A DNA stretch of 53,423 bases from Clostridia bacterium (lineage in GTDB: Bacteria > Bacillota > Clostridia > Christensenellales > CAG-138), in assembly GCA_017438865.1 (NCBI GenBank), contig JAFRUN010000011.1, forward strand, positions 1-53,423, in the 5' to 3' direction. The position numbers were made by a program, and so were the translations under genes. The notes beneath the pieces are model-generated. The model was given only the letters and a program-made list of their open reading frames with translations, was not told the DNA's origin and made no database searches. Position 1 is the first letter of the stretch. Each line of letters begins with the position of its first letter. Of the stretch, positions 1-53,423 are shown one piece after another.

Positions 1-4
1 AAAA

Positions 5-79
5 TGGTGATCCCGAGGAGATTCGAACTCCTGTAGCCGCCGTGAAAGGGCGGTGTCTTAACCACTTGACCACGGGACC
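5..79 (-). tRNA. tRNA-Glu (anticodon TTC)
   Basis: Read on the minus strand this folds as a full cloverleaf. The acceptor stem GGTCCCG pairs with CGGGATC (one G-U pair), the anticodon loop CTTTCAC carries TTC, the T arm has GTTCGAATC, and the CCA end is encoded. It lies 16 nt downstream of tRNA-Pro(TGG), so the two are probably co-transcribed from the promoter at 203-231. The gene is complete and reaches almost to the window edge, so its terminator is not visible. Confidence 0.96.
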
Positions 80-95
80 ACACTTCAAGCCGCTT

Positions 96-172
96 TGGTC
101 GGGGTGAGAGGATTTGAACCTCCGGCCCCATGCTCCCAAAGCACGTGCGCTACCGGACTGCGCTACACCCCG
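96..172 (-). tRNA. tRNA-Pro (anticodon TGG)
   Basis: Minus-strand cloverleaf of 77 nt. The acceptor stem CGGGGTG pairs with CACCCCG, the anticodon loop contains TGG, the T loop is GTTCAAATC and CCA is encoded. TGG reads most proline codons. A second proline tRNA with anticodon CGG lies at the other end of the window. It is the first gene after the promoter at 203-231. Confidence 0.96.
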
Positions 173-202
173 AAACTCACACGAACTTCAAGCGGCTTGA
201 AT

Positions 203-231
203 AGAATACTACATTCCGAGAAAAATGTCAA
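203..231 (-). promoter_or_regulatory. Sigma-A promoter of the tRNA-Pro/tRNA-Glu unit
   Basis: On the minus strand a perfect -35 TTGACA (226-231) is followed after 17 bp by -10 TATTCT (203-208). This lies about 30 nt before the 5' end of tRNA-Pro(TGG), the expected place for a stable-RNA promoter. Confidence 0.8.
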
Positions 232-259
232 CACATTTTTTCGATTTTTCAAAAAAGCA

Positions 260-760
260 TCAATGGAAAATGTTGAAGAATTTTGCAAGCGGTTCCAGCA
301 CCTCGTTCAGCTTCTGGATGCCATTGTTCAGATCGTCAAAATTGATGCTGTTGAGATGATTCATTGCCGCTTCGGCAGACGAAATCAGCGTATCGAGCTC
401 GTCCGCAGACTGATTGATCTGCTTCAACGTGTCCTCACCGACGTCGGCAATTTCCTGAATCGACTTGCCGAGCGTTTCAAAATCGACCTTGGAAAGATCC
501 TGCGCGACCGCATTGATATTGTTTCCCGTTTCGAGCGCAACCGAGGAAACCGCTTCGACCTCCTTCATGATCTTTCCGATATTGACGGAAAGAAGGATGA
601 GCGCAACGATCAGAATAAGAAAACTCGCTGCGGAGCAGATCATACGGATCCGGTTGATAAAAAGATTTTTCTTTTCGTAAACTCGAAGCTCATCGATCGT
701 TTGCTTCAGCTGATCGACGGGATCCTGTCCGGCCGACGCCGGCGCTGCATTGAATTCCAT
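260..760 (-). CDS. Small membrane-anchored coiled-coil protein, unknown function
   Basis: A 166-residue protein I do not recognise. A short cytoplasmic N-terminus (about 1-36, rich in charged residues) precedes one strongly hydrophobic segment at about 38-62 (CSAASFLILIVALILLSVNI). About 100 residues of heptad-like sequence follow with no cysteines and many Asn, Asp, Glu and Leu, which looks like an extracytoplasmic coiled coil similar in style to DUF948 or chemoreceptor-hinge proteins. I chose the ATG at 760 because GGGAGG lies 7 nt upstream; an in-frame ATG at 781 has no ribosome site. It lies 52 nt downstream of valS on the same strand, with a GC hairpin but no U-tract between them, so it may be read through from valS. 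Function is not known. Confidence 0.75.
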   Translation of the reverse strand: MEFNAAPASAGQDPVDQLKQTIDELRVYEKKNLFINRIRMICSAASFLILIVALILLSVNIGKIMKEVEAVSSVALETGNNINAVAQDLSKVDFETLGKSIQEIADVGEDTLKQINQSADELDTLISSAEAAMNHLNSINFDDLNNGIQKLNEVLEPLAKFFNIFH

Positions 761-786
761 TTTCAACCTCCCGAAATTCATTTTCG

Positions 787-806
787 GGGGGAGTCGAAGC
801 TCCCCC
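787..806 (-). other. Intergenic GC hairpin between valS and the coiled-coil gene
   Basis: GGGGGAG and CTCCCCC form a 7-bp stem around a 6-nt loop just after the valS stop. No run of T follows on either strand, so it is a poor intrinsic terminator. It could attenuate, stabilise the 3' end of the valS message, or serve as a processing site. Confidence 0.45.
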
Positions 807-812
807 GTTCGT

Positions 813-3440
<2,628 letters not shown>

Positions 3441-3449
3441 TGTACCAAC

Positions 3450-3692
3450 TCCTTTGAAATAAATACGCTCACCTCGTCAAAGGACGAAGTGAGCGTTCGC
3501 GGTACCACCTTTGTTAAACGGATTGCTCCGTTTCTCTCTCCGCCGATAACGTGGCGAAACGGGTACGGTTACTGGATTCTCCGCACCGGCTCAAAAGCGA
3601 CCTTCCGCAATTCGTGACCGACCGTTCTTTCAGCCGCGGAACGGATCTCTGACGGACGAAACGCGTACTCCTCTTTCTCAATGCCTTTTTAT
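3450..3692 (-). promoter_or_regulatory. T-box riboswitch (valine-responsive leader of valS)
   Basis: The minus-strand leader contains the T-box core AAAGGTGGTACCGCG (about 3498-3512), whose bulge pairs with the uncharged tRNA end. Farther 5' is the stem I distal region with the AGAGA...GGCTGAAAG pattern. A GTC at 3616-3618 lies where a specifier codon is expected and would read valine, in agreement with the downstream gene. The competing terminator is the hairpin at 3465-3496. When uncharged tRNA-Val binds, the antiterminator should form and valS be read. Confidence 0.9.
3465..3496 (-). terminator. T-box attenuator hairpin before valS
   Basis: ACGCTCACTTCGTC and GACGAGGTGAGCGT form a stem of 14 positions around a CTTT loop, followed by ATTTATTT. 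It sits directly 3' of the T-box core and ends about 25 nt before the valS ATG. The U-tract is interrupted, but the stem is strong. Confidence 0.82.
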
Positions 3693-3694
3693 GC

Positions 3695-3722
3695 AGTTTA
3701 TCACTTTTTTCGCGCTTGTCAA
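3695..3722 (-). promoter_or_regulatory. Sigma-A promoter of valS
   Basis: A perfect TTGACA (3717-3722) is separated by 16 bp from TAAACT (3695-3700) on the minus strand. It starts just after the stop of the upstream lipoprotein gene and immediately before the T-box leader. Confidence 0.65.
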
Positions 3723-3726
3723 GCGT

Positions 3727-5631
3727 TTATTGTTCTTTTGCCCAGGCATCCATGCGTTCGTTCAGCAGATCGAAATAGCCCGGTCCCCAATGCAGGTATT
3801 CCTTAAAGAACGCAACCTTGTCGCCTTTGCAGCAGCGGTTGGTCAGATCGAACAGTTCGCAGAACCCGCCCGTATACTTAAAGAAGTAGATCGGCATATC
3901 GATCGCGTAGTCATAGAAGTCTTTCGCATACGAATCCAGGCCCCAATTGCCGAGATACGATTTGATATCCTTGATCGAGGCGCCCTGCCCGTTCACTTTG
4001 AGCGAGCAGATCGTAACGAGGATGTTCCCGAAATACTCGTTCAAAAACGTCGCCATGGCGAGATCCGTGCCGTACTTTTTGTTGATCTGCGCAATATTCC
4101 ATTCCGAATTGGTCGACCACGATTCGGCATAGCCGTTCGATTCGATCATCAGCTGGAACTTCGGGATCGTACCGAGGTTGTACTGATACACGAATTGATA
4201 CATATGTCCCGGGAACCCCTCATGCGCCAGCGTGGACATGCTGTAGTTCTCCTGGTCCTTCGGATTCGTCAGAATGATATTATGGTGATAGCCGTCGAGT
4301 GCCGGCGTCATGTACGCGGCAGGAGAAAAGCTGTCCTGCAGCTCCTTCGGCACCTCGGTGTAGGTTACCTCAACGTCCGGCATCGGCGGAACGATCTGCG
4401 GCATCAGTGTCTTCAGGTACGCTTCATCGGCTTCCAGCGAACCCGCGGTGATGCTTTTGCCGGCCACAAGATCTTCGTAGCAATTCATTGCGGCGGAAAT
4501 GAAGACCGAATAGATCGTGGAGTTGCAGTTCTCAAGGAATCTGATCTCTTCCTCCACGGTCCTGTTGTTGGCGGACTCCGCCTTCATCTTCCAGCAATAG
4601 TAATCGTACGCCATTCCGCCCTGCTCGAACGCACCGATGCGCGCACGGCATTTCGGGCGGAGCTTTTCGAGACCGTCGTGCAAAAGCCGATATGCTTCAA
4701 CCCACTTTGTTCTGACAAGCTCGTCGTTCTTCGCAATGTATGCTTCGCGCTGTTCCGCGGAAAGGTATTCCTGTTTCTCCATCGCCTCACGGAAGGTTCC
4801 GTGCAGATAGCTCGTTTCTCCGCTGTCTGCAACGGTCTGCAGATCGGTAAGAATGACGTCGAGCATCTGCTCCGTCATAAACAGACCGAGGTCCGCACGT
4901 TTTTGCTCAAATGCAAGGACCTGTCCGAAATACCGCGGCATATCCGCAAGCAGCGTCAGATAGTTTTCGATGTCCTTCTCGTCCTTGAACGAATACAGTC
5001 CGAAAAACAGCGGCATATTCATATGCAGACCGACGTATTCGTCCAAAGGTTCATAACAGTAGAACCAGTCCGCCGATTCGATCTCCATGTCGAAATAGCG
5101 GCAGTAGGTATCGTAAGCAAACTGCAGCTGCGGGCGCAGAAGATCGCGGTCGATCGCATCCAGCTTTTCGCGCCATACCTTGCACTCCGCGATCCACTCG
5201 TTGTTTGCCTCCTCCGTAAACTCGCCGAGCGTAACGGGAACGGTCGCCTCGTCGATGCCGAACGCCGCGGGATCTTCGCAGTACTGGTCCAGCGCAGTGA
5301 TGTCGCCCGTCGCCGTGTCGATAAACAACGCCTCGTCCAGCGCCCAGAACGCTGCCTCCGCCGCCTTCTGTTCCTCCGTCAGCACAAGCGGCGCTTCGGT
5401 CGGCTCCGCCGTCGGTTCCGCCGTCGGTTCTCCGATCGGCGCTTCGGTCGGGATTTCCGTTGCCCGCGCCTCAGCCGTCGGCACGGGTTTTTCCGTTGTC
5501 TGCGGGTTGCTGTCGTTCATCACGGTCGAAGTGATGCATCTTGCCAGTCTGACGAGACCGGAGCAGCCGAACAGACCGAGCATCATTACCGCCGTAAGCA
5601 GCAGCGCGATGATTCGTTTCGCTTTGTTCAT
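3727..5631 (-). CDS. DUF885-family lipoprotein, probable metallopeptidase
   Basis: A 634-residue exported protein. The N-terminus is a lipoprotein signal (hydrophobic 7-20, lipobox LFGC with Cys23). A Pro/Thr/Glu-rich spacer at about 48-80 (repeats of the PTAEPTE type) lifts the domain off the membrane. The body matches the DUF885 family: HEGFPGH at 470-476 supplies two histidines and a glutamate for zinc, and NGYAESW (Glu503) fits the downstream metal/catalytic glutamate. It is therefore probably a membrane-tethered zinc carboxypeptidase-like enzyme; the substrate is unknown. The start has AAGGAG 6-8 nt upstream. It is the last gene before the valS promoter and lies 40 nt downstream of the pseudouridine synthase gene. 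Confidence 0.85.
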   Translation of the reverse strand: MNKAKRIIALLLTAVMMLGLFGCSGLVRLARCITSTVMNDSNPQTTEKPVPTAEARATEIPTEAPIGEPTAEPTAEPTEAPLVLTEEQKAAEAAFWALDEALFIDTATGDITALDQYCEDPAAFGIDEATVPVTLGEFTEEANNEWIAECKVWREKLDAIDRDLLRPQLQFAYDTYCRYFDMEIESADWFYCYEPLDEYVGLHMNMPLFFGLYSFKDEKDIENYLTLLADMPRYFGQVLAFEQKRADLGLFMTEQMLDVILTDLQTVADSGETSYLHGTFREAMEKQEYLSAEQREAYIAKNDELVRTKWVEAYRLLHDGLEKLRPKCRARIGAFEQGGMAYDYYCWKMKAESANNRTVEEEIRFLENCNSTIYSVFISAAMNCYEDLVAGKSITAGSLEADEAYLKTLMPQIVPPMPDVEVTYTEVPKELQDSFSPAAYMTPALDGYHHNIILTNPKDQENYSMSTLAHEGFPGHMYQFVYQYNLGTIPKFQLMIESNGYAESWSTNSEWNIAQINKKYGTDLAMATFLNEYFGNILVTICSLKVNGQGASIKDIKSYLGNWGLDSYAKDFYDYAIDMPIYFFKYTGGFCELFDLTNRCCKGDKVAFFKEYLHWGPGYFDLLNERMDAWAKEQ

Positions 5632-5671
5632 ATTTGTTCTCCTTTTGTTCGTTTTCCGTCTGTAAATGGTT

Positions 5672-6595
5672 TCACAGCTTCGGTTCGCTGCCGCCGAGCC
5701 GGTGAAGCGCGGTCCGGAAATCGTCCGGAAGCGGCGCCGTGAACGACATCGTTTCGCCCGTTCGCGGATGCGTAAACGTCAGCCGGTATCCGTGCAGCGC
5801 CTGTCCGTTCAATCCGAGCTTCGGCGCGGGCGATCCGTAAACCTCGTCGCCGAGGATCGGATGCTTGATATACGCCATGTGGACGCGGATCTGATGCGTG
5901 CGTCCGGTCTCCAGGCGAACATCCAGAAGCGTTTCCGTTCCGAACCGTTCGAGGACGCGCCAGTGCGTCACCGCGCGCCGTCCGTCCTCCGTCACCGCCA
6001 TGCGCTTACGGTCTGTTTTATGCCGTCCGATCGGCGCGTCGACCGTGCCGCTGTCCTCCTTTAGATTTCCGTGAACGAGGCACAGATATTCCCGGTGCGC
6101 CGTGTGCGCGGAAAACTGACGCGCCAGCGCCTCGTGCGCGGCGTCGTTCTTTGCAACGACCAGAAGTCCGCTCGTCAGCCGATCGATGCGGTGCACGATG
6201 CCCGGCCGGATCTCCCCGCCTGCGCCGGACAGCGTCCGGAAGCGGTACAGAAGCGCGTTGACGAGCGTTCCGGACGGATTCCCGGGCGCCGGATGAACGA
6301 CCATGCCCTTCGGTTTATTGATGACGGCAAGGTCGTCGTCCTCGTAAACCACGTCAAGCGGAATGTCCTCCGGCTCCGGCAGTCTGTCCTCGTCCGTTTC
6401 GGGAATGAGGATGCGGATCGCATCGCCCGGACGAACCGCGCTGTTCGCCCTGCACGGCTTCCCGTTCAGCGCAACGGCGCCTTCTTTGATCAGCTTCTGG
6501 AGCTTTGATCGCGTCAGGTCCGTATTCGCGGCAAGGTATGCGTCAATCCGGCTCGCTTCCGTTTCCGCTATCAGCAGGATCGTTTCCGTCCTCAT
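5672..6595 (-). CDS. rluD: RluD-type RNA pseudouridine synthase
   Basis: A 307-residue enzyme that converts uridine to pseudouridine in RNA, most likely 23S rRNA. Residues about 14-65 are an S4 RNA-binding domain, followed by the catalytic domain with VINKPKGMVVHPAPG (near 91-105) and GIVHRIDRLTSG, in which Asp138 is the catalytic aspartate. RLETGRTHQIRVHM is also present. I chose the ATG at 6595, preceded by GGAGGAG; an in-frame start 17 codons earlier would only add an Arg-rich tail. With this start the gene overlaps the 3' end of lspA by 53 nt, in the region encoding the acidic tail of LspA. The lspA-rluD order is the same as lspA-ylyB in Bacillus. The exact target uridine cannot be read from sequence. 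Confidence 0.93.
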   Translation of the reverse strand: MRTETILLIAETEASRIDAYLAANTDLTRSKLQKLIKEGAVALNGKPCRANSAVRPGDAIRILIPETDEDRLPEPEDIPLDVVYEDDDLAVINKPKGMVVHPAPGNPSGTLVNALLYRFRTLSGAGGEIRPGIVHRIDRLTSGLLVVAKNDAAHEALARQFSAHTAHREYLCLVHGNLKEDSGTVDAPIGRHKTDRKRMAVTEDGRRAVTHWRVLERFGTETLLDVRLETGRTHQIRVHMAYIKHPILGDEVYGSPAPKLGLNGQALHGYRLTFTHPRTGETMSFTAPLPDDFRTALHRLGGSEPKL

Positions 6596-7304
6596 TCGGC
6601 TCCTCCGTCTTCTCCTCCGTGTTCTCCGCTTCTTCCTCCGATTCATCCTCCGGGATCAGTTCTTCAAAGCGGGACAGCTTGTTCTTTTTGCGCTCCCTGG
6701 CGATCGACGCGGCTTCCTCGCGCGTCGGAAGACGGAACAGGAAACGGAAATCGTCCTCAAAGCACTCGAAGACGCCGATCTTTTTGAAGAATGCTTCAAA
6801 AACCAGCAGCGCGATCGCGATGCAGATTGCGGAATCGGCAATGTTGAAAACCGGAAAATCAATGAATTTCGTACAGATCATGTCGCGCACATAGCCGAAT
6901 GCAACGCGATCGTACAGATTGCCGAGCGATCCGCCGATCAGAAGTCCCACGATCACACGGGAGAGCTTCGGCAGGTTCCTGCGGGTTCGGATCGTAAAAA
7001 ACAGAAGCAGAAACACAAAAACCGCCGTCAGCGCAAGAAGCAGGCGCAGCGCCCACGGATTCCCGTTTCCGATTCCCCAGAGCGCAGCGTCGTTTGCCGT
7101 AAAGCTCAAAACGATAAACTTTCCGTTCTGCGGGATCGCGTTCTGCTGAGCGACCGCATTCTGCGAAAGGAACGAGCGCAGCGCGGAAAGATCGTACAGC
7201 GAGCCGGTATAACCGAGCGTGCCGACGACATGCGACGATACGATCCAATACTTCGAAAACTGATCCAGCGCCAATACGGCAATGGCAACACAAAAAATCA
7301 GCAT
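6543..7304 (-). CDS. lspA: Lipoprotein signal peptidase II with long acidic C-terminal tail
   Basis: Integral membrane aspartic protease that removes signal peptides from prolipoproteins, such as the lipobox proteins elsewhere in this window. LDQFSKYW at 13-20, NLYDR (Asp132) and FNIADSAI (Asp157) give the two catalytic aspartates. The family is usually 150-170 aa. This one has 253: an insertion of about 20 residues after the first helix (about 32-58) and a cytoplasmic tail from about 175 to 253 that ends in a Glu/Asp-rich stretch without hydrophobic residues. The start overlaps nothing and follows GGAGG; the preceding transglycosylase stop abuts it. The tail-coding DNA overlaps the start of rluD by 53 nt. 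Confidence 0.92.
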   Translation of the reverse strand: MLIFCVAIAVLALDQFSKYWIVSSHVVGTLGYTGSLYDLSALRSFLSQNAVAQQNAIPQNGKFIVLSFTANDAALWGIGNGNPWALRLLLALTAVFVFLLLFFTIRTRRNLPKLSRVIVGLLIGGSLGNLYDRVAFGYVRDMICTKFIDFPVFNIADSAICIAIALLVFEAFFKKIGVFECFEDDFRFLFRLPTREEAASIARERKKNKLSRFEELIPEDESEEEAENTEEKTEEPNEDGNDPADSGNGSEPD

Positions 7305-7928
7305 TTATTCCTCCGTCTTTGTCGCGAGCTCTTTTGCATAGAGATTCGCGTAATTCTCCTGTGCCTGCAAAACGCGGTTGACATAGTTTCGCGTTTCCTC
7401 ATACGGAATATACGCGATTCGCCCCCTGCTGTCAAGTCCGTACTCGGAAAGCCATTGTGCCGCCTTGTGCGGACCGGCGTTGTACGCCGCAAGCGCAACG
7501 GCGGGATTCTGATCGAAGCGATCCAGCTGCTGCCGCAGATAGTAGCAGCCGTAACGGATCGAGGTTTCCGGTTCAAACAGCTTGTCGACGTCAAACGGCT
7601 CTCCGAGCGCCGCCGCGATCTCCTCGCCGGTTTTCGGCATGATCTGCATCAGCCCGCGCGCACCGACGCGGCTCACGGCGTTCTCGCGGAACCGGCTCTC
7701 CGTGAAGATCACGCCGCATACGAAGGTCGGTTCCAGGTCGTATTCCCTGCTGTACGAAAGGATGAGCTCCTTGTATTTCAGTTGAAAACGCGAGCGCATC
7801 AGGTTCGGAAGGATCCAGAATACGATCAGCGACGTCAGGATCAGGCAGAGCAGGATCATGGAAAGAACGATCAGCGTCGTCTTTTGTTTTTTGCTCATGC
7901 GGGGATTGTCTTCGGTGTTTTCGATCAT
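7305..7928 (-). CDS. Membrane-anchored lytic transglycosylase (SLT domain)
   Basis: A 207-residue protein with one N-terminal membrane helix at about 18-41 and an extracytoplasmic SLT domain. FTESRFRENAVS places the catalytic glutamate at Glu77, followed by GARGLMQIMP and, later, AVALAAYNAG, the standard Slt motifs. It cleaves the MurNAc-GlcNAc bond of peptidoglycan, forming anhydro ends. Its start overlaps the coaE stop by ATGA, and lspA follows at once, so it is part of the polA-coaE-slt-lspA-rluD set. This is the compact form common in Clostridia next to coaE. Confidence 0.93.
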   Translation of the reverse strand: MIENTEDNPRMSKKQKTTLIVLSMILLCLILTSLIVFWILPNLMRSRFQLKYKELILSYSREYDLEPTFVCGVIFTESRFRENAVSRVGARGLMQIMPKTGEEIAAALGEPFDVDKLFEPETSIRYGCYYLRQQLDRFDQNPAVALAAYNAGPHKAAQWLSEYGLDSRGRIAYIPYEETRNYVNRVLQAQENYANLYAKELATKTEE

Positions 7929-8521
7929 TCCAGTTCCTCCCGTATCTGTCCGATCAAAGCGTTCGCTTCTTCGATAAACGCTTCGAGCGTCCCCTCGTTT
8001 CGTATCGTGTAAGTCGCGAGTTCCGCGCGTTTTTCATCGGAGATCTGCGCGCGGATACGCGCGCGCACCTGTTCTTCATCCGCTCCGTCCCGCCGCATCG
8101 TGCGCGCAATACGGATCTCCTCGTCGCAAAGCACCGCGACCGTGCAGGCGCAGAACGCATCGACGCCGCTTTCAAACAGCAGCGGAACGTCCCAGACCGC
8201 AAGCGGTGATCCGCACGCGCCGGTTCGTGCGATCATCTCGCGGATCACATACGGATGCACGATGCCGTTCAGGGCGCTCAGCGCCGATTTGTCCGCAAAG
8301 ACCTTCGCGGCGATATATGCGCGATCCAGCGTTCCGTCCGGTTTCAGCGCTTCTCCGCCGAACAGGTCGACGATCTCGGAAAAGCAGCCGGATTCGGGCG
8401 TGAGCGCAAACCGCGCGATCTCGTCCGCGTCGATTACGGGAATAAGATGTTCGGAAAAGCATTGTGCAAGCGTGCTTTTTCCGGAGCCGATGCCGCCCGT
8501 GATACCGATGATGCGCGTCAT
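7925..8521 (-). CDS. coaE: Dephospho-CoA kinase
   Basis: A 198-residue P-loop kinase catalysing the last step of coenzyme A synthesis. The Walker A is GGIGSGKST at 9-17, followed by the CoaE pattern VIDADEIAR, and VWDVPLLFESG in the middle. I set the start at the ATG at 8521, which overlaps the polA stop as ATGA, because the family begins a few residues before the P-loop; an upstream in-frame start inside polA is less likely. The polA-coaE order is conserved in Firmicutes. Confidence 0.96.
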   Translation of the reverse strand: MTRIIGITGGIGSGKSTLAQCFSEHLIPVIDADEIARFALTPESGCFSEIVDLFGGEALKPDGTLDRAYIAAKVFADKSALSALNGIVHPYVIREMIARTGACGSPLAVWDVPLLFESGVDAFCACTVAVLCDEEIRIARTMRRDGADEEQVRARIRAQISDEKRAELATYTIRNEGTLEAFIEEANALIGQIREELE

Positions 8522-11073
8522 TTCGTTTCGTACCAGCTTTCTCCGCATTTTGCCTCTGCAACAAGGCGGACCGAAAGATCGGCGACGCCTTCCATTGCGT
8601 TCTGCATCAGTTTCATCACGGCGTCCGCCTCCTCGCGCGGCGTGTCGACGATCAGTTCGTCGTGGATCTGCAGAACAAGGCGCGCTTTGAATCCGCCCTC
8701 TCTGAGCGCACGGTCGACGCGGACCATCGCGATCTTGATGATATCCGCCGCCGTGCCCTGGATCGGCATGTTCATGGCGACGCGTTCGCCGAACTGCCGG
8801 ACGTTGTAGTTGCTTGCGGACAGCTCCGGCAGCGGGCGCTTGCGCTCGAACAGCGTTTCGGCATACCCGCGCTCCTTTGCGCGCGCGACGCTTTCCTTCA
8901 GATACGCCTGTACCTTCGGATACCGTTCAAAATACCGCCGGATATAGCCCGCAGCGGTCTGTACGGAAACGCCGAGATTTCGTGCAAGTCCGAAATCGGA
9001 AATGCCGTACACAATGCCGAAATTGACGGCTTTCGCCGCGCTGCGCTGCTCGCCGGTCACGTTCGGAAGCGGAACGTGGAACACCTCCGCGGCGGTACGC
9101 GCATGGATGTCCTCGCCGCTGTTGAACGCCGCGATAAAGCCCTCGTCGCCGCTGATGTGCGCAAGCAGACGAAGCTCGATCTGCGAATAATCCGCGCCGA
9201 TCAGCACATTGCCCCTGCTCGGGATGAACGCTTTGCGGATCTCCCGCCCCTCCGGTGTACGCACCGGAATATTCTGAAGATTCGGCTCCGTGCTCGAAAT
9301 GCGCCCGGTCGCGGTCACGCATTGCATGAACCGCGAATGGATCCTGCCGTCCCTGTCGCGCTGTTTCAGAAGCCCCTCGACGAACGTGCTGTCGAGCTTC
9401 ATCAGAAAACGGTACTGCAGCGTGTCGTTCACGATCGGATGCAGCGGTGCGATCGCCTCAAGCGTGTCGGCGTCGGTGGAAAAGCCGGTTTTTGTCTTCT
9501 TGCCCGAAGGCAGTCCGAGCTTTTCAAACAGGATCCTGCCGAGCTGCTTTGTGGATAAGATGTTGAACCGTTCCCCCGCCGCCTCATAAATGCGCGCTTC
9601 CGCTTCGCCGGCGGCTTCGGAGAAGCGTGCGTGCAATTCCGAAAGGACGGCTTCGTCGGTCATAAAGCCGATCTCCTCCATGCCGTAGAGAACGCGAAGA
9701 AGCGGAAGCTCCACGTCCTGCTCGAGCGTTTTGAATCCGTTTTCTTCGATCGCCTTCGACATTTTCGGATAAAGCGCGAACAGATACGCCGGACTCGGCT
9801 TTTCCGCTTTCAGCCATGCGCGGCACAGCGCTTCGTAGTTTTCCACCGGGCGGTTGCTTTGCAGAAGATAATCCGAGAGCATCGCATCGAACCGCAGTTC
9901 CGGCAGTGAATCGCTCGGGAATCCGCAGCGATGAAAGACGGTCTTCGCATCGAACGCCAGAACGGACTTCCGGTATTTCGTAATGAACGAGCCGAGCATA
10001 CGGTATGCCTCGTCCTCGTCCATGCATGCATCGAATAACGTTTCGCCCGCGGACAGAACATATGCTCGGTCCGCGCAACCGGCAAACGCCAGCGAAGGAA
10101 ACGACGTAATCGCAATCGTCTCGCACGATGCAAGCTCGCCGAGCGCCGCCTCCATTCCGGCTTCATCCGAAACGGGAACGATCTCGACCTCGCGCAGCGT
10201 ATCGTCCTGCGCCGGCGTTTCGCCGCCCGGCAGCTTATCCGCGATGCTGTTGAGTTCAAGCTCGTACAGGCGCGCCTTTGCGCGTCCGGTCGTCTCAAAC
10301 GAGAACGCACAGTCGTCGAGCGTCTCCCTGACCGGCGCGTCGGTTGCGATCGTGCCGAGCCAGTAGGAAAACCGCGCGTTTTCCGCTTCCGCCGTCAGGC
10401 GCTCGCCGAGCTTTCCTTTTACCTCGGACGCATGAGAAAGCACGTTTTCAAGATCGCCGTATTTCTCCAGCAGCTTCAGCGCGGTTTTTTCGCCGACGCC
10501 CGCAACGCCCGGAATGTGATCCGAGCTGTCGCCCATCAGTGCTTTAAGATCACGCATACGATCCGGCGTAAGTCCGTATTTCTCCCGCAGAACGGCGGCG
10601 TCGACGATCGAATTGTCTTTTGTATAGTAGACGCGGGTATGATCCGTGATCAGCTGAAACGCGTCGCGATCTCCGGTCGCGATCAGCGTGTTCATACCGT
10701 CCGCCTCCGCGCGGCGCGCAAACGTACCGAGGATGTCGTCACCCTCGTAGCGCGGGCATTCGACGACCGCGACGCCCATGCTCCTCAGAATCTCACGAAC
10801 GACCGGCATCTGTTTCTTCAGGTCCTCATCCGGCGCTTTCCGTCCGAGCTTGTAATCCGGATAACGCTCGTGCCGGAACGTGGGCTGATGAACGTCAAAC
10901 GCAACCGCAACGTGCGTCGGCTCCTGTTTCAGAAGATCGAGGAATTTCGTAAAAAAGCCCTTCAGCGCGCCGGTCGGAAATCCGTCGCGCGTGGTAAGAT
11001 TCGCCTTATAAAAGGCATGGTACGCCTGAAACAGCAAGCTGTTTCCGTCGATTGCGAGCAAAAGTCGGTCCAT
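8518..11073 (-). CDS. polA: DNA polymerase I, proofreading domain inactive
   Basis: An 851-residue repair and lagging-strand polymerase. The N-terminal 5' nuclease (about 1-290) has AIDGNSL, YEGDDILG and TGDRDAFQL. The middle 3'-5' exonuclease-like domain (about 305-470) lacks the acidic metal ligands: the expected D-x-E motif reads AITSFPS, so proofreading is probably absent, as in Bacillus and many Clostridia. The polymerase domain has motif A (DYSQIELR, Asp about 628), motif B (RSAAKAVNFGIVYG) and motif C (HDELIVD, 804-810). The start is the ATG at 11073 with AAAGGGGAT upstream; an in-frame start 18 codons earlier has no good site. It heads the coaE-slt-lspA-rluD run. Confidence 0.97.
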   Translation of the reverse strand: MDRLLLAIDGNSLLFQAYHAFYKANLTTRDGFPTGALKGFFTKFLDLLKQEPTHVAVAFDVHQPTFRHERYPDYKLGRKAPDEDLKKQMPVVREILRSMGVAVVECPRYEGDDILGTFARRAEADGMNTLIATGDRDAFQLITDHTRVYYTKDNSIVDAAVLREKYGLTPDRMRDLKALMGDSSDHIPGVAGVGEKTALKLLEKYGDLENVLSHASEVKGKLGERLTAEAENARFSYWLGTIATDAPVRETLDDCAFSFETTGRAKARLYELELNSIADKLPGGETPAQDDTLREVEIVPVSDEAGMEAALGELASCETIAITSFPSLAFAGCADRAYVLSAGETLFDACMDEDEAYRMLGSFITKYRKSVLAFDAKTVFHRCGFPSDSLPELRFDAMLSDYLLQSNRPVENYEALCRAWLKAEKPSPAYLFALYPKMSKAIEENGFKTLEQDVELPLLRVLYGMEEIGFMTDEAVLSELHARFSEAAGEAEARIYEAAGERFNILSTKQLGRILFEKLGLPSGKKTKTGFSTDADTLEAIAPLHPIVNDTLQYRFLMKLDSTFVEGLLKQRDRDGRIHSRFMQCVTATGRISSTEPNLQNIPVRTPEGREIRKAFIPSRGNVLIGADYSQIELRLLAHISGDEGFIAAFNSGEDIHARTAAEVFHVPLPNVTGEQRSAAKAVNFGIVYGISDFGLARNLGVSVQTAAGYIRRYFERYPKVQAYLKESVARAKERGYAETLFERKRPLPELSASNYNVRQFGERVAMNMPIQGTAADIIKIAMVRVDRALREGGFKARLVLQIHDELIVDTPREEADAVMKLMQNAMEGVADLSVRLVAEAKCGESWYETK

Positions 11074-11148
11074 AGATCCCCTTTCCCGAAACGGCACGCC
11101 CGAAACCGGGTGCGGCGTTCTTCTCAATATACCGTTTGCCGGATCCCG

Positions 11149-12468
11149 TTACGCGCGAACGACGTCATACACCATCGGGCGATATTCCGGCTTTGCGTCG
11201 GAATATGTGAACGCGCTGTGGAACATCCCGAGCGCGGCGTTCAGCTTACTCTCGTCGTTCACATACATCACGCAGAGCGGTTCGTCCGCGCGGATAAAGT
11301 CGCCGAGGCGCTTTTTCATCACCAGACCGACTGCCGGATCGATGCTTTCTTCCTTGGTCGCTCTGCCAGCCCCGAGGATCTGCGCCGCCGTGCCGATTCT
11401 CTCGGCGTTCATCGACGAGATGTACCCTGCGCGCTTCGGATAGACGTTCAGGATCGTTTTGACCTTGCAGAGTTCGTCAATACGATCAAGCGAAATATAC
11501 GACGCGTCGCCGCCTTCCGCCGCGATCATCTGCCGCAGTTTTTCAAGTCCCGCGCCGCTGTGCAGCGCCGATTCGAGTTTTTCCCGCGCTTCGACTTCGG
11601 TTTCGGCAAGTTTCGACACGCGCATCATATGAACGCCGAGCAGCATGCAGACCTCGTAAAGCGGATCGCCCGCAGGGATCCTGCCGGACAGCAGTTCCAC
11701 CGCCTCGCGCACCTCCAGCGCGTTGCCGACGGCAAGACCGAGCGGCTGGTTCATGTCGGTTATGACCGCCACGCACTCGCGTCCGACGAGCTTTCCGATG
11801 GAAACCATCAGGTGTGCGAGCTTTTCCGCCTCGTCGACCGTCTGCATAAACGCGCCGGTTCCCGTCTTGACGTCAAGGACGATCGCATCCGTGCCCGCCG
11901 CGAGTTTCTTGGACATAATGCTCGATGCGATCAGCGGAATGCTGCGCACGGTTGCCGTCACGTCGCGCAGCGCGTACATTTTCTTATCTGCGGGAACGAG
12001 ATTGCCCGTCTGCCCGATGACCGCCACGCCGATGTCGTTGACGATCTCCTTGAAGCGCGTCATCGGCTGTTCGATACAGACGCCGGGGATCGATTCGAGC
12101 TTATCCAGCGTTCCGCCCGTATGCCCGAGCCCTCTGCCGCTCATTTTGGCGACCGTTCCGCCGCACGCGGCAACGAGCGGCGCGATGACGAGCGTCGTCG
12201 TGTCTCCCACGCCGCCGGTGGAATGCTTGTCGACCTTCACGCCGCGCAGATCGCTCAGATCGACCACATCTCCCGAGTGCATCATCGCCATTGTCAGATC
12301 GGCGGTCTCGCGATCGGTCATACCGTTGAATACGACCGCCATCTGAAACGCCGACATCTGATAGTCGGGGATCGTTCCGTCGGTGAACCCGGATACAATG
12401 TATCGGATCTCATCGCCGGTCAGCGTTCCGCCGGATACCTTTTTTTCGATCAGATCGACCATGCGCAT
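11149..12468 (-). CDS. pdp: Pyrimidine-nucleoside phosphorylase
   Basis: A 439-residue cytoplasmic enzyme that splits uridine, deoxyuridine and thymidine with phosphate to base and (deoxy)ribose-1-phosphate. The start MRMVDLI is almost identical to the Bacillus enzyme. DKHSTGGVGDTTTL and KMSGRGLGHTGGTLDKLES are the family signature and phosphate/substrate loops. Length is typical. AGGAGGG lies 8 nt before the ATG. It has its own promoter at 12496-12524 and is 75 nt from polA. It works in salvage together with deoB and punA at 24.6-26.7 kb, which are encoded apart. Confidence 0.96.
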   Translation of the reverse strand: MRMVDLIEKKVSGGTLTGDEIRYIVSGFTDGTIPDYQMSAFQMAVVFNGMTDRETADLTMAMMHSGDVVDLSDLRGVKVDKHSTGGVGDTTTLVIAPLVAACGGTVAKMSGRGLGHTGGTLDKLESIPGVCIEQPMTRFKEIVNDIGVAVIGQTGNLVPADKKMYALRDVTATVRSIPLIASSIMSKKLAAGTDAIVLDVKTGTGAFMQTVDEAEKLAHLMVSIGKLVGRECVAVITDMNQPLGLAVGNALEVREAVELLSGRIPAGDPLYEVCMLLGVHMMRVSKLAETEVEAREKLESALHSGAGLEKLRQMIAAEGGDASYISLDRIDELCKVKTILNVYPKRAGYISSMNAERIGTAAQILGAGRATKEESIDPAVGLVMKKRLGDFIRADEPLCVMYVNDESKLNAALGMFHSAFTYSDAKPEYRPMVYDVVRA

Positions 12469-12495
12469 ACGAAAAACCCTCCTGAATGATTATTC

Positions 12496-12524
12496 AATAT
12501 ATCACAAAAGCACTGTACCGGCAA
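12496..12524 (-). promoter_or_regulatory. Sigma-A promoter of pdp
   Basis: TTGCCG (12519-12524), 17 bp, TATATT (12496-12501) on the minus strand, 28 nt before the pdp start. The -35 lies just after the stop of the glycerate-kinase-like gene. Confidence 0.7.
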
Positions 12525-12528
12525 CGTC

Positions 12529-13815
12529 TTATCCGATCGCCGGCAGGACCGTCCGCCTGAACGCGCTCTCGACGGACGCTTCATTCGGCGCTTCATCGAC
12601 CGGACAGAATACGACGCCATCCGGGTTTGCATACCGTCTCAGAAGCGTTTCCTCCGCGCTTGAGATCTTCCCTGCAATTAAAGCATAACCCGCTTCGGCG
12701 AGCAAAGACGGCACACCGATCCGCTCAAAAATACATTCCGGTCCGTTTTGCAGCGATCCGCCGATCGATGCAAGCGCAAATCCGAGCCCGTTGCCCGCCC
12801 CGCTGCCTGGTTTATTCGGATCGCCGCCGAGCAGCGCTGCAAGGCGCCCGTCGGGCAAGGGTGCTGCCGTATCATACAAAAGCGTCAGTTCCGTCTGTGC
12901 GATGCGCGGATCGAGGTTTTCCCGGTCGATCCGAACGATCCGGTCAAACGGTTCCGCGCATGGATCGACCGGTTCGCCGTCCGCATCGAAAAAGCGAACG
13001 CCGAGCGCCGCAAGCGCGCCGAGTCCCATGTCCGGCGCCGCAGATCCGCCGAGTCCCGTCCAGATCTTCCGGTAACCGAGATCCAGTGTTTTTTTGATCA
13101 GCTGCCCGACCGGGAACGTCGATTCGCGATCCGTCGCTTCGATCACGGCGATGCATCCCGGAAGCACGCCGATCGTTCTGCTTATGCGGTCACCGTTCGT
13201 GGCGTTCAGCGCCGCGGTCTCATACCGCCCGCCCGTTCCGGCAATCAAAGCACGGACCGTCCCGGCGCTGCCGTCGGCAATCACGGTTCTGCGCACGCGG
13301 AATCCGTGTTCGGCTGCCGCCGTTCCGAATGCGCGCGTCACGCGCTCCGCATCAAACGTGCCGTTTTCGGAAGATGCGACGATCAGCAGCTTCCATCCGT
13401 CCGCTGCCGTCATCGGAACGACCGGATCCGTCGGTATAAAGGCGGCGTTTTCGGACGGCACAATCTTCCCTTCCGTATTGATTTCGGCGAGGATCGGATA
13501 CGGACCGAAGCTCTCCAGATAATTTGCCTGCACCAGCGGATGATCGAGGCACAGCCGTGTCGTCAAAGCATCCAGCGCGTGGAATCGCGCGCCTGCAACG
13601 CGGGACTGTCTGATCCCGACATAACAGACGATGCAGGTATAGACGGGGCTTTGCGAAACCGGATCAAAGGATTCGCATGCCTCATAGAGTCCCGTCCCGC
13701 ACGGATCGGCGGAGAAGATCGCGGAAAGCGCGATCCTCCAGCAATCCCGTTTCGTTTCATCGGAAAAGTCTGCGACCGGAAACCGCATGCCGATCGGGAA
13801 ATAATGCCAAATCAT
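12529..13815 (-). CDS. Glycerate-kinase-like fusion protein with degenerate active site
   Basis: A 428-residue protein in two parts. Residues about 1-140 (start MIWHYFPIGMRF) match nothing I recognise. Residues about 141-428 resemble glycerate kinase type I (GlxK/GarK): LLIVASSENGTFDAERV aligns with the N-terminal strand and loop, IADGSAGTVRALI with VADGGEGT, IWTGLGGSAAPDMGLG with the GGSAT loop, and LPAIG matches the family C-terminus. Key positions are changed: the SYKES/SFKGS loop has become ASSENGT (Lys lost), and the ITGEGRxD loop reads LIAGKISSA. A kinase reaction is therefore doubtful. The start overlaps the ABC-F stop by ATGA, so the two are coupled. Alternative reading: an inactive kinase fold used for binding or regulation. 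Confidence 0.72.
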   Translation of the reverse strand: MIWHYFPIGMRFPVADFSDETKRDCWRIALSAIFSADPCGTGLYEACESFDPVSQSPVYTCIVCYVGIRQSRVAGARFHALDALTTRLCLDHPLVQANYLESFGPYPILAEINTEGKIVPSENAAFIPTDPVVPMTAADGWKLLIVASSENGTFDAERVTRAFGTAAAEHGFRVRRTVIADGSAGTVRALIAGTGGRYETAALNATNGDRISRTIGVLPGCIAVIEATDRESTFPVGQLIKKTLDLGYRKIWTGLGGSAAPDMGLGALAALGVRFFDADGEPVDPCAEPFDRIVRIDRENLDPRIAQTELTLLYDTAAPLPDGRLAALLGGDPNKPGSGAGNGLGFALASIGGSLQNGPECIFERIGVPSLLAEAGYALIAGKISSAEETLLRRYANPDGVVFCPVDEAPNEASVESAFRRTVLPAIG

Positions 13816-15737
13816 TCTTCTTCCTCCGTTTCCAGCGCGGAAAGCGTTCTTTCCGCATCCTCCAGTCGGTCGTAAAGCTCTGTTTCCTCTGTTTCGAGCG
13901 CGGAGATCGTTTCATACATCTGCTGCATCCGGCGGTAATCGTTTCCCGTCTGCGCCGAAAGCAGCGTCTGCTCCGCTTCCTTCTTTGCGGCTTCGTTCTG
14001 TTCGATCAGCCGCTCGATCGCGTGCAGCTCCTGCCTCGCTTTTGCGCGCTGCTGTTTGATCTCTTTCCGGCGGAGGAACAGGTTGTCCGCATCCGCCTTT
14101 TCCTGTTTTTTCGGTTTCTCCGGCTTCTGCTCCCGAATGAGCGCGAACAGGTCCTCTTCCTCGTCTCTCTGCTCCCGAAGTCCCGTTTCCGTCATCAGGA
14201 TCACGCGGTCCGCAAGCCGCCGGACCATATACCGGTCGTGCGTCACGATCAGGATCGTCCCCTCGAATTTCTCCAGCGCGCTTTCCAGCATCTCTGCGGA
14301 CGCGATATCCAGATGGTTGGTCGGTTCGTCCAGAAGAAGAACGTTCGCACCGGAAAGAACGAGTTTCAAAAGACGGATCCGCGCTTTTTCGCCGCCGGAC
14401 AGTGTGCCGATGCGCTTGTCGATGTCGTCGTTGCGGAACAGGAACGTCCCGAGCGCGCCGCGCAAAGCGGACCGGTCCATCAGCGGAAACGCGTCGGACA
14501 GCTCGCCGATCACGGTGTTTGCGTCATTCAGATCGTAATTGTGCTGCGCGTAATACCCGATCCGCACGCCCGCGCCGATCTTATAGGTCCCCTCGGTCTG
14601 CCGAACGCCGCCGGTCAGGATCTTCAGAAGCGTGGTCTTGCCGCAGCCGTTCGCGCCGATCAGGCAGACGCACTGTCCGGCCCTGATCATGGCGTTCAGC
14701 CCGGAGAAGATGCGATGTTCTCCGAACCGCATACCGAGCTCGAACAGGCCGATCACTTCGTTGCCGGTCGGCGCCGGCGTCGGAAAGCGGAAGGAAATGG
14801 ATTTCTCGTCGCGCTCCGGCTCAATCATGTCCGCCTTGATGCGATCGATCTGCTTTTGTTTGGACGCAATCGTCACATAGTTGCGTTCCTGATTCCAGCG
14901 CTTCTGCTGCTCGATGATCCCCTCGATGCGGCGGATCTCCTTCTGCTTGCGCAGGTAGATCTTCTTTTCGAGCTCACGCGCGTCCATTTTCAGTTCCATA
15001 TAGCGCGAATAGTTACCCGCCGTTCCGCGGATCCTGCCGTTCTGAAGCTCCAGCATCCGCGTGACCGTATCGTCAAGAAACGCGCGGTCGTGCGATACGA
15101 CGAGTACCGCGCCTTTGAACTGACAGAGAAAATCCGTCAGCCACCGGATCGCGGTGATGTCGAGGTTGTTCGTCGGCTCATCCAGAAGCAGCAGATCGGC
15201 GCGCGACAGGATCGCGCGGGCGAGCATCGCCTTGCTGATCTGACCGCCCGAAAAGGACGTGACCGGACGCGAAAGATCGTCCTCCGAAAAACCGAGCCCC
15301 AACAGTGCCGAACGCGTCATGGCACGGAACGTCGCCCCGCCCTCTCTGGAAAGCGTTTCGACGACGATCGCCTGTCTTGCGATCAGCCGATCCCTGTCTG
15401 CATCCGTTTGCCCGAGCTTATCCGCAATGCGCGCTTCCTCCGCTTCAAGGTCAATAAGCGGACGGTACGCCTCCAGCGTAAACGCATACAGATCTGTTTT
15501 TTCATCGAGCTTCGGGATCTGTTCAACGTAGGAGAGCTTTGCGCCCTGCCGAAGTCCGAACGTTCCGCCGTCATACGGCTCCTTTCCCATCAGGATCCGC
15601 ATCAGCGTCGTTTTCCCGCTTCCGTTTACGCCGATCAGACCGACGCGCTCGCCCGGACGGATCTCAAAGGAAACGTCCGAAAACAGCGTTCGGTCCGCAA
15701 AAGACTTCTTCAGGTTATCCACATACAGCAATGACAT
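13812..15737 (-). CDS. ABC-F ATPase (Uup/EttA/YdiF-like)
   Basis: A soluble 641-residue protein with two ABC domains and no membrane segment. Walker A motifs are GVNGSGKTT and GANGCGKTT; signature motifs are SFSGGQISKA and LSGGEKARIR; both Walker B sites read LLLLDEPTN/VLLLDEPTN. A linker of charged helices between the domains (EKKIYLRKQKEIRRIE) and a C-terminal coiled coil (about 545-641) fit the Uup/YdiF branch. Such proteins act at the ribosomal E site in translation or ribosome rescue; antibiotic resistance cannot be claimed from sequence. The start is the ATG at 15737 with only GGA as a ribosome site; the mapped promoter predicts an extremely short leader. It is followed by the glycerate-kinase-like gene (ATGA). 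Confidence 0.92.
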   Translation of the reverse strand: MSLLYVDNLKKSFADRTLFSDVSFEIRPGERVGLIGVNGSGKTTLMRILMGKEPYDGGTFGLRQGAKLSYVEQIPKLDEKTDLYAFTLEAYRPLIDLEAEEARIADKLGQTDADRDRLIARQAIVVETLSREGGATFRAMTRSALLGLGFSEDDLSRPVTSFSGGQISKAMLARAILSRADLLLLDEPTNNLDITAIRWLTDFLCQFKGAVLVVSHDRAFLDDTVTRMLELQNGRIRGTAGNYSRYMELKMDARELEKKIYLRKQKEIRRIEGIIEQQKRWNQERNYVTIASKQKQIDRIKADMIEPERDEKSISFRFPTPAPTGNEVIGLFELGMRFGEHRIFSGLNAMIRAGQCVCLIGANGCGKTTLLKILTGGVRQTEGTYKIGAGVRIGYYAQHNYDLNDANTVIGELSDAFPLMDRSALRGALGTFLFRNDDIDKRIGTLSGGEKARIRLLKLVLSGANVLLLDEPTNHLDIASAEMLESALEKFEGTILIVTHDRYMVRRLADRVILMTETGLREQRDEEEDLFALIREQKPEKPKKQEKADADNLFLRRKEIKQQRAKARQELHAIERLIEQNEAAKKEAEQTLLSAQTGNDYRRMQQMYETISALETEETELYDRLEDAERTLSALETEEEE

Positions 15738-15749
15738 AATTCCAATTAT

Positions 15750-15778
15750 AGTATAGCACATATTTTCCGTTTGGTGAA
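15750..15778 (-). promoter_or_regulatory. Promoter of the ABC-F gene with near-leaderless layout
   Basis: TTCACC (15773-15778), 17 bp, TATACT (15750-15755), with an overlapping TATAAT at 15745-15750. Transcription should begin at about 15743-15738 and translation at 15737, leaving a leader of at most about 6 nt. Confidence 0.55.
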
Positions 15779-15817
15779 TTTATTTATATAAATTTCAAGA
15801 TTATATTACATTTTGTA

Positions 15818-15826
15818 TGTTATAAT
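15818..15826 (+). promoter_or_regulatory. Extended -10 promoter of the NlpC/P60 gene
   Basis: TGTTATAAT is a perfect extended -10 (TGnTATAAT). No good -35 is seen 17 bp upstream, as is common for extended -10 promoters. It lies 24 nt before the ATG at 15850, with AAAGGAG in between. Confidence 0.65.
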
Positions 15827-15849
15827 AGATGCGTGAAAGGAGTCGAAAC

Positions 15850-17406
15850 ATGGAGAAACAGCCCGGATTGCTTCCAGGAAAGAAGCGCAGATCCATGCCC
15901 GTTGCATTGCGCATTGCGATTTCGCTGTCTCTTGCCGCCGTTCTGTGCAGCGTCGGCTTGTTCTTTATCCTGCGCGACCGTGACATTTCTCCTTTTCCCG
16001 ACGCCAATGCCGAATCCGAATACCTGACGACGAAGGAGGACTCCGTTTCCCTGCGCGGCGCAACGCCGAGCCCTTCTCCCCGGCCGTTTGCCCCGACTGT
16101 GCTGCCGACATCCGGTCCCGCAGACAATCGCATCGCTGTATCGCACTATTCCGCGCTTCAGCTCAACGACAACAATCCCTCCGTCGCGGCTTTGCAGCAA
16201 AAGCTCATGGACCTCGGCTATATGGAGGGCGACGAACCCGGAACGCTGTTTAACGAATCCACCAGGAACGCCGTGATGCTGTTTCAGCGCGCGACCGATA
16301 TGGAACTTACCGGCATCGCCTCCGCGACCGTGCAGGAAATGCTGTTCTCCGTCAACGCACAGGAATACCGCATCAAACTGAACGACAGCGGTCCCGACGT
16401 CCGCAGCGTGCAGCGGCAGCTTGCCGAGCTCGGATACTATTCCGAACGCATCACCGGATACTACGGTCCGAAAACCGAGGAAGCAGTGATGCGCTTCCAG
16501 GCGAAGAACGGGATCGATGTCGACGGTCAGATCACGCGCGACGACTGGGATCTTCTCTATTCCGACAAAGCGGTGCCTTTGGCAACCCCCTCGCCCACGC
16601 CCGCACCGACGCCGACGCCGAAGCCCACTCAGAAGCCGACGCAAAAGCCCACGGCAAAGCCGACGGCGAAACCAACCGCAAAACCGACGCAGAAGCCGAC
16701 ACAGAAACCGACGCAAAAGCCGACGAATACCCCGAAAACCACGCCGAAGCCGACCGCTACGCCGAAACCCACCGCTACGCCCAAGCCCACAGCAACGCCG
16801 AAGCCGACTGCAACGCCGACGGCGGGCGGAACAACGGAAGCGCCGCCGACCGCTACGCCCAAGCCCACGGATCCGCCGGATCCGACCGCCACGCCGAAGC
16901 CCGCAGATACGCCCGCGCCGACCGCTACGCCCAAGCCCACGAATACGCCCGCGCCGACCGCCACGCCGAAGCCCACGGACACGCCTGCGCCGACCGCCAC
17001 GCCCAAACCCGGCTCGTATGAACACAGCGTCAACGGGCTCGTAAGATGCGCGCAGGATCAGCTCGGCGATCCGTATGTTCTCGGAGACGAAGGTCCCGAC
17101 TCGTTCGACTGCTCCGGTCTCGTTCATTACTGTCTGAACAAGTGCGGCGTCAAGATCGGACGCTGGAACGCGTATTCCTACTCCAATCACAACGGATGGA
17201 CGAAAATCACCTCCGTCGACGATCTCAAAAAGGGCGATCTGCTGTTCTTCAAGAGCGACACGAGCGACAAGGTCAACCACGCCGCGATCTATATCGGCAA
17301 CAACAAATTCATTCATGCAAGCGCGAGCAAGGGAAAGGTCGTACAAAGTTCCTTCTCCGCCTACTGGTACCGCAATTTCGTTTGCGGGAGACGGGTATTC
17401 AAATAA
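15850..17406 (+). CDS. NlpC/P60 cell-wall hydrolase with two peptidoglycan-binding domains and a long Thr-Pro-Lys spacer
   Basis: A 518-residue secreted or membrane-anchored endopeptidase. A basic N-terminus and hydrophobic segment (about 17-41) form a signal anchor. Two PG_binding_1 domains lie at about 104-165 and 177-236 (LQQKLMDLGYMEG, VQRQLAELGYYSE). Residues about 244-388 are a low-complexity spacer of PTQKPTAKPT and PTATPKPT units, which makes the DNA repetitive. The C-terminal NlpC/P60 domain (about 393-518) has Cys421 in SFDCSGL, His477 in VNHAAIY and His489 in KFIHAS, the Cys-His-His triad that cleaves stem peptides of peptidoglycan. I chose the ATG at 15850 over an in-frame one at 15829 because AAAGGAG lies correctly before it. 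Its stop overlaps the radical SAM start by one base (TAATG). Confidence 0.93.
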   Translation: MEKQPGLLPGKKRRSMPVALRIAISLSLAAVLCSVGLFFILRDRDISPFPDANAESEYLTTKEDSVSLRGATPSPSPRPFAPTVLPTSGPADNRIAVSHYSALQLNDNNPSVAALQQKLMDLGYMEGDEPGTLFNESTRNAVMLFQRATDMELTGIASATVQEMLFSVNAQEYRIKLNDSGPDVRSVQRQLAELGYYSERITGYYGPKTEEAVMRFQAKNGIDVDGQITRDDWDLLYSDKAVPLATPSPTPAPTPTPKPTQKPTQKPTAKPTAKPTAKPTQKPTQKPTQKPTNTPKTTPKPTATPKPTATPKPTATPKPTATPTAGGTTEAPPTATPKPTDPPDPTATPKPADTPAPTATPKPTNTPAPTATPKPTDTPAPTATPKPGSYEHSVNGLVRCAQDQLGDPYVLGDEGPDSFDCSGLVHYCLNKCGVKIGRWNAYSYSNHNGWTKITSVDDLKKGDLLFFKSDTSDKVNHAAIYIGNNKFIHASASKGKVVQSSFSAYWYRNFVCGRRVFK

Positions 17407-18287
17407 TGGCGTGCAGTATTTGTCCGAGAAACTGTAAGATCGACCGAGCAGCCGCAGCGGGATTCTGCGGCTGTTCTTCCGTTGTACGCGTTGCGCGCGC
17501 CGCGCTGCATTTCGACGAGGAGCCGTGCATCAGCGGTACGCGCGGCAGCGGAACGATCTTCTTTTCCGGCTGCAATCTGAAATGTATTTTCTGTCAGAAT
17601 TACGTTCTGACCGACGGAACGCACGGCGAGATCTTTTCGGTTTCGCGGCTTGCCGAAATGATGCTGAAGCTGCAGGATCTCGGCGCGCACAACGTCAACC
17701 TTGTTACGCCGACGCCGCACAGGGATGCAATCGTCGACGCGCTGAAGGCGGCGAAACAGGATGGATTGACGATCCCGGTCGTCTATAACACGGGTTCGTA
17801 TGAAACGGTCGAAACGGTTCGCGCGTTTGAGGGACTTGTCGATATTTTTCTCCCCGATCTCAAATACCGCGATCCGCGGCTTTCGCTCCGGTTCTCACAC
17901 GCGTCCGATTACTTCGACGTTGCGATCGAAGCGATCGCGGAGATGTTCCGGCAGGTCGGTCCGATGGTCACGGACGGCGACGGCATCGCAGTCAAAGGCG
18001 TCCGTATCCGGCATCTCGTGCTTCCCGGCTGCGTGTTCGATACACGCTCCGTTCTGGATGCGATCAGAAACCGGTTCGGAACGGACTGTCCCGTCTCGCT
18101 GATGTCGCAGTTTACGCCGATCCCGGAATGCACCGTGAAGCCGCTCGACCGCCCACTGACGCGGCGCGAGTACGACAGTGCGCTCGATTACTGCATTTCC
18201 CTCGGCTTTACGAACGTCTATTCACAGGAGCTTTCCAGCGTCGGGCGCATCTTTACCCCGCCGTTTTCGGACCATGTGAATCTGTAA
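17406..18287 (+). CDS. PflX-type radical SAM protein (COG1313-like)
   Basis: A 293-residue iron-sulfur enzyme of the radical SAM family. CNLKCIFCQN at 56-65 provides Cys56, Cys60 and Cys63 for the SAM-bound cluster. An N-terminal cysteine set (Cys3, 6, 10, 21, 23) matches the extra motif of PflX-like proteins, annotated as pyruvate-formate-lyase-activating homologues of unproven role. HLVLPGC near 201 and PIPEC are further family landmarks. No pyruvate formate-lyase is nearby, so a glycyl-radical partner is not indicated. It is coupled to the NlpC/P60 gene by TAATG overlap and followed by a terminator. Confidence 0.88.
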   Translation: MACSICPRNCKIDRAAAAGFCGCSSVVRVARAALHFDEEPCISGTRGSGTIFFSGCNLKCIFCQNYVLTDGTHGEIFSVSRLAEMMLKLQDLGAHNVNLVTPTPHRDAIVDALKAAKQDGLTIPVVYNTGSYETVETVRAFEGLVDIFLPDLKYRDPRLSLRFSHASDYFDVAIEAIAEMFRQVGPMVTDGDGIAVKGVRIRHLVLPGCVFDTRSVLDAIRNRFGTDCPVSLMSQFTPIPECTVKPLDRPLTRREYDSALDYCISLGFTNVYSQELSSVGRIFTPPFSDHVNL

Positions 18288-18292
18288 CACAA

Positions 18293-18317
18293 AAACGCGC
18301 CGCAAAGCAGCGCGTTT
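18293..18317 (+). terminator. Terminator between convergent radical SAM and HAD genes
   Basis: AAACGCGC and GCGCGTTT form an 8-bp stem around CGCAAAGCA, followed by CTTTTC on the plus strand. The symmetric A/T flanks mean it could also stop the opposing HAD-folC-folT transcript, whose last stop is at 18331. Confidence 0.75.
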
Positions 18318-18330
18318 CTTTTCGTTACCG

Positions 18331-19119
18331 TCAGGCAAAAACGGATTCCAGATATTCCGCGACGCCGTCTTCGTCGCACGAGCCGATGATCAGATCGGCT
18401 TTTTCTTTTACGAGCGCGTTGCCGTTCGCCACGCAGACGCCCGTTCCCGCCCATTCGATCATATCGAGATCGAGCGTGTTGTCGCCGATCGCTGTCACTT
18501 CCCCGCGGTCGACGCCGAGCATCGCCGCAACCTTTTTGAGCGCGGAGCCCTTTGTGGAAGAAACCGAACCGATCTCGATGAATCCGGGCTTTGAGCACAG
18601 TACGGAAAGATGCCGCGGCAGCAGCGCGCGAATCTCTTTATACAACTCCGCTTCCCGCGCAGGATCGACGGCAAACAGCACCTTCGGGATGTTGTCGAGC
18701 GGCCGGTACAGAAGGTCCGGATCGACGATGAACGGGATCCGAAGCGTGCCGGTATACCGTTCCGTGAACGCGTTAGCTTTGCGGAAGACGACCGTGTCCT
18801 CCTCGTAGATCTGCGCATGGATCCCGAACGCATCGGCGACGGCAAACGCCGTAACGACGTCCTCCGGGCGCAGATAGTTGACGAACAGATGCTCGCCGGT
18901 CCTTCCGTCGGACACGACCGCGCCGCCGTAATGGATCAGAGGACCGTATACGGACAGCGATTCGCGGATCTGCTTCGAGCCGAGAAAGCCCCTGCCCGTT
19001 GCGAGCACAACGGTTACGCCGTTTTGCTCCGCAAGACGGATCGCCCGCTTCAGGCGTTCGCTCGGGAGTTTTCCGGTCGAGACCAGCGTATCGTCAATGT
19101 CGAGGGCAAGGAGTCTCAT
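18331..19119 (-). CDS. HAD-superfamily (Cof-type) phosphatase
   Basis: A 262-residue cytoplasmic phosphatase. ALDIDDTL near the N-terminus gives nucleophile Asp7 and acid Asp9, ATGRG is motif II, and GDNTLDLDMIEWAG with GVCVANG is the class IIB (Cof) ending. The substrate is not predictable; sugar phosphates, FMN or PLP are common for the family. It overlaps folC by ATGA and closes a folT-folC-HAD operon. A role in dephosphorylating a folate or pterin precursor is only an inference from position. Confidence 0.92.
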   Translation of the reverse strand: MRLLALDIDDTLVSTGKLPSERLKRAIRLAEQNGVTVVLATGRGFLGSKQIRESLSVYGPLIHYGGAVVSDGRTGEHLFVNYLRPEDVVTAFAVADAFGIHAQIYEEDTVVFRKANAFTERYTGTLRIPFIVDPDLLYRPLDNIPKVLFAVDPAREAELYKEIRALLPRHLSVLCSKPGFIEIGSVSSTKGSALKKVAAMLGVDRGEVTAIGDNTLDLDMIEWAGTGVCVANGNALVKEKADLIIGSCDEDGVAEYLESVFA

Positions 19120-20399
19120 TCTTCAAATCTCCCCGCCTTCAGCAACGCGCGGAATGCTTCGTGCACCTCGCCCGCCATATACAGGGAACCGACGGCCAGA
19201 GAGGGCTCCTCTCCGCGCGCGGCGGTCTCGATCGCGTCCGCCACGCAGGAAAACGGCGTTGCGGCGGCGCCGAAGGAACGGATCAATTCGGCAAGCTCCT
19301 CGCTCGGCATGGCGCGGTCGTTGTTCGGAGTCACCGTATAAAACTCCTTTGCGATCGGCAGAAGGAGCGTGATCGAGCTGGAAACGTCCTTGTCGCGCAT
19401 CATGCCCATGATGATCTTCGCCTTCTGATCCGGGAACAGGCGACGATATGTGTCGACCGTTCCGCGCACGCCGTGCGGATTGTGTCCGCCGTCCACGAAA
19501 AACGGCGGATCCTCACGCAGAAGTTCAAACCGCGCAGGCCAGACTGTTTCCTTCAGACCGGTCCGCAGCGCTTCGTCGGAGATCTCGACGCCCTTTTCGC
19601 GTAAAAGCCCGACCGCGTCGATGACGGTCGCCGCGTTGTTCATCTGGTACTTGCCGAGCAGTCCGAGCCGAAGCCCTTTATAATCGCGATAATCGAACGA
19701 CTGTCCGTGGAGATCGTAGCTTCCCTCTTTGAGCGTCGAGCGGTCGACGATGTGAAGCGCCGCATGATGCTTTTCGCACGCCGCCTTGATCACGGGCAGC
19801 GCGTCGATGTGCTGCCCGTAAAACAGGACCGTTCCGTTATCCTTGACGATGCCCGCTTTTGCATAGGCGATCTCTTCGATCGTATTGCCGAGGATATGCA
19901 TATGATCGTAGTCGATCGCCGTGATGATCGCCAGAAGCGGCGTGTCGATCACGTTGGTCGCGTCAAGCTCGCCGCCGAGACCGACCTCCAGCACGACATA
20001 ATCGCATTCCTGACGCGCATAGTACAGGAACGCCGCTGCCGCGATCACTTCAAATTCGGTCGCAGGATTCTCCATCGAATCGACGACCGGCGCGATCTCC
20101 GTCACCAGCGCGGCGAGATCTTCGTCCGGGATCGGCGTGTTGTTCAGCTGTATGCGCTCGTTGAATCGGTCAACGTACGGCGAAACGAACAGACCGGTCT
20201 TATACCCCTGCGCGCAAAGGATCCTCGAAAGCATCGCGCAGGTGGAACCCTTTCCGTTCGTGCCGGCAACGTGAATGTATTTCAGCTTTTTCTGCGGATC
20301 GCCCAGAAGATGACAAAGCTCGATCGTGCGTGTCAATCCCAGCTTCGAGCCGCGCCAATACATGCCGTGGATATATGCGATCGCTTCTTCATATGTCAT
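19116..20399 (-). CDS. folC: Folylpolyglutamate synthase / dihydrofolate synthase family
   Basis: A 427-residue Mur-ligase-fold enzyme that adds glutamates to folate, keeping it in the cell. The P-loop is HVAGTNGKGSTCAML near 43-57, followed by FVSPYVDRFNERIQL; DGGHNPHG marks the C-terminal domain. I put the start at the ATG at 20399, which overlaps the folT stop as ATGA; the longer open frame upstream lies inside folT and is out of family. Because it stands with folT and no folP/folB genes are present here, the operon points to folate uptake and trapping. Confidence 0.95.
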   Translation of the reverse strand: MTYEEAIAYIHGMYWRGSKLGLTRTIELCHLLGDPQKKLKYIHVAGTNGKGSTCAMLSRILCAQGYKTGLFVSPYVDRFNERIQLNNTPIPDEDLAALVTEIAPVVDSMENPATEFEVIAAAAFLYYARQECDYVVLEVGLGGELDATNVIDTPLLAIITAIDYDHMHILGNTIEEIAYAKAGIVKDNGTVLFYGQHIDALPVIKAACEKHHAALHIVDRSTLKEGSYDLHGQSFDYRDYKGLRLGLLGKYQMNNAATVIDAVGLLREKGVEISDEALRTGLKETVWPARFELLREDPPFFVDGGHNPHGVRGTVDTYRRLFPDQKAKIIMGMMRDKDVSSSITLLLPIAKEFYTVTPNNDRAMPSEELAELIRSFGAAATPFSCVADAIETAARGEEPSLAVGSLYMAGEVHEAFRALLKAGRFEE

Positions 20400-20938
20400 G
20401 CGTTTTTCCCTCCTTGAATGCCCTTCAGAACGACGGGATACAGAATCCGGACTACCGTGATCTGGATCACCGTCATAACGGCGACCAGCCACAGGCGCCG
20501 GATCAGCAGATATGCCCAGAACGGCATGCCTCCCGTGTAGCCGAGGATCTGGAACCACAGCGCAGTCAAAAACAGTGAAACGGCGATATTGACCGGAACG
20601 ATCGAAAGCGTCGTGGCAAGCGTCAGTTTTTCTTTTTTGAATACAAAACGGAACAGAAGTCCCGGCAGCACGCCCGTCAGAACGGCGGAAAGCGAGAACA
20701 TGGGATTCCACGCGTTGCCGGAGTTCGAAATAAACGTTCCGATCACGTCGGAAACGAACGCGCAGAGCCCGCCCCATACGGGACCGAGTGCGAAGGAACA
20801 CAGGTAGATCGGGATCTCGCGGAATGTGATGCGGCTGGAATCCGGCAGATAGAACGTAAACGGATAGATCGAAAGCAATGCCGCAAGCGCGGTAAACATT
20901 GCGGCAAACGTAAGCTGACGCGTTGTGATCCTGCGCAT
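20396..20938 (-). CDS. folT: ECF transporter S component, probable folate type
   Basis: A 180-residue integral membrane protein with about six hydrophobic segments. The start MRRITTRQLTFAAMFTAL and the block ITFREIPIYLCSFALGPVWGG are typical of the FolT/QueT-like S components that bind a vitamin and use a shared EcfAA'T module encoded elsewhere. Folate specificity is inferred mainly from coupling with folC (ATGA). I prefer the ATG at 20938 over an in-frame GTG three codons upstream, because GAGGT has the right spacing. A sigma-A promoter lies 30 nt upstream; I saw no THF riboswitch. Confidence 0.85.
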   Translation of the reverse strand: MRRITTRQLTFAAMFTALAALLSIYPFTFYLPDSSRITFREIPIYLCSFALGPVWGGLCAFVSDVIGTFISNSGNAWNPMFSLSAVLTGVLPGLLFRFVFKKEKLTLATTLSIVPVNIAVSLFLTALWFQILGYTGGMPFWAYLLIRRLWLVAVMTVIQITVVRILYPVVLKGIQGGKNA

Positions 20939-20968
20939 CTTTTCCACCTCACTTTCTCAAACTTGATT

Positions 20969-20997
20969 ATTATACAACAATCCTCTCCAAAACGCAA
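20969..20997 (-). promoter_or_regulatory. Sigma-A promoter of folT-folC-HAD
   Basis: TTGCGT (20992-20997), 17 bp, TATAAT (20969-20974) on the minus strand, 30 nt before the folT start. The -35 directly follows the hairpin at 20998-21023. Confidence 0.8.
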
Positions 20998-21023
20998 GAA
21001 AGCTCTCGAATCGGAGAGCTTTC
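20998..21023 (-). terminator. Terminator hairpin after the cohesin-domain gene
   Basis: GAAAGCTCTC and GAGAGCTTTC form a perfect 10-bp stem with a 6-nt loop. On the minus strand the tail is TTGCGTTTT; on the plus strand it is TTTTT. It separates the cohesin-domain gene from folT, both on the minus strand. Confidence 0.7.
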
Positions 21024-21042
21024 TTTTTCCTGCGGTATGGAT

Positions 21043-22107
21043 TTATTCTTCGCTGTCGCGGCGGCGCTTCAGGATCAGGACGATCATGAGCGCAATCAGT
21101 CCGATCAGCGCGACGACGCCGATCGCCATGCCGGTAAAAAGAAGCATATTCGGGTTCCGTTCAGCGTCTTCGATCGCCGTTTCCTTTACCGGCTCCGTCG
21201 GATGAACGTCCGCTTCGGCCGCCGGCGTTTCCGGAACCGCTTCGGGCGACGTCTCCGACAATCCGGCATTGCTGCCGGACGTTGCTTCGGCAACCGGCTC
21301 CGGCGTTTCCGCTGCCGGCGCCGCCGTGATTGCCGGCGAAGCCGTCGGTGTGACGATCGGTTTTTCTGTGGCCGCGGGTTTGGCGGTCGACGTCGGTTTT
21401 ACCGTTGTCTTCGCCGTGGGCTTAACCGTCGATGTGGGTTTTGCCGTTGCCGTGGGTTTGGTCGTTGCCGTCGGCTTTACGGAAGCGGTCGACGTCGGAC
21501 TTGCGCTCGGCGTTGTGCCGCCGGTGGGCGTCGGCGTCTCGGGGAGAAGCGGATGGAAGGTCTCTCCCGCCGCGCCGGTCGGAACGGTCTGCCCTTCGGT
21601 ATAGATTCCGCCCTCGGAAACCGGCTCGATGTAATATGCCTCTGTATGGTATTCCGCGTCAAGACCGGTGTATTCGATCCCGTTGAAGATGAAATCCGTC
21701 GAGCCCTCTTTTTCGATCCGGAACTCCGCCTGGAACCAGAATCCGCCTTCTTCAATGCCGTAGCCGTCGAAGAAACCGAACTTCAGGCATCCCGGTTCGT
21801 TGTTGTACTCAAACTTGCTCGCCCTGCCTTTCATCCAGGACGTGAGATTCGCGCTTTCGTCGGTCTGACTGACGGATCCGAGCGTCACGAACGATGAATC
21901 GTATTTCATGTATCCCTGCAGGGATCCGAGCTTCTCTCCGTCCGGCAGGTTCGGATAAAGATAGAAATGAACCTTCACAAGATCGCCGACCGCGCCGGAG
22001 ACCTTTTCGGATGTGATCAGAAGCTCGCCGTTCCCGGCCGCGCCGACCGATACGACCGGAAGCAGCAGCAATGCAGTTATAATGATAAGAGCTATGGTAC
22101 GTTTCAT
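21043..22107 (-). CDS. Surface-anchored cohesin-like domain protein
   Basis: A 354-residue exported protein: signal peptide (1-22), a beta-sandwich domain at about 28-175, a Thr/Pro/Lys/Ala-rich spacer at about 185-310, and a C-terminal membrane helix at about 322-345 followed by KRRRDSEE. The folded part starts GDLVKVHFYLYPN and continues with LQGYMKYDSSFVTLGSV, the pattern of cohesin domains (carbohydrate-binding-like jelly roll). There is no LPxTG motif; the tail looks like a stop-transfer anchor. The ATG at 22107 is preferred since AGAGGA is 6 nt upstream; the ATG at 22113 is too close to it. It has a strong promoter and stands alone. In cellulosomes cohesins bind dockerins, but no dockerin is seen here, so the ligand is unknown. 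Confidence 0.8.
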   Translation of the reverse strand: MKRTIALIIITALLLLPVVSVGAAGNGELLITSEKVSGAVGDLVKVHFYLYPNLPDGEKLGSLQGYMKYDSSFVTLGSVSQTDESANLTSWMKGRASKFEYNNEPGCLKFGFFDGYGIEEGGFWFQAEFRIEKEGSTDFIFNGIEYTGLDAEYHTEAYYIEPVSEGGIYTEGQTVPTGAAGETFHPLLPETPTPTGGTTPSASPTSTASVKPTATTKPTATAKPTSTVKPTAKTTVKPTSTAKPAATEKPIVTPTASPAITAAPAAETPEPVAEATSGSNAGLSETSPEAVPETPAAEADVHPTEPVKETAIEDAERNPNMLLFTGMAIGVVALIGLIALMIVLILKRRRDSEE

Positions 22108-22154
22108 GCGCATTCCTCTTCAAAACGGATGTAGCTTTGCCTGATGTTTGTATT

Positions 22155-22183
22155 ATTATAGTACAGAAACGCCCGTTCGTCAA
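22155..22183 (-). promoter_or_regulatory. Sigma-A promoter of the cohesin-domain gene
   Basis: TTGACG (22178-22183), 17 bp, TATAAT (22155-22160) on the minus strand, about 47 nt before the ATG. Its -35 is only 7 bp from the -35 of the divergent cysS promoter. Confidence 0.85.
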
Positions 22184-22190
22184 ATCCTTA

Positions 22191-22219
22191 TTGACAAAAC
22201 ACAGGAATTTCCATATGAT
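22191..22219 (+). promoter_or_regulatory. Sigma-A promoter of cysS
   Basis: A perfect TTGACA (22191-22196), 17 bp, TATGAT (22214-22219). The leader of about 65 nt contains no T-box core that I can see, although many Clostridia have one before cysS. Confidence 0.85.
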
Positions 22220-22292
22220 AGATAGGAAATACCGTATGCGCGGACGAATGCTTTGCATATGCAGTCCGCACAACAGCCCCGGGAGGATTACA

Positions 22293-23678
22293 ATGCAGGT
22301 TTACAATACAATGACGCGCCGCAAGGAGCCCCTGATCCCGATGAAAGAGGGCGAGATCTCCATGTATGTGTGCGGTCCGACCGTCTATGATTTCTTTCAT
22401 ATCGGCAACGCGCGTCCGTTTGTCGTATTCGACACGATGCGGCGATATCTGGAATACCGCGGATACAAGGTCAAGTACGTGCAGAACTTTACCGATATCG
22501 ACGACAAAATGATCAACCGTGCAAACCGCGAAGGCACGACCGTCAAGGAACTCGGCGACCGCTTTATCAAGGAATACTATCAGGACGCGGATGCGCTGGG
22601 CATCGAACGCGCAACGGTCAATCCGCGTGCCACCGAACATATCGGCGATATCATCAAGCTCGTCAAAAAGCTGATCGAGAAGGGGCACGCTTACGCGACG
22701 GAAAACGGCGACGTATACTTTTCGGTGCGCAGCTTTCCCGGCTACGGCAAGCTGAAGGGCCAGGACATCGACGACATGGAAAACGGCGCGCGCATCTCCC
22801 CCACCGAGCAAAAGCGCGATCCGCTGGATTTTGCGCTCTGGAAGGGTGAAAAGCCCGGCGAGCCGAGCTGGCCTTCTCCGTGGGGCAAGGGACGTCCCGG
22901 CTGGCATGTGGAATGCTCGGCGATGAGCATGAAGTACCTCGGCGAGACCTTCGACATCCACGGCGGCGGCATGGACCTTATTTTCCCGCATCACGAAAAC
23001 GAGATCGCGCAGAGCGAAGGCGCGACGGGTAAGCCGTTCGTCCACTACTGGATGCACAACGGCTATATCAACATCAACAACCAGAAAATGAGCAAGTCGC
23101 TCGGCAATTTCTTTACCGTGCGCGACATCGCGAAGGAATACGATCTCGAAGCAGTCCGTATGTTCCTGCTGACCGCGAACTACCGCAATCCGGTCAATTT
23201 CTCCCGCGAACTGATGGAGCAGACCGTTGCGAGTCTGAACCGGCTCTATACGGCGCGCGACCGCCTTTTCGATACGGCGATCGACGAAGCCGCCGACGAT
23301 TCCGAAGTCACCGCAAAGCTCGATGAATTCCGCGACAGGTTCAACGACGCGATGGACGACGACCTCAACACGGCGGACGCGCTCGGCGTATTGTTCGATT
23401 TTGCGCGCTGGATCAACATCTTTGCAACGGGCGCACATACAGCCGCGGCGATCGACGCGGTCAAGGCGCGCTATGCCGAGCTGAACGGCGTACTGGGGCT
23501 CGTTGTAAAGGAAAAGAAGGAAGACTTCCCCGAGGAGGCGCTCAAGCTTCTGGAGGCGCGTAAGGAAGCGAAAAAGGCAAAGGACTGGGCGAAAGCGGAC
23601 GCGATCCGCGACGAGCTCAAAGCGATGGGCTTTGCCGTGGAAGACACCAAGGACGGCGCGAAGCTGAAAAAGCTTTAA
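22293..23678 (+). CDS. cysS: Cysteine--tRNA ligase
   Basis: A 461-residue class I synthetase charging tRNA-Cys. CGPTVYDFFHIGNARPF contains the zinc cysteine and the HIGH-type HIGN; GWHVECSAM and GGGMDLIFPHHENEIAQ complete the zinc/cysteine site; KMSKSLGNF is the KMSKS loop. The ATG at 22293 follows GGGAGGA; in-frame upstream starts have none. Length is typical. It has its own promoter and is followed after 39 nt by an unknown membrane protein gene on the same strand. Confidence 0.98.
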   Translation: MQVYNTMTRRKEPLIPMKEGEISMYVCGPTVYDFFHIGNARPFVVFDTMRRYLEYRGYKVKYVQNFTDIDDKMINRANREGTTVKELGDRFIKEYYQDADALGIERATVNPRATEHIGDIIKLVKKLIEKGHAYATENGDVYFSVRSFPGYGKLKGQDIDDMENGARISPTEQKRDPLDFALWKGEKPGEPSWPSPWGKGRPGWHVECSAMSMKYLGETFDIHGGGMDLIFPHHENEIAQSEGATGKPFVHYWMHNGYININNQKMSKSLGNFFTVRDIAKEYDLEAVRMFLLTANYRNPVNFSRELMEQTVASLNRLYTARDRLFDTAIDEAADDSEVTAKLDEFRDRFNDAMDDDLNTADALGVLFDFARWINIFATGAHTAAAIDAVKARYAELNGVLGLVVKEKKEDFPEEALKLLEARKEAKKAKDWAKADAIRDELKAMGFAVEDTKDGAKLKKL

Positions 23679-23717
23679 GTCATTCGATATCAACAAACAC
23701 TACAAAGGAGAAAACGT

Positions 23718-24602
23718 ATGGGTTTACTGTTTCCGATCCTTCTGCTTGCCATGGGCGCTTATGTTTTGGTCGGCGCGATCAAGGGAAGCGGCAGATTATT
23801 CTCGATGGAGAATTTCAAGGACGAGTCCAAGGACAAGGCGAAAAAGCTGATGCGCCTTCTGTATTTTGCGCTCGCCGCGATCATGCTTCTTATGGCGGTC
23901 GTGAACGGGCTGCAGACGGTTCTGTATTCCAATAAACTGACCTACTACAAGGTCACGGACGCGTACAAAGAGACCTTCCCCGATCTTCTGGAGAACGGTC
24001 AGCTGACCTATACCGCGCAGGAAAGCACGGGAAGCGGCATGTCGTGTCTCGGCGGCGGATCGACGGTCGAAAAAACCTACGGTCCGTATTCCGTCGATAA
24101 CGAAAAGATGGAAATGGAAGAGATCGCCGCGTTTATCAATAAAGCGTATACGCAGTACGGAAGCGACAGGGACAAGTTCCCCGTGCAGAGCGGCGGACTT
24201 CTGAGCTGCACCGGCGGCTCGGTCGATTATTCGAAATACTATCGCCAGACCGATCTGATCGACGACGCCGGCAACCCGGTCTATGCGGAGACCGAAGCGG
24301 ATAAGGCGAAAGGTCATACCGTCTATATCGCTTCCGTCGGCAGCGCGCGGTCCGACGTCGACGACGGCTCGTTCCTTTCCAAGCTGTACGGCGCTCTGAA
24401 TCCGAAGCTCCTGTCGGTCCTGAATTACGTCTTTATCGGTCTTGCGGTCGTCGGCGTTGTGCTGCTGTTCGTTGTTACCCGCATCTACACGGACAAGGAA
24501 AAGATGGCGAAAGCAAGAGCGCAGCAGGTCTCCGGTCCCTCAATGCCCTCGAGCGCTTTCGATTTCGACGAGCCGGACGGGAAAAACGCTTCAAAAGAAT
24601 AA
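23718..24602 (+). CDS. Unknown membrane protein with three predicted helices
   Basis: A 294-residue protein I do not recognise. Hydrophobic segments are at about 1-22, 46-67 and 236-258, so residues about 68-235 form a loop on one side. The loop contains two cysteines in glycine-rich settings (MSCLGGGS, LLSCTGGS), possibly a disulfide if it is outside. The C-terminus (about 259-294) is charged and ends NASKE. GGAG lies 9 nt before the ATG. It is 39 nt downstream of cysS and ends at a terminator, so it is probably co-transcribed with cysS. No function is suggested by the neighbours. Confidence 0.75.
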   Translation: MGLLFPILLLAMGAYVLVGAIKGSGRLFSMENFKDESKDKAKKLMRLLYFALAAIMLLMAVVNGLQTVLYSNKLTYYKVTDAYKETFPDLLENGQLTYTAQESTGSGMSCLGGGSTVEKTYGPYSVDNEKMEMEEIAAFINKAYTQYGSDRDKFPVQSGGLLSCTGGSVDYSKYYRQTDLIDDAGNPVYAETEADKAKGHTVYIASVGSARSDVDDGSFLSKLYGALNPKLLSVLNYVFIGLAVVGVVLLFVVTRIYTDKEKMAKARAQQVSGPSMPSSAFDFDEPDGKNASKE

Positions 24603-24614
24603 ACGGTACAAAAA

Positions 24615-24642
24615 ACGGCTGCCGGTTCTCCGACAGCCGTTC
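24615..24642 (+). terminator. Terminator between cysS operon and punA
   Basis: AACGGCTG and CAGCCGTT form an 8-bp stem with a 12-nt loop that can pair further (CCGG/CCG). It is followed by CTTTTATT on the plus strand and flanked by A-run on the other side, so it probably serves both convergent units. Confidence 0.8.
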
Positions 24643-24654
24643 TTTTATTACTGC

Positions 24655-25479
24655 TTAAAACAGATCGCTGAGGATCAGGTCGACCAGATGCGTGAACTTC
24701 ATCGCCGCCTTTGCAGCCGTTTCGGTAACCTCCGCATGGGAAAGCGGCTGATCCAGAACGCCCGCCGCCATATTGGTGATCAGACTGATGCCGACGACCT
24801 TCATGCCGCAATGCGCCGCGCACATGGTCTCCGGGATCGTAGACATGCCGACTGCGTCCGCGCCGATGATGCGCGCCATGCGGATCTCTGCGGGCGTTTC
24901 ATAGCACGGACCGGACATCATCAGATAGACGCCCTCCTGCATCTGAATGCCGTTCTTCCGGGAGAGATCCATCAGCTTCGCGCGAAGATCCCTGTCGTAT
25001 ACGTTGCTCTGATCCGGAAAGCGCGGTCCGAACGCGTCGAGGTTCTTCCCGATCAGCGGATTGCTGCCGGAGAGGTTGATATGATCGGAGATCAGCATCA
25101 GGTCGCCCGCATGATAGCTTGTGTTCACGCCGCCCGCCGCATTGGTTACCAGCAGTTTTTCGACGCCGAGCTGTTTCATTGTGCGAACGCCGAGCGAAAG
25201 CATCCATTGCGGATAGCCCTCGTAATAGTGGAACCTACCCTGCATGGCGATGACCGTCTTGCCGAACTTCTCGCCGACGACAAAGCGATTCTTATGCCCG
25301 ACGACGCCGGATACGGGGTATCCCTCGATATCCGCGTAATCGACGAAGCGCTTGTTTTCCAGCGTTTCGGCATAGTCGCCGAGCCCGCTGCCGAGAATCA
25401 GACCGACGGTTGCTTTGTCCGCGCCCTTTTCCTTCAGAAGCGCGACGGCATTGTTGATGATCTTCATGATATTTTCCAT
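24655..25479 (-). CDS. punA: Purine-nucleoside phosphorylase
   Basis: A 274-residue trimeric-type (PNP-I) enzyme that splits inosine, guanosine and their deoxy forms with phosphate. ILGSGLGDYAE is the phosphate loop, GRFHYYEGY and LLVTNAAGGVN are active-site segments, and GPCYETPAEIRM plus DAVGMSTIPE is the family signature. The start lies one base after the deoB stop; GGAGG within the end of deoB serves as ribosome site, so translation is coupled. Ribose-1-phosphate produced here is the substrate of DeoB. Confidence 0.96.
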   Translation of the reverse strand: MENIMKIINNAVALLKEKGADKATVGLILGSGLGDYAETLENKRFVDYADIEGYPVSGVVGHKNRFVVGEKFGKTVIAMQGRFHYYEGYPQWMLSLGVRTMKQLGVEKLLVTNAAGGVNTSYHAGDLMLISDHINLSGSNPLIGKNLDAFGPRFPDQSNVYDRDLRAKLMDLSRKNGIQMQEGVYLMMSGPCYETPAEIRMARIIGADAVGMSTIPETMCAAHCGMKVVGISLITNMAAGVLDQPLSHAEVTETAAKAAMKFTHLVDLILSDLF

Positions 25480-25480
25480 A

Positions 25481-26656
25481 TTACGCCTCCCAGATTTCTT
25501 TCAGGAACGACTGACCTTCGCGCCACTGCTCGCCGGTCAGGTATTCATAGATCGTTGCGCCGATGTCCGAAAACTGCTTGCGGACACCGAGATTGACGCC
25601 GTGCCGGATATTCTTTCCGCAGATCAGAAGCGGGATGTACTCGCGCGTGTGATCCGTACCGGGGAACGTCGGATCGCATCCGTGATCCGCCGTCACCATC
25701 AGGATGTCGCCCTCCTGCATGGACAGGTACATCTCGGGCAGATGCGCGTCGAAATACTCCAGCGCTCTTGCATAACCTTCCCAGTCGTTCCGGTGCCCGT
25801 AGAGCATATCCGTATCGACGAGGTTCGTGAAGATGAAATCCCCGGTCCCGCTGTCCAGAAACCGCTGCGTGGCGCGAATGCCGTCCGGATTGTTCTTCGT
25901 ATGATCGACGGTCGTGATGCCGCGGTTGCAGAAGATGTCCTCGATCTTGCCGATGCCCACGACGTCCAGTCCTTTTTTTGCAAGTCCGTCGAGAATGGTG
26001 TCCTTAAACGGCGCGACCGCGTAATCCTTGCGGTTTTCCGTGCGCTTGTACGCCCCGTTCGCGCCGAGGAACGGACGTGCGATCACGCGGCCGACAAGGT
26101 ATTCGCCGGTCAGCATTTCACGGGCGGTCTCACAGATCTGATAAAGCTCTTTGAGCGGAATGACCTCCTCGTGCGCGGCGATCTGGAAGACGCTGTCCGC
26201 GCTGGTGTAAACGATCGGCTTTCCGGTGCGGACATGCTCGTCGCCGAGCTCTTCGATGATCTGCGTTCCGCTTGCGACCACGTTGCCGAGCGTGCCGCGA
26301 CCGATGCGCCGTTCAAACGCGTCCATGAATTCTTTCGGGAATCCGTTCGGGTAGGTCTTGAACGCTTCGTCCAGCGCAAGCCCCGCCATTTCCCAATGTC
26401 CGCAGGTCGTATCCTTCGCATGCGTCTGCTCGGCGCATTTGCAGTAGCTTCCGATCAGCTCGTCGTCCGTTTTCGGAAGAAGACAGCCGTCGATATGCGC
26501 AAGCCCGAGCTTTCGCATATTCGGCACGTTCAGATATCCGCGCTTTGCGAAGATGTTGCAGATGGTATTGGCCCCGACGTCGCCGAAGTCGGCGGCGTCC
26601 GGAAGCGCGCCGATGCCGGCGCTGTCCAGAACAATCAGAAACGCCCTTTTCTTCAT
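25481..26656 (-). CDS. deoB: Phosphopentomutase
   Basis: A 391-residue alkaline-phosphatase-fold metalloenzyme that interconverts (deoxy)ribose-1-phosphate and 5-phosphate. LIVLDSAGIGALPDAADFGD at the N-terminus holds metal ligands, and VTADHGCDPTFPGTDHTREYIPLL near the C-terminus holds the rest. Length matches the family. AGGGGTG precedes the ATG. Together with punA it feeds nucleoside sugars to the pentose phosphate and deoxyribose routes. Its promoter begins directly at the end of the Spo0A_C-only gene. Confidence 0.97.
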   Translation of the reverse strand: MKKRAFLIVLDSAGIGALPDAADFGDVGANTICNIFAKRGYLNVPNMRKLGLAHIDGCLLPKTDDELIGSYCKCAEQTHAKDTTCGHWEMAGLALDEAFKTYPNGFPKEFMDAFERRIGRGTLGNVVASGTQIIEELGDEHVRTGKPIVYTSADSVFQIAAHEEVIPLKELYQICETAREMLTGEYLVGRVIARPFLGANGAYKRTENRKDYAVAPFKDTILDGLAKKGLDVVGIGKIEDIFCNRGITTVDHTKNNPDGIRATQRFLDSGTGDFIFTNLVDTDMLYGHRNDWEGYARALEYFDAHLPEMYLSMQEGDILMVTADHGCDPTFPGTDHTREYIPLLICGKNIRHGVNLGVRKQFSDIGATIYEYLTGEQWREGQSFLKEIWEA

Positions 26657-26684
26657 TTCAGCACCCCTATGATGATTTTATATA

Positions 26685-26713
26685 ATTTTATCATATGCGG
26701 CGCCCTTCGTCAA
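26685..26713 (-). promoter_or_regulatory. Sigma-A promoter of deoB-punA
   Basis: TTGACG (26708-26713), 17 bp, TAAAAT (26685-26690) on the minus strand, 28 nt before the deoB start. The -35 abuts the stop codon of the preceding gene, so deoB-punA can be transcribed independently of the sporulation block. Confidence 0.78.
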
Positions 26714-27196
26714 TCAGTTTAGCCATCCGTACCGCTTTTTGATTTCGGCGGCGATGCGCTGATAATACTCCTCCCACATCGGATCCCCGGTGATCAGCCG
26801 GACGCGCTCGGCAACGAGGTACACAAACTCGATGTTTCCCGGCGGATCGTTGAGACGCTTCCCTCTGAGCCCCAGATATGAGTACAAGACCGCCGGATCC
26901 GCGCGCTTCCATGCCTTTTCGATCGCGTAATGCATGGTTTTGCGGATCATCGGGATCGAGGTATGCATACATTTCTCGATATACGGATACAGCTCCTTTT
27001 TCGTTGTCGTTCGGAGTTCCGGCGGACGGGTGCGGATGAATCGCGCCGCCAGAAAGATATAGCGGTATCCGATCAGCTTGGCAGGCACGCACAGCGCCCG
27101 CATGACCGCGTTGATCGTTGCGTCCAGAAGCGCGTCCGGATCGCTGTACCTCGAACGCAGCGTATCCTCCATTTCCTGCATTTCTTCCATCGTCAT
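26714..27196 (-). CDS. Receiver-less Spo0A C-terminal-domain protein
   Basis: A 160-residue protein that consists almost wholly of a Spo0A_C-like DNA-binding domain (about 27-135). Landmarks shared with Spo0A are VPAKLIGYRYIFLA (Spo0A: VPAHIKGYQYLREA), LYPYIEK (LYPDIAK), MHYAIEKAW (IRHAIEVAW), and NIEFVYLVAERVRL near the end. There is no receiver domain, only about 25 acidic residues before it. In the helix that binds the 0A box, the positions equivalent to Glu213, Arg214 and Arg217 of Bacillus Spo0A are Arg85, Lys86 and His89, so DNA recognition probably differs. The start overlaps the spo0A stop by ATGA and has GAGGGGGA upstream, so the two are co-translated. Possible roles: independent regulator, partner that dimerises with Spo0A, or competitor. 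It is not a fragment caused by frameshift, since spo0A itself is whole. Confidence 0.82.
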   Translation of the reverse strand: MTMEEMQEMEDTLRSRYSDPDALLDATINAVMRALCVPAKLIGYRYIFLAARFIRTRPPELRTTTKKELYPYIEKCMHTSIPMIRKTMHYAIEKAWKRADPAVLYSYLGLRGKRLNDPPGNIEFVYLVAERVRLITGDPMWEEYYQRIAAEIKKRYGWLN

Positions 27197-27903
27197 GTAA
27201 CTGCTCCCCCTCTGAGTAATCTGATATGATCCGCCGCGCGGAACAGAAACGCCGCGTTGGACGGAGCGCCGCGGTCCGACCGGACCGTATAGCCGAACAG
27301 TTTTTCAAGCAGCGCAGTATCCGCGCGGATCCACGCCGTGTCGATCGCGTGCCGCATGGCGTGCTCCGCAACGCCCGCGCTCACACCGTTTTCCATCGCC
27401 AGAATCCCGTAAAGATCGTTTACATGACCGACGCTGACCGTCGATTCCTGCGCAAGGATCAGGCGGATCGCCTCGCGCAGATAATCGAATCCGCTCAGCG
27501 AGACCGGAACGCCGACCTGCTGCAGAAAGCGCGAAATATCGACCTCTGTGCTGTTTCTGCTTCTGTGTCCTTCCGGAAACATCGCAACGCGGGAAAGAAC
27601 GGTTTTCGGATCTGCGTCCTTTGAAAAGCAGAACGTCAGCGTCTTTGGAAAAGAAACGCCGCCCGGCGGTTCCGAAAGCAGAAGAAAGATATGATTCGGC
27701 CATTGAACGGCGCAGTTTTGAATGCGCGGCAGAAGAACGGACGGATCGTCGGAGAGCAGCGCGTCGAACGGATCGCGGAAAAACCGTTCCAAAACCTGCG
27801 CCGTGTTTTTCAGCACGCAAAGGCGCACACCCCCCGTTTCCTCCGCCGCGTCCGTATATGCGCGCGTTCTCTTCCGGTCTCCCGATAAAAGCATGATCCG
27901 CAT
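27193..27903 (-). CDS. spo0A: Spo0A-family sporulation regulator with divergent receiver
   Basis: A 236-residue protein, somewhat shorter than the usual 260-270. The C-terminal half (about 122-231) is clearly Spo0A: ISRFLQQVGVPVSLSGFDYLREAI, HAMRHAIDTAW and LFGYTVRSDRGAPSNAAF. Recognition-helix residues Glu180, Arg184 and His185 are kept, with His181 where Bacillus has Arg214. The N-terminal receiver (about 1-108) is weak: the acidic pair is reduced to Gly8-Asp9, but Asp52 aligns with the phosphorylated aspartate, Ser77 with the conserved Thr/Ser and Lys95 with the conserved Lys. Phosphorylation is therefore possible but not certain. Position directly after spoIVB is the classic locus. GGGAGGGAGAG precedes the ATG; a perfect 0A box lies 62 nt upstream. 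Confidence 0.9.
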   Translation of the reverse strand: MRIMLLSGDRKRTRAYTDAAEETGGVRLCVLKNTAQVLERFFRDPFDALLSDDPSVLLPRIQNCAVQWPNHIFLLLSEPPGGVSFPKTLTFCFSKDADPKTVLSRVAMFPEGHRSRNSTEVDISRFLQQVGVPVSLSGFDYLREAIRLILAQESTVSVGHVNDLYGILAMENGVSAGVAEHAMRHAIDTAWIRADTALLEKLFGYTVRSDRGAPSNAAFLFRAADHIRLLRGGAVT

Positions 27904-27964
27904 ATTTCTCTCCCTCCCGTTCTTATTCTGACACGGGAAAATCGAAAAATCTGCCGGTTTATTG

Positions 27965-27971
27965 TGTCGAA
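27965..27971 (+). promoter_or_regulatory. 0A box upstream of spo0A
   Basis: TGTCGAA on the plus strand is a perfect match to the Spo0A binding site, in the 93-nt gap between spoIVB and spo0A. A weak -10-like AGAATA is at 27924-27929. A given 7-mer is expected by chance in about 1 percent of gaps this size when both strands are counted, so the match is suggestive of autoregulation but not proof. Confidence 0.55.
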
Positions 27972-27996
27972 TTTCGGTAAAACGATGAAATATCGT

Positions 27997-29196
27997 CTAT
28001 TGCAGCAATTCTTTCTCCATCCATTCCGCATACAGGCAGTAGCCGCGCGTGGGACGGCTGATGAAGACGTGCGTCACAACGCCGATCAGCCGCCCGTCCT
28101 GAATGAGAGGGCTGCCGCTCATTCCCTGCACGATCCCGCCCGTCTGTCGCAGCAGTTCGGGATCCGTGATCTCGATCATCATCCCCTGCGTTTCCGGTGA
28201 GGACTGCACGTCGACACGGATCACGTTCACCGTGTATTCCGTGACCGTGCCGTTTGCCGCCGAAAGGATGACCGCTTTTCCCCTGTGTGCCGCACCGCGC
28301 GGCGCGATCCCGATCGACCGCGTACCGGCATCGGAAAACCGTGTCAGTGTTCCTGCGATCCCGAACGGCGTATTGCGTTCGACGGTGGCAACGGCGTCTG
28401 CACTGCTGGTCGAAAACCGTCCGATCAGCTCGCCCGCCGCGCTGCCGCCGCTCTTCCGGATCTGGAGGATCGACGCCTTCGTAAGAAACCCTTTCGCCGG
28501 AGCGATCAGTTTCTGCGTGTCCACGTCGGTCACCCCGTGCCCCAGCGCCGCATACGCGCCGGTGGCGGCGTCGTAAAACGAGAGCGTGCCGATGCCGGAG
28601 GTGCTGTCGCGCACCCATGCGCCGATCCGCTTTTCTCCGCTGCGATCCGAAACGGGACTTACCTGCACGGTAAACGCCTTTCCGTCCCGCAGACAGGAAA
28701 GCTCGCAGGTTTCGCCCGCGGAGGCGCACAAATCTGCAAAGGAAGCGGAATCTGCAACCGCCTGTCCGTTGACCGCGCAGATCATATCGCCCTCGCGAAG
28801 TCCGGCGGAAAATGCGGGCGAAACCGTTCCGCCCGCCGTATCGATCCGGTCAAAGCCGACGATCTGAACACCCTCCGTCTGAAGCACAACGCCGACTACG
28901 TCTCCGCCGGGAACAACAGTCCTTCCCTGCGAAGCGGACCGCACCGTTTTCAGCGGCAGAAATCCGAACAGCCGGATCTCCGTTTCGGGACCGGCGACGG
29001 CAGAAAGGCGCTCGTCGCCGCTTCCGCGGACGAAACGCGCGTCCTTCATCCATGCGGCGATCGCCGGCGCGGCAAGATCCGTCTCCGCATCCACGCAGTC
29101 CGGAAGATGCAGAACCCGGTATACGCCCGGCAGGCAGTACCATCCGAGCACCAACACGACACACAGCGCGCTGCATATGCGCAGCAATCGTTTCAT
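27997..29196 (-). CDS. spoIVB: SpoIVB serine peptidase (S55)
   Basis: A 399-residue signalling protease that the forespore secretes into the intermembrane space to trigger SpoIVFB-dependent pro-sigma-K processing. An N-terminal membrane segment (about 8-28) anchors or exports it. A PDZ domain spans about 95-180 (SPAFSAGLREGDMICAVNGQ). The S55 domain has GALGH-type His220 (AALGHGVTD) and Ser362 in QGMSGSPLI; Asp345 in EITDPELL is the likely third catalytic residue. I chose the ATG at 29196 because AAGGAG lies upstream; an earlier in-frame start at 29244 would cross the terminator region. recN lies upstream and spo0A downstream, as in Bacillus and Clostridium. Confidence 0.96.
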   Translation of the reverse strand: MKRLLRICSALCVVLVLGWYCLPGVYRVLHLPDCVDAETDLAAPAIAAWMKDARFVRGSGDERLSAVAGPETEIRLFGFLPLKTVRSASQGRTVVPGGDVVGVVLQTEGVQIVGFDRIDTAGGTVSPAFSAGLREGDMICAVNGQAVADSASFADLCASAGETCELSCLRDGKAFTVQVSPVSDRSGEKRIGAWVRDSTSGIGTLSFYDAATGAYAALGHGVTDVDTQKLIAPAKGFLTKASILQIRKSGGSAAGELIGRFSTSSADAVATVERNTPFGIAGTLTRFSDAGTRSIGIAPRGAAHRGKAVILSAANGTVTEYTVNVIRVDVQSSPETQGMMIEITDPELLRQTGGIVQGMSGSPLIQDGRLIGVVTHVFISRPTRGYCLYAEWMEKELLQ

Positions 29197-29247
29197 ACGG
29201 TTCAACTCCTTTTCGATTAGAATATGAACCGTTTGAAAAAGCATACA

Positions 29248-29273
29248 AAAAAGACCTCCGGAGAGGTCTTTTT
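29248..29273 (-). terminator. Terminator between recN and spoIVB
   Basis: AAAAAGACCTC and GAGGTCTTTTT form an 11-bp stem around a 4-nt loop (tip CGGA/TCCG), with a T-run on both strands. It closes the nadK-argR-recN unit and separates it from spoIVB, which implies that spoIVB has its own promoter in the roughly 50 nt that follow. Confidence 0.85.
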
Positions 29274-29282
29274 GAGATGCCG

Positions 29283-30956
29283 TTATGCTTTTGCAGATTC
29301 CAGAAGCTGCTTCGCGTGTTCCATTGCAGCCGCGTCGTTTTCATCGCTGCCCATGATCCGGGCGATCTCCTTCGGGCGTTCCGCTTCGGTCAGGCGGCGC
29401 GTGACGCTGTGCGTCTTCTCGGCGTCGGAATACTTGTATGCGACGTACTGCGCGTCGGCATGCGCGGCGATCTGCGGAAGATGCGTCACGCAAAGCACCT
29501 GATGCTTCCGTCCGAGCGCGCGCATCTTTTCGGCAACGGCGTTTGCAACCATGCCGGAAATGCCCGTGTCGATCTCGTCGAAGATGAGCGTTTCGATCCG
29601 GTCCGCATCGGACAGCGCCGCTTTCATCGCCAGCATAATGCGCGACATTTCGCCGCCGCTTGCCACCTTGACGAGCGGTTTCACCGGTTCGCCGCGGTTT
29701 GCGGAAAGCAGGAACGAGACGGTGTCGATGCCGGTTTCCGAAAGCTGCTCCTTCGGGATCTCTTTGAATTCCGTTTCCATCGCGGCGTGCGGCATACCCA
29801 TGCCGTTCAATTCCGCAACGGTTTCCTTCATCAATTCCTTTGAAGCCGCCTTGCGGCGGTCGGAAAGCGCCTTCGCAAGCGTTCCGAAGGATTCGACGGC
29901 TTTTTGATACGCCTTTTCGAGCGCGTCGATGCGGTTTTCGCCGTCACTCAGAACGCGGTATTCGTTTTCGATCTTTTCACGGTATGCGAGGATATCGGCG
30001 ATCGTCGCGCCGTATTTGCGTTTCAGATTCTGGATCGCCGCGAGACGGCTTTCCGTCTGTTCGAGAAGATCGGGATCGAACCGGAACGCGTCGCGCCCGT
30101 CGCGCAGTTCATACGCGACGTCCTCCAGCGTATAATACGCCTCGTCGGTACGTTCCGAGAGCTTCCGGTAGGATTCGTCGTATTCGCCGATGCGGTTCAG
30201 CGCGTCGCGCGTGTCGGAAAGTGTCGACAGCGCGCCGCCTTCGGCAAACAGCGCGTCGTACGCCGCGTTCAGCCCTTCCAGGATCGTTTCCGCATTCCGC
30301 ATGCGGAGCCGGTCGGCTTCCAGCTGCTCCTCCTCGCCGTCGACAGGCGATACCGCATCGATCTCCTTTAACTGATAGGCGATCGCGTCGAGCCGCCTTG
30401 CGCGCTCCTGCAGACCGTTTTTCAAAATGTTCAGATCGCGTTCCGCCTGCAGGGCATCCTGTCTTGCCTGCTCGACGCGCGATTTCAAACCGTCCGAATC
30501 GCTCTTGGCATATGCATCGATGAGCTCGAGATGCGTTTCCGGATTCAAAAGCGACTGGTGCGCGTGCTGTCCGTGCAGGTCGACCAGCAGATCTCCGACC
30601 GCCTTGAGCTCGGCGGTACTGACCAGAACGCCGTTTATGCGGCAGACGTTTCTGCCGCTTACGGACAGCTCACGGTACAGCACAAGCTCGTCGCCGCTGT
30701 CAAGCTGCCGTTCGGCAAGATAGGATCTGACGGGCGAATGTCCTGCAAGCAGGAACGTTGCTTCGACCGCGGCTCTGTCGGCGCCGGTGCGGATGCTTTC
30801 GCGGCTTGCGCGCTCGCCGAGTACAAAGCTGACGGACTCGATGAGGATCGATTTGCCTGCGCCCGTTTCGCCGGTCAATACAGAAAAGCCCGCATCGAAA
30901 GCAATGTCGGACTTATCTATCAAAGCAATATTCGCAACTTGTAAACGAGTGAGCAC
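29283..30956 (-). CDS. recN: DNA repair protein RecN
   Basis: A 557-residue SMC-like ATPase for double-strand-break repair. The Walker A is TGETGAGKSILIES near 28-41; a long central coiled coil spans about 150-380; the C-terminal half has VASGGEMSRIMLA (signature) and TLIFDEIDTGISG (Walker B). Length is normal. The start codon is GTG with GGAGGG upstream. It follows argR after 11 nt and belongs to the nadK-argR-recN unit. Confidence 0.97.
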   Translation of the reverse strand: MLTRLQVANIALIDKSDIAFDAGFSVLTGETGAGKSILIESVSFVLGERASRESIRTGADRAAVEATFLLAGHSPVRSYLAERQLDSGDELVLYRELSVSGRNVCRINGVLVSTAELKAVGDLLVDLHGQHAHQSLLNPETHLELIDAYAKSDSDGLKSRVEQARQDALQAERDLNILKNGLQERARRLDAIAYQLKEIDAVSPVDGEEEQLEADRLRMRNAETILEGLNAAYDALFAEGGALSTLSDTRDALNRIGEYDESYRKLSERTDEAYYTLEDVAYELRDGRDAFRFDPDLLEQTESRLAAIQNLKRKYGATIADILAYREKIENEYRVLSDGENRIDALEKAYQKAVESFGTLAKALSDRRKAASKELMKETVAELNGMGMPHAAMETEFKEIPKEQLSETGIDTVSFLLSANRGEPVKPLVKVASGGEMSRIMLAMKAALSDADRIETLIFDEIDTGISGMVANAVAEKMRALGRKHQVLCVTHLPQIAAHADAQYVAYKYSDAEKTHSVTRRLTEAERPKEIARIMGSDENDAAAMEHAKQLLESAKA

Positions 30957-30967
30957 TACGCCCTCCG

Positions 30968-31417
30968 TTATTTCATCATTTTCTGGAACTTCTTGATGAT
31001 CTCGGAAACGTTCTTGCCCTCGCGCACGGCGACGAACACGGTATTGTCACCCGCGATGGAACCCGCGATCTCCGGCCATTTCATGGAATCGATCGCTTCC
31101 GCCGCGACGGCCGCGCTGCCCGCCATCGTTTTGACGACGATCAGGTTGCCCGCGGATGTGATGGAAACGACGCAGTTTCCGAACAGGCGGATAAAGCGCT
31201 CCTGCAGATCGGATTCCGCTTTTTCGACCGTTGCATATTTATAACGTCCCTCTCCCGTAAGAACCTTGATCAGACGCAGCTCCTTGATGTCGCGCGAGAC
31301 GGTCGCCTGCGTGACGTGAAAACCCTGCGCGCTCAAAAGCGCCGCAAGCTCCTCCTGCGTTTCAATGTTTTCTGCTGCGATCAGCTTCAAAATCATTGCA
31401 TGTCTTTTCGGTTTCAT
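30968..31417 (-). CDS. argR: Arginine repressor
   Basis: A 149-residue hexameric regulator of arginine metabolism. The N-terminal winged helix contains TQEELAALL and TQATVSRDIKELRLIKV; the C-terminal oligomerisation and arginine-binding domain has AGSIAGDNTVFVAVR, the variant of the GTIAGDDT motif. I chose the ATG at 31417 with GAGG upstream; an in-frame TTG five codons earlier is possible. It lies between nadK and recN, the conserved firmicute order. No arginine genes are in this window. Confidence 0.95.
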   Translation of the reverse strand: MKPKRHAMILKLIAAENIETQEELAALLSAQGFHVTQATVSRDIKELRLIKVLTGEGRYKYATVEKAESDLQERFIRLFGNCVVSITSAGNLIVVKTMAGSAAVAAEAIDSMKWPEIAGSIAGDNTVFVAVREGKNVSEIIKKFQKMMK

Positions 31418-31433
31418 TACTCCATACCTCAAA

Positions 31434-32219
31434 TCAATTCAGTTTTTCCGAAATCAGGCGGAACAGATTGCGATTCCGGAATGTCATCAGCTTCGTGACC
31501 TGCTCCGAACGCGTGACCGTGATGCGATCCCCTTTTGATACGGAACGGAACCGGTCTCCGTCGGCTGCCAATACGCCTTTTGCATCCATCGTGATCGTCA
31601 CGGAAGAATCCATCGAACAGACCACCGGACGAAAATGCAGCGTGTGCGCACAGATCGGCGTCACGACCATCGTCTCCAGTCCGTCCGCAACGATCGGACC
31701 GCCCGCGGAAAGCGAGTACCCCGTCGCACCGGTCGAGGTGGCGACGATCAGTCCGTCTCCGAACAGATCGCCCGCTTCCTGTCCGTTGATCCCGAGCGAG
31801 ATCTGCATCACGCCGGAAAACGAGTGCTTGTAGATCAGAAGATCGTTGAAGCAGTCCCGAAGGTGTTCCCCGTTCACATCGACGGCAAGCATGGATCGTT
31901 CTTCGATCGTGAACGCGCCGTCGCGCAGCATCTTGAGCGCTTCCGGGAACCGGTCCTCCGTCCATTCGGTCAGAAAACCGATCCGCCCACAGTTGACGCC
32001 GAACAGCGGAAGCCCGCTGCGGCATGCGGTCTGTACGGTTCGGATGAAGTTTCCGTCTCCGCCGACTGCGACGATCGCCGCATCTTCGGGTTGTTCCGGA
32101 ACGCCGTTCGGATCAAGCAGCGAACAGGTGAACCCCGCTGCCGACGCCGTCTCCATCAGCCGTCCGGTTACGGTCACAAGCGATGCTTTTCCGGTATGCA
32201 CCGCAAAAATAAGGTGCAT
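31434..32219 (-). CDS. nadK: NAD kinase
   Basis: A 261-residue enzyme that phosphorylates NAD to NADP. VGGDGNFIRT contains the GGDG motif, NDLLIYK follows, and GDGLIVATSTGATGYSLSAGGPIV is the second signature. The ATG at 32219 has GGGAGG 7 nt upstream and is preferred over an in-frame GTG at 32234. First gene of the nadK-argR-recN unit, with a strong promoter at 32254-32282. Confidence 0.96.
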   Translation of the reverse strand: MHLIFAVHTGKASLVTVTGRLMETASAAGFTCSLLDPNGVPEQPEDAAIVAVGGDGNFIRTVQTACRSGLPLFGVNCGRIGFLTEWTEDRFPEALKMLRDGAFTIEERSMLAVDVNGEHLRDCFNDLLIYKHSFSGVMQISLGINGQEAGDLFGDGLIVATSTGATGYSLSAGGPIVADGLETMVVTPICAHTLHFRPVVCSMDSSVTITMDAKGVLAADGDRFRSVSKGDRITVTRSEQVTKLMTFRNRNLFRLISEKLN

Positions 32220-32253
32220 AGCGCAACCTCCCACCTGTGAATATTACGCATAC

Positions 32254-32282
32254 ATTATACAATCGAAAAAAGAAAATGGCAA
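32254..32282 (-). promoter_or_regulatory. Sigma-A promoter of nadK-argR-recN
   Basis: TTGCCA (32277-32282), 17 bp, TATAAT (32254-32259) on the minus strand. About 3-15 nt downstream of the -10 lies TGCGTAATATTCA, which resembles half-sites of an ARG box (TGNAT-W4-ATNCA) with one base less in the spacer; ArgR autoregulation is possible but weakly supported. Confidence 0.8.
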
Positions 32283-32300
32283 GGAAATTGTGAATAATCT

Positions 32301-33122
32301 TTAACTGTTTTTGCCCAAAAAGTGGGCATTTCTTACAATTTCGGGGACGGAGTCCGAGATTTTATGCAAGGATGCGTCGTTTTTGGTACCGCCCTTCGCC
32401 ATGTATAAAAGAAACTCGATATTGCCTTTCGGACCTGTGATCGGCGAAAACGACAGTCCTTCGACGCAGAATCCCGTTTGTTCCGCGAATGCAAGCATCT
32501 CGCGAATCACGCGCTCATGCACCGCCGCGTCGCGCACCACGCCGTTCTTTCCGATCTCCGACCGGCCTGCTTCAAACTGCGGTTTGATGAGCGCAACGAC
32601 CTCGCCCTCCTCCGCCATGCTCGCAAAAAGAGGCGGCAGGATCAGGCGGAGAGAAATGAAAGAAACGTCGATCGATGCGAATGTGACCGGCTCCGGGAAC
32701 CATTCCGGCGTCATAAACCGCGCGTTGGTACGCTCCATGACCGTGACGCGCGGATCGTTGCGAAGCGACCAGTCCAGCTGTCCGTAGCCCACGTCGATCG
32801 AATAAACGCGCTTTGCGCCGTTCTGCAGCATGACGTCCGTAAATCCGCCGGTCGAAGCGCCGATGTCCGCGCAAACGCGGCCGTTCAGGTCGATCGGAAA
32901 CACCTTGATCGCCTTATCGAGCTTCAGCCCGCCGCGGCTGACGAACGGGATCGCATCCTCGACCACGACGACCTCCGCGTCCGCCGGGATCTCCTGCCCC
33001 GCCTTTTCGGCGCGGACGCCGTTGACGCGGACCACGCCGGCAAAGATCAGCGCGCGCGCTTTTTCGCGGGAGGGGCAAAGCCCTCTCGCAGTCATTTCCA
33101 CATCCAGCCGAACCTTTGTCAT
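32301..33122 (-). CDS. tlyA: TlyA-family rRNA 2'-O-methyltransferase
   Basis: A 273-residue protein with an N-terminal S4 RNA-binding domain (about 4-65, LDVEMTARGLCPSREKARALI) and an FtsJ-like methyltransferase domain. ADIGASTGGFTDVML is the SAM motif, SIDVSFISL and ALIKPQFEAGR carry Asp and Lys of the catalytic set. It methylates ribosomal RNA in related bacteria; older annotation calls it hemolysin. Its start overlaps dxs by ATGA, and it belongs to the xseA-xseB-ispA-dxs-tlyA run. Confidence 0.95.
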   Translation of the reverse strand: MTKVRLDVEMTARGLCPSREKARALIFAGVVRVNGVRAEKAGQEIPADAEVVVVEDAIPFVSRGGLKLDKAIKVFPIDLNGRVCADIGASTGGFTDVMLQNGAKRVYSIDVGYGQLDWSLRNDPRVTVMERTNARFMTPEWFPEPVTFASIDVSFISLRLILPPLFASMAEEGEVVALIKPQFEAGRSEIGKNGVVRDAAVHERVIREMLAFAEQTGFCVEGLSFSPITGPKGNIEFLLYMAKGGTKNDASLHKISDSVPEIVRNAHFLGKNS

Positions 33123-34948
33123 GCTTCCCCCATCAGCTCATTAAGCGTCCTTGTGACCGATTCCTCCGTCAATCCGTACTTCTCCCGCTGTCTTGCGACC
33201 GAAGCGTGCGTGATCGGCTCCGTCGGCAGCGCGATCGAACGGACACGGCAGGGATTGATCGCTGACGCGATCTTCCCGCCGAGCGAAACGGTGTTCTCCT
33301 CCATTACCAGAACGCGGATATCGTTGTCCCGGAAATAGGTGAGGATCTCTTCATCCATCGGCTGCAGGAACCGTGCGTTCACAAGACCGACGCCGTTCTT
33401 TTTGGCAATCCATTTTGCGAGCGGAAGCAGCGTTCCATGCGTAACGATCACCGTCTTCTGCATCGGCTCGACGATCTCCCATTCGCCGAAGTACAGCTTT
33501 GTCTTCATCGGCACGTCCGGAAGCGAGCCGCGCGGATAGCGCACCACGCTCGGCTCTTTTCTCGACACCGCCATCTCCAGCATGGCGGCAAGCTCTTTCT
33601 GTGACGACGGCGCATAAACGGCAAGATTCGGCATCGTCGAAAGGAACGCCGGATCAAACACGCCCTGATGCGTTTCTCCGTCGGAACCGACGAGTCCCGC
33701 ACGGTCGAGCGCGATCACGACCGGAAGATTCTGCAGACACACGTCGTGCAGCAGCGAATCGTATGCGCGCTGCAAAAACGACGAATAGACCGCGACGACC
33801 GGTCTGAGTCCGCCGCGCGCAAGTCCCGCCGCCATCGTGACCGCATGCGCTTCCGCAATGCCGACGTCGAAAAACCGGTCCGGGAATTCCTTTGCAAACG
33901 CCGTAAGCCCCGTTCCCGTCGGCATCGCCGCGGTGATCGCGACGAGCTTTTCGTTCTCCTTCGCAAGCCGGATCATCGTTTCGCCGAAGAGCTCGGAGCA
34001 GGTCTTCTGCCGTTCCGGACTGACCTTTCCGGTCATCACCTCGAACGGCGCGATGCCGTGAAACTTTTCGGGATTGTCGACGGCGAACGGATAGCCCTTG
34101 CCCTTGGTGGTGATCGCATGCAGGATCATCGGCTTGTTCAGCTCTTTGCATCGGCGCAGGTACTTGACCACCTTCCGCACGTCGTGCCCGTCGACCGGTC
34201 CGAGATACAAAATCCCGAACTCCTCGAACGGAAGATTCGGCGCCAGAAAACGCTTGGCGCGGTTTTTGAAATGCTCCATATGCCGGCTCAGGTATTTCCC
34301 GAAGCGGCTTGTTTCCAGCACGCCGGTCAGCCAGCGTTTGAACGCGTTGTACGTCCGGTTGGTACGCATCAGCGTCAGCGAGTTTTTGAGTCCGCCGACG
34401 TTCTTCGAGATCGACATCTGGTTGTCGTTCAGGACGATCAGCAGCGGCAGGCGGTCCTGCCCGGCGTCGTCGAGCGCCTCGAACGACAGTCCGCCGGTCA
34501 TGGCGCCGTCGCCGACCAGCGCGACCGCCATATGCCTGTCTCCGTTCAGCCGCATCGCACGCGCAAGCCCGAGCGCCGCCGAGATCGCGGTGCTCGCGTG
34601 TCCGGTATTGAACACGTCATGTTCGCTTTCGGAGAATTTCGGAAACCCGGAAATGCCGTTTTCCTGCCGCAGCGTATCGAACGCGTCTTTTCTGCCGGTC
34701 AGGATCTTATGCGCATACGACTGATGCCCGACGTCGAAGATCAGCTTATCGTTCGGGCTGTCGAAGACATAGTGCATCGCGACGATCAGATCGACTGCGC
34801 CGAGACTCGACGCAAGATGACCGCCCGTTTTGGATACATGCTCGATCAGAAACGCGCGCAGCTCTTCGCAAAGCGCAGGAAGCTGTTTTTCGTCCAGCGC
34901 CTTGAGGTCCTGTATTCCGTTGATCGTATCCAGGATCGGATAGCTCAT
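33119..34948 (-). CDS. dxs: 1-deoxy-D-xylulose-5-phosphate synthase
   Basis: A 609-residue thiamine-diphosphate enzyme that joins pyruvate and glyceraldehyde-3-phosphate in the first step of the MEP isoprenoid pathway. SKTGGHLASSLGAVDL is the N-terminal substrate region, GDGAMTGGLSFEALDDAG followed by VLNDNQMSIS is the ThDP motif, and the transketolase middle and C-terminal domains follow (GIAEAHAVTMAAG, VVRYPRG). Ribosome site is weak (CGGAG about 12 nt upstream); one base separates it from the ispA stop, so coupling is likely. Confidence 0.97.
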   Translation of the reverse strand: MSYPILDTINGIQDLKALDEKQLPALCEELRAFLIEHVSKTGGHLASSLGAVDLIVAMHYVFDSPNDKLIFDVGHQSYAHKILTGRKDAFDTLRQENGISGFPKFSESEHDVFNTGHASTAISAALGLARAMRLNGDRHMAVALVGDGAMTGGLSFEALDDAGQDRLPLLIVLNDNQMSISKNVGGLKNSLTLMRTNRTYNAFKRWLTGVLETSRFGKYLSRHMEHFKNRAKRFLAPNLPFEEFGILYLGPVDGHDVRKVVKYLRRCKELNKPMILHAITTKGKGYPFAVDNPEKFHGIAPFEVMTGKVSPERQKTCSELFGETMIRLAKENEKLVAITAAMPTGTGLTAFAKEFPDRFFDVGIAEAHAVTMAAGLARGGLRPVVAVYSSFLQRAYDSLLHDVCLQNLPVVIALDRAGLVGSDGETHQGVFDPAFLSTMPNLAVYAPSSQKELAAMLEMAVSRKEPSVVRYPRGSLPDVPMKTKLYFGEWEIVEPMQKTVIVTHGTLLPLAKWIAKKNGVGLVNARFLQPMDEEILTYFRDNDIRVLVMEENTVSLGGKIASAINPCRVRSIALPTEPITHASVARQREKYGLTEESVTRTLNELMGEA

Positions 34949-34949
34949 A

Positions 34950-35747
34950 TCAAAATGTTCGACTCCGTAATGTTTGTATCAATTTGCGAAGCGTTTCCGC
35001 CGCTTCTCCCGTATACGGCGCAAGGATCGCATTTGCGCGCCGCGCCGCATCTTCAATCAATCCCGCGGTCTCTTCCCTTCCGTAGAAGGTCACATACGTC
35101 AGCTTGTCTTCCTCCCGGTCTTTCTCCTCGTCCAGAAGATCGTCCGTCATCTGAAACAGCAGGCCGAGCGTATCGCCGAACACGCGCATGGATTCCGCCT
35201 TGCCGGGATCGGAAAGGTATGCGCCCGCGACGCACGCCGCGCGAAACAGCGCGCCGGTCTTGTTGAGATGGATGCGTTCCAGCACCCCGGCGCTGCGTTC
35301 CGTAAGATTCAGATCGTCGCTCTGTCCGCTGCCCATCGCGTATGCGCCCTCGAAGATCGCCCGCTTCGCGGCGTCGTTTCCCGGCGTCGAGAACAGAACA
35401 AGCGCCGCCTTGGTCAGAAGCCCGTCCCCTGCGAGGATCGCGTTCGCCTCGCCGAACTGCACATGATTGCTCGGTCTGCCGCGCCGGATCGCATCGTTGT
35501 CCATCGCCGGAAGATCGTCGTGGATCAGAGAATAGCAATGCACCATTTCAAGCGCGCACGCGAACGGCATCGCCTGCTCCTCGCTTCCGCCGAGCATGGA
35601 GTTGACGAGCAGAAGAAGCTGCGGGCGGATGCGCTTTCCGCCGTCCAGAAGACTGTACGCCATGCTTTCCCGCAGAAGCGGAACGGACGTGTCCTCATCC
35701 ATATATGCCCGAAGCGCCTGCTCGATGCGTTCCGTTCGCTGCATCAT
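34950..35747 (-). CDS. ispA: Farnesyl diphosphate synthase
   Basis: A 265-residue trans-prenyltransferase of the short-chain type. LLDGGKRIRPQLLLLV, the first Asp-rich motif IHDDLPAMDND and the second QMTDDLLDEEKD are all present. It builds farnesyl diphosphate from units made by the Dxs route. The start overlaps the xseB stop (ATGA, ATG at 35747); a second ATG follows immediately, so the first residue is uncertain by one. Confidence 0.95.
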   Translation of the reverse strand: MMQRTERIEQALRAYMDEDTSVPLLRESMAYSLLDGGKRIRPQLLLLVNSMLGGSEEQAMPFACALEMVHCYSLIHDDLPAMDNDAIRRGRPSNHVQFGEANAILAGDGLLTKAALVLFSTPGNDAAKRAIFEGAYAMGSGQSDDLNLTERSAGVLERIHLNKTGALFRAACVAGAYLSDPGKAESMRVFGDTLGLLFQMTDDLLDEEKDREEDKLTYVTFYGREETAGLIEDAARRANAILAPYTGEAAETLRKLIQTLRSRTF

Positions 35748-35935
35748 TCCTTCTCCTTTTCCGACTCGTTCAACCGCTTTTCGTATGCGTCGAGCGTCTG
35801 TACGCATTCGCGGTAAAGCGCTTCGCCCTGCTCATACAGCGAGATCATTTCCGCAAGAGGAACGTTGCCTGTCTCAAGCTGCGCGACGATCGCTTCCAGT
35901 TGTTCCTGTTTTTCCTCAAAGCTCTTTTCTTTCAT
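35744..35935 (-). CDS. xseB: Exodeoxyribonuclease VII small subunit
   Basis: A 63-residue protein, normal for XseB. SFEEKQEQLEAIVAQLETGNVPL and LYEQGEALYREC are the family core; it forms a helical hairpin that binds XseA. Start overlaps the xseA stop (ATGA), stop overlaps ispA (ATGA). A longer open frame exists upstream but lies in xseA. Confidence 0.95.
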   Translation of the reverse strand: MKEKSFEEKQEQLEAIVAQLETGNVPLAEMISLYEQGEALYRECVQTLDAYEKRLNESEKEKE

Positions 35936-37143
35936 ACCGTTTCCTTTCCGGTGATCTTTGCCTGTGCCGTTCCGTCCGCAAACCGGATCGAAACGGAGTC
36001 GCCCGGCTCCGTTTGACGGGCTGAAGTCAGGATGGTTCCTTTTCCGTCGTCGATCAGCGCAAAACCGCGTTCCAGCGTGCGCTGCGGGCTGTACGCGTAC
36101 AGCCGTTCCTTTTCGCGCTCCAGGCGGTGCTTCCGCATCTCCAGGATCCGCCCGCACCGCAGCAGGATCGCTGCGCGGTTTTCGTCCGCCGTCTGCCGCC
36201 GCTGCTCGATCGCACGGCGAACGCGCATGCGCACCGCGTCGCCCCAAAGCAGCTTCAGCCGGTCGGATTTTGCACGGATGCCGTGCTGCAGCACATTGCC
36301 GAGCCGGTCTCCGAGCGCGGATAAGGTTGCCTGCAGCGCATCGCGTTCCGGAACGGCAAGCTCCGCCGCGGCGGAAGGCGTCGGCGCCCGCAGGTCGGCG
36401 ACATAATCGCTGATCGAAAAATCCGTCTCATGTCCGACGGCGGAGATCACGGGGATCGTACAGCGGTGAATCGCCTCCGCCACCGGCGGTTCATTGAACG
36501 GCCAAAGGTCCTCCATGCTGCCGCCGCCGCGTCCGACGATCAAAACGTCGCAGCGTTTTTCGGCGTCCGCGAGATCGATCGCGTCGGCGATCTCCTTTGC
36601 CGCGCCCGCCCCCTGCACCGAAGCGGGATAAAGCACGACCGGCATGGACGGGAACCGGCGTCTGACGACCGTTTCGACGTCGTGCCGCGCCGCGCCGCTT
36701 GCGCTGGTCACGAGACCGACCGCTCCCGGCAGAAACGGGATCGGCTTCTTTCCGGATTCGTCAAACCAGCCGAGCGCTTTCAGCTGCTCCTTATAGGCGG
36801 CGAACGCGGCGTACAGCGAACCGTCGCCCTTTGCGGCGAGCCCCGTCGCCATCAGCTGGAATCGTCCGTCCTTCTGATACAGCGACGCTCTGCCCGCAAG
36901 CCGGACGCGCTGTCCGTCCTTCGGAATGAACCGAAGCCCCTGCACATACTGACGGAACATCACGCAGTTGACCGACGCAAGCTCGTCCTTCAGCGTGAAA
37001 TACAGATGTCCGGAAACGTGACGCTTGACGCCCTCGAGCTCGCCCTCTACGGCAAGCTCCTTGAGGTTCGGATCGAAGCCGAGCATCAGATCGACGTATT
37101 CGGTCAGCTCGTGTACCGAGAAAACCGGCTTCATGGTTTCCAT
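35932..37143 (-). CDS. xseA: Exodeoxyribonuclease VII large subunit
   Basis: A 403-residue nuclease subunit. An OB-fold (about 1-100, with SGHLYFTLKDELASVNCVMF) is followed by the catalytic domain, with GLVTSASGAARHDV, VGRGGGSMEDLWPFN and ISAVGHETDFSISDYVADLRAPTPSAAAE, then a coiled coil and the C-terminal barrel. The ATG at 37143 follows GGAG and overlaps the upstream TsaD-like gene by 13 nt; an ATG three codons later gives an ATGA overlap and is the alternative. Confidence 0.95.
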   Translation of the reverse strand: METMKPVFSVHELTEYVDLMLGFDPNLKELAVEGELEGVKRHVSGHLYFTLKDELASVNCVMFRQYVQGLRFIPKDGQRVRLAGRASLYQKDGRFQLMATGLAAKGDGSLYAAFAAYKEQLKALGWFDESGKKPIPFLPGAVGLVTSASGAARHDVETVVRRRFPSMPVVLYPASVQGAGAAKEIADAIDLADAEKRCDVLIVGRGGGSMEDLWPFNEPPVAEAIHRCTIPVISAVGHETDFSISDYVADLRAPTPSAAAELAVPERDALQATLSALGDRLGNVLQHGIRAKSDRLKLLWGDAVRMRVRRAIEQRRQTADENRAAILLRCGRILEMRKHRLEREKERLYAYSPQRTLERGFALIDDGKGTILTSARQTEPGDSVSIRFADGTAQAKITGKETV

Positions 37144-38084
37144 AATCCGCTCCGATCCGCGCCGATCGCCGCCACGCCGACCGCATTGTCGGAGGACAGC
37201 TCCGGCCTGCCGAAATACAGCTCGCCGGAAAAGCGCTTTTTGAGAAGTTCCCGTAAAAGGCCGGACGACGCAACGCCGCCGCAAACCAGAAACGGCATAT
37301 CACCGTATGCCGATACGGCGTTCCCGAATAGTTTGAACAGCGTCCTTGTAAGACAGTCATAGACGCCGTATGCAAGCTCTGCATCGGGCACGGTATGCAG
37401 AAGCCGCTGTGCCGCGGTCTCCGCACCGGAGAAGGAGCAGTCCGTCCCTTTGACGGCACTTGCCAGCTTGACGTTTCTCTGCTCCGCCTGCGAGGCGAGC
37501 TGCTCGAGGTGTTTCCCCGCCGGGAACGGAAGCGACAGCGCCACGCCGACGCGATCGACGAACTGCCCCGCATGCAGATCCGTGGAACGTCCGACCGTTT
37601 CGATGCGGTACGGCTCCGAAATATGCGGCTCGACGATCATCAGGTCCGTCGTTCCGCCGCTGATGTGAACGGCAAAAAACCGGTCGCGGTTCAGAAGCGT
37701 TTCGTTTCCGAACAGCGCCGCGCGGATGTGTCCGCTCTGGTGATTCGTGCGGACGAGTGGAACGCCGAGCGCCGCCGCAAGCGTCTCCGCCTGATGCAGC
37801 CCCGCGAGGAACACGGGCATATAGCTGTCAGGATCCGCCGTCGGCGACGCGCTCACGGAAACGCAGGCGATATCGCTTCTGTCGATCGAATCAAACAGCT
37901 CGCACATCAGCGGAGAAAGCTGCCTGACGTGCCGAAACAGTCCCTCGGACTGCCGCAGACCGCGTTCTCCAAAAGCCACGGAAAGCATCGTCCCCTTTGA
38001 AAAGACGATGCTCTTTCCGTCCGTACATGCGACCGAGGTTGTGTAGCAGCTCGTGTCGATTCCGATGCTCAGCGATCCGTGCAT
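37131..38084 (-). CDS. TsaD/Kae1-like protein (peptidase M22 family paralogue)
   Basis: A 317-residue ASKHA-fold protein. SIGIDTSCYTTSVA opens the family; TNHQSGHI has the two histidines that bind metal in TsaD; FAVHISGGTTDLMIV and LVCGGVASSGLLRELL are nucleotide-binding parts. It is more divergent than true TsaD, which makes the threonylcarbamoyl modification of tRNA, and this xseA-linked form is a known second copy in Clostridia annotated as O-sialoglycoprotein endopeptidase. Its own function is not established. It overlaps nusB by 16 nt and has a poor ribosome site, so it is probably translated by coupling. Confidence 0.82.
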   Translation of the reverse strand: MHGSLSIGIDTSCYTTSVACTDGKSIVFSKGTMLSVAFGERGLRQSEGLFRHVRQLSPLMCELFDSIDRSDIACVSVSASPTADPDSYMPVFLAGLHQAETLAAALGVPLVRTNHQSGHIRAALFGNETLLNRDRFFAVHISGGTTDLMIVEPHISEPYRIETVGRSTDLHAGQFVDRVGVALSLPFPAGKHLEQLASQAEQRNVKLASAVKGTDCSFSGAETAAQRLLHTVPDAELAYGVYDCLTRTLFKLFGNAVSAYGDMPFLVCGGVASSGLLRELLKKRFSGELYFGRPELSSDNAVGVAAIGADRSGLWKP

Positions 38085-38485
38085 GCTTCGTGCGACTTTG
38101 CCACGGCGCCCAGAACGCCGTTGATGAACCCTGCCGATTTCTCGCCGCCGAATTCCTTGGCGATCTCGACCGCTTCGTTCACGGTCGCACCGACCGGGAT
38201 CCCGGTTTCATACAGGATCTCGTAGACCGCGATGCGAAGGATCGACAGATCCACCTTTGCGATCCGCCCGAGCGACCAGTCCTTTGCGTATGTTTCGATC
38301 GCCGCATCGATTTCGGAAAGGTGCGCGCGAACGCCCTCGTACAGGCGATCGGAAAAAAGCATATCCTCCTCCGAAAGCATCCCCCGTTCGGACTGCTCCA
38401 GCGCGTCCTCCATGGAATCGGCGCCGCCGACCGTCTCCGCATAGAGACGTTTCATGGCGATTTCTCTCGATAACGTGTGACTCAT
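38069..38485 (-). CDS. nusB: Transcription antitermination factor NusB
   Basis: A 138-residue helical RNA-binding protein that assembles rRNA antitermination complexes with NusE and boxA. SREIAMKRLYAETVGG, LSILRIAVYEILY and NEAVEIAKEFGGEKSAGFINGVLGAV are the family blocks. The start overlaps the DUF2273 stop by ATGA. The usual asp23-nusB-xseA order is kept; folD, often present between nusB and xseA, is absent here. Confidence 0.95.
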   Translation of the reverse strand: MSHTLSREIAMKRLYAETVGGADSMEDALEQSERGMLSEEDMLFSDRLYEGVRAHLSEIDAAIETYAKDWSLGRIAKVDLSILRIAVYEILYETGIPVGATVNEAVEIAKEFGGEKSAGFINGVLGAVAKSHEACTDR

Positions 38486-38694
38486 GCGTGTTTTCCTTTG
38501 AACAGATTCCGGAAGAACTCTCTGACCGCGTCAAGACCGCCGCGATCGATCATACGGCCGAAGAAAACGGCGACGGCGACCAGGACGACCGCCAGCAGTG
38601 TCCACCAGCCGATCAGATAGATCAGCAGCACGATGATCAGCGCAAGAACGCTCAGAATCACCGCCCATTTATGCTCCTGAAAAAAGTCCTTCAT
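38482..38694 (-). CDS. DUF2273-like small membrane protein
   Basis: A 70-residue protein with two close hydrophobic segments (about 10-28 and 30-46, WAVILSVLALIIVLLIYLIGWW) and an amphipathic basic C-terminus. Size, sequence style and position next to Asp23-family genes fit DUF2273, a small protein that accompanies alkaline-shock (Asp23/AmaP) proteins at the membrane. Overlaps nusB by ATGA. Confidence 0.85.
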   Translation of the reverse strand: MKDFFQEHKWAVILSVLALIIVLLIYLIGWWTLLAVVLVAVAVFFGRMIDRGGLDAVREFFRNLFKGKHA

Positions 38695-38715
38695 TCCGAA
38701 CCAACCTCCGTCCGT

Positions 38716-39039
38716 TCATTTACGTTTTTTCGGCGGATTCTCCGCCTGATCAACGGTGACGTCAACGCTGCCGACCGGCGCTCCGCAAAGCGAAACGATC
38801 GCGGCGTTGATCTCATCCCGAAGCGTGTGCGTCATTTCCAGCAGCGAGACCGTCGGCGCCGTTACGATGCGCACGTCGATTTTAACGCTGTTTCCGACCG
38901 CACGGACTTTTGTTTTACAGCTTTTAACTTCGCTTCTGCTTTTTGCGGTGCGTTCTGCGATCTCCGCAAGCGTCGAAAACGATATATATGTATCGCCGAA
39001 CGCGGTTTTTTCAAGCAAAGCGGATTTTCTGAAACGCAT
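38716..39039 (-). CDS. Short Asp23/AmaP-like protein without membrane anchor
   Basis: A 107-residue cytoplasmic protein with an Asp23-like domain: YISFSTLAEIAERTAKS, VKIDVRIVTAPTVSLLEMTHTLRDEINAAI, and GSVDVTVDQAENPPKK at the end. In AmaP proteins this domain follows a membrane helix, which is lacking here. I chose the ATG at 39039 with CGGAG 5 nt upstream; five codons earlier an ATG at 39054 is possible. It sits between asp23 and the DUF2273 gene, which may supply the membrane anchor. Confidence 0.82.
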   Translation of the reverse strand: MRFRKSALLEKTAFGDTYISFSTLAEIAERTAKSRSEVKSCKTKVRAVGNSVKIDVRIVTAPTVSLLEMTHTLRDEINAAIVSLCGAPVGSVDVTVDQAENPPKKRK

Positions 39040-39082
39040 ACGTTCTCCGATCATGCCCTTCCGTCGGGCTTGTCCGCACAAT

Positions 39083-39100
39083 GCCGGAGTCGTCTCCGGC
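39083..39100 (-). other. Intergenic hairpin between the two Asp23-family genes
   Basis: GCCGGAG and CTCCGGC form a 7-bp stem with a 4-nt loop. No U-tract follows. It may set the relative stability of the upstream asp23 message against the downstream genes. Confidence 0.4.
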
Positions 39101-39107
39101 CGTGTGA

Positions 39108-39521
39108 TCACTTTACGCGGTTTTCGGGCTTCGGAAGCTCTGCGGGCGTCTCTTTGGCAAAGACGATCGAGTTGACCGCAATGTTGACCTGAACGACCTT
39201 GAGCCCCGTCATGGTCTCGATCGCGTTCTTCACGGCGTTCTGAACGTTCTTGCAGACCTCCTGAATGCGGAAGCCGTAGCGAACGATGATGCTCATATCG
39301 ACCGCGCATTCCACCGCTCCGATCTCGACCTTGATGCCTTTCGTGTAGTTCTTCTTACCGAGCTTTTCGCCGATCCCCTCGAATGCGGAACCGCTCATCC
39401 CGTAAACGCCGTCCACCTCCGCAGCCGCCAGCGTGGCGATCGTCGCGACGACGTCCTCGGCAAATACGATCTTGCCGTCGTTTTCTTCGGATTCGATGGT
39501 AATGTTCTTATATTCGCTCAT
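39108..39521 (-). CDS. Asp23/Gls24-family envelope stress protein
   Basis: A 137-residue protein of the alkaline-shock family, similar to Bacillus YqhY. GKIVFAEDVVATIATLAAAEVDGVYGMSG and KIEIGAVECAVDMSIIVRYGFRIQEVCKNVQNAVKNAIE-type sequence are the domain core. Such proteins gather at the inner face of the membrane. AGGAGG lies 8 nt before the ATG. It is first in a unit with its own promoter (39563-39591), directly after the spoIIIA operon. Confidence 0.93.
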   Translation of the reverse strand: MSEYKNITIESEENDGKIVFAEDVVATIATLAAAEVDGVYGMSGSAFEGIGEKLGKKNYTKGIKVEIGAVECAVDMSIIVRYGFRIQEVCKNVQNAVKNAIETMTGLKVVQVNIAVNSIVFAKETPAELPKPENRVK

Positions 39522-39562
39522 AAAAGTTCCTCCTGAGCTTTCAATTTACTATATACGGAGGT

Positions 39563-39591
39563 AGTATACCATCTTTTTTTCAAAAAGTAAA
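39563..39591 (-). promoter_or_regulatory. Sigma-A promoter of asp23 and downstream genes
   Basis: TTTACT (39586-39591), 17 bp, TATACT (39563-39568), the latter with an upstream TG (extended -10 TGGTATACT). It lies in the gap after spoIIIAH and likely drives asp23 to tlyA in vegetative cells. Confidence 0.78.
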
Positions 39592-39612
39592 CCCATGAAA
39601 GCGATTTCGCCG

Positions 39613-40149
39613 TCAAAGCGTCGTGCTGATCTTCACGTTCTCCGCGCTCTTTCCCGTTTCCCGCAGAACAATGTCGAGGATCTGCGCGACCTGCTCGTCG
39701 TTTAATGCATCCGCGCCGACCACAACGTTGACGTTTCCCTTATGGATCGACACGATCACATCCGCAAAGCCCTTCGCACGGATCAGGTTTTCCACCGTCA
39801 GCTCGGTCTCCATCGCGTTCACAAGCTCCAGCTTCTGCTTCTGCGCGTCGGAAAGTGTTTCGGTATCCGCGCCCTGCGCGACGATCGCGTCGAGATACGC
39901 AAGCTCCTGCGTGCGGGTAACGTCGCGCTCCTCGCGGTAGGATGCAAAGAAGTCCGCGCCGCCCGTGCCCTGCGCAGATACCTGCGTGACCGCGGACGGA
40001 TCCTGCGCGCCGGTCTTCTGCACATTTTCCCTGCCGCGATTGACAAGGATGTTCGTCACCACCGCCGCGGCAAGCAGCAGACACAGCCCGACCGCCGTCA
40101 GCACGCGTTTGTTCAGCCATTTCCCGTAGCGTTTCATGAGTTCTTTCAT
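39613..40149 (-). CDS. spoIIIAH: Stage III sporulation protein AH
   Basis: A 178-residue mother-cell protein that forms the SpoIIIAH-SpoIIQ channel between mother cell and forespore. One membrane helix at about 15-35 (VLTAVGLCLLLAAAVVTNIL) precedes a helical linker (SYREERDVTRTQELAYLDAIVAQ) and the ring-building domain (about 115-178, ENLIRAKGFADVIVSIHKGNVNVVV). AGGAGG precedes the ATG. Last gene of the spoIIIA operon. No spoIIQ is in the window. Confidence 0.95.
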   Translation of the reverse strand: MKELMKRYGKWLNKRVLTAVGLCLLLAAAVVTNILVNRGRENVQKTGAQDPSAVTQVSAQGTGGADFFASYREERDVTRTQELAYLDAIVAQGADTETLSDAQKQKLELVNAMETELTVENLIRAKGFADVIVSIHKGNVNVVVGADALNDEQVAQILDIVLRETGKSAENVKISTTL

Positions 40150-40176
40150 CGTTTTCCTCCTGCATGATGTATTGAA

Positions 40177-40773
40177 TTACGGCTCCGTATAGGACATTTC
40201 CAGCACTTCGATCCGGTCGATCGGGATCCCCGTGGCGACGTGGACCGCCGCCTGGATCTTCTGCCGCACCGAAAAATCCGATGCGCCCTCCGCAACGACG
40301 ATCACGCCGCGGATCACGGGCTCCTTTTCGTACAGCACGATCGGCGCATGTCCGTTCTCCGTTTCGATCGTCGCGGGCTCGGTGACCTCGCGCACCGAGC
40401 GCGAGGTCTCGCTTCCGCCCGTACCGTCCGCGCTCCGCACGTCCTCATCGGTCTGCCGCACGGTCGCGGTGACGATCTCCCCATTCGTCTCATACGTTAC
40501 AAGCACATCCACCCTGCCCGCTCCGCGAATCTTTGAAAGCACGTTGATCAGCCGCTGCTCCAAAGCGTCGCGCGCACCTGTCCGCACCCCCTGCGTTTCG
40601 GTCTTCTCCGGCACATTCGCGGTCTTTGCGCCGCACCGGATCCCGCTTCCGAACAGATAGAAAAGGACGGCGAGCAGCCCGACGGCCGCATAGAGCACAT
40701 ATGTGAGTACGGGGTTCTTTTTTACCTGTGCCTTCCACCATGAGACCACCGTCCCGCCGTCCCTCTTGTGCAT
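40177..40773 (-). CDS. spoIIIAG: Stage III sporulation protein AG
   Basis: A 198-residue ring-forming protein of the same channel. One membrane helix (about 23-42) is followed by an insertion loop and a ring-building domain with RLINVLSKIRGAGRVDVLVTYE and IRGVIVVAEGASDFSVRQKIQAAV. The ATG at 40773 has AAAGGGGGA upstream; the longer frame reaches into spoIIIAF. It starts 13 nt after the short spoIIIAF. Confidence 0.95.
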   Translation of the reverse strand: MHKRDGGTVVSWWKAQVKKNPVLTYVLYAAVGLLAVLFYLFGSGIRCGAKTANVPEKTETQGVRTGARDALEQRLINVLSKIRGAGRVDVLVTYETNGEIVTATVRQTDEDVRSADGTGGSETSRSVREVTEPATIETENGHAPIVLYEKEPVIRGVIVVAEGASDFSVRQKIQAAVHVATGIPIDRIEVLEMSYTEP

Positions 40774-40786
40774 TATAGTCCCCCTT

Positions 40787-40954
40787 TCACTGCAATATGC
40801 CTGCGATCTGTTCCGCGAGCAGCTCCAGAAACAGCAGTCCGATCGCTGCCTCCGCGGCTCTTCTGACACCCGACCGCGGCAGGATCAGTTCGCACAGCGC
40901 AAAAACAAGTCCGCACGCCGCAAGCGTCAGCGCCGCCCTGACGATCGCGTTCAC
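40787..40954 (-). CDS. spoIIIAF: Stage III sporulation protein AF, reduced to its membrane part
   Basis: Only 55 residues, against about 200 in Bacillus. Two hydrophobic segments (about 4-21 and 33-53: AIVRAALTLAACGLVFALCE and AAIGLLFLELLAEQIAGI) joined by LPRSGVRRAAE match the N-terminal membrane part of SpoIIIAF, where Bacillus has a LLPNSS-type turn. The soluble domain is missing, and there is no room for it: spoIIIAG begins 13 nt later and no frameshifted remainder is seen. The start is GTG, overlapping the spoIIIAE stop as GTGA, with GGGAGGGA upstream. Confidence 0.8.
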   Translation of the reverse strand: MNAIVRAALTLAACGLVFALCELILPRSGVRRAAEAAIGLLFLELLAEQIAGILQ

Positions 40955-42066
40955 AACGTCCCTCCCGCATAAAAAACCGGCGCAAGCATAACGAGCGACA
41001 TGGCAAGCGCGGCGAGTTCGGACAGCATCAGAATATGCAGCGTGTCGCCCACGCCCCGCAGAAGGTCCGCATACGGTTTTCCCGCAAGCGGCTCGGACAG
41101 CAGCGACGCCGCGCGCAGGCAGCCGCGCGTCAGCGCGATCGACAGCACCGGTTTCAGCGCAAGCGAAAGCAGAACGACGCATCCGGTGAGCCCCAAAGCG
41201 TTCCGCACAAAGTGCATACAGCGGAACGCCGTGTCAACCGACTCGGAGAGAAGCGACCCGATCGACGGAATGCTGCCCGCCGCAAACTTTGTCGTTTTCA
41301 TCAAAAGACCGTCCGCGCTTCCCGCCGCAACCGACCGCACCGCCGTGACGATCAGATAAAATGAGCACGCCGTTCCGAGAATCCATTTCGCAGCCCTTTG
41401 CAGGAGCTTTCCGATCGAACCGAGCCGCCCCGTGCCGCCTGCATCCAATGCAAGCAGCACGCCTCCGACGATCGACATCGGCACGACGCACGTTTCCGTC
41501 AGCTTCAGAACGACATCCGAAAGCAGCGTAAAGGACGCCGGGAGCAGAAGCGCCGTGTTCTCCATCCCGCCGAGCGACAGAAAGCCGACGATCGCCGGCA
41601 GCAGCAGCTCCGCCGTGTGTTCCGTATCCGAAACCGAGCGGACCGCGCTGCGAATTTCCGCCAGAACAAGGATCAGAACCGCTGCCGCGGCACAGATCCT
41701 GAACGCGGTCTGCGCCGTCTGCGCGACGGGAGACGCTTCGGAAACGCCGCGCACCGATGCGCCGAGAACGGCGAGCCCCAGAAGAAGCGTTGCCTTTGCC
41801 ATCGAGGTTTTCAGGGAGGGAAGCATACGCGAAAGGAGCCGGTCCGGTCTCATTTCGGTTACGGATGACTGTGTTTCGGCGAGCTGTTTCAGAAGCTCGG
41901 ACGGCAAAAGCGCATCATCCCCGTCGTTTCGCCGAAACCAGGCGTCCCATTCCTTCAGATCGATCGTCTCCAGCAGCGCGTCGATCCCGTCCTGCACCTC
42001 GTCCGTCTCCGCACACAGGATCATCGGCGTCAGCAGCAGAAGGATCGTGATGACTGTCCTCTTCAC
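40951..42066 (-). CDS. spoIIIAE: Stage III sporulation protein AE
   Basis: A 371-residue polytopic membrane protein of the feeding-tube complex. A signal-like N-terminus (1-18) precedes an extracytoplasmic segment (about 20-80) and then about six to eight membrane helices (for example LLGLAVLGASVRGVSEASP, SMIVGGVLLALDAGG-like and LAALAMSLVMLAPVFYAGG at the end). Slightly shorter than the Bacillus form (about 400). Overlaps spoIIIAF by GTGA and spoIIIAD by ATGA. Confidence 0.94.
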   Translation of the reverse strand: MKRTVITILLLLTPMILCAETDEVQDGIDALLETIDLKEWDAWFRRNDGDDALLPSELLKQLAETQSSVTEMRPDRLLSRMLPSLKTSMAKATLLLGLAVLGASVRGVSEASPVAQTAQTAFRICAAAAVLILVLAEIRSAVRSVSDTEHTAELLLPAIVGFLSLGGMENTALLLPASFTLLSDVVLKLTETCVVPMSIVGGVLLALDAGGTGRLGSIGKLLQRAAKWILGTACSFYLIVTAVRSVAAGSADGLLMKTTKFAAGSIPSIGSLLSESVDTAFRCMHFVRNALGLTGCVVLLSLALKPVLSIALTRGCLRAASLLSEPLAGKPYADLLRGVGDTLHILMLSELAALAMSLVMLAPVFYAGGTL

Positions 42067-42455
42067 GGCGCCGCCTCCCGGATCAGAGATGCGCCGGTTT
42101 CAAGCAACGTCACGGCGGCGGGCAGCGCGCAGGATAGGATCAGGATCCTGCCGCCGATCTCAAGCGTTCCGGCAACGGCGTTCTGCCCCGCATCCTTCGA
42201 AATGTTCACGCCGAACTCCGTGAGGTATGCGATGCCGAGGATCTTGATCACCGAGCCGAGCATGGCGGTCGGGATCCGATACTCCGCGCAGATGCCGCCG
42301 AACGCTTCCGAAATTCCCGTAAAGCGAACGATGCATTCCGCAAGAAGCAGAACCGCCGTCGCGCCGCCGATCAGCACCGCGTATTCCTGCCGCACGGCGC
42401 GCATCTCGTATGCCGTGACGGCGCCGATCAAGGCGATCAGAACCAGCTTTTCCAT
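42063..42455 (-). CDS. spoIIIAD: Stage III sporulation protein AD
   Basis: A 130-residue membrane protein with three to four helices. ARRIS-like features of the family are seen as IKILGIAYLTEFGVNISKDAGQNAVAGTLEIGGR, the best conserved block of SpoIIIAD. It starts one base after the spoIIIAC stop and overlaps spoIIIAE by ATGA. Confidence 0.95.
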   Translation of the reverse strand: MEKLVLIALIGAVTAYEMRAVRQEYAVLIGGATAVLLLAECIVRFTGISEAFGGICAEYRIPTAMLGSVIKILGIAYLTEFGVNISKDAGQNAVAGTLEIGGRILILSCALPAAVTLLETGASLIREAAP

Positions 42456-42456
42456 T

Positions 42457-42654
42457 TCAGTACAGGGAGAACGTGTGCCGCACGGTTTCCAGGAGCGAAC
42501 CGATCATTGACAAAACAAGCATCATGGCCAGCACCAGCCCCGCGATCGCGGCGACCGTCGCAAGCTCCTCCCTGCCGTTCTGTCGAAGCAGCTGAACGAT
42601 CACCGCCACCAGAATGCCGATACCGGCGATTTTGAAAAGAAGATTCACATCCAT
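42457..42654 (-). CDS. spoIIIAC: Stage III sporulation protein AC
   Basis: A 65-residue protein with two membrane helices (about 5-23 and 33-53), normal for SpoIIIAC. LLFKIAGIGILVAVIVQLL and EELATVAAIAGLVL match the family. The ribosome site is weak; the gene lies 7 nt after spoIIIAB and is probably coupled. Confidence 0.94.
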   Translation of the reverse strand: MDVNLLFKIAGIGILVAVIVQLLRQNGREELATVAAIAGLVLAMMLVLSMIGSLLETVRHTFSLY

Positions 42655-42661
42655 ATCGTTT

Positions 42662-43144
42662 CTACCACAAAAGGATCGCCAGCCCCGTGCCTGCGAGCAC
42701 GCCGGAGACCTTTAAAATCCGCGCCTGTTTTGCTTCCGCCGCCGCCTCGGCTTCTGCACGGTCGAGCACGGACGACAAAAGCTGTGTCCGTTTGACGAGG
42801 TCGCTTCGCGCCGCGGAGGACAGGCCCGAAAGAAACTGCTGCATGCCCGCGCACATCGCTTCCTGCCCGCGCAGACACTCCGTTGCCCGCTCCGCAGCGT
42901 TGACCTCCGTACACCCCCGTGAAAGCGCGTCGAGATAGTTTTGCAGCAGTTCGGAAAACAAGCCGCTTCGCTCCGCCGCAAGCGCCGAAAGCGTGCTGTT
43001 CCCGGCGGCGATCCGTTCCGAAAAGCACTGCAGATCGTTCCGAAGCGAGCGCACGGTTTTCAGCCGTTCCGTTTTCTTTGCGCCGAGCCGGACGCCGATC
43101 AGCGCGCACAGTCCGAACAGCAAGGCGATCCCGACCGTCTTCAC
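42662..43144 (-). CDS. spoIIIAB: Stage III sporulation protein AB
   Basis: A 160-residue protein that starts with one hydrophobic segment (about 3-20), has a helical cytoplasmic-type middle (RLKTVRSLRNDLQCFSERIA), and ends in a second hydrophobic segment (LKVSGVLAGTGLAILLW), as in Bacillus SpoIIIAB. I choose the GTG at 43144 (GTGA overlap with spoIIIAA, GGAG 7 nt upstream) rather than a TTG seven codons earlier. Confidence 0.93.
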   Translation of the reverse strand: MKTVGIALLFGLCALIGVRLGAKKTERLKTVRSLRNDLQCFSERIAAGNSTLSALAAERSGLFSELLQNYLDALSRGCTEVNAAERATECLRGQEAMCAGMQQFLSGLSSAARSDLVKRTQLLSSVLDRAEAEAAAEAKQARILKVSGVLAGTGLAILLW

Positions 43145-44064
43145 GGTTCCGCTCCGCAGAGACAATCCCCGTTTTCATCAAGGACTGCGCGGCACAGCCC
43201 GACGCCGTACAGGATCACGATCCGTTTGAAAACGCCTTCCGAAAGCAGTATGCGGATCGCCGGACGCATCCGAAGCTCCGCGACGGACGCGCCGTGTGCG
43301 GTTGCAAGGACCGTGACGCCCTTTCCGCGCGAATCGAGCAGCGCCGCCGCGTCTTTTTCGTCGTTCAGTTCATCCATTGCAAGGATATCCGGCGACAGCG
43401 TGGAAACGATCCGGACCGCCGCGTCCGCCTTTGTGACGCCTGAAATGACGTCCGTCCGCATGCCGAGGTCGAATGCGACGCAGCCGGAGGCGTCGCCGGA
43501 AAGCTCAAAGCGCTCGTCCGCAACGCCGATGCGGGATGCGCGCACGCCGTACAGCCCGTCGGAATTGATGCGGATCAGATCCCTGAGCATCGTCGTTTTG
43601 CCGCATCCCGGCGGAGAAACAAGCAGGGAGGAAAGGAAGCGCCCGTCCTCTGTGAGATACTTTAGCAGCGGCTTTGCGCAGTCTCTGACCTCGCGCACGA
43701 TGCGGATGCAGACGCCGGAAACCGCCGAAAAGCCGAGCACGTTTCCCTCCGTGCGGACCATTCTGCCGGACAGACCGACACGGCAGCCGCCGACCGTAAT
43801 AAAGCCGTCCCTCCGCTCGTTCTCCCACGCATATGCGGAAAACTCCGTGAGCCGCGCGGTCAGCGAGCGAAGCTCCTCCGCCGTGATCATCGGCGCCCCG
43901 TTGTTGCCGAATACGATCCGGTCGGAACCGTCGAACACAAGCTCCAGCGGTTTGTCGCGCCTGAGACGGATCTCCAGCAGCGGCGCCTCGTCGTCCAGGC
44001 GTTCCAATACCTCCGCAACGTTTTTCGGCAGCAGCGGCGTCCATTGTTTTTTCCAGTGTTCCAT
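43141..44064 (-). CDS. spoIIIAA: Stage III sporulation protein AA (ATPase)
   Basis: A 307-residue ATPase related to secretion ATPases. The Walker A is VSPPGCGKTTMLRDLIR (about 146-162), SPDILAMDELNDEKD is Walker B, and VLATAHGASVAELRMRP follows, the usual SpoIIIAA pattern. It energises or regulates the AA-AH channel that keeps the forespore active. The ATG at 44064 has GGGAGGGA upstream; the longer frame crosses a terminator. First gene of the operon, behind a sigma-E-like promoter. Confidence 0.96.
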   Translation of the reverse strand: MEHWKKQWTPLLPKNVAEVLERLDDEAPLLEIRLRRDKPLELVFDGSDRIVFGNNGAPMITAEELRSLTARLTEFSAYAWENERRDGFITVGGCRVGLSGRMVRTEGNVLGFSAVSGVCIRIVREVRDCAKPLLKYLTEDGRFLSSLLVSPPGCGKTTMLRDLIRINSDGLYGVRASRIGVADERFELSGDASGCVAFDLGMRTDVISGVTKADAAVRIVSTLSPDILAMDELNDEKDAAALLDSRGKGVTVLATAHGASVAELRMRPAIRILLSEGVFKRIVILYGVGLCRAVLDENGDCLCGAEP

Positions 44065-44084
44065 GCTCGTCCCTCCCGGTTTCA

Positions 44085-44113
44085 TCTCTATGCATGGAAT
44101 CACGCGGATATGA
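44085..44113 (-). promoter_or_regulatory. Sigma-E-like promoter of the spoIIIA operon
   Basis: On the minus strand TCATATC (44107-44113), 14 bp, CATAGAGA (44085-44092). This resembles the Bacillus sigma-E pattern (ATA-containing -35, 13-15 bp, CATACA-T -10) at the place where the mother-cell promoter of spoIIIA is expected. Confidence 0.6.
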
Positions 44114-44115
44114 AA

Positions 44116-44146
44116 ACGCCGTCCGGCGAGTTCCGTCGAACGGCGT
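44116..44146 (-). terminator. Terminator after the U32 gene
   Basis: ACGCCGT and ACGGCGT form a 7-bp stem with a GC-rich 17-nt loop that can pair further; TTTTC follows. It lies between the U32 gene stop and the sigma-E-like promoter. Confidence 0.6.
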
Positions 44147-44159
44147 AATGAATTCGGTT

Positions 44160-46205
44160 TTACAACAGCTTCCGGAACGCAAGTCCCGTGGTATGCGGCG
44201 TCTGCGGGGGATCGTGCGCGATCGCGGCGCGGATCAGCGAAGCCGCCTCCTTCTGCGTCTCGGTCGTAAGGTAGACCGCATAAAAGTCCAGCGGCGGAAG
44301 CGGTTTGTCGCAAAGATACAGCGGCACGCTGTTCAGCAGCGTGGAATAGCGGCGCTCGCGGCAGTACAGCGGAAAGCCCGCGCCCCTGCGGTCGGTCACG
44401 ACGGGACGTCCGTCGCAGTTCCCGCAGCCCCTGTCGGTTCGCGCGGGGCACGAGCGCAGCTGCATCAGCGGCAGCCGTCCCGCGACGATCATGCCGAGCG
44501 GAATGTCGCTTCCGAGATCACGCAGCTTCGGCACGGAAAGCTCGAACGACGCGAACAGCGCGGCGACGCCCGTTTTATGATATGCTTCGACCGCGTCGCT
44601 GTTGGTCACGTTCAGTCCGTATCCGCCGACCGGAACGAGTCCCGCTTCCCTTGCCATGCGGATCGCGCCGATGTTCTCGGCAAGCGCGTACCGAAGTCCG
44701 TTTTCTTTCAATGCACGGAGCGTTCTCGCCACGCGCGGCTCCTCGTCCGGATAAACGAGGATCGGGATCTCACCGACCGTGCGGTCCGTCATGCATTCCG
44801 GATGCGCAAGGAGCGCATCGATCGGAAGAGAAAACCATGCGATCTCCGGATCATCCGAAAACTGTTCAAACGACGCAAACCGCACGCAGAGCTTCGGTTT
44901 CGCATTTCTCGGTTCGGCGTCTGCGGAGAGATCGGGCTCGTGAACGGTCCGCTGCGGGATTGCCCCGCGCGCTTCATACAGCGCGTCCAGCGCGTTTCGC
45001 CGCAGCGCGTTCAGCGCAGATGCGGGAAGCATCAGTCCGTCGTCCAGTTCGCAGGAGACGGATTCGCAGAAGAACGGCGTCCCGCCCGTTTTCCTGAGAT
45101 TCCTCTCAACCGAAGCGGCGTTCAGCGGTATGTGCAGCGCCGTTTCGGGCACGCTGCCGGTGACGGAAACCGTATGCGTCCCGTCGGTCACCGTCAGCGA
45201 CGCAGGTCGATCCGCTTCGATTTTGACCTGCATCGAGACCGGAACGACGCTCTTCGGTCCGCGATACAGCTCCCGGATCCCCGAAAGAACCGCCTGTGAG
45301 CGCTTTGCGTCCTCCTGTGTGCGAATGCCGAACATCGTGTGATTGCGTTTGCCGGTATAGTATCCCTCCGTGAACCCGCCGCGGGAAAAGACGTCGCGCA
45401 GCATCTGCTCGGAATACGGCTCGCCGTCGCGCACGCGGCGCACCGCGTCGACCGCCGCAGCAACGTACTCCGGCGATTTCAGACGTCCCTCGATCTTCAG
45501 TGAGGAGACGCCGATCTCGCGATAGACCGGATAGTGCGCGATATGCGACATATCCTTCAGAGAAAGCGCGTATTCCGACCCGTTGCAGACAAACGGCAGA
45601 CGGCAGGGCTGCGCGCACATGCCGCGGTTTCCGCTCCGTTCCCCGAGCATGGCGGAAAGGTAGCAGATGCCGGACGCGCTCATGCAAAGCGCGCCGTGAA
45701 TAAAGCATTCCAGCTCAATGTTTGTCTGCTCGCGAATCGTGCGGATCTCGTCGATCGAAAGCTCGCGCGCAAGCACCGCGCGGGAAAAGCCGAGTTCCTC
45801 GAGCATTTTGACGCCGGACGCATTGTGCACCGCCATCTGCGTGGAACCGTGCATCTGCAGTTCGGGACAGATCTGCTGCGCAAGCCGCGCGACCGTCAGA
45901 TCCTGCACGATGATCGCGTCCGCGCCGGACGCCGCGATCTCCTTCAGCGTGTCGGCAACTTCCCTTCGCTCCTCATCCCGTACCAGCGTATTGACCGTAA
46001 CGTGCACGTCGACGCCGTGCGCATGACAGAAGCGAACCGCCTCGATCAGCCGCTCGCCGGTGAACTGCCCGGCGTTTCGGCGCGCGTTGCAGGCGCCCGC
46101 GCCGAAATAGACCGCGTCCGCCCCCGCATATACGGCGGCTTCGAGCGATCCCTCGGCGCCGACCGGCGCAAGTATTTCGGGATTGTCCGGTTTTCTTCTG
46201 CTCAT
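44160..46205 (-). CDS. U32-family peptidase / RlhA-like RNA hydroxylase
   Basis: A 681-residue protein. EILAPVGAEGSLEAAVYAGADAVYFG opens the U32 domain; ARELSIDEIRTI, ELECFIHGALCMSASGICYLSAMLGERSGNRG-type sequence and CAQPCRLPF supply the conserved cysteines. A C-terminal extension of about 300 residues has further cysteines (CPARTDRGCGNCDGR). U32 proteins of this long type include RlhA, which hydroxylates 23S rRNA with TrhP-like iron-sulfur chemistry, and protease annotations are historic. The ATG at 46205 lies only a few bases after the predicted transcription start; the GTG six bases earlier is an alternative. It stands alone between two divergent promoters and a terminator. Confidence 0.9.
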   Translation of the reverse strand: MSRRKPDNPEILAPVGAEGSLEAAVYAGADAVYFGAGACNARRNAGQFTGERLIEAVRFCHAHGVDVHVTVNTLVRDEERREVADTLKEIAASGADAIIVQDLTVARLAQQICPELQMHGSTQMAVHNASGVKMLEELGFSRAVLARELSIDEIRTIREQTNIELECFIHGALCMSASGICYLSAMLGERSGNRGMCAQPCRLPFVCNGSEYALSLKDMSHIAHYPVYREIGVSSLKIEGRLKSPEYVAAAVDAVRRVRDGEPYSEQMLRDVFSRGGFTEGYYTGKRNHTMFGIRTQEDAKRSQAVLSGIRELYRGPKSVVPVSMQVKIEADRPASLTVTDGTHTVSVTGSVPETALHIPLNAASVERNLRKTGGTPFFCESVSCELDDGLMLPASALNALRRNALDALYEARGAIPQRTVHEPDLSADAEPRNAKPKLCVRFASFEQFSDDPEIAWFSLPIDALLAHPECMTDRTVGEIPILVYPDEEPRVARTLRALKENGLRYALAENIGAIRMAREAGLVPVGGYGLNVTNSDAVEAYHKTGVAALFASFELSVPKLRDLGSDIPLGMIVAGRLPLMQLRSCPARTDRGCGNCDGRPVVTDRRGAGFPLYCRERRYSTLLNSVPLYLCDKPLPPLDFYAVYLTTETQKEAASLIRAAIAHDPPQTPHTTGLAFRKLL

Positions 46206-46213
46206 CAGCACCT

Positions 46214-46242
46214 ATTATACCGGTCGGAACGGTGTTTTGCAA
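46214..46242 (-). promoter_or_regulatory. Sigma-A promoter of the U32 gene, leaderless layout
   Basis: TTGCAA (46237-46242), 17 bp, a perfect TATAAT (46214-46219). Transcription should start near 46206-46208 and the ATG is at 46205, so the message would have a leader of 1-3 nt or none. Confidence 0.75.
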
Positions 46243-46255
46243 CCGCATTTTTCTC

Positions 46256-46284
46256 TTGCCAATCCGAAACGTTTTTGGTAAAAT
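46256..46284 (+). promoter_or_regulatory. Sigma-A promoter of the E2-like gene operon
   Basis: TTGCCA (46256-46261), 17 bp, TAAAAT (46279-46284), 28 nt before the ATG at 46313. Divergent from the U32 promoter. Confidence 0.78.
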
Positions 46285-46312
46285 ACAAAAAGGCATATTG
46301 GGGGTTTTACTT

Positions 46313-47257
46313 ATGGAAGAGAACAAAGTGCTTACGTCGGAAACGACGCCGGAAGCCGTTTCCGTTCCTGCGGGAGCGCCGAAGAGAAAACGTCGGTTCG
46401 GGGACCGTTCCGACGGATACCGTCTGCGGTCTCTGCAGCCGATGTCCAAGGTCTCGCCGTACATCATGCCCAACCGCACGGGCGCAAGCGTGTTTTTTCA
46501 CGAATCCATCGAGATCACCGAGGCGGAAAACTATATTCGCAAAAAGAGAAATCAGGGGCTCAAGAGCTTCGGCTTCATGCACCTTTTGCTTGCCGCTTAT
46601 GTTCGCGTCATTTCGCAGCGTCCGCAGGCGAACCGGTTTTTGTCCGGCCAGCGCGTCTATTCGCACGGGGACGATATCGTTGTGAATCTGACCATCAAGC
46701 GCGAGATGTCGCTCGAGGCGGAGGAGACCATCGTCAAAATGCATTTTGCGCCCACCGACACCGCCGACGACGTCTATGAGAAGATGCAGAAGCTGATCGA
46801 GGAAAACAAGGAAGTCAACCCGGACAGCAATTTCGACAATACCGCGAAGATCTTCAACTACATCCCCGGTCTCGTTCTGAAGTTCGCGATCTGGCTTCTG
46901 AAGGTGCTCGACTATTTCGGTCTGCTGCCGAAAAAGCTGATCGAGGTCAGTCCGTTCCACGGCTCGATGTTCATTACCTCGATGGGATCTTTGGGCGTTC
47001 CGCCGGTATTCCACCACCTCTACGATTTCGGCAACATTCCGGTGTTTCTTTCGTTCGGTGCAAAGTATAAGAAGACCGAGCTGAAGCCGGACGGTACGCC
47101 GACGCAGAAAAAGTACATCGATTACAACATCGTCTGTGACGAACGCATCTGCGACGGCTTTTACCTCGCCTCGTCGTTCAAGCTGTTCAAGACATATTTC
47201 CGCAACCCGCACGTCCTGGACGAAAAGCCTGAGACGGTCGCTCAAGATGTCGACTGA
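46313..47257 (+). CDS. E2-like (CAT-fold) acyltransferase homologue lacking catalytic His
   Basis: A 314-residue protein that resembles the catalytic domain of 2-oxoacid dehydrogenase E2 / chloramphenicol acetyltransferase. GFMHLLLAAYVRVISQRPQANRF and GSMFITSMGSLGVPPVFHHLYDFGNIPVFLSFG-type sequence fit that fold. There is no lipoyl or subunit-binding domain; the first 45 residues are basic and look unstructured. The usual DHRxxDG motif reads CDERICDG, so the catalytic histidine position is Glu277, while Asp281-Gly282 is kept. A hydrophobic, amphipathic stretch is at about 185-206. Standard acyl transfer is therefore doubtful. It has its own promoter and overlaps the next gene by 11 nt. Confidence 0.8.
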   Translation: MEENKVLTSETTPEAVSVPAGAPKRKRRFGDRSDGYRLRSLQPMSKVSPYIMPNRTGASVFFHESIEITEAENYIRKKRNQGLKSFGFMHLLLAAYVRVISQRPQANRFLSGQRVYSHGDDIVVNLTIKREMSLEAEETIVKMHFAPTDTADDVYEKMQKLIEENKEVNPDSNFDNTAKIFNYIPGLVLKFAIWLLKVLDYFGLLPKKLIEVSPFHGSMFITSMGSLGVPPVFHHLYDFGNIPVFLSFGAKYKKTELKPDGTPTQKKYIDYNIVCDERICDGFYLASSFKLFKTYFRNPHVLDEKPETVAQDVD

Positions 47258-47876
47258 CCGGAAGAAAAAGAAGCGCGGATTCCCCCGCGTCGAACGTGTC
47301 AAAATCATCGAGTACGTCTGTATCGGACTCGTGATTTTGCTGTTTTTGGGGCTGGCGGTCTTCTACGGCGGTAGAAGGGTGAACCCCTCCGCCGCCGATG
47401 CGGAGACATCTCCTTCGCCCGCGCCGACCGACGATCTTTCGATCCGCGGCATGAACCTTCTGAACGCGCTGGACCGCGCAGGATTCGACGTTGCATATCA
47501 GACGGATCGTTACGACGTGAAAACATCCGACGACGTCGCGTTCGACATGCGCATGGAATCGGACGACAAGGGAATCGTCCGGCTGTCGTTTGAAACGCTT
47601 TTGTGCGCCGATCCGGACGACGGGACGGAAACCGCAAACGTGATCAGGGCGGAAAACAAACAGACGGTCGCGGCGCTCCGGGAGCTGTTTGACTGCGTCA
47701 TGCCCGTGTTCCGCCGCACCATCGCGGACAGCGATACGATCGTGAAGCAATGTCAGAAGGTCGCGGAGACCGGCGAACCGTATTCGAAACATTTCGGCAA
47801 ATACTCCGTGCGCATCAGCTCCGATCCCTCGTCCGTTCCGCAGACCGTCGTGATCCTCTTTGTGCGGGATCCGTGA
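47247..47876 (+). CDS. Unknown single-pass membrane protein
   Basis: A 209-residue protein I do not recognise. A basic N-terminus (KKKKRGFPRVERVK) precedes one membrane helix at about 21-44 (IIEYVCIGLVILLFLGLAVFY), a short Ser/Pro-rich spacer (ETSPSPAPTDD) and a folded-looking domain of about 145 residues with two cysteines. By charge, the domain should be outside. It overlaps the E2-like gene by 11 nt (ATG at 47247) and is 11 nt from the NTPase gene, so the three form one transcript. The ribosome site is weak. Confidence 0.75.
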   Translation: MSTDRKKKKRGFPRVERVKIIEYVCIGLVILLFLGLAVFYGGRRVNPSAADAETSPSPAPTDDLSIRGMNLLNALDRAGFDVAYQTDRYDVKTSDDVAFDMRMESDDKGIVRLSFETLLCADPDDGTETANVIRAENKQTVAALRELFDCVMPVFRRTIADSDTIVKQCQKVAETGEPYSKHFGKYSVRISSDPSSVPQTVVILFVRDP

Positions 47877-47887
47877 CGGAGGCGTTT

Positions 47888-48412
47888 ATGCGGCACATTC
47901 TGATCACCGGACGCTGCGGCGTCGGCAAGTCCACCCTGATCCGCGCATTGATCCGCGCGATCCCCGCGCCGGTCTGCGGAATGATCACAAAAAAAGAAGC
48001 CGCCGGACCGGACGGCTTCTGTCCTGTTTTTATTCACACCTACGGAGAGCCGAAGCGCTTTGACGACTATAACCGCGTCGGACTCTGCCGCGAAGGAAAG
48101 AGCATTGCGTTTCCCGAGGCGTTCGACCGATTCGCCGAAACAATGCGCTATCCGCGTGAATGCGTGATCGTGCTTGACGAACTCGGTTTTATGGAAAGCG
48201 AAGCGCATACGTTTACCGAAACGGTGATGCATACGCTGGATGAAGCGCCTCTCGTCATTGCCGCCGTGCGCGACAAAGATACGCCGTTTCTGGACGCGGT
48301 CCGCGCGCACCTGCGCGCAGACGTTTACCGGATCGACGAGCAAAACCGCGGTGAAGTGCGCGAAACGCTTCTGAACGATCTTCCCCTGCTTCTTCCGGAC
48401 CTGTTCCGCTGA
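47888..48412 (+). CDS. THEP1-like nucleoside-triphosphatase
   Basis: A 174-residue P-loop NTPase. GRCGVGKSTLIRALI at 8-22 is Walker A; CGMITKKE resembles the family GF-T-E segment; VIVLDELGFME is Walker B with the following Glu; YRIDEQNR ends in the conserved Asn-Arg of THEP1 (NTPase_1). Such enzymes hydrolyse NTPs with broad specificity and unclear role. GGAGG precedes the ATG. Third gene of the E2-like operon; it ends 3 nt from the convergent ttcA stop with no terminator between. Confidence 0.85.
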   Translation: MRHILITGRCGVGKSTLIRALIRAIPAPVCGMITKKEAAGPDGFCPVFIHTYGEPKRFDDYNRVGLCREGKSIAFPEAFDRFAETMRYPRECVIVLDELGFMESEAHTFTETVMHTLDEAPLVIAAVRDKDTPFLDAVRAHLRADVYRIDEQNRGEVRETLLNDLPLLLPDLFR

Positions 48413-48415
48413 TTT

Positions 48416-49171
48416 CTATTCTTCGTCGGGAGCTTCCCCCATTGACTGCTTCAGCCGCATGCGGTCCCACAGACCGTATTTTTCGGTGTTGGTGATGGCG
48501 TGCATCATTTTGACGTCGGCATCCGGCACGATCGTGCAAAGGTATTTGATGAGCTCCTTCGCCTCTTCCCGCTTCGTTTTTCCCGCGATCTCGCAGTTCG
48601 GCGGAAGCACCGGCAGATCCAGCTGCTTCGCTACGGAAAGACAGTATTTTTCGGGCACATAGATCATCGGCCGTATGACCGTGATGTCCTTTCTGGACAG
48701 ATATGTGATCGGCGCGAAGGTGTTCATTCGCCCTTCATAGAGCATCGACATCAGAAACGTTTCCAGCACGTCCTCGCGGTTGTGCCCGAGCGCGACCTTG
48801 TTGCAGCCGCGCTGTTTCGCCGCGGTGTTCAACGCGCCGCGCCGGAGCTTTGCGCAGAGCGCGCAGGGCGAGCGTTCCGCGCGGTATTCGAACACGACCT
48901 TGCCGATCTCGGTCGGGATCACTTCAAACGGAATGCCGATGCGCTCCGCGTATTCCTTGATCGGCGCCGTGTTCTGGTACTTCAGTCCGAGGTCCAGCAT
49001 GACCGCGATCACGTCGAACTTCGTATAGGAGAAACGCTGATACAGCTTCATCGCCTGCATCAGAAGCAGGGAATCCTTCCCGCCGGATACGCCGACGCAG
49101 ATTTTGTCCCCGTCCCCGATCATCTTGTATTTTTCGTCCGCTCTGCGAATGCTGCCCAAAATCCGTTTCAT
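48416..49171 (-). CDS. ttcA: TtcA-like tRNA thiolation protein (PP-loop ATPase)
   Basis: A 251-residue N-type ATP pyrophosphatase. SGGKDS at 29-34 is the PP-loop; CALCAKLRRGALN and GHNREDVLETFLMSM are typical of the TtcA/TuT branch, whose CxxC and a third Cys (PPNCEIAGKTKREEAK) bind an iron-sulfur cluster. TtcA makes 2-thiocytidine-32 in tRNA; TtuA-like members thiolate other positions, so the exact product is not certain. GAGGAG lies upstream of the ATG and a clear promoter at 49193-49221. Confidence 0.9.
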   Translation of the reverse strand: MKRILGSIRRADEKYKMIGDGDKICVGVSGGKDSLLLMQAMKLYQRFSYTKFDVIAVMLDLGLKYQNTAPIKEYAERIGIPFEVIPTEIGKVVFEYRAERSPCALCAKLRRGALNTAAKQRGCNKVALGHNREDVLETFLMSMLYEGRMNTFAPITYLSRKDITVIRPMIYVPEKYCLSVAKQLDLPVLPPNCEIAGKTKREEAKELIKYLCTIVPDADVKMMHAITNTEKYGLWDRMRLKQSMGEAPDEE

Positions 49172-49192
49172 ATTTGTCTCCTCTTCGGGTTA

Positions 49193-49221
49193 AGTATAAC
49201 GCAGGACGCGTGCGGTGTAAA
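49193..49221 (-). promoter_or_regulatory. Sigma-A promoter of ttcA
   Basis: TTTACA (49216-49221), 17 bp, TATACT (49193-49198) on the minus strand, about 22 nt before the start. Confidence 0.8.
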
Positions 49222-49270
49222 GGATGATGCGTTATAAATGTAAAGTTAGAATGAAATTCCTGCGGAAAGA

Positions 49271-49299
49271 TTGCGAATGCTTTTTTTCTTTGTTATACT
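49271..49299 (+). promoter_or_regulatory. Sigma-A promoter of mntP operon
   Basis: TTGCGA (49271-49276), 17 bp, TATACT (49294-49299) with an extended -10 TG (TGTTATACT). The leader is only about 20 nt, so the manganese riboswitch (yybP-ykoY) that often precedes mntP is not present. Confidence 0.8.
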
Positions 49300-49324
49300 G
49301 TAGCCGGTTATTTGGGAGGCGTGT

Positions 49325-49966
49325 ATGAACTTTTCGGATATTCTGATGATCGGCGTCGGTCTGTCCATGGATGCGTTTGCGGTATCCATGTGCCAAGGTG
49401 TATCCATGCAAAAGCTCGACCTGCGCCGCGCGGCGCTGATCGCGCTGTTTTTCGGCGGGTTTCAGGCGCTGATGCCGCTGATCGGCTTCGCGCTCGGTTC
49501 GACCTTCGCCTCCGCCGTTACGATCGGTCCGTGGATCGCATGTGCGCTGCTTCTGATCATCGGCGGCAAGATGCTGATCGACGGTATCCGCGACAAGGAC
49601 GACAAGCCCTCGGATGTCGGCACGATCGGGCGGCTGTTCGTACTTGCGATCGCAACGAGCGTCGACGCATTCGCCGTCGGCGTTTCGTTTTCGATGCAGG
49701 AAGGCATCGTTTGGTTCGGACAGGGAACCAGTATCTTCCTTGCCGTCTCCGCGATCGGTCTGACGACGTTCGTGCTTTCGCTGATCGGCGTCTGGATCGG
49801 CAATCGCTTCGGTCTGAAGTATCACCGCGCCGCCACGATTTTCGGCGGCTGTGTTCTGATTGCGATCGGCGTCAAGATCCTTCTGGAAGCACTTGGAATT
49901 CTTCCTGATTTTTTGCGCTGCGACGCAGTATCTGCGGCGATCGTTCTGCATATTCTTAACGTATGA
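49325..49966 (+). CDS. mntP: Manganese efflux pump MntP
   Basis: A 213-residue membrane protein of the MntP/YebN family with six hydrophobic segments arranged as two repeats. GLSMDAFAVSMCQG (about 12-25) and the second SVDAFAVGVSFSM carry the conserved metal-binding aspartates. It exports Mn2+ and perhaps other divalent ions. GGGAGG precedes the ATG. The stop overlaps the next gene by ATGA, which couples it to two phosphodiester-glycosidase-family genes. Confidence 0.93.
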   Translation: MNFSDILMIGVGLSMDAFAVSMCQGVSMQKLDLRRAALIALFFGGFQALMPLIGFALGSTFASAVTIGPWIACALLLIIGGKMLIDGIRDKDDKPSDVGTIGRLFVLAIATSVDAFAVGVSFSMQEGIVWFGQGTSIFLAVSAIGLTTFVLSLIGVWIGNRFGLKYHRAATIFGGCVLIAIGVKILLEALGILPDFLRCDAVSAAIVLHILNV

Positions 49967-51027
49967 AAAAAGCATCCGCAAAAACAATCGTACCGGCCGT
50001 GCTTCTGATTGTCGTGACCGCCGCATTCGCGGTCGTAACGGCATACGCGCTGTCGTTAAAGAACCGGAACGAAGTCGTGATCGCCGCCGCAGCGCCGCAG
50101 TCCCCTTCGCCGGAGATTGCGCATCCGCTTCGCACCGCCGTGCCGGAAACGCCTTCCCCCGCGCCTACGCTTGCGCCGATCCCCGCCGATCCGGCGGACG
50201 ATCCGGTTGCGGCACGGCTGCTTTCGGCGCCGTTCTGGTCGGAGGGCGGCATTTCCTTTGAAAACGGATACAAAAGCCCGACGCTTTCGGTCACCGTTAC
50301 AACGTATGTCGATTCCAAGACGTTCTCGAAAGCGCTCGTATATTATGTTGCGGACATTTATGTGTCCGATGTGACGCAGATCCGCACCGCTGCCGCAAAC
50401 GGAACCTTCTCGAAGGGCGGGAGCGGCAAAATGCAGGCAGTTTCGAAGAGAGAAAACGCCCTTGTTGCAATCTCCGGAGACTATTACAGCGTACAGAAAA
50501 AATCGATCGTCATCCGAAACGGCGAGGTTTACCGAAAATCGATCGGCTCCGCCGATATATGCCTTCTTCTGCGGACCGGCGAGATGGAGACCATCCGCGG
50601 TTCCGAAACCACGCTGAACGCCGTTCTGGAGCGCGATCCCTGGCAGGCATGGCAATTCGGTCCTTCCCTGCTTACGGAAGGCGGAAGGGCGCGGACGTCC
50701 TTCCCGAAAACGTCGATCGCGCCCGGAAATCCGCGAAGCTGTATCGGGTACTATGAACCCGGTCATTACTGTTTTGTTCTCGTAGACGGACGGCAAAAGG
50801 CGTCCCGCGGACTTACGCTCAAGGAACTCGCCGTTCTGATGGAATCGCTGGGATGCAAAAAAGCATATAACCTTGACGGAGGCGCGTCCGCGCATATGTA
50901 CTGGCAAAACCGCATTCTCAACCATCCGAGCGGCGGCGGACGCAAAATATCCGACATCATCTATGTGGCAAAGGAGGATTATCCCTCCGCCCGATTCTAT
51001 TACGGAAAGGCAGGTTCTGCCGAATGA
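49963..51027 (+). CDS. Phosphodiester glycosidase family protein (NAGPA/DUF2233-like), copy 1
   Basis: A 354-residue exported protein. One N-terminal membrane segment (about 9-31) is followed by a Pro/Ala/Ser-rich spacer (about 43-80) and a NAGPA-like domain. Landmarks are VVAISGDYYS-type ALVAISGDYYS, GYYEPGHYCFVLVDGRQ and LMESLGCKKAYNLDGGASAHMYW; the last holds the catalytic Asp/Gly cluster of the family, which removes phosphodiester-linked sugars. In Gram-positives related proteins act on wall polymers. Start overlaps mntP (ATGA) and the stop overlaps copy 2 (ATGA). Confidence 0.9.
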   Translation: MKKASAKTIVPAVLLIVVTAAFAVVTAYALSLKNRNEVVIAAAAPQSPSPEIAHPLRTAVPETPSPAPTLAPIPADPADDPVAARLLSAPFWSEGGISFENGYKSPTLSVTVTTYVDSKTFSKALVYYVADIYVSDVTQIRTAAANGTFSKGGSGKMQAVSKRENALVAISGDYYSVQKKSIVIRNGEVYRKSIGSADICLLLRTGEMETIRGSETTLNAVLERDPWQAWQFGPSLLTEGGRARTSFPKTSIAPGNPRSCIGYYEPGHYCFVLVDGRQKASRGLTLKELAVLMESLGCKKAYNLDGGASAHMYWQNRILNHPSGGGRKISDIIYVAKEDYPSARFYYGKAGSAE

Positions 51028-52070
51028 AGCGATTGCTCTTATTAACCTGTGTAACGGTTCTTCTGCCGCTCTGCGCATGCGGCCGGCAAAAGGAAGCGAA
51101 CAGTACGCCGGCTGTCACGCCGGAACCTGCTCCGACCGCAATTGTCGAGGACGAGCTGTTTTTCGTAACGCCCGAACCCACGCCGACGCCCGAACCGCCG
51201 ACACCGACGCCCGAGCCCACGCCGACGCCGGAGCCGACGCCCACGCCGACGCCGGAGCCCACACCGGAACCCGACGGCTTGATCGGCTGGACCGAGGGCG
51301 GCTTTGCCCCGAAAGAAGAAACGCTCGTCGGCGAAACGGAATATATCGGCGAAAACCTGCATTTCACGGTCACAACGGTTGTCGACAACGAGATGTTCAA
51401 GCACCGGCTGACCTACTATGTGACGGACATCTATCTGCGCGATATCCACTGTCTGCGCACGGCTGCGGCGAACGACTTCAAGTCCAAGAACCGCGATCGC
51501 GACCGCGACACCGTAGCGAATATCGCCGAACGCAGCAACGCGCTTCTGGCAATCTCCGGCGACATGTATAATGCGCATTCACACCAGCTTATCATTCGGA
51601 ACGGCGTCGTATACGATACGAAGCTATACAGCAACTGGGAGGTCTGCTTCCTGTATCTGGACGGAACGATGGAAACGATGACGGCGGAGGAATACCGGAA
51701 CGCCACGCTGCGCGACGATATCTGGCAGGCATGGCAGTTCGGTCCCTCTCTTCTCGACAGGGACGGACACGCGCTGACGAAGTTCCCCACCTCGCAGGTG
51801 AAGCCGCTGAATCCGCGCTGCGCGATCGGATATTACGAGCCGGGGCACTACTGCTTCGTGACCGTCGACGGACGGCAGAGCCACTCTCGCGGTCTGGAGC
51901 TCTTTGAGCTCTCCAAGCTGATGGAGACGCTCGGCTGCAAGATCGCCTACAACCTCGACGGCGGCGAATCCGCCTCCCTCTACTGGAACGGCGGCATCTA
52001 CAGCAAGCCCTGCAACGGCGGACGGTTTATGGCGGATATCGTCTATCTGGTCGACGGCGATCCTGAATAA
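51024..52070 (+). CDS. Phosphodiester glycosidase family lipoprotein (NAGPA/DUF2233-like), copy 2
   Basis: A 348-residue lipoprotein (lipobox LCAC, Cys19) with a PTPEP-repeat spacer at about 30-84 and the same NAGPA-like domain as its upstream neighbour: LLAISGDMYNAHS, GYYEPGHYCFVTVDGRQ and METLGCKIAYNLDGGESASLYW. The two domains are closely similar over about 240 residues, so they arose by tandem duplication. They differ in anchor: a membrane helix in copy 1 and a lipid in copy 2. The LspA in this window could process it. Confidence 0.91.
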   Translation: MKRLLLLTCVTVLLPLCACGRQKEANSTPAVTPEPAPTAIVEDELFFVTPEPTPTPEPPTPTPEPTPTPEPTPTPTPEPTPEPDGLIGWTEGGFAPKEETLVGETEYIGENLHFTVTTVVDNEMFKHRLTYYVTDIYLRDIHCLRTAAANDFKSKNRDRDRDTVANIAERSNALLAISGDMYNAHSHQLIIRNGVVYDTKLYSNWEVCFLYLDGTMETMTAEEYRNATLRDDIWQAWQFGPSLLDRDGHALTKFPTSQVKPLNPRCAIGYYEPGHYCFVTVDGRQSHSRGLELFELSKLMETLGCKIAYNLDGGESASLYWNGGIYSKPCNGGRFMADIVYLVDGDPE

Positions 52071-52084
52071 TATCCCCGAATACA

Positions 52085-52116
52085 AAAACGGCGGCTCCGA
52101 TCGGAACCGCCGTTTT
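52085..52116 (+). terminator. Bidirectional terminator after the mntP operon
   Basis: AAAACGGCGGCTCC and GGAACCGCCGTTTT form a 14-position stem (with one mismatch) around GATC, with A- and T-runs on both sides. It lies between convergent operons. Confidence 0.9.
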
Positions 52117-52122
52117 CATTTG

Positions 52123-52590
52123 TCAAAAGATCCATTCCATATACCTTCGGTAGGTCGTAAACCCGATCTCCTCGTAAAACGCCAGCGCATCGGCGTTGAA
52201 TTCCCACATGTTGAGCTCGATCCGGGAAAAGCCGAGCTCCTCCGCATACGACCGGATAAAGTGCATCAGCTCCGTGCCGACGCCTGTCCTGCGGTATGCT
52301 TCATCCACGCAGAACTCGTCGATATCGAGATAATCCCGTTCCTTCATAAACGGCGTTTCCGGTCTTGTGATATGGTTCAGCACCGCAAACCCGCGGAGTA
52401 TTCCGTCGCGCTCACAGACGACGATCCTCTGCTTCGGATCGCTCCGAATCGAATAAACATGATCGGAAAGCTCCTTCGGAAAGCCGGGCTTAAAGATATC
52501 CGGACGCCCCTTCACATGCAGATCGTTGACCTGCCTGCGCAGCTCGTTCACGCGCTCCAATTCATTCTCTTTTGCAAAGCGTATCGACAT
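52123..52590 (-). CDS. GNAT-family N-acetyltransferase
   Basis: A 155-residue acetyltransferase. IDEFCVDEAYRRTGVGTELM includes the acetyl-CoA loop R-R-x-G-V-G, and NADALAFYEEIGF is the C-terminal motif. Substrate unknown. GGAGGG precedes the ATG. It follows the other GNAT gene by 12 nt, so they form a two-gene operon with different sequences. Confidence 0.9.
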   Translation of the reverse strand: MSIRFAKENELERVNELRRQVNDLHVKGRPDIFKPGFPKELSDHVYSIRSDPKQRIVVCERDGILRGFAVLNHITRPETPFMKERDYLDIDEFCVDEAYRRTGVGTELMHFIRSYAEELGFSRIELNMWEFNADALAFYEEIGFTTYRRYMEWIF

Positions 52591-52602
52591 ATTTCCCTCC
52601 GG

Positions 52603-53004
52603 TCATATCCTCATGAACCCGCTGCATCCGATCTCAGAAAACGCGCGGAAGCCCAGAGATTTATAGAACGCCGTCGTTTCCGGCGTATCGTCGGTCGCAA
52701 GCTCGATCTGCCGCACTTTCGGATACCGTTCAAGCACGGCAAGGATCAGCGCCCTGCCGACGCCTCTGCGCCGATATGCGGGATGAACAAGAACGTCCTG
52801 GATCCACACGATTGTTTCGCCGTCGCCGACGCAGCGAACGATCCCGATCAATCTCCCGTCTTCGTATGCCGCAAGCACAAGCAGAGAGTTTTCAAAACCG
52901 CGCCGCAGCGCCGGAAGATCGTTTGTGTACGCGATCCAGCCGACTGATGCATACAGCTTTGCAATCTCCTCGTCGTGATACGCTGTGTATTCTCGAATCT
53001 CCAT
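52603..53004 (-). CDS. GNAT-family N-acetyltransferase, small
   Basis: A 133-residue acetyltransferase with VHPAYRRRGVGRALI (acetyl-CoA loop) and TTAFYKSLGFRAF (C-terminal motif). Substrate unknown. GAGGTG lies before the ATG and the promoter at 53022-53050 upstream. It is first of the two-gene GNAT unit. Confidence 0.91.
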   Translation of the reverse strand: MEIREYTAYHDEEIAKLYASVGWIAYTNDLPALRRGFENSLLVLAAYEDGRLIGIVRCVGDGETIVWIQDVLVHPAYRRRGVGRALILAVLERYPKVRQIELATDDTPETTAFYKSLGFRAFSEIGCSGFMRI

Positions 53005-53021
53005 GGAATCACCTCAAAGAA

Positions 53022-53050
53022 ATAATATCATGAAAACCTTATAAAGGCAA
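53022..53050 (-). promoter_or_regulatory. Sigma-A promoter of the GNAT operon
   Basis: TTGCCT (53045-53050), 17 bp, TATTAT (53022-53027) on the minus strand, about 18 nt before the start. Confidence 0.7.
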
Positions 53051-53087
53051 TCTGTAATAAAAGCGGCGCAGGCGCAGAACGGTAAAA

Positions 53088-53208
53088 GGTTGTAAACGAA
53101 AGATTTTCGTTGTGAAAGCGTTTCCAACCGGGCAGAAAATCCGGGCGCGACCATGGTACGCGCGGGATCTGCCGCCGTAACGGAGCGGATTGCGGAAAGG
53201 GGCCGCAA
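53088..53208. ncRNA. Candidate structured RNA in the gap before the tRNA terminator
   Basis: This roughly 200-nt gap has no gene but several strong stems. GGTTG (53088-53092) pairs with CAACC (53125-53129) around an inner hairpin AACGAAA/TTTCGTT (53095-53111). GGCAGA (53131-53136) pairs with TCTGCC (53168-53173) around TCC/GGA and GCGCG/CGCGC. TTGCGG (53190-53195) pairs with CCGCAA (53203-53208). Strand and function are unknown; no known class fits by eye. The stems could also be chance in GC-rich DNA. Confidence 0.3.
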
Positions 53209-53250
53209 CAGAGAGGGTGAGCAGTGAAATTTTCTCCGAAAAGAAAAAAT

Positions 53251-53282
53251 GTCGCCGCGAACGATTCAACGTTCGCGGCGAC
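53251..53282 (-). terminator. Terminator of the tRNA-Thr/tRNA-Pro unit
   Basis: GTCGCCGCGAACG and CGTTCGCGGCGAC form a perfect 13-bp stem with a 6-nt loop, followed on the minus strand by ATTTTTTCTTTTC. It begins 2 nt after the CCA end of tRNA-Pro(CGG). Confidence 0.95.
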
Positions 53283-53283
53283 G

Positions 53284-53360
53284 TGGTCGAGGCGACTGGA
53301 TTTGAACCAGCGGCCTTTTGGTCCCGAACCAAACGCGCTACCAAACTGCGCTACGCCTCG
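53284..53360 (-). tRNA. tRNA-Pro (anticodon CGG)
   Basis: A 77-nt minus-strand cloverleaf. The acceptor CGAGGCG pairs with CGCCTCG, the anticodon loop TTCGGGA has CGG, the T loop is GTTCAAATC, and CCA is encoded. It reads CCG, a codon favoured by a GC-rich genome. It lies 4 nt from tRNA-Thr and is followed by a strong terminator. Confidence 0.96.
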
Positions 53361-53364
53361 ACAT

Positions 53365-53423
53365 TGGAGCCAAAGAGGGGACTCGGACCCCTGACCTACG
53401 CATTACGAGTGCGTCGCTCTACC
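53365..53423 (-). tRNA. tRNA-Thr (anticodon CGT), cut at the window end
   Basis: The minus strand shows the D-arm end, the anticodon arm ACGCA-CTCGTAA-TGCGT with anticodon CGT, the T arm AGGGGTCCGAGTCCCCT and the 3' acceptor strand CTTTGGC plus T and CCA. About 17 nt at the 5' end lie outside the window. It is co-transcribed with tRNA-Pro(CGG). Confidence 0.92.

Follow-up and report, generated by a model that had tools for sequence, protein, structure and literature searches.

Spo0A is commonly regarded as one switch that serves universally, and the recN-spoIVB-spo0A neighborhood is the arrangement of Bacillus and Clostridium. A phosphorylatable receiver needs an acidic pair, an acceptor Asp, a Thr or Ser, and a Lys, and on DNA the Spo0A_C domains adopt a head-to-tail arrangement. 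Duplication of the gene is in print for Clostridium thermocellum, whose second Spo0A homolog, Clo1313_0637, shares 49% identity with Spo0A of B. subtilis and 56% with its own paralog; the excerpt of that paper used here mentions no pair, receiver loss, or fusion (PMC4890492). Phages are described, again in an excerpt, as carrying a truncated Spo0A that consists of the effector domain without the receiver (PMC10294663). Outside the Spo0A lineage, the excerpted literature describes two pairs of atypical response regulators. In Streptomyces, BldM and WhiI form a heterodimeric activator that acts on a non-palindromic site in spore development, their two genes answering different inputs (PMC4125116), and in C. 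difficile the co-regulated OmpR-family proteins CmrR and CmrT, one of which has a likely pseudo-receiver, are reported to be able to heterodimerize (PMC12548384). No account of Spo0A_C proteins encoded as a coupled or fused pair turned up in a search of the open-licence PubMed Central literature. The locus described here encodes two such proteins, A and B, which share with Spo0A (TIGR02875) the DNA-binding domain and, with a receiver-bearing Spo0A of another family, the recN-spoIVB neighborhood. They differ from Spo0A in having no working receiver, in their recognition residues, and in the presence of a canonical Spo0A elsewhere in the genome. Compared with BldM-WhiI, A and B are encoded in one operon and are sometimes fused.

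The window, the whole stretch of 53,423 nucleotides that was analyzed, is contig C67 of a source genome of 1.92 Mb that is 79.5% complete. On its minus strand the gene order is recN, spoIVB, gene A, gene B, deoB, and purine-nucleoside phosphorylase, with the following features:

24655..25479, minus strand: purine-nucleoside phosphorylase gene
25481..26656, minus strand: deoB, phosphopentomutase, the downstream neighbor
26714..27196, minus strand: gene B, 160 aa, receiver-less, with Spo0A_C at residues 28-131 between conserved N- and C-terminal extensions; recognition positions R-K-H
27193..27196, minus strand: ATGA overlap, stop of A and start of B
27193..27903, minus strand: gene A, Spo0A-derived, 236 aa, with a degenerate receiver at about residues 1-108 and Spo0A_C at residues 123-227; recognition positions E-H-R
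27917..27996, minus strand: conserved promoter/operator element common to A-B and an unlinked paralog, S; TTYAC-N7-CCG-N6-G..., then -35 and -10
27925..27930, minus strand: putative -10, CAGAAT (TACAAT or CACAAT in some relatives)
27948..27953, minus strand: putative -35, CAGATT, 17 nt before the putative -10, assigned by eye from its position in the conserved block
27965..27971, minus strand: TTCGACA, resembling a 0A box (TGTCGAA on the plus strand), within the element
27997..29244, minus strand: spoIVB, the upstream neighbor that marks the ancestral spo0A slot (TIGR02860, 327.6 bits)
29283..30956, minus strand: recN (TIGR00634, 531.7 bits)

The gap between recN and spoIVB holds a terminator-like hairpin of 11 pairs (29248-29273, minus strand), a kind of match that is rarer here than in shuffled sequence, and because of this hairpin spoIVB may have its own promoter. 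A promoter-like match, TTGACG-17-TAAAAT, lies in the gap between B and deoB (26685-26713, minus strand).

Both proteins were matched by the Spo0A_C profile (PF08769; A 76.9 bits, B 63.3 bits, gathering cut-off 25) and by 1fc3 and 1lq1, which are solved structures of the DNA-binding domain of Spo0A. A sequence-only reading of this DNA had described two overlapping genes with Spo0A-type domains, the second encoding a 160-aa protein without a receiver and with Arg85, Lys86, and His89 at its recognition positions, and had named the absence of a profile match for that protein as one outcome that would count against it. The description is borne out by the minus-strand ORFs of 236 and 160 aa, by their ATGA overlap, and by the score of B. 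The same reading took the first gene to be spo0A, which did not hold up: against the Spo0A equivalog model (TIGR02875, cut-off 200) A scored 80.7 bits and B 59.8 bits, and the Response_reg profile matched neither protein. When A was compared with Spo0A by profile, the alignment covered just the C-terminal domain and the last part of the receiver, and comparison of residues showed that the receiver of A has lost the acidic pair and that the loop past the acceptor position is deleted. In the structure that AlphaFold predicts for A (13 sequences; mean pLDDT 83, pTM 0.61), strands and helices succeed one another as in a receiver, with one helix absent, and Spo0A_C comes after them. Foldseek matched the second half of the model to 1fc3 and 1lq1 (TMt 0.81-0.89) and the first half to receivers such as CheY4 (4hnr; TMt 0.65, E 0.002). 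As judged from the predicted structure, A is a pseudo-receiver protein, having a receiver fold without the catalytic residues in which Pfam fails to recognize a receiver. Neither A nor B is spo0A, as the equivalog score is too low, a working receiver is lacking, the recognition residues are different, and neither gene is the sole copy; gene A occupies the recN-spoIVB slot of spo0A, yet it is not spo0A. Because the partner of B is this pseudo-receiver paralog, the translational coupling does not set a fixed ratio with Spo0A, as had been suggested.

The canonical Spo0A of the source genome is a 259-aa protein encoded on contig C17 (Spo0A_C 134.9 bits, Response_reg 79.2 bits). Canonical spo0A and A-B lie on different contigs or stretches, and the five canonical neighborhoods examined (L083, L084, L085, L089, and L090) were without spoIVB. 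The earlier statement that spo0A loci have one copy proved too strong when applied to whole genomes, where at least two Spo0A_C matches are common: they were found in 49 of the 61 genomes searched (60 relatives and the source genome) and in 37 of 128 genomes of the class, counts to which assembly duplicates or fragments may contribute a few cases. One genome of the class (G187) has six Spo0A_C matches, and in G050 two short Spo0A_C genes stand in tandem (L092:4931-5827).

The genus to which the source genome belongs is represented by 23 genomes; the 12 named records are metagenome-assembled genomes labeled 'Clostridia', 'Clostridiales', or 'Bacillota', and the body site given in four of these records is sheep rumen, cattle omasum, goat omasum, or buffalo reticulum. 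In 13 of the 23, A and B lie between spoIVB and deoB, and recN precedes spoIVB in 12 of these loci, the contig of G012 ending at that point. In 11 of these 13 genomes, the A and B frames share 4, 11, or 23 nt or are separated by 5 nt, and in the other two they are fused into one open frame (G015, 392 aa; G022, 397 aa). Since the A protein nearest to the G022 fusion is an unfused A on the contig matching G012 (65% identity), and the fusions are 47% identical to each other, the two appear to have arisen independently. Both fusions keep the ATG of B and the G-rich stretch before it, so a separate B may still be made from them; the A-B junction of G015 falls within a homopolymer run that may contain an indel error. 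Linkage is not obligatory, because A-type and/or B-type genes stand at separate loci in five genomes. In these five (G002, G005, G018, G019, and G020) no Spo0A_C gene follows spoIVB; deoB is directly after spoIVB in four of them, and none was seen in the G020 stretch. Unlinked A-type genes were found in G005, G018, G019, and G020 and unlinked B-type genes in G002, G018, G019, and G020, such that the two types are unlinked in a second clade of the genus, with G018, G019, and G020 having both. A full spoIVB was not found in the remaining five of the 23 genomes, and the locus is therefore either lost there or missing from the bins. All seven genomes that are at least 90% complete (G006, G007, G015, G016, G018, G020, and G021) have both an A-type and a B-type gene.

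The dN/dS ratio was 0.22-0.32 for A and 0.04-0.20 for B (nine pairs each), as against 0.10-0.23 for spoIVB (seven pairs), most of the pairs giving rough values because their dS was near or above 1. As estimated from these alignments, A and B are both under purifying selection, with B far more constrained. It could be argued from the receiver erosion across the family that A and B are functionless, decaying relics of a spo0A duplication, but we consider this extremely improbable and rejected decay: the ratios are far from the value of about 1 that decay predicts, the frames are intact in 13 of 13 genomes with no frameshifts, and the promoter is conserved. In the survey of relatives that the sequence-only reading had called for, the receiver-less gene proved conserved and showed no decay, whereas its absence together with signs of decay would have spoken against that reading. 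A prophage origin of B was also considered and rejected. Phage Spo0A is receiver-less like B; B, however, lies in a chromosomal housekeeping locus, in the order spoIVB-A-B-deoB in 13 genomes, it groups with the spoIVB-linked copies, and its best phage relative among the matches listed is 32.8% identical. If A and B were independent homodimeric regulators with their own sites, held in one operon only through shared expression needs, then the unlinked A-type and B-type genes of the second clade and the difference in selection strength would be readily accommodated. The two fused frames, the tight coupling in 11 more genomes, and the joint presence of both types in the most complete genomes argue against such independence, which we judge to be improbable.

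The residues equivalent to Glu213, Arg214, and Arg217 of Bacillus Spo0A (numbering from the sequence-only reading), which we take to be DNA-contacting, were then compared among the copies. E-R-R was present in all 55 distinct canonical domains compared. A has E-H-R at these positions in 13 of 13 genomes, as do the three unlinked A-type (A2) copies. Among the 13 B proteins, M-R-H was found in eight, E-R-R in two, and R-K-H, E-R-H, and A-R-Q in one each, so that B departs from E-R-R in 11 and the residues vary between species; R-K-H was found in the B of the window alone, which makes this protein unusual in its own group. All four unlinked B-type (B2) copies have N-R-R or S-R-R. Based on these counts, A always and B mostly are unlike Spo0A, and they are also unlike each other. 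This bears on the possibility that B, and A with it, would modulate or brake the entry into sporulation through the circuit of canonical Spo0A, either by pairing with Spo0A or by non-activating occupation of 0A boxes. The possibility is that raised for B in the sequence-only reading, widened here to take in A. Such a role would fit the Spo0A_C domains of both proteins, the coexistence of Spo0A in the same genome, the two B orthologs that keep E-R-R, and the sporulation genes of the genus: of the 23 genomes, 17 have a spoIVA match that exceeds the cut-off, and 20 have a gene for a sigG-like sigma factor, which stays under the curated cut-off in all. The presence of these genes makes some role in sporulation plausible. 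Nevertheless, a residue set that is invariant in canonical Spo0A is altered in every A and most B proteins, and the stable partner of B is A, coupled or fused to it in 13 genomes, while spo0A lies elsewhere. We therefore regard direct action on the Spo0A circuit as possible but unlikely.

The ancestry of the copies was examined using trees of the Spo0A_C domain (FastTree, 136 domains; IQ-TREE with ultrafast bootstrap, 73 of those 136), whose resolution is limited by the 100-residue length of the domain, some inner supports being 30-81. In the 73-domain tree, A and A2 group together (support 98), as do B, B2, and one copy from G034 (99), and A, B, and S form one group (99). This group is placed with the family's linked copies and the G037 copy that has a receiver (96), whereas ten canonical Spo0A proteins from the order are set apart in a clade of their own (100). 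G037, from another family of the same order, has a full-length Spo0A with its receiver after recN-spoIVB. The other copy from G034 falls with A and S (81). The Response_reg scores of copies at the recN/spoIVB/deoB locus range from 80.5 bits (G037) through 75.3 (G052), 59.2 (G028), 51.6 (G023), 44.0 (G034, A-type), 42.2 (G035), 31.8 (G027), and 30.9 (G031) to values under the cut-off of 30.2 in G050 (25.9) and G058 (17.4), and the copies of G032, G024, and the window (A) gave no Response_reg match. The linked copies of G050, G052, and G058 group together (95) outside the A/B group, and the copy of G056 also lies outside it, which indicates that receiver erosion occurred more than once and not along one line of descent. 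In G034, which belongs to a second genus of the family, a similar tandem follows spoIVB with long N-terminal regions on both proteins (L064:4881-6601), and this tandem, with its A-type receiver still recognizable, is likely an intermediate. According to the trees, in which this ancestry is well supported, A and B are specialized descendants of a spoIVB-linked Spo0A copy. That copy would have been duplicated in tandem, probably before the genus split from the second genus of the family; A would have retained the fold of a receiver but not its capacity for ordinary phosphorylation, and the N-terminal domain of B would have been lost later. Receiver-less Spo0A_C genes of 109-118 aa were also observed adjoining spoIVB in G043, G044, and G045 and near it in G038, four genomes from four other families of the order (L122:5948-6283, L126:5955-6311, L128:5948-6277, and L129:6027-6377); these bare copies are a separate route to a receiver-less protein. 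In G031 (L061), which is 94% complete, a Spo0A-like gene directly follows recN, and a full spoIVB was not found.

The 80 nt before A are strikingly conserved, though the A proteins are only 40-64% identical to that of the window. An operator pattern, searched in 23 genomes, recovered seven A promoters and the promoter of S in G008, and the strictest short motif had 19 occurrences across 456,237 bases of loci from the genus, with a Spo0A_C gene following 12 of them. As this count is partly circular, the loci having been chosen for these genes, two models were made. The first (R1), a sequence-only model from 13 A promoters, was searched in the 23 genomes and returned the 13 training sites, followed by five S promoters as the best five non-A matches (E-values of 9.2e-7 in G008, 6.7e-5 in G012, 8.7e-4 in G007, 0.013 in G003, and 0.014 in G006). 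The sixth non-A match (G014:C185) had an E-value of 0.0144, and four more S promoters (G001, G010, G015, and G016) ranked among background (E 0.10-0.18); with E up to 1, nine of 16 S promoters were found and seven were missed. The second model (R2), made from 24 A and S promoters, resulted in 29 sites with E <1e-5, consisting of the 24 training sequences and five held-out sites, all before genes for Spo0A_C paralogs. Each of the held-out sites (G013, G000, G004, G007, and G011) precedes an S-type gene. The S genes of G000 and G004 were absent from the profile-search list, were exposed by the shared promoter, and match the S profile at 1e-40 and 5e-40; that of G000, the source genome, lies on contig C44 (L240, about 3657-4030, minus strand). 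S is thus a third, unlinked, short Spo0A_C paralog, found in 16 of the 23 genus genomes. No Spo0A_C gene follows three weaker R2 sites (G001:C31, G000:C49, and G006:C3), another site, with an E-value of 0.02, was placed at the 5' end of B2 in G002, upstream of the likely start of that gene, and R2 gave no convincing site in 14 other genomes of the family (best E 0.0185). By eye, the S proteins have a shorter stretch before the recognition helix, and E-H-R is present in eight of 12 (L073-L082, L086, and L087). Given this shortening, S may have lost or changed DNA binding.

Within the operator, the conserved blocks TTYAC, CCG, G..A, and GT.G, read by eye, are about one helical turn (10-13 nt) apart and stand upstream of a plausible -35/-10 pair. 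Direct repeats at distances of 20 and 21 nt are the two strongest internal matches; their score of 1.07 did not exceed a column-permutation null (mean 1.36), and a tandem composite site is for that reason only a suggestion. If Spo0A~P were to bind the element as a diverged 0A-box promoter, A-B and S would be ordinary Spo0A targets, and the exact TTCGACA within the element of the window is what would be expected. However, with an exact copy at this place in only two of 13 genomes, the sequence does not qualify as a 0A box that is conserved. The window has 11 occurrences of TGTCGAA, where 11.8 would be expected, and the most conserved columns of the element are the four blocks and not TGTCGAA. 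We consider it quite unlikely that A-B and S are such targets, and a conserved 0A box as the explanation of the promoter was rejected as unproven. A sigma-H type promoter was considered by eye only, and its spacing did not fit.

Having weighed these alternatives, we favor A and B acting as one unit on account of their coupling, the two fused frames, their joint presence, and their differing recognition residues. The explanation that we prefer, and to which we give an even chance, is that A and B constitute a phosphorylation-independent heterodimeric regulator derived from Spo0A, whose heterodimerization and DNA targets we infer. The two proteins would be made together and would most likely bind DNA as a single unit, A.B, in which the Spo0A_C domains lie head to tail and each subunit recognizes a half-site of its own. 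The level of production, and not phosphorylation, would control the activity of this unit. The likeness to BldM-WhiI lies in this proposed working mode, in which two atypical regulators make one DNA-binding heterodimer. In an AlphaFold model of the natural fusion, the domains are mostly well predicted, and the low-confidence linker and pTM of 0.44 leave the arrangement of the A and B domains undefined. Expression of A-B would come from a dedicated promoter whose operator is repeated before S; A.B is the likeliest protein to bind this operator, and would thereby regulate itself, with Spo0A~P as the alternative, and the pair may have a role in the timing of sporulation. A more elaborate and tentative form of this explanation, which we think rather unlikely to hold as a whole, is that the Spo0A homodimer was converted at its own locus to A.B, which recognizes a composite site present twice and switches on both its own operon and S. 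In this conversion, A and B would be placed head to tail on two different half-sites, the copies of the site would lie about 20-21 nt apart upstream of the -35, and S, being shortened before the recognition helix, might act as a partner or brake.

The A-B pair of these uncultured, mostly rumen-derived bacteria points to an undescribed paired regulator. The presence of Spo0A has been used as a first criterion of spore-forming potential in uncultured genomes, according to the excerpted text (PMC11536998). As the gene in the classical spo0A slot here is not Spo0A, annotation based on position or on the domain only would mislabel A, in bacteria that have up to three extra Spo0A-derived proteins. 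Because the linked copies run from a full receiver through a pseudo-receiver to none, the evolution of a response regulator into a phosphorylation-independent regulator becomes directly testable, as does the question of how a homodimer might turn into a heterodimer. If the conversion of Spo0A to A.B is true, these bacteria, which have a sporulation gene set, would possess a self-contained, phosphorylation-independent three-protein switch beside Spo0A.
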